Assembly (NCBI GenBank): GCA_002469915.1
Contig: DKOG01000237.1
Span: 1 to 16,060, forward strand
DNA from: Bacteroidetes bacterium UBA7368
GTDB taxonomy: Bacteria > Bacteroidota > Rhodothermia > Rhodothermales > UBA10348
Reading direction: 5' to 3'
Length of the DNA: 16,060 nt
Positions 1 to 16,060 of this stretch are shown here, piece by piece; positions within the stretch are counted from its first letter, which is position 1; every line of letters begins with the position of its first letter. The translations under genes were made by a program, and so were the position numbers. The notes beneath the pieces were generated by a model. It searched no databases and was not told the DNA's origin. It was given only the letters and a program-made list of their open reading frames with translations.

Positions 1-1
1 T

Positions 2-91
2 ATTCCCAAAGTGCTGATTGAATCCGAATTGGAGCAGCTCCCTTGGACCAGCAGGAATGTCACTTCCTTGCTCATTAATCCTGACCTTTAA
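2..91 (+). CDS. Possible C-terminal end of a gene cut by the left edge
   Basis: Reading frame 2 is open from the left edge to a TAA at 89-91 and encodes 29 residues, with LIESELEQLPW near the start and ending SLLINPDL. If real, it is the last part of a plus-strand gene that converges on the minus-strand gene ending at 88, with the two stop codons overlapping. An open stretch of 29 codons can occur by chance and I recognise no family, so this is only a candidate. Confidence 0.3.
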   Translation: MPKVLIESELEQLPWTSRNVTSLLINPDL

Positions 92-735
92 GCTGCAGAG
101 GGTCGTTGACCTGCGCCCAGCGCCTTTTCGAACATCTCTACCCAGTCCGTCGCGACACACAGTCTCATTCTGTCCAATCGCACCCGACTTGTTTTAAAGC
201 TATCCCCAAACGCCAACCGGTCTTGGTTTCCGGCGAATATAGCATTGCTCGTTGCAGCTCGGCCAGCAGACATACGGCCGAAGTTGGAAAACCAAGTGGG
301 TAGGTCACACATTAATGCATAAACGGTATCGTGTAGCGCCTCCACCGATTGATCGCTGTGCAACCGATACAATGAGTCAAATCCACCATAGACGAGAATC
401 AAGGCGTCGCTTAAGTCAGACTTGAGTCTGTATCTAGGTGTTTCGCAAATTGCGATCCGCCTATTTCCTTTCTGAATAACAACGCCAACTTCTAATTCGC
501 CTTCCGGTGTGGCCACCCAAACATTTCGTTCAATTTGAACGGTGTCAGACAGTACCTCACGAAGCCTCGAGGCCAAGACAGACGAGACCGATAACGAGCG
601 TAATCGATTCGGGCGAGGGGCAATAGGTGTGCGGTCCGTTGTACGTGTTTTGAGCCATTCTACGGTCGGGTATGCGGATACTTGAATCATGTCGGTCAGT
701 GTTTGGGCCAGCGATTTCGTTGCTGGTTCAAACAT
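88..735 (-). CDS. Hypothetical protein, 215 aa, possibly nuclease-fold-like
   Basis: I do not recognise this protein. The frame is open from a TTG at 777, but I place the start at the ATG at 735, because the TTG would put a perfect inverted repeat (740-773) inside the coding sequence. There is no signal peptide or membrane segment, so the product is probably cytoplasmic. The middle part has the pattern ELEVGVVIQKGNRRIAICE followed by DALILVYGGFDSLYRLH. This beta-strand/turn/beta-strand layout faintly recalls the core of PD-(D/E)xK-type nucleases of the DUF559/Vsr kind. The expected catalytic Asp and the E-x-K motif are not intact, so activity is doubtful and the resemblance is only inference. 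It lies downstream of the 69-aa secreted peptide on the same strand, with 71 bp between them. Confidence 0.6.
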   Translation of the reverse strand: MFEPATKSLAQTLTDMIQVSAYPTVEWLKTRTTDRTPIAPRPNRLRSLSVSSVLASRLREVLSDTVQIERNVWVATPEGELEVGVVIQKGNRRIAICETPRYRLKSDLSDALILVYGGFDSLYRLHSDQSVEALHDTVYALMCDLPTWFSNFGRMSAGRAATSNAIFAGNQDRLAFGDSFKTSRVRLDRMRLCVATDWVEMFEKALGAGQRPSAA

Positions 736-739
736 ACAT

Positions 740-773
740 AGAGGGGTGTGACATCTTTTTGTCACACCCCTCT
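740..773. promoter_or_regulatory. Perfect 13-bp inverted repeat over a start region
   Basis: AGAGGGGTGTGAC (740-752) and GTCACACCCCTCT (761-773) are exact reverse complements separated by 8 nt. A third copy of the core, ACACCCCTCT, lies at 787-796, 23 bp from the matching core at 764-773, which is roughly two helical turns. The arm ends 4 nt before the ATG at 735 of the minus-strand gene. In RNA the hairpin would cover the ribosome-binding region, and in DNA the three half-sites look like an operator. No T-tract follows the stem on either strand, so it does not look like an intrinsic terminator. Confidence 0.55.
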
Positions 774-806
774 GCAAAAACTAAAAACACCCCTCTAATT
801 ACCTAC

Positions 807-1016
807 TTAGGCCAGTTCCAGCCTTGCATCGAGTGAAACCCACGAGGCTTCAGTAGCGGTGTACTCCAAAAAACGCTCTGGAATGAAGGGCAAATTTGCC
901 TTTTCACCCATTTTCGTTTCGGACGTATCTACTTTAGCCGCTTCATCTACGTCTTGAGCAAATACACCAGCTGGAAGTACAATAAGGGCGAAAACAAACA
1001 GAATTCGGCGGATCAT
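807..1016 (-). CDS. Small secreted protein of unknown function, 69 aa
   Basis: The ATG at 1016 begins a clear Sec signal peptide: MIRR, a hydrophobic core, then PAGVFAQ with probable cleavage after FA. About 48 acidic residues remain in the mature chain, with no cysteine and no recognisable domain. The chain includes a proline-bounded segment LPFIPERFLEY and ends in DARLELA. It lies 84 bp downstream of the DUF5686 gene on the same strand and 71 bp upstream of the next minus-strand gene, so it may be cotranscribed with either. The signal peptide makes it believable despite its size. Nothing in the sequence gives a function, and it could also be a remnant of a longer gene. Confidence 0.6.
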   Translation of the reverse strand: MIRRILFVFALIVLPAGVFAQDVDEAAKVDTSETKMGEKANLPFIPERFLEYTATEASWVSLDARLELA

Positions 1017-1100
1017 AACGATTTTGATGTCGTGACGAGGTCCATCTTAGGCGCCGATCTAATCCACTTCAACCGTACTACAAGGGTAGTCGCTTAATTA

Positions 1101-3443
1101 TCAGTTGAGTGGCCGTCCGAATCGAAAAGATATGCCACCATCAGATCCAGTTGCGACTTCAGCCCTGACGCGCATTCCAAACGGATAACTTATACCGATC
1201 CCGATCTCGTGGAATCGTCCACCGAACTTGCCGATTTCTCGAACCCTAGACGAAAACGCGTGTCCCCCAAATACATACAGACCCATTCCGCTATCGGCCA
1301 AGGACCAAAGTCCGAGTTGCTCGAACAAGGCGGTCGTGAAATCATGAGCCCAAAAAACACCACCGATTTTATCGGCTACAAACCGCGAACTCCGTAGTGT
1401 TCTAAAGCCGGTAAAATCTGAAAAAGGACCTGCTGATCCGCTCAAAGTAAACTGTCGCTGAACGGGCAAATCACCCGAAGCGGTTCCACCCATTGCTGTG
1501 ATTCGTAACCAGTTAGGACGCCCTCTACGTCGGTAAAACGTTTCGAATTTAATCGTTCCCCGGGCCTCATATCGATGGAAGTCCCAGTCCGAATCAAAGT
1601 AGGAACCGGGGGAGCGTTCGTATGAAAAATCCAATGCAAGCCGCTCACGATCACCAATCCGACCAACAAATTCGACCGATCTCAGGTCACCAGGATTAAT
1701 AGATGGATTCTCCCGTTGCTCGTTACGAAACATCCAACCCTTAAATTCGGTCAACTTTTCGAGTGATTCATGCATTTCCGTGTGCGCCTTAGCTGACAAC
1801 ACGATCGGGGCGTTAGGAATGACCAGATCAATATTAAAAGACACGGCTCTACGGCTGTAATAATCATACAGGTCGTTGTACCCGAGGTAGGTCATGAATC
1901 CGGGGACGAAACGCCCTAGAGCATCGGGTCGGGCTACCACAGACGTGGCATCCTGGGACTGCAAACCAGCATACCCAGAAACTCCTCCTACTTGCCATGG
2001 GATATTAAGCTCGGCCCTGTGCGAAATCCGTTTACGATTCCAAGAGAAACCAGCCGAAGTCCTCCACTGCAACGCTGCGTCTGGCTGCGAGACGTAGTTA
2101 ATGCCCGGATGCCATCCATCCACCCGATTGTACCAAAACCAATCTCCTCCAGTCAAGCGCCGAACGAGTCCCAATTGAGTAGCGGCTTGTTCAGGATCTT
2201 GGTCTTCAGAGACCTGGACAGCTACATAATCACTCAGCAAACCAACAGGACGAAACGCGCGATCTATGGTCATGGAAGGATCCATGGTAGCAAGCGATAC
2301 CGTCTCTTTTGGCGTCATAGGAATGAAAGACGGGTTTCTGGCAAACAGTTCATCACGCCTGTCTGCCAAAGGATGCCAGAGAATAGCAGGTCCCGGAACT
2401 GAGAGAGAATCCGGAACTGGAGGATTCACCACGTGAAGCGATAAGCCTGATATCTGCTCGTACCGGGCTGAGGGATAATTCACACCTGTTCGTCCGAACG
2501 CTACTACACCCGAAGCAAATAGGTCTACCGGTAACCATAGGCTATCTCCAAAAGAAGAAAAGCGTTGCTCCAGATACACATCGTGCTGCTGCACGGGTGG
2601 CAAAACAACGGTCCCGGGATGAGGACGGGCACTTACTTCCAAAACAGCAAACACCGAGTCCAAAACAGCTAAATGCCCTGAAAACGTGGGTCTAGTGGCA
2701 CTTTTCGGTACGAAATAGATGTCAAAAACTACCTGACCATCTAAATCCCGGCGCTCTCCAAGAGAATATCGATACATATTCAACGCATCGGGATGCAGCG
2801 GACCAGCATATCGCGATCCCAGAATGTCGATATCATCATCGTAGAAATTGGGCACATTATGAGGCGACGCAAACAGAAATCTGCCACTGCGGGCCGGCCG
2901 CGAGCGGTCGGCCCGCACTAATTCTCGTGTTCCAGAATTAGGAGTCCACCAAGATGCCCGAACACTTTCGTTCATCTGTACCAAATCCATCTCGGAATAC
3001 AGCATAAATCGGGTATAGGTATCCGCATAAGTCGATTTGAGATGCTTTCGCATGGACTCTTTGGCCAGCAACACCTGCCGCATGATGTTTTCAGCTGGGT
3101 TTTCATCGGTTACAAAGACCTCATCCAATGAAATAGAAGATGCCTTCATCTCAATCAAAAGGGGCCCTCGGGGCTGCTCTTCAATGCGAATGCGCTCACT
3201 CCTGAATCCGATATACCGTACAACCAAATCCACCGGCAATGCTGGAACGACCAGTAAGAATTGCCCATCGCCATTTGTAACCGTACCACGGGTGGAGCCT
3301 TCTTGCTGAACCGTGGCCGATGGTAGTGGGTAGCCGTCCGATTCAATAACCACCCTCCCGGATATGCGCACCTGTGCTTCAGCAAACCCTGCTGGCAAAA
3401 GGAGGAGCATCCAGATGAGAAGTGGTAAAGAGACGCGGTTCAT
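1101..3443 (-). CDS. DUF5686 family protein with carboxypeptidase-like regulatory domain
   Basis: The start is the ATG at 3443, which gives a proper signal peptide (MNRVSLPLLIWMLLLLPAG, then AEAQ at residues 21-24). The frame extends 18 codons further upstream, but that would bury the signal. Residues about 25-85 form a carboxypeptidase-regulatory-like beta-sandwich: ISGRVV, PLPSATV, GTVTNGDGQFLL, VVRYIGF. Residue 98 onward is the DUF5686 region, starting LDEVFVTDENPAENIMRQVL, with many aromatic, alternating strands and the C-terminal FRFGRPLN that suggest an outer-membrane barrel. Total length is 780 aa, normal for such proteins. These families are typical of Bacteroidota and relatives and resemble TonB-dependent receptors without a plug. 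The cargo or role is unknown. Upstream lies a 182-bp gap to a divergent gene, which should hold promoters for both directions. Confidence 0.88.
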   Translation of the reverse strand: MNRVSLPLLIWMLLLLPAGFAEAQVRISGRVVIESDGYPLPSATVQQEGSTRGTVTNGDGQFLLVVPALPVDLVVRYIGFRSERIRIEEQPRGPLLIEMKASSISLDEVFVTDENPAENIMRQVLLAKESMRKHLKSTYADTYTRFMLYSEMDLVQMNESVRASWWTPNSGTRELVRADRSRPARSGRFLFASPHNVPNFYDDDIDILGSRYAGPLHPDALNMYRYSLGERRDLDGQVVFDIYFVPKSATRPTFSGHLAVLDSVFAVLEVSARPHPGTVVLPPVQQHDVYLEQRFSSFGDSLWLPVDLFASGVVAFGRTGVNYPSARYEQISGLSLHVVNPPVPDSLSVPGPAILWHPLADRRDELFARNPSFIPMTPKETVSLATMDPSMTIDRAFRPVGLLSDYVAVQVSEDQDPEQAATQLGLVRRLTGGDWFWYNRVDGWHPGINYVSQPDAALQWRTSAGFSWNRKRISHRAELNIPWQVGGVSGYAGLQSQDATSVVARPDALGRFVPGFMTYLGYNDLYDYYSRRAVSFNIDLVIPNAPIVLSAKAHTEMHESLEKLTEFKGWMFRNEQRENPSINPGDLRSVEFVGRIGDRERLALDFSYERSPGSYFDSDWDFHRYEARGTIKFETFYRRRGRPNWLRITAMGGTASGDLPVQRQFTLSGSAGPFSDFTGFRTLRSSRFVADKIGGVFWAHDFTTALFEQLGLWSLADSGMGLYVFGGHAFSSRVREIGKFGGRFHEIGIGISYPFGMRVRAEVATGSDGGISFRFGRPLN

Positions 3444-3625
3444 TTCATAGCCGTGTTGAATAGATTGTAAAATAGTGGGACAGACAAGTAGTTTCACTAA
3501 AGAATCAACCTGTCCATAGAACGGTAATAGATCTCAAGTATTGCCAACTTAACCGCACGAGTCCAAAATTCAGGTCTCAGGCGAATACTTCGACATAAGA
3601 ACGGCTTAAGCTGCAACGAATCTGA

Positions 3626-3898
3626 ATGTATCACTTCATTGGAAAAACCGTCCGAGTTCATCTTTACAGCCGTGAAGGCATTGCTGTAGGCAGTATAACC
3701 GGTCGTGTAGCAGACATCGCTGAAGGGGTAGAAGTGTCGGAAGGCATGAAAAAAGATCTTGTCTTTGTGGTCGATATCGATTCGGGCGATCCTGAACAAC
3801 CGTACAAGAATAGCGCGGGCATGGAGGGCGAATCATGGTTTGCCGTTCAGGACATTGAAATTGTTGAGGACGACGCGCCTCGTTTATTCAGCAATTAG
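3626..3898 (+). CDS. Conserved-looking small protein of unknown function, 90 aa
   Basis: The ATG at 3626 begins a 90-residue acidic protein without a signal peptide or membrane segment. The pattern FIGKTVRVHL, GIAVGSITGRVADIAEGVEV, KKDLVFVVDI and SWFAVQDIEIVEDD reads as a small all-beta domain, possibly SH3- or PRC-barrel-like; this is inference from strand pattern only. The opposite-strand frame over 3497-3799 lacks protein-like composition, which favours this strand. It is 56 bp upstream of the Rrf2-type regulator on the same strand. No good Shine-Dalgarno sequence precedes it, as is common in Bacteroidota. Confidence 0.6.
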   Translation: MYHFIGKTVRVHLYSREGIAVGSITGRVADIAEGVEVSEGMKKDLVFVVDIDSGDPEQPYKNSAGMEGESWFAVQDIEIVEDDAPRLFSN

Positions 3899-3920
3899 AT
3901 TCTCAATGTTGGTTTACCCA

Positions 3921-3948
3921 TTTTTACATGTATCCATTCTTTTTACAT
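3921..3948 (+). promoter_or_regulatory. Direct repeat TTTTTACAT in front of the Rrf2 gene
   Basis: TTTTTACAT occurs at 3921-3929 and again at 3940-3948, 19 bp apart. The second copy ends 6 nt before the ATG of the Rrf2-type regulator, and the first overlaps the palindrome TACATGTA (3925-3932). The site could be an operator for autoregulation, which is common for Rrf2 proteins, but the region is AT-rich and the match may be chance. Confidence 0.3.
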
Positions 3949-3954
3949 TGAAGC

Positions 3955-4470
3955 ATGGCAAACACACGTTACGCATCATCTCTCCATATTCTGGTAGCCA
4001 TCGCCGCGGCGGGTGAAGAACTACTGACATCTGGCGAGCTGGCACGCCAGCTAGATACCAACCCTGTCGTCGTCCGACGGCTCATCGGACCCCTCAAAAA
4101 AGCCGGTTTGATTCATGCATCCCGGGGAGCGGGAGGTGGCATTAAGTTGGCCATGGACGCGTCAGAGATTACGCTCGGGCAAATTGCCGATATCATGGAC
4201 GAAGATCTGGGCTTCCATCCACATACTATTTCTGAAAATCTGGGCGAGTTCGAATTCCTTCCTCACTCCATTCTTTCTGTAATTGAAGCGCAGCATAAAG
4301 AACTCCACACGGCTGCCATAACCCATATGGATGGGTTAACGTTAAAGGATCTAACCCAAGCGGCCACCATCCGAGCCGATCTGGCAGCACTTATTGCTGC
4401 CGGTGTGCCAGACGAAGAAATCCGGACTTCATATCGCATTGAATCAGGCCACCTGATTCCAAAGTCATGA
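3955..4470 (+). CDS. Rrf2-family transcriptional regulator without Fe-S cysteines
   Basis: This 171-aa protein has the winged helix-turn-helix of the Rrf2 family in residues about 1-75: YASSLHILVAIAA, LLTSGELARQLDTNPVVVRRLI for the recognition region, then KAGLIHASRGAGGGIKLA for the wing with its GxGGG motif. The DITLGxI-like helix follows as ITLGQIADIMDE. Family members IscR, NsrR and RirA bind an Fe-S cluster through three cysteines in the C-terminal half. This protein contains no cysteine at all, so it resembles the cluster-free YwnA/CymR-type members and must sense something else or act with a partner. Its last bases overlap the sulfatase start by 4 bp (ATGA), so the two genes are almost certainly translated together. 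No clear Shine-Dalgarno sequence is seen. Confidence 0.9.
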   Translation: MANTRYASSLHILVAIAAAGEELLTSGELARQLDTNPVVVRRLIGPLKKAGLIHASRGAGGGIKLAMDASEITLGQIADIMDEDLGFHPHTISENLGEFEFLPHSILSVIEAQHKELHTAAITHMDGLTLKDLTQAATIRADLAALIAAGVPDEEIRTSYRIESGHLIPKS

Positions 4471-5903
4471 CACAGCGCCTTCTTCTATTCTTAGCTGTCT
4501 TACTCACCTCCTGTTCACCTCGGCCAGAGATGAACGTTATTCTAGTCATTGTCGATGACTTGGGTTGGAAGGATCTCACGGTAACCGGCAGCGAGCTTTA
4601 TCAAACTCCTCATATTGATGCCTTTGCGGAATCGGCTGTGCGTTTCGAGCGGTTTTATGCGGATTCACCCGTGTGCTCACCAACGAGAGCTGCACTAATG
4701 ACGGGCAAACATCCAGCCCGACTAGATATCACAAACTGGATCGGAGGTGAGCAGAAGGGACAGTTAATTCAAGCGACCTACGAGCGGCACCTACCTTTAG
4801 AGGAAACGACCATTGCCGAACGCTTCAAAGAAGCGGGATATGCTACGGGGTTCATTGGAAAATGGCATCTTGGCGACGAAGGCTTTTACCCAGAAAACCA
4901 AGGGTTTGACGTCAATATCGGAGGCCATGGCGCCGGCCAACCCGCATCCTATTTCTGGCCCTACAAACGTGAGAATGGTTCTCCATGGGATGTCCCTGGT
5001 CTCGAAGAAGGAAATCAGGGAGAGTACCTCACCGATCGCCTGACGGATGAAGCACTCGATTTCATCGACTCGCATCCAACCGATCCGTTTTTTCTAGTGC
5101 TGTCACACTACTCCGTGCACACGCCCATTCAGGCTAAAGACTCAACGACGGCCCCTTACCTCGCCCTTTTAGCCGAATCACCACCGTGCGATCCCGAAGC
5201 TGCTGAAAATGATCCGGTATGGTCTATTACGCGTACCTGCCAGGGTAACGCTGCCTATGCCGCCATGGTCGAGAGTACCGATGACAGTATGGGACGATTA
5301 GTAAACCATTTAACAGAACAGGGACTCTCCGCCAATACCGCCATAGTACTCGTTTCTGATAACGGCGGTCTCAGTTCACTTAACCTAGGCAGAAAGCCCG
5401 GACCCACATCCAATAAGCCTCTCAGAGCCGGAAAAGGATATCTATACGAAGGGGGGATCCGCATTCCGTTTCTCGTTTCCAACCCGCGCTCCTCTTCCAC
5501 AGGAGTACGCTCATTGAGAGCATCGACCATTGATGTAGTACCCACGCTGCTTGAATTAGCAGGACTTGAATCCGCTGCTTTAGATGGCCGAAGTCTCTTG
5601 GATGAGGCCGAATACGCAGGGACGCTTTCTTCTCGCCCCTTGTTTTTCCATTTCCCACATTACCATGGTTCCGGAAATCGACCATCAAGCGCCCTCATCG
5701 TAGGCGACTACAAACTCATTCAGTGGTTGGAGGATGATTCAACAGAGCTATACCACCTAAGCGACGATCCTGGCGAATTACACGATTTATCCGAGCTTGA
5801 GCCGCTGCGAACCGAGGATCTGTTGGAGCAGTTAAACACGTGGCGATCTCAAATCGACGCTAATATGCCCTACCCTAATCCGGATTGGTCTCGAGCAAAC
5901 TAA
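4467..5903 (+). CDS. Sulfatase, formylglycine-dependent, lipoprotein
   Basis: This 478-aa type I (S1-family) sulfatase should hydrolyse a sulfate ester, probably on a polysaccharide or steroid-like substrate. A lipobox LLTSC places the lipidated cysteine at residue 16, so it is anchored in the periplasm or on the cell surface. Active-site elements are present in order: Asp30-Asp31 (VDDLG, calcium), Cys70 in CSPTRAALMTG, the residue converted to formylglycine, Lys132 and His134 (GKWHLGD), His218 (HYSVHTP), Asp298-Asn299 (VSDNGG) and a Lys in SNKPLRAGKG. The C-terminus (MPYPNPDW) is typical of a complete sulfatase. An insertion at 241-258 holds two cysteines that could pair. The maturation enzyme (FGE or anSME) is not in the window. 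Translational coupling to the Rrf2 gene suggests direct regulation by it. The substrate cannot be assigned from sequence alone. Confidence 0.95.
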   Translation: MTQRLLLFLAVLLTSCSPRPEMNVILVIVDDLGWKDLTVTGSELYQTPHIDAFAESAVRFERFYADSPVCSPTRAALMTGKHPARLDITNWIGGEQKGQLIQATYERHLPLEETTIAERFKEAGYATGFIGKWHLGDEGFYPENQGFDVNIGGHGAGQPASYFWPYKRENGSPWDVPGLEEGNQGEYLTDRLTDEALDFIDSHPTDPFFLVLSHYSVHTPIQAKDSTTAPYLALLAESPPCDPEAAENDPVWSITRTCQGNAAYAAMVESTDDSMGRLVNHLTEQGLSANTAIVLVSDNGGLSSLNLGRKPGPTSNKPLRAGKGYLYEGGIRIPFLVSNPRSSSTGVRSLRASTIDVVPTLLELAGLESAALDGRSLLDEAEYAGTLSSRPLFFHFPHYHGSGNRPSSALIVGDYKLIQWLEDDSTELYHLSDDPGELHDLSELEPLRTEDLLEQLNTWRSQIDANMPYPNPDWSRAN

Positions 5904-6608
5904 CGTGTTTTCAAAGGAGTCGGAGCGAGAGGAAAGCGAATAGATGGTGATAATCTAGCCTCTCCCTTTTCGCTGCTTTCGGTTGACCAGAAATCACGAC
6001 TTGGCGGTCTTCGACTGAGTACTTCGCTGCAACTGGATCATGCGCCGGGGGTGAACACTTGGAACGTGAGCAGACTATACGTTCGAGCGAGCACTGAACT
6101 GACGGAAGCTATTTCAATCAATGGACGCTATGGTCAGCGGAAATATTTCAAATACTGGCTACCTGACAGCCGGTTTTCCAGTACAAAGGAGCAGCTTTCA
6201 GTAGGTATCCAGTTCAATCGCGCACCTCATTTTTTATCCGTCAGCCTGAGCTCTAATGCATATTCGGGGAGTGAAAGAAGCCACTCCTTCAACACTTCTT
6301 TTCGGACCCAACCTAAATGGCTCCCTTTTGCATTTCGTAACGCATCAAATATCTGGATGCGGGCCAACAATACAACCTATTACAACTCAAGCTCGTTTCA
6401 GCGAGAGGTCAAAGGTGTAATACTGGGTCTGGAGTACTCTTTGCTGGCCGTTGACATGGTCGGCCCCCGAACATTCTCGCATATTGCCGGCTTATCTGCC
6501 CGATTTTCCTTTAAGAAATGGGGGTATTTCTCCGTCCGAGAACGAACACATATCGGGTCCAGCCTGACCTCGTCTACGGTATACCTTAACTACGGAATAC
6601 GCTTTTGA
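5904..6608 (+). pseudogene. 5'-truncated outer-membrane beta-barrel protein
   Basis: The frame is open immediately after the sulfatase stop (TAA 5901-5903) and continues in that same frame to TGA at 6606-6608. The first in-frame usual start is a GTG at 6051, yet codons before it still read as protein: SPFSLLSVDQKSRLGGLRLS, then TSLQLDHAPGVNTWNVSRL. This continues smoothly into alternating amphipathic strands. The chain ends LNYGIRF, with the terminal aromatic residue of outer-membrane barrels. No signal peptide or N-terminal part exists. The best explanation is that the 5' part of a barrel gene was deleted and the junction lies at or just after the sulfatase stop; an assembly join could give the same picture. 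The stop overlaps the next gene's TTG start by 4 bp, so its original operon link survives on that side. The family is not recognised. Confidence 0.65.
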
Positions 6609-7927
6609 GTCCAACTCTGATCATATGGTTGGTCTTTGTCGTCTTAGCGTTCCTGTTTGTCGTTCCGTACGTACGCGAATTACTTAATCGAGAAAAGGAG
6701 GTTCTTGAAGCTCATGCTGAGTCACTTGAATACGGGCTTTATCGACCGGCCTCGTTGCATCCAGTGGTTAATCCCGATCAATGTATTGGCACAGGTAATT
6801 GCGTAGAGGCCTGCCCTGAAAAAGATGTTCTGGGCCTACTTTCAGGTCAAGCCACGCCCGTTTCACCGGCTCGTTGTATTGGTCACGGACTATGCGAACG
6901 CTCCTGCCCTGTGAACGCTATCGAGCTCGTATTTGGCACCTCACGGCGAGGAGTAGACTTACCACGCATCCAAGAAAACTTCGAAACTAACGTCCCGGGC
7001 CTATTTGTAGTTGGAGAGTTAGGCGGAATGGGCCTGATTAGAAACGCATTTGAACAAGGACGGCAATGCATCGAAGGCCTACAGCCTTCAAGCAAATCCG
7101 TAGATGTACTTGATGTACTCATTGTTGGATGCGGCCCGGCTGGTCTTTCCTGTGCTATCCAGGCTGTGCAAAAAGGACTAACGTACCGAGTTATCGAAAA
7201 GGATGGTGTGGGAGGTACCGTCCTTAATTACCCGAAGAAGAAGCTCGTCATGACTGAACCCATGAACTTACCCGGGACTTTTTCGATGACTAAACGGGAA
7301 TACGCAAAAGAAGAGTTGCTCACAATATGGCAGGGCCTAGTAAACGAGCTAAAGATTAATGTCAATGAAGAAGAAATCGTTCTGTCCGTGGATAAGCTGG
7401 CCTCAGGATACTTTTCTGTGCGCACCAATAAAGACAAATATGCAGCTCGAAACGTCGTATTGGCTATTGGGCGCCGAGGAATCCCGCGAAAGCTCCAAGT
7501 GCCTGGAGAAACCCGTTTTAAAGTCGCCTACGCCCTCAAAAACGCCGCTGATTTTGCCGGTGATAACGTACTCGTAGTTGGCGGTGGAGATTCAGCTGTT
7601 GAAGCAGCATTGGCTTTGAGTGAGCAGCCCAAAACACGGGTAATCTTGTCTTACCGGAAGGATGCCTTTTTTCGCATTAAGCCAGACAATCAATTTCGTC
7701 TAAATAAGGCCATCGAAAAGGACTTGATTCAGATACTTCTGAACACGAACGTTCTAGAAATAGATACCGATACCGTTACTCTTTCTCAGGAGAGGGAGCC
7801 CAACATCAGTCTACGCAATGACTTTGTCTTTATTTTTGCAGGAGGAACGCTACCAACTGACTTCCTAGCACAATGCGGAATCAAGATTGACACGGTTTTC
7901 GGAGCACGTTCACACTCGCCGAAATAG
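6605..7927 (+). CDS. Membrane-anchored ferredoxin-domain FAD/NAD(P) oxidoreductase
   Basis: The 440-aa protein starts at TTG 6605, overlapping the previous stop (TTGA). Residues 5-22 form one N-terminal membrane helix (LIIWLVFVVLAFLFVV). A two-cluster ferredoxin-like domain follows: Cys60-x5-Cys66-x3-Cys70-Pro and Cys91-x5-Cys97-x3-Cys101-Pro. A linker with NVPGLFVVGELGGMGL leads to a thioredoxin-reductase-like part with the FAD motif GCGPAG (175-180), the NAD(P) motif GGGDSA (326-331) and the FAD-contacting FAGGTLPTDF (411-420). The CxxC of thioredoxin reductase is missing, so electrons probably pass between NAD(P)H, FAD and the Fe-S clusters. The second cysteine of each ferredoxin motif is replaced, by Thr63 and His94. 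It stands upstream of the periplasmic cytochrome operon, suggesting but not proving that it feeds or drains that chain. Confidence 0.85.
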   Translation: MSPTLIIWLVFVVLAFLFVVPYVRELLNREKEVLEAHAESLEYGLYRPASLHPVVNPDQCIGTGNCVEACPEKDVLGLLSGQATPVSPARCIGHGLCERSCPVNAIELVFGTSRRGVDLPRIQENFETNVPGLFVVGELGGMGLIRNAFEQGRQCIEGLQPSSKSVDVLDVLIVGCGPAGLSCAIQAVQKGLTYRVIEKDGVGGTVLNYPKKKLVMTEPMNLPGTFSMTKREYAKEELLTIWQGLVNELKINVNEEEIVLSVDKLASGYFSVRTNKDKYAARNVVLAIGRRGIPRKLQVPGETRFKVAYALKNAADFAGDNVLVVGGGDSAVEAALALSEQPKTRVILSYRKDAFFRIKPDNQFRLNKAIEKDLIQILLNTNVLEIDTDTVTLSQEREPNISLRNDFVFIFAGGTLPTDFLAQCGIKIDTVFGARSHSPK

Positions 7928-8359
7928 TCTTTTACTGAACGTGAATGCCAGCCTATCACAGGAGCGTCCCAAGTGGAGAAACATGCCCCATCGAGCGTCT
8001 TTGAAGCAGTCCATTTGAGAATATTATTGTTCGGATTTGACTACAACCTCCTGTGACCCCAACCCCTTTTTTCTCATGCACTCATGATCTCAAAAAAAGC
8101 AATCAATAGCTCAAAAGTGCGTTTAATCATGTCTTGTATTGATTTTAAACCCTAATTCAGCACACAGCCTTTCTCAAAGAAGCAAAACCTTTCTCAAAGA
8201 AGCAAAACCTTTCTCAAAGAATCAAAACACAAGGACCATTCCATTGAATGCGGCCCAAAATTGGCAAGCGATCAGATAAAGGGAAACCAGAATCAGGTTT
8301 GGCGTATACGTCCTTCCGTGCAGCATCCCATCATTCTAGATTTTAAAACTGACTTAAAC
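7928..8359 (+). other. 432-bp gene-free region before the redox operon
   Basis: I see no convincing gene here. The region holds AT-rich stretches around 8090-8160 and a three-copy tandem repeat at 8168-8227, and should contain the promoter of the cytochrome operon. The frame of the following gene stays open back to a TTG at 8261, but that extension has no protein-like features and would bury the signal peptide. A canonical Bacteroidota promoter (TAnnTTTG) was not found by eye. Confidence 0.5.
8168..8227 (+). repeat. Three tandem copies of a 20-bp unit
   Basis: The unit CCTTTCTCAAAGAAGCAAAA is present at 8168-8187 and 8188-8207 without change, and at 8208-8227 with a single G-to-T change at 8222. 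The copies abut directly with no spacer, so this is not a CRISPR. It lies 133 bp upstream of the GTG start of the cytochrome-propeller gene. It could be a regulator-binding array (20 bp is close to two helical turns) or a product of slippage. Confidence 0.9.
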
Positions 8360-9769
8360 GTGAAAAGACTCATACCAATACTTTTCGTGGGTGCTATCCT
8401 CGCGGGTTGGTCGCTGCCCCAGCGCCAAGCTGACTGGAATGAGGTAGATGCCATTTTCCAAGCAAAATGTGTCTCTTGTCACGCAGGGGAAGAAGCCGCC
8501 AGGGGCTTGAGACTAGACTCGTGGGAGAATCTAGTACTGGGTTCTGACTTCGGAGAAGCCATTATTGCTTACGACGCTGACAACAGTCTAGTGATTGAAT
8601 TGGCCACTAAATTCTCAGAGGGCTCTCATCCCGAAGAATTGGGAGAGGCTGCCTTGACCGAAGAGGAAATAGCTGTACTTAGAGACTGGATAGACTCCGG
8701 CGCTCCATCATCTGACGGAGAAATCCCGTTCAGTAATCCAGACGATCCCCGTTTATATGTCGCCAACCAGGGAGCCGGCATGGTCGCGGTAATCGACATG
8801 AATACCAATCAAGTGGCCAGAATGGTCAACCTGATGGATCTCGGGTTTAGTGAGTTTAGCATGCCGCACCATATTGCCGTAGAAGAAGATGGATCATTCT
8901 GGTATGTTTCCCTGATCATGGATAACAAAATCCTGAAGTTCACGCGCGACAATGAGTTAGTGGGGCAGGTGGATGCCGTGCGCCCAGGTCTTTTGGCGCT
9001 AGATCCTGTGGGCCCTTGGCTATACGGTGGTCGTTCAATGATGTCTGTCTCGCCTCCCGAAAGTGTCGTACAGATAGATCGTGAGACCATGGAGTCGGAA
9101 GAAATCGGGCTTCTCATGCCACGCCCTCATGCGCTTCTCACGAACCATGATGGGTCGGAAGTCTACATATCCAGCCTTGCCCAAAATCGAGTGGCCACGT
9201 ATCACGATGAAACAGGGGACTTGGTGTTTGACGATGTGGAAGGAGATCGCCCCCATGTGTTCATTCACTTTACGATTTCGCCTGATGGCAAAACCATGGT
9301 GGGTACGTCAGAAGTGACATCGAATGCGTTTGTCTTTGATCTTGAATCAAGCGAGGGAATCGCCCTAGTAGATACCATCGGTGTGCTACGGGCACCTTGG
9401 CACCCGATTTATACGGCAGATGGAAAATGGGTCGTTTTTGGAAATAACTGGACCAATACCATCACGATTCTGGATATGGAGAAGCGTGCTATTGCTAAGG
9501 TGATTGAGGGAGTAGAAGGCTTAGCTCAACCCCACGGAAGTGCAGCTTCTCCCGATGGCCGATACGTCTATATCAGCCAAAGAAATCTTGCCATGCCTGA
9601 TGGCCATAGCAAGGAAGACCATGTTTATCATGCGCGATACGACTTTGGAGACAATGCCCATGTTGGTACCGTGGTTGTTCTTGATATGGAATCCATGGAG
9701 ATCGTCAAGGTCATTGAAACTGAAGAATATGCTTCCGGTATGGGAGCCGCCGTCATCCGAAACCGCTAA
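8360..9769 (+). CDS. Periplasmic c-type cytochrome fused to YVTN-like beta-propeller
   Basis: The start is GTG 8360, giving MKRLIPILFVGAILAGWSL, a Sec signal, and a 469-aa protein. Residues about 25-118 are a cytochrome c domain of the type seen in planctomycete cytochromes: FQAKCVSCH (heme attachment at Cys37, Cys40, His41), then LTEEEIAVLRDWIDSGAP. In relatives a Met in an MPP-like motif ligates the heme; here the same place reads SHPEE, so His90 may be the sixth ligand. From residue 127 to the end come propeller blades: LYVANQGAGMVAVIDMNTN, MPHHIAVEEDG, VYISSLAQNRVATY, FTISPDGKTMV, WVVFGNNWTNTITILDM, GSAASPDGRYVYISQ. The product should sit in the periplasm and transfer electrons. It is first in an operon with a cupredoxin-like protein 4 bp downstream and two diheme proteins. 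The substrate is unknown. The propeller fold recalls, without proving relation, the large subunits of amine dehydrogenases. Confidence 0.88.
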   Translation: MKRLIPILFVGAILAGWSLPQRQADWNEVDAIFQAKCVSCHAGEEAARGLRLDSWENLVLGSDFGEAIIAYDADNSLVIELATKFSEGSHPEELGEAALTEEEIAVLRDWIDSGAPSSDGEIPFSNPDDPRLYVANQGAGMVAVIDMNTNQVARMVNLMDLGFSEFSMPHHIAVEEDGSFWYVSLIMDNKILKFTRDNELVGQVDAVRPGLLALDPVGPWLYGGRSMMSVSPPESVVQIDRETMESEEIGLLMPRPHALLTNHDGSEVYISSLAQNRVATYHDETGDLVFDDVEGDRPHVFIHFTISPDGKTMVGTSEVTSNAFVFDLESSEGIALVDTIGVLRAPWHPIYTADGKWVVFGNNWTNTITILDMEKRAIAKVIEGVEGLAQPHGSAASPDGRYVYISQRNLAMPDGHSKEDHVYHARYDFGDNAHVGTVVVLDMESMEIVKVIETEEYASGMGAAVIRNR

Positions 9770-9773
9770 TTTC

Positions 9774-10511
9774 ATGAACCGCACTATTCTATTGTTACTC
9801 GTCGCCGGATTGCTTCTAACCGGAGTCGCGTCGGCTCAAGACTATCTCGAAGAGCCGATAGACAGTCCAGGGACGATTACAGGACGCGTTGTTCTAAACG
9901 GTGAAGCCCCGGCCCCATTGAAGCTTCTAATCACCAAAGACGTTGAAGTGTGCGGTCTAGGATATCGCGAACGTGTTGAAGTGGATGTAGATGAAAACAA
10001 CGGACTCAAAAACGTGGTCGTCTTCATTGAGGACGTACCGTTAGGTAAAGCGTGGTCTGAGGCATCTGTTGAGTCATCTATCAACCAGGAAACCTGTCGA
10101 TTCCAGCCTCACATCCAAGTCATGCGAAATGGCATCGATATTGATGTCATCAACAGTGATGAGACACTCCACAATATTCACGCGTATGAATTAATTGGGA
10201 GAGCAAGAAAAACATTGTTCAATATTAGCCAGCCCGAAATGGGACCCATAGCTGAGGTTATGGACCCAACACGCGGAAATCAGATTAGTCTGGAATGCGA
10301 TTCCCATGACTTTATGCAAGGATGGATTTTCGTAACCGACAATCCGTACGCAACTGTCGTGGATGAACACGGTATATACGAGCTTACTGATGTTCCGGCA
10401 GGCACCTATCAGGTTTCAGTCTGGCATCCCCGGCTAGGAATTCAAACCAAAGAATTAGTCGTCAATCACCACGATAGCACGGAATCCGACTTTGTTTTTG
10501 ACATCGAATAG
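9774..10511 (+). CDS. Amicyanin/plastocyanin-like copper protein with carboxypeptidase-regulatory-like tail
   Basis: ATG 9774, 4 bp after the previous stop, begins a Sec signal ending GVASAQ; the 245-aa product is periplasmic. The frame is open upstream to 9540, but that part overlaps the propeller gene. Residues about 35-190 look like a cupredoxin fold with a type 1 copper site: His133 in LHNIHAY, then Cys175, His178 and Met181 in LECDSHDFMQGW. The C-x2-H-x2-M spacing and the flanking HNxH and FMxG match the amicyanin pattern as I recall it. Cys60 and Cys108 may form a disulfide. Residues about 192-245 (ATVVDEHGIYELTDVPAGTY, then VSVWHP) are a carboxypeptidase-regulatory-like beta-sandwich. 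Such proteins are often labelled methylamine utilization protein. Amicyanin carries electrons from methylamine dehydrogenase to cytochrome c, so a carrier role between the neighbours is likely. No binding to copper is shown. Confidence 0.82.
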   Translation: MNRTILLLLVAGLLLTGVASAQDYLEEPIDSPGTITGRVVLNGEAPAPLKLLITKDVEVCGLGYRERVEVDVDENNGLKNVVVFIEDVPLGKAWSEASVESSINQETCRFQPHIQVMRNGIDIDVINSDETLHNIHAYELIGRARKTLFNISQPEMGPIAEVMDPTRGNQISLECDSHDFMQGWIFVTDNPYATVVDEHGIYELTDVPAGTYQVSVWHPRLGIQTKELVVNHHDSTESDFVFDIE

Positions 10512-11541
10512 AGGGAGAATCACGCATTGGTTCTGGGCTGTTCCCATGTTGCTCGTATTGCTTCTCGTGGCAAACGGCTGCAACCGTAGTCCGGACCCGA
10601 ATCCAGCGGCCGTTCTTGAACTCGGTACCTACCTATTTTTTGACGTGCGTCTCTCTGGAGATGGCAGCATCAGTTGTGCGACCTGCCACAAACCTGAATT
10701 TGGATACGGGGATGGTCAGGATCTTTCTGAAACCTACCCAGCATCAGATGGCTTTCGAAATACGCCTACCATCGTACATGCTTCAAGCTCGACTTCCTTT
10801 TATGCCGATGGAAGATTAAGCAATAGCACCCCTTCGGATGTCATCCTCGATATGATTGGTGGGAAGCTATTTCTAAATGTGCATGATGTCCTTTTAACCG
10901 AGCGCATGAAACAGATTCCTGTCTATGACAGCCTATTTTATGCCGCTTTTGGCTCGGAGCCGACGTTTGATCATTTGGTCACGGCACTCGAACACTTTCA
11001 GGCAAGTTTGACACCGAAAGATTCGCCGTATGAAACGGGTATGATGAGCGCATCCGCATTGCGCGGAGAAGCACTGTTTCAGGGATCGGCTGGATGTGCT
11101 TCATGCCATTCAGGACCCACATTCAGCGACGGACAGGCTCACGCTATCGGGGTGCCCAACAATGCGTCCATTGCCACAGACCCGCTACGCCTCTCCGCAC
11201 TCAGATTGTTTTTGAAAGAAAAGGGAGTGGATGACTTTATGACCATAGACTCAGACCCGGGTCGATATGTAGCAACCGGTGAGGAATCTGATTGGGGCGC
11301 TTTTATGACGCCTTCGTTGCGTCAAGTAGCCGATACGGCACCGTATATGCACAATGGATCATTAGGAACGCTTGAAGAGGTCGTCGCTTTTTACTCGGAT
11401 CGCGGCCCTGCTCTGTCAGAAACGGAACAATCTGATGTTGTTGAGTTTCTGAAGGCTCTTTCCGGGACGATTTCGGACGTCTTCGTTCCTGAAATGCCCG
11501 ATTATGCTGTGAGTCCTAACTGGTCAGAGGAGGCAAATTAA
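10492..11541 (+). CDS. MauG / cytochrome c peroxidase-type diheme lipoprotein (first copy)
   Basis: This protein of up to 349 aa has two c-type heme sites: CATCH (Cys62, Cys65, His66) and CASCH (Cys202, Cys205, His206). Family motifs are LFFDVRLSGDGSISCATCH, GEALFQGSAGCASCH, HAIGVPN and APYMHNGSLGTLEEVV. A lipobox LVANGC puts a lipidated cysteine at residue 30. The start is uncertain. TTG 10492 or 10498 gives a signal peptide with a basic N-region but overlaps the previous gene by up to 20 bp; ATG 10546 would leave no charged N-region. A purine-rich stretch (GAGGGAGAA, about 10511-10519) precedes no ordinary in-frame start. The family's FWDGR motif reads FYADGR here and the usual catalytic Glu region (NPVE-like) reads FLNVHD. 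These changes suggest electron transfer rather than peroxidase activity, which is inference. It lies directly upstream of the second diheme gene. Confidence 0.88.
   Translation: MFLTSNRGRITHWFWAVPMLLVLLLVANGCNRSPDPNPAAVLELGTYLFFDVRLSGDGSISCATCHKPEFGYGDGQDLSETYPASDGFRNTPTIVHASSSTSFYADGRLSNSTPSDVILDMIGGKLFLNVHDVLLTERMKQIPVYDSLFYAAFGSEPTFDHLVTALEHFQASLTPKDSPYETGMMSASALRGEALFQGSAGCASCHSGPTFSDGQAHAIGVPNNASIATDPLRLSALRLFLKEKGVDDFMTIDSDPGRYVATGEESDWGAFMTPSLRQVADTAPYMHNGSLGTLEEVVAFYSDRGPALSETEQSDVVEFLKALSGTISDVFVPEMPDYAVSPNWSEEAN
11528..11533 (+). promoter_or_regulatory. Strong Shine-Dalgarno AGGAGG for the second diheme gene
   Basis: AGGAGG sits 9 nt before the GTG at 11543, inside the last codons of the first diheme gene. 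It is by far the best ribosome-binding site seen in the window, where most genes have none, and it fixes the GTG as the start. Confidence 0.75.
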
Positions 11542-11542
11542 A

Positions 11543-12718
11543 GTGAACCGACTAGCCAAAATACCTTTCTTACCCGTCCTGATTGGACTGTTCTCAGTGG
11601 TGTTTGTGACCGCGACTGCTGCCACGTTTCAGATGGGCAATACCTTGGAAGCCCTTGGGCCTCCTCCCATCCCAGAAGACAACCTCCAATCTGTCGATGA
11701 AAACGGTATGCCGCTTCTCGACGATCCTAAAGTGGAACTCGGTAAGATGTTGTTTTTCGAGAATCGCCTTTCAGGAGATGCTAGCATCAGTTGTGCTGAC
11801 TGCCACAGCGATGACTTCGGCTTTTCGGACGGGCAAGATCTCTGCCGGGCTTACCAAGCCGCTGGAAACTGGCGAAATTGTCCTACTGTCGTGAATGCCG
11901 CCTACAAAGATGATTTGTTCTGGGATGGCCGCGCACCCCGGCTGGAAGATCAGGCCAAAGGAGCAGCCACGAGCGTCGTGGAAGGGCATGGAGATACAGG
12001 AATGATGGAAGAACGCCTTGCGTTGATTCCTAACTATGTAGATCGATTTAAAACGGTTTTCGGCACAGACCTCCCTCAGGAAGAAGATATCTGGAAGGCC
12101 ATCGCGGCTTTTGAGCGCACCATTGTTCAGATAGATACTCCCTTTGATCAGTTTATGATTGGTAATCTTGGAGCAATGACGGATGATGCTAAGGCTGGAA
12201 TGGCCTTGTTCATGGGTAAGGCTGCCTGCATTCAATGCCACATGGGGCCGCTCCTCTCCGATCAGCAATTCCATAATATTGGCGTTCCTGATAACGAGCT
12301 TTTCGCGACAGACCCACTCACTCAGGTCACCTTCCGATTTCAGCAAATCATGAACGAAGTGCCCGAGGATATCCGGGAGAAGGTCAAAACAGACCTTGGC
12401 CTCTACCTACAGACTAAAGATCCTGAGGATATGGGCAAATTCAGAACACCTTCCTTGAGATATTTGACATATTCAGCCCCTTACATGCATAACGGCGCTT
12501 TCTTTACGCTCGAAGAAGTGGTTGACTTCTACAATGACGGAGCGGGTGAAGACCAATTCGAAGCTTTAGGTGGTGTTCGAACCCGGTCCGACCTAGTGCG
12601 CCCGCTAAATCTGTCCGACGACGAAAAGCGGCAGCTAGTCGCTTTTTTAGAAAGTACGAGTGGTAAAGAAATTAAAGTCGATCAACCTGTTCTTCCTCCC
12701 TATGCGGATCTGAACTAG
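11543..12718 (+). CDS. MauG / cytochrome c peroxidase-type diheme protein (second copy)
   Basis: GTG 11543 starts a 391-aa protein with an N-terminal signal or anchor (MNRLAKIPFLPVLIGLFSVV, then ATAATF) and no lipobox. The heme sites are CADCH (Cys84, Cys87, His88) and CIQCH (Cys229, Cys232, His233). The family core is intact: LFFENRLSGDASISCADCH, LFWDGR with Trp127, LEDQAKG followed by VVEGHG with a candidate catalytic Glu147, FHNIGVPD and APYMHNGAFFTLEEVV. Members reduce hydrogen peroxide or oxidise a protein substrate, as MauG does when it forms the TTQ cofactor. Cys101 and Cys113, within about a dozen residues after heme site 1, could form a disulfide absent from the first copy. It follows the first diheme gene with 1 bp between stop and start. 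The two proteins are related but diverged, and may act as a pair. Confidence 0.92.
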   Translation: MNRLAKIPFLPVLIGLFSVVFVTATAATFQMGNTLEALGPPPIPEDNLQSVDENGMPLLDDPKVELGKMLFFENRLSGDASISCADCHSDDFGFSDGQDLCRAYQAAGNWRNCPTVVNAAYKDDLFWDGRAPRLEDQAKGAATSVVEGHGDTGMMEERLALIPNYVDRFKTVFGTDLPQEEDIWKAIAAFERTIVQIDTPFDQFMIGNLGAMTDDAKAGMALFMGKAACIQCHMGPLLSDQQFHNIGVPDNELFATDPLTQVTFRFQQIMNEVPEDIREKVKTDLGLYLQTKDPEDMGKFRTPSLRYLTYSAPYMHNGAFFTLEEVVDFYNDGAGEDQFEALGGVRTRSDLVRPLNLSDDEKRQLVAFLESTSGKEIKVDQPVLPPYADLN

Positions 12719-12722
12719 CCTA

Positions 12723-12743
12723 GCCCCCGACTGTAGGGGTTTT
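12723..12743 (+). terminator. Weak terminator candidate after the redox operon
   Basis: Four C (12725-12728) and four G (12736-12739) flank a 7-nt loop and are followed by TTTT. The stem is short and the T-run is broken by C, so the call is weak. Its place, 5 bp after the second diheme stop, is where a terminator is expected. Confidence 0.3.
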
Positions 12744-12788
12744 CCCGTTGTTTTTGCGCTTTCTTTTACGCACCTTCTTCAGCACTAA

Positions 12789-13757
12789 ATTATTTCAGAC
12801 AAATCTGACGGTACGACCCGAGACAACCGCGATCGAATGCGCATACGGGCCCGTTTCGGCTTGAATTATGCCCACTCCAACCGCGTGACCCTGGGAATGC
12901 GGATTCGTGCAGGGGATCCGGCTTCTATTCAGTCTCCTCACATTACGCTTGGAGATGGGCTTTCAACCAAACCGATAGCGCTGGACCGAGTGTTTGCTCG
13001 CGTGACCTTTGATGGTGGTTCGGTCTGGTTTGGAAAGAATAGTAATCCGTTTTGGCATCAGAATGAACTGTTCTGGGATGATGATGTCATGTTAGAAGGT
13101 GCCGCTGCAACGTTCCAATTGCATGATAAAGTGGAAGCTCGACTGGGTTATTTTGTATTAGATACCCCCTCGAGTAACGGCTTTGCGGATCAAGCCAAAA
13201 TGATGGGCGGGCAGCTTATCGCCTCCCAAGGTATGCTCACGGCTGCCCTTGGCATCCGGTCCATTCGAGAAAATCCAGAGGCAGCTGATCCCCGATTGTC
13301 AGATGTAGACTACACGTTGATTTCCGGCAATGTGTATGCAGACCTGAGGTTCAATGACCATCCCGTTCGAGTTGGCCTAGATATAATCTCCAATCTCGAG
13401 GACTACGACCAAACGATGTACAATCACGACCAGACCTCAGGATTTGTGGCAAGCGCCTTATATGGAAGCGCCAATAAAACCGGCGATTGGCAATTCAGAT
13501 ACTACTTCTCCTATATCCAGAAATATGCTGTAGTCGGAGCCTTTGCTCAAGATGATTGGGTACGCTGGGGGTCAGCTACATCGACTCGGTCGGGCAATTT
13601 CTGAGGGCACGAGGTACCTGCGGTGTATATACCCGGCGAAGGCCAAAACTTAGTTTTGCGTGCCTACCTAGTTGAAGCACTTGAGCTCGAAAGCACGGGT
13701 GCCAGCGCGCTAGAAACAGGGACTCGCTTCAGACTCGACTGGAATATTTCGTTCTAG
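12789..13757 (+). pseudogene. Porin-like outer-membrane protein, no start and one in-frame TGA
   Basis: The first ATG in frame is 12837, but codons from 12789 already read as family sequence (SDGTTRDNRDRMRIRARFGL). This matches the stretch that normally follows about 50 residues of signal peptide and first strand in Bacteroidota putative porins. The stop at 12786-12788 and the lack of any start upstream show the 5' end is gone. The barrel continues (VTLGMRIRAGDP, ITLGDGL, VWFGKNSNPFWHQNELFWDD, DDWVRWGSATSTRSGNF) to a TGA at 13602-13604. The same frame then goes on with protein-like sequence: GHEVPAVYIPGEGQNLVLRA, then YLVEALELE and FRLDWNISF, ending TAG 13755-13757 with the C-terminal Phe expected of a barrel. 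TGA for CGA (Arg) is a one-base change. The same TGA codon ends other genes here, so recoding is unlikely. Confidence 0.75.
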
Positions 13758-13796
13758 TACCAATCTCGGTTTTATCCCGCGTTGAACTAGCATATA

Positions 13797-14759
13797 CTAC
13801 AGGGTAGGTGTTCCTTTATCTCGTATTCGATTGGTAGCAGCCACTAACTCTTTCGTAATCCCGGGTTCGTGAGATGAATGTCCTGCATCGGGCACAATGA
13901 CTAGACTTGATTCTGGCCACAGGGCATGTAAGTCCACGGCGCTCGCCACTGGGCACACGATATCATACCTACCGTGGACAATGAATGTGGGAATATGGCG
14001 GATCGTGTCCACTCGCTGCAAGAGCAAATCATCCGGATCCAGACGAACATTTCTGAAATAGTGTGCCTCCAATCGAGCCGTACACCAAGCCTTGTCTAAG
14101 TCGTGAAAAAAGGCTTCGAATTCAGGGTTAGGCAATAACGTACAGGAAGCGCCTTCATAAACACTCCAGATTCTGGCTGCTTCTCTCGCTTCGTCCCGAT
14201 CCTCGCTATGAAATTTCTTCCAGTACCCCTCTAAAAGATCGTCCCGGTCTTCCACGGGAAGGTGCTCTGAAAACACTTTCCACCGTTCTGGCTGAACCAG
14301 CCGCATTCCGTAAAGCCACCACTGAATTTCTTCATCCCTGAGCAGCCAGATGCCTCGGATAGTTAGTGTGCGACAGGATGAAGGACACTCCTGAGAATAG
14401 TACAGCGACAACGTACTTCCCCAAGATCCGCCGAACACGTGCCAGGTCTTGATTCCAAGCTCGGTCCGGAGTTGCTCAATGTCCCGAACCAGATCGTCAA
14501 TCGAGTTATTCTGCGTCTCTCCCTGAGGAGTAGACCGAACCGTTCCCCGTTGGTCAAATAGCACAATGCGAAAATAGGACGGATCAAAAAACCGCCGGTC
14601 GGTTTCGGTAGCGCCTGCACCCGGTCCTCCATGAATAAACAAGATGGGCTCGCCATCAGGATTTCCGCATTCTTCCCAATAGATAGTATGAATGTCATCG
14701 ACCGGCATCATGCCTGATTTATAGGGCTCGATCTCGGGATAGAAGTGTTGATTTGCCAT
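13797..14759 (-). CDS. pip: Prolyl aminopeptidase (proline iminopeptidase), S33 family
   Basis: This 320-aa alpha/beta-hydrolase should remove N-terminal proline from peptides in the cytoplasm; there is no signal peptide. Motifs in order are the oxyanion-hole HGGPGAG, RRFFDPSYFRIVLFDQRG, the nucleophile Ser in GGSWGSTLSLYYSQ, the family cap segment RGIWLLRDEEIQWW, AHYF, the acid in HGRYDIVCP and the catalytic His in AGHSSHEPG. Length is normal for the family. Two places differ from the usual sequence: DQRGTVRS where DQRGxGRS is common, and ECPSSCRTL where HPERV-like sequence is common. Substrate preference may therefore differ, but the triad is complete. The ATG 14759 start gives MANQHFYPEIEPY, a typical family N-terminus. 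It is convergent with the porin remnant. Confidence 0.9.
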   Translation of the reverse strand: MANQHFYPEIEPYKSGMMPVDDIHTIYWEECGNPDGEPILFIHGGPGAGATETDRRFFDPSYFRIVLFDQRGTVRSTPQGETQNNSIDDLVRDIEQLRTELGIKTWHVFGGSWGSTLSLYYSQECPSSCRTLTIRGIWLLRDEEIQWWLYGMRLVQPERWKVFSEHLPVEDRDDLLEGYWKKFHSEDRDEAREAARIWSVYEGASCTLLPNPEFEAFFHDLDKAWCTARLEAHYFRNVRLDPDDLLLQRVDTIRHIPTFIVHGRYDIVCPVASAVDLHALWPESSLVIVPDAGHSSHEPGITKELVAATNRIRDKGTPTL

Positions 14760-14833
14760 GATTCGAATTCAATTGAGAAGTTGCTTCAGAAATACGCCAC
14801 CAACAAGAACAGGTCAAGTCCAATTGTAGACTT

Positions 14834-14845
14834 TAAAGGCCTTTA
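14834..14845. promoter_or_regulatory. 12-bp palindrome TAAAGGCCTTTA
   Basis: A perfect palindrome lies 75 bp upstream of the aminopeptidase start, in the gap between divergent genes. It could be an operator. A 12-bp palindrome in a gap of this size has some chance of being accidental. Confidence 0.25.
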
Positions 14846-14941
14846 TTATCGGTTAGGTGATTTAGTCTGTACATGCGTCAAGAATAAGCCATCTCAAGAA
14901 CAACGCGTCCTCTGATCTGGACATCCGAGGCCGTGTAGAGG

Positions 14942-14970
14942 TCAAATACAGTACGTGGCATTGTATTTGA
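14942..14970. promoter_or_regulatory. 9-bp inverted repeat TCAAATACA-n11-TGTATTTGA
   Basis: The arms at 14942-14950 and 14962-14970 are exact reverse complements around an 11-nt spacer. The centre lies about 93 bp upstream of the lipoprotein ATG at 15049. The size and symmetry fit a dimeric regulator site. No T-run follows, so it is unlikely to be a terminator. Confidence 0.4.
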
Positions 14971-15048
14971 AAAGGATTAAACCCGAACTAGAACCTGTAA
15001 TTATTAATTGGTACGTTCTACGTGAACCCAATTGGAGACGCAATCACC

Positions 15049-15471
15049 ATGCATGTACACCTATCCATAAAAAGCGCAACCAAGGTGCTAGCCTTAATCG
15101 TCATCATGGTATCTATGAGCGCTTGCCAAAATAATCCTCAGCAGCAAGCAGCCATGCCTACTCCCGCTAAACCAGCCATATCTCCCGGTACAATCAATCT
15201 GACTGTTCAGATTCTGGAATGCAGCGAGCGCGAGGTTCGCTCCCTCATTGTTTACGATTGTAAAACCAGCGTCGTATCCGTTCAGGAATATGGCGCAAGT
15301 ACGACTCAACTACCTGCAACGACTAATATTGGTATTCGTTTTAGCGAATCGATTTTGGCTACCCATCCACCGTTGGAAAAGGGTAGTGAGTTGTCGTTAA
15401 CAATCGGTGCCTCGAGAGACACGAAGTCTGATTCTTCCGCCCCGCCATGGGTAGCGATTTCTTTATTTTGA
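15049..15471 (+). CDS. Small lipoprotein of unknown function
   Basis: I choose ATG 15049, with a GGAG at 15034-15037 in front; a GTG at 15022 in frame is less likely. The 140-aa product begins MHVHLSIKSATKVLALIVIM and has the lipobox VSMSAC, giving a lipidated cysteine. A Gln/Pro-rich linker (QNNPQQQAAMPTPAKPA) follows. The rest looks like a single beta-sandwich: INLTVQILECSEREVRSLIV, YDCKTSVVSVQEYG and ELSLTIGASRD, with two cysteines that may pair. The short C-terminus ends AISLF. No family is recognised. It is divergent from the aminopeptidase and 96 bp upstream of the next gene on the same strand. Confidence 0.75.
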   Translation: MHVHLSIKSATKVLALIVIMVSMSACQNNPQQQAAMPTPAKPAISPGTINLTVQILECSEREVRSLIVYDCKTSVVSVQEYGASTTQLPATTNIGIRFSESILATHPPLEKGSELSLTIGASRDTKSDSSAPPWVAISLF

Positions 15472-15567
15472 CCAAAGTGTCCTAGGCAAGGACCTGGGTT
15501 CATCTGAATCATAAGGGGTTTATTCGTACACTTGAGAAATCTATTCATAACCCAGAGATAGAATCTT

Positions 15568-16060
15568 ATGTCACGTCAACAAAACCTTCTTTTCCAGCAC
15601 TCCGTAAAAATAGGACGTGCCATTGCCGGTTTGGTCATGCTGGGCTTTTTAGTCAGCCTGCCAAACCAAACATCATTCTTCAACTCAAAGTCTGCACCCG
15701 TTTTCCAACCCGAAGCCTCCGGTCTGGAAGCATCCATTCAGAGAAGAGTCGCCCGTGATGACTATTACAGGATGATTTACGGAGATCCAACCACGGGATC
15801 AATTCCTCCTGGAATCAAAACACGCGAATTAGAATATGCGAAGGGCCTTCCTAAAATTGATGGAATGGCTGCTAAAAATGCTGCGTTAAGTATGAATTGG
15901 GCAGAAGCGGGGCCAAATGACGTGAGTGGTCGTGTACGGGCTATTGCGATAGACGTAAACGACCCCGCAACCATCCTTTCCGGTGGCGTTTCAGGCGGTA
16001 TTTGGAAGTCAACCAACTCAGGTGCGGATTGGACTCTCGTCAGCGAAAGCCACTTAGCGG
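15568..16060 (+). CDS. Secreted BNR/VPS10-like beta-propeller protein, cut by right edge
   Basis: ATG 15568 starts a frame that stays open to the end of the window (164 codons seen). The N-terminus has a signal-like segment (KIGRAIAGLVMLGFLVSLP). After a linker (PTTGSIPPGIKTRELEYAKG) comes a first propeller blade: NWAEAGPNDVSGRVRAIAID, then NDPATILSGGVSGGIWKSTN and SGADWTLV. The order W-x-x-x-GP-x-x-x-x-GR-x-RA-x-A-x-D, SGGVSGGIWKS, GxxW is typical of large sortilin/BNR-repeat proteins in Bacteroidota and relatives, many of which end in a type IX secretion sorting domain. That end lies outside the window. The molecular role is unknown; proteins of this kind are usually exported or cell-surface. 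Confidence 0.8.
   Translation, partial: MSRQQNLLFQHSVKIGRAIAGLVMLGFLVSLPNQTSFFNSKSAPVFQPEASGLEASIQRRVARDDYYRMIYGDPTTGSIPPGIKTRELEYAKGLPKIDGMAAKNAALSMNWAEAGPNDVSGRVRAIAIDVNDPATILSGGVSGGIWKSTNSGADWTLVSESHLA

What the first reader, a model, noticed from the sequence alone, without database searches (positions are those of the whole stretch)
8360..12718. Compact periplasmic redox operon: cytochrome-propeller, amicyanin-like protein and two MauG-type dihemes
Four adjacent genes, spaced 4 bp apart, overlapping, or 1 bp apart, encode a heme-c domain fused to a YVTN-like propeller, a cupredoxin with amicyanin-like ligands and two diverged diheme proteins. Methylamine dehydrogenase systems use a propeller subunit, amicyanin and MauG, but here the small quinone-bearing subunit is not visible and the propeller carries its own heme. 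This may be an undescribed protein-oxidation or electron-transfer system, possibly with a substrate protein coded elsewhere. The functional link is inference.
Basis: partly seen in the sequence, partly recalled or inferred. Interest (0 to 1): 0.75.

Follow-up and report, generated by a model that had tools for sequence, protein, structure and literature searches.

The report
Iodate-island redox genes without the reductase
Four neighbouring genes for periplasmic electron-carrying proteins, two of them relatives of the accessory proteins of bacterial iodate respiration, sit here without the iodate-reducing enzyme itself, which offers a way to ask what those accessory proteins do.

Summary
The four genes are real, intact and tightly packed: a heme-c/7-bladed propeller (PROP), a type-1-copper cupredoxin (CUP) and two diheme proteins. 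The methylamine-dehydrogenase reading does not hold. The dihemes group, in gene order, with IdrP2 and IdrP1, the diheme partners of iodate reductase islands (idrP2-P1-B-A), not with MauG, MbnH or five peroxidase rows. In a congeneric genome the same PROP-CUP-P2-P1 run is followed directly by idrB-idrA; in the window and in a third genome idrBA is missing there, and the window's adjacent porin is truncated. Close PROP and IdrP1 occur in the same 3 of 244 class genomes, close CUP in the same 3 of 11 searched. Of the 120 best IdrP1 hits, 116 lack the distal Glu that all 8 MauG/MbnH/peroxidase rows have; the Glu-bearing ones form one clade with the window's protein. PROP's six channel histidines are all present in 83 of 96 distinct sequences; a metal site is possible but untested. 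Best reading: an idr-derived periplasmic oxidant-reducing module without the reductase.

The parts
8360..9769 (+). PROP: signal peptide, heme c domain (CVSCH 37-41, H90) and 7-bladed propeller with highly conserved H170, H171, H257, H299, H348, H392
9774..10511 (+). CUP: type-1 copper cupredoxin (H133/H136, C175, H178, M181) joined to a transthyretin-like carboxypeptidase-regulatory domain
10492..11541 (+). MAUG1 = IdrP2-type diheme protein; lacks the Gln, Glu and inter-heme Trp found in the MauG/MbnH/CCP rows
11543..12718 (+). MAUG2 = IdrP1-type diheme protein; has the distal Glu (E147) that 116 of the 120 best hits lack
12719..12794 (.). junction where the congener G233 has idrB and idrA (about 3.2 kb) and the start of the porin
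12795..13754 (+). porin remnant: matches residues 62-381 of the G233 porin (57%), no start region, in-frame stop at 13602-13604
6605..7927 (+). FAD/2x[4Fe-4S] YpdA-like reductase, kept upstream in G233 (69%)
5937..6605 (+). C-terminal part (residues 376-598) of a protein that is 598 aa long in G233
8168..8228 (.). three 20-bp tandem repeats upstream of PROP
13797..14759 (-). alpha/beta hydrolase (proline iminopeptidase-like by eye; 80% in G233, 83% in G213): shared right border

Best explanation
The run is an iodate-reductase-island (idr) type operon without the reductase: heme-propeller, cupredoxin, IdrP2, IdrP1. SHOWN by sequence: the dihemes are IdrP2 and IdrP1 relatives in the idr gene order; in a congener the same run continues into idrB-idrA; at the window locus idrBA is absent and the flanking porin is truncated; the four frames are open in three genomes. 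INFERRED: the ancestor had PROP-CUP-idrP2-idrP1-idrB-idrA and the window lineage lost idrBA. INFERRED mechanism: the (probably bis-His) heme c of PROP and the type-1 copper of CUP pass electrons in the periplasm to IdrP1, whose distal Glu, unusual for IdrP1, lets it reduce peroxide or a related oxidant, while the window's IdrP2 (no Gln, Glu or Trp) acts as an electron relay. In G233 the same carriers would feed iodate reduction.
For: Tree of 21 dihemes: MAUG1 with the upstream, MAUG2 with the downstream diheme of the Azonexus, Thiothrix and Vibrio plasmid loci, joint clade 100/99; identities 36-40% (MAUG1 to P2) and 45-48% (MAUG2 to P1) against 29-37% to MauG, MbnH and CCP rows. G233: large and small subunit over the arsenite oxidase model cut-offs (439.8/359.05; 106.1/95.65 bits), the large one 54-56% to the three plasmid subunits beside tandem dihemes and at most 31% to the other 22 plasmid rows listed of 747 records, IdrA-side clade 100/100 apart from 5 AioA; IdrA motif CX2CX3CX70S and IdrB motif CXHX18CX2H as printed for strain DN11, TAT motif TRRSFL (SRRSFL in DN11) (PMC10149662 passages). 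Papers: idrA neighbourhoods hold idrABP1P2 and aioA ones lack the peroxidases (PMC8692401 passages); order idrP2,P1,B,A (PMC10989891 passages). Co-occurrence: IdrP1 ortholog in 3 of 244 class genomes, the same three that hold PROP at 76% or more and, of 11 genomes searched, CUP at 57% or more. PROP-CUP fusions P0013, P0014. Glu-bearing IdrP1 are one clade, 100/100, nested among Ala/Ser forms.
Against: I found no assay of any of these proteins; iodate is inferred from relatives. PROP beside idrA is seen in one genome only (G233 = L012: 1 of 244 class genomes; 1 of 80 propeller loci), so the PROP/CUP-idr link rests on one locus. Three idr-type plasmid loci show no PROP or CUP in about 9 kb around (one side only for Thiothrix). 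The window genome is 84.6% complete, so idrBA could lie elsewhere, though TIGR02693 found none in it or in G213. Loss against gain in G233 is parsimony. Synonymous sites are saturated, and the porin remnant shows the same pN far below pS as the four genes, so that test does not show present function. The Glu/idrBA link is 2 loci against 4, and Rhodobacteraceae S2214 has an Ala-form IdrP1 relative with no idrAB annotated in its 19 kb. MAUG1 is only slightly closer to P2 (36-40%) than to other dihemes (29-38%), and the P2 side has 91/97 support. That this Glu equals the catalytic Glu of MauG and peroxidases is alignment plus recall.
Confidence: 0.65

Rival explanations
1. PROP is the enzyme: a heme-fused propeller with a copper (or other metal) site made of its six channel histidines, working like nitrous oxide reductase or thiocyanate dehydrogenase, with CUP as its electron partner; the IdrP proteins are accessory. 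It may be true together with the best explanation.
Confidence: 0.3
2. The run is a decaying relic of an idr operon with no present function.
For: Both flanks are eroded: a 598-aa gene cut to its C-terminal part, porin truncated with an in-frame stop, idrBA and a multiheme cytochrome gene absent. The window's MAUG1 has lost the inter-heme Trp kept in G213 and G233 and has the longest branch of its trio (0.66 against 0.44 and 0.41). The porin remnant has pN 0.284 and pS 0.87, like the four genes, so codon data do not separate live from recently dead.
Against: All four frames are open in three genomes although the porin next door is broken; the 90%-identity cluster of the MAUG2 protein has 24 member sequences on 7 contigs; seen from G233, CUP has changed equally in the window and G213 and PROP little more; the Glu clade holds five rows (two nearly identical) and looks like a shared innovation.
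Confidence: 0.2
3. A methylamine-dehydrogenase-like or MbnH-like system in which the dihemes oxidise a protein partner.
For: MauG/MbnH models are the best NCBIfam hits; the Tyr column is shared with MauG (120 of 120 hits); a cupredoxin is adjacent.
Against: Scores are under half of the MauG cut-off; the trees separate them from MauG and MbnH; 116 of 120 IdrP1 hits and 6 of 6 IdrP2 rows lack the Glu, though the window's own IdrP1 has it; a separate MbnH-like/MbnP pair exists in the genome.
Confidence: 0.05

Closest known systems
idrABP1P2 iodate reduction genomic island (Pseudomonas sp. SCT, Denitromonas sp. IR-12, Azoarcus sp. DN11)
   Same: tandem diheme genes matching idrP2 and idrP1 by tree and order; in G233 followed by idrB, idrA
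   Different: window lacks idrBA; adds a heme-propeller and a cupredoxin not found in about 9 kb around three idr-type plasmid loci; IdrP1 has the distal Glu
MauG / MbnH diheme enzymes
   Same: CCP_MauG domain family, Tyr in the column of the MauG Tyr ligand (ligand role recalled)
   Different: own clade; Asn where these have Asp (MHN against MHD) in all 120 hits; IdrP2 rows lack Glu and 5 of 6 lack Gln
Amicyanin / plastocyanin
   Same: cupredoxin fold; C-x2-H-x2-M loop as in amicyanin (loop spacing recalled)
   Different: joined to a transthyretin-like domain
Nitrous oxide reductase, thiocyanate dehydrogenase, lactonase-type propellers (PF10282)
   Same: 7-bladed fold; His at inner strand starts
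   Different: N-terminal heme c; 10-18% identity to the first two; no metal shown
Hydrazine synthase beta/gamma
   Same: weak propeller and diheme profile hits
   Different: 39 and 37.3 bits against cut-offs of 560 and 625

Membership tests
IdrP1/IdrP2 protein families | diheme protein grouping with idr-linked P1 or P2 | tested here: met
   100/99 joint clade; P2 side 91/97 (UFBoot under 95), P1 side 97/96; P2 side 100/93 and P1 side 98/91 in the 45-row tree. The reference rows are idr loci by gene order and similarity, not by assay.
idrABP1P2 iodate reductase operon | idrA and idrB next to idrP1-P2 | tested here: not met
   absent at the window locus and TIGR02693 not found in G000; met in G233
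idrABP1P2 iodate reductase operon | iodate reduction by the organism | not testable with these tools
   needs culture
MauG (TTQ biogenesis) | score over NCBIfam TIGR03791 cut-off | tested here: not met
   163.7 and 200.1 of 443.85 bits
MauG (TTQ biogenesis) | linked MADH small subunit mauA | not tested
   no profile search for mauA was made; I noticed no such gene among the ORFs
MbnH | score over TIGR04039 cut-off and adjacent MbnP | tested here: not met
   145.1 and 200.9 of 362.85 bits; the genome's MbnH-like gene beside an MbnP gene is itself under that cut-off (257.5), so the score alone is weak evidence; in the window the neighbours of the dihemes are CUP and a porin remnant
Ordinary bacterial cytochrome c peroxidase | grouping with CCP rows; Met ligand column | tested here: not met
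   tree with five CCP rows; Tyr in both, Met only in CCP_Mesorhiz
Type 1 copper cupredoxin | His, Cys, His, Met ligands on a cupredoxin fold | tested here: met
   invariants; copper itself not shown
L-NosZ (clade III N2O reductase) | score over NF052460 cut-off | tested here: not met
   60.4 of 700 bits
N2O reductase / thiocyanate dehydrogenase copper site | His cluster binding copper in the propeller channel | tested here: inconclusive
   six conserved His, fold similarity, no distances, no metal data
Hydrazine synthase | score over NF052340/NF052341 cut-offs | tested here: not met
   39 of 560 and 37.3 of 625 bits

The most novel reading that the evidence does not exclude
A distinct, reductase-free offshoot of the iodate island: a heme-fused propeller with a metal site of six histidines and its cupredoxin (fused in some relatives) drive an IdrP1 that has regained the peroxidase-type glutamate, forming a stand-alone periplasmic pathway for peroxide or hypohalite chemistry. 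The corollary is that most IdrP1 and the IdrP2 proteins examined, lacking that glutamate, may not be the hydrogen peroxide scavengers proposed in print.
Probability: 0.3. Interest if true: 0.75.

Novelty: new variant of a known kind. Interest (0 to 1): 0.6.

Why it matters
The role of IdrP1 and IdrP2 is called unclear in passages seen here (PMC10149662; PMC11445184); H2O2 detoxification is the proposal in passages of PMC8692401 and PMC12535851. A natural IdrP2-IdrP1 pair kept without the reductase, and a clade with a distal Glu beside many relatives without it, turns that question into a direct comparison of proteins. It also adds electron-carrier candidates (heme-propeller, cupredoxin) to an iodate-type locus outside Proteobacteria.

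Tried and rejected
MADH/MauG, MbnH, hydrazine synthase and ordinary CCP membership were tested and dropped. NosZ: hhalign of the propeller family against 12 NosZ found only local matches in shifted blade register; the genus has no TIGR04246 NosZ (0 of 6 genomes at 1e-50). L-NosZ in 395 phylum genomes: none at 1e-50, and no control rang, so this shows nothing. IdrA of G233 in 395 phylum genomes: none at 1e-100; G233, which holds the query, cannot have been among them, so there was no positive control. The early idea that the large subunit in G233 was arsenite oxidase was replaced by IdrA. Other propeller relatives: cluster 1 (FG-GAP-like by eye) is in 54 and cluster 2 (choice-of-anchor-B-like by eye) in 44 of the 81 loci; CUP was found in 5 and dihemes in 1 of the 80 fetched loci, many on short contigs. 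PDB sequence search with CUP gave nothing under E 0.4. PROP on plasmids: only distant propellers among the 20 of 43 records listed. The paper library holds no paper with Azonexus hydrophilus and iodate and none with at least three of idrA, iodate, Bacteroidota, Rhodotherm; a search pairing iodate reductase with cupredoxin, plastocyanin or propeller words listed 20 of 146 papers, none of those 20 with the term iodate reductase. Other calls with no further use here: 47, 48 (anammox paper passages), 88, 89. That Azonexus hydrophilus NCP973 reduces iodate is my recall; Vibrio sp. THAF190c and Thiothrix are called idr-type from gene order and similarity alone. The names and roles of MauG/CCP Glu, Tyr and Trp residues are recall.

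Full report
What is there. Four genes on the + strand, 8360-12718, are packed with gaps of 4 bp, -20 bp and 1 bp. PROP (469 aa) has a planctomycete-type heme c domain and a YVTN/lactonase-type propeller. CUP (245 aa) is a cupredoxin joined to a carboxypeptidase-regulatory, transthyretin-like domain. Pfam missed the cupredoxin, but the ligand residues are invariant in 28 aligned sequences and a confident model (mean pLDDT 90) matches amicyanin and plastocyanin. MAUG1 (349 aa) and MAUG2 (391 aa) are diheme proteins of the CCP_MauG family.

Which dihemes. Neither reaches the MauG or MbnH cut-off. The best plasmid relatives of MAUG2 are on four plasmids (46-49%), three of which (Vibrio sp. THAF190c, Azonexus hydrophilus NCP973, Thiothrix subterranea) carry two tandem dihemes followed by an arsenite-oxidase-type small and large subunit. 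The same four plasmids lead the list for MAUG1. MAUG1 is closer to the first of each tandem pair (40, 38, 36% for Vibrio, Azonexus, Thiothrix) than to the second (33, 35, 33%); MAUG2 is closer to the second (47, 48, 45% against 39, 39, 37%). A maximum-likelihood tree of 21 dihemes puts both in one clade with the idr-type pairs (100/99), MAUG1 on the P2 side (91/97, UFBoot under 95) and MAUG2 on the P1 side (97/96), away from MauG, two MbnH-type rows and five CCP rows. A 45-row tree repeats this (100/96; P2 side 100/93; P1 side 98/91), with long outgroup branches and only four outgroup rows.

The same run in other genomes. In 244 genomes of the class, an IdrP1 ortholog (E at most 1e-75) is found in 3: G000 (window), G233 (same genus) and G213 (other genus, same family). 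The same three hold PROP at 76% or more; 109 of the 244 hold some relative at 1e-60, none of the others shown above 50%. Among 11 genomes searched with CUP, 6 have a match and only these three have it at 57% or more. G233 has PROP-CUP-P2-P1 and then, on the same strand, a 185-aa Rieske protein, an 895-aa molybdopterin protein and a porin. The first two score over the cut-offs of the arsenite oxidase subunit models, but the large subunit is 54-56% identical to the three plasmid subunits beside tandem dihemes and at most 31% to the other 22 plasmid rows listed, among them NT-25 and Thermus. A tree of nine separates the two sets 100/100. None of the five AioA loci fetched lists a diheme peroxidase within 3 kb, in gene tables that are incomplete. 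Published passages agree: idrA neighbourhoods have idrABP1P2, aioA ones lack the peroxidases (PMC8692401), and the order is idrP2,P1,B,A (PMC10989891). G213 has CUP-P2-P1 at the start of one contig and PROP at the end of another.

What the window lacks. Between MAUG2 and the shared right border (13797-14759), G233 has idrB, idrA and a 381-aa porin. The window has 76 bases and a porin remnant that starts at residue 62 and has an in-frame stop. G213 shows neither idrBA nor porin there. TIGR02693 is found in 1 of 244 class genomes, G233, and not in G000 or G213; those two are about 84% complete. The left side is eroded too: a 598-aa gene is cut to its C-terminal part and a multiheme cytochrome gene of G233 is missing. 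Loss of idrBA in the window's lineage is the simpler reading, since P1 and P2 are linked to idrAB in the published survey, but gain in G233 is not excluded.

Is it alive. All four frames are open in all three genomes. Synonymous sites are saturated (pS 0.81-0.90) while pN is 0.13-0.38. This points to selection over the long span but not to present function: the broken porin gives the same picture (pN 0.284, pS 0.87). From G233, the window's dihemes are somewhat further than G213's (dN 0.529 against 0.431 for MAUG1, 0.334 against 0.292 for MAUG2); for CUP the two are equal (0.347) and for PROP 0.185 against 0.165. What speaks for life is that the four frames stayed open while both flanks broke, and the Glu clade below.

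The glutamate. At the column of MAUG2 E147, all 8 MauG, MbnH and CCP rows have Glu. Of the 120 best MAUG2 hits (own protein included; 6873 hits in all), 90 have Ala, 21 Ser, 5 Gly and 4 Glu. The 4 are the window's own protein, P0198, P0199 and P0200; G213 also has Glu (its protein is nearly that of P0199). G233, Azonexus, Vibrio and Thiothrix P1 have Ala. All six P2 rows lack Glu and five of six lack the Gln; the P2 of the window and of Vibrio also lack the Trp. The five Glu rows are one clade (100/100) nested among Ala/Ser rows. So the Glu is most simply a regained feature of a clade that, where the locus could be read (window, G213), lacks idrBA. This is 2 loci against 4 idr-linked ones, and Rhodobacteraceae S2214, with an Ala-form relative and no idrAB annotated in 19 kb, does not fit a simple rule. 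Azonexus and Thiothrix P1 have another Glu four residues earlier in the alignment, which could stand in.

How it most likely works. PROP and CUP are periplasmic one-electron carriers (heme c, type-1 copper) and IdrP1 is the oxidant-reducing enzyme; IdrP2 has a degenerate site and may relay electrons. With idrBA (G233) this would serve iodate respiration; without it, defence against peroxide or hypohalous oxidants, or respiration of such a compound, is possible. The gene identities are well supported; the chemistry is inference. What would be new is the reductase-free, Glu-bearing IdrP1 clade and the heme-propeller/cupredoxin partners, for which the searches found no report; iodate islands and IdrP proteins are known.

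Noticed in passing
IdrP1 family, P0197-P0316: 116 of the 120 best IdrP1-type hits lack the distal Glu that the 8 MauG/MbnH/CCP rows have, and all 120 have Asn in the MHN motif where those rows have D, S or A.
   Followed up: partly
L164:6458-8328: The window's genome carries a separate MbnH-like/MbnP pair next to a YtkA-domain protein and a protein that looks by eye like a TonB-dependent receptor.
   Followed up: partly
L023-L090 (clusters 1 and 2): Propellers with the conserved His, heme-less or with heme, stand beside a choice-of-anchor-B-like and an FG-GAP-like protein in many Balneolota, Rhodothermota and Gemmatimonadota loci; a separate unexplained trio (partner names by eye, no profile search).
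   Followed up: no
L170:7395-10347: Rhodobacteraceae S2214 plasmid: a c-type cytochrome with two CxxCH, a CUP relative (34%) and an IdrP1-like diheme in a row, with no idrAB annotated in the 19-kb stretch.
   Followed up: partly
window 8168-8228: Three tandem copies of a 20-bp unit (CCTTTCTCAAAGAAGCAAAA) upstream of PROP, possibly regulatory.
   Followed up: no
L180, L181: CUP relatives on two rhizobial plasmids lie between an SCO-family gene and a metallophosphoesterase, near hemA and cbb3-type oxidase genes.
   Followed up: no
window 10492-10600: MAUG1 has a lipobox-like Cys after its signal region; G213 has it too, G233 does not.
   Followed up: no
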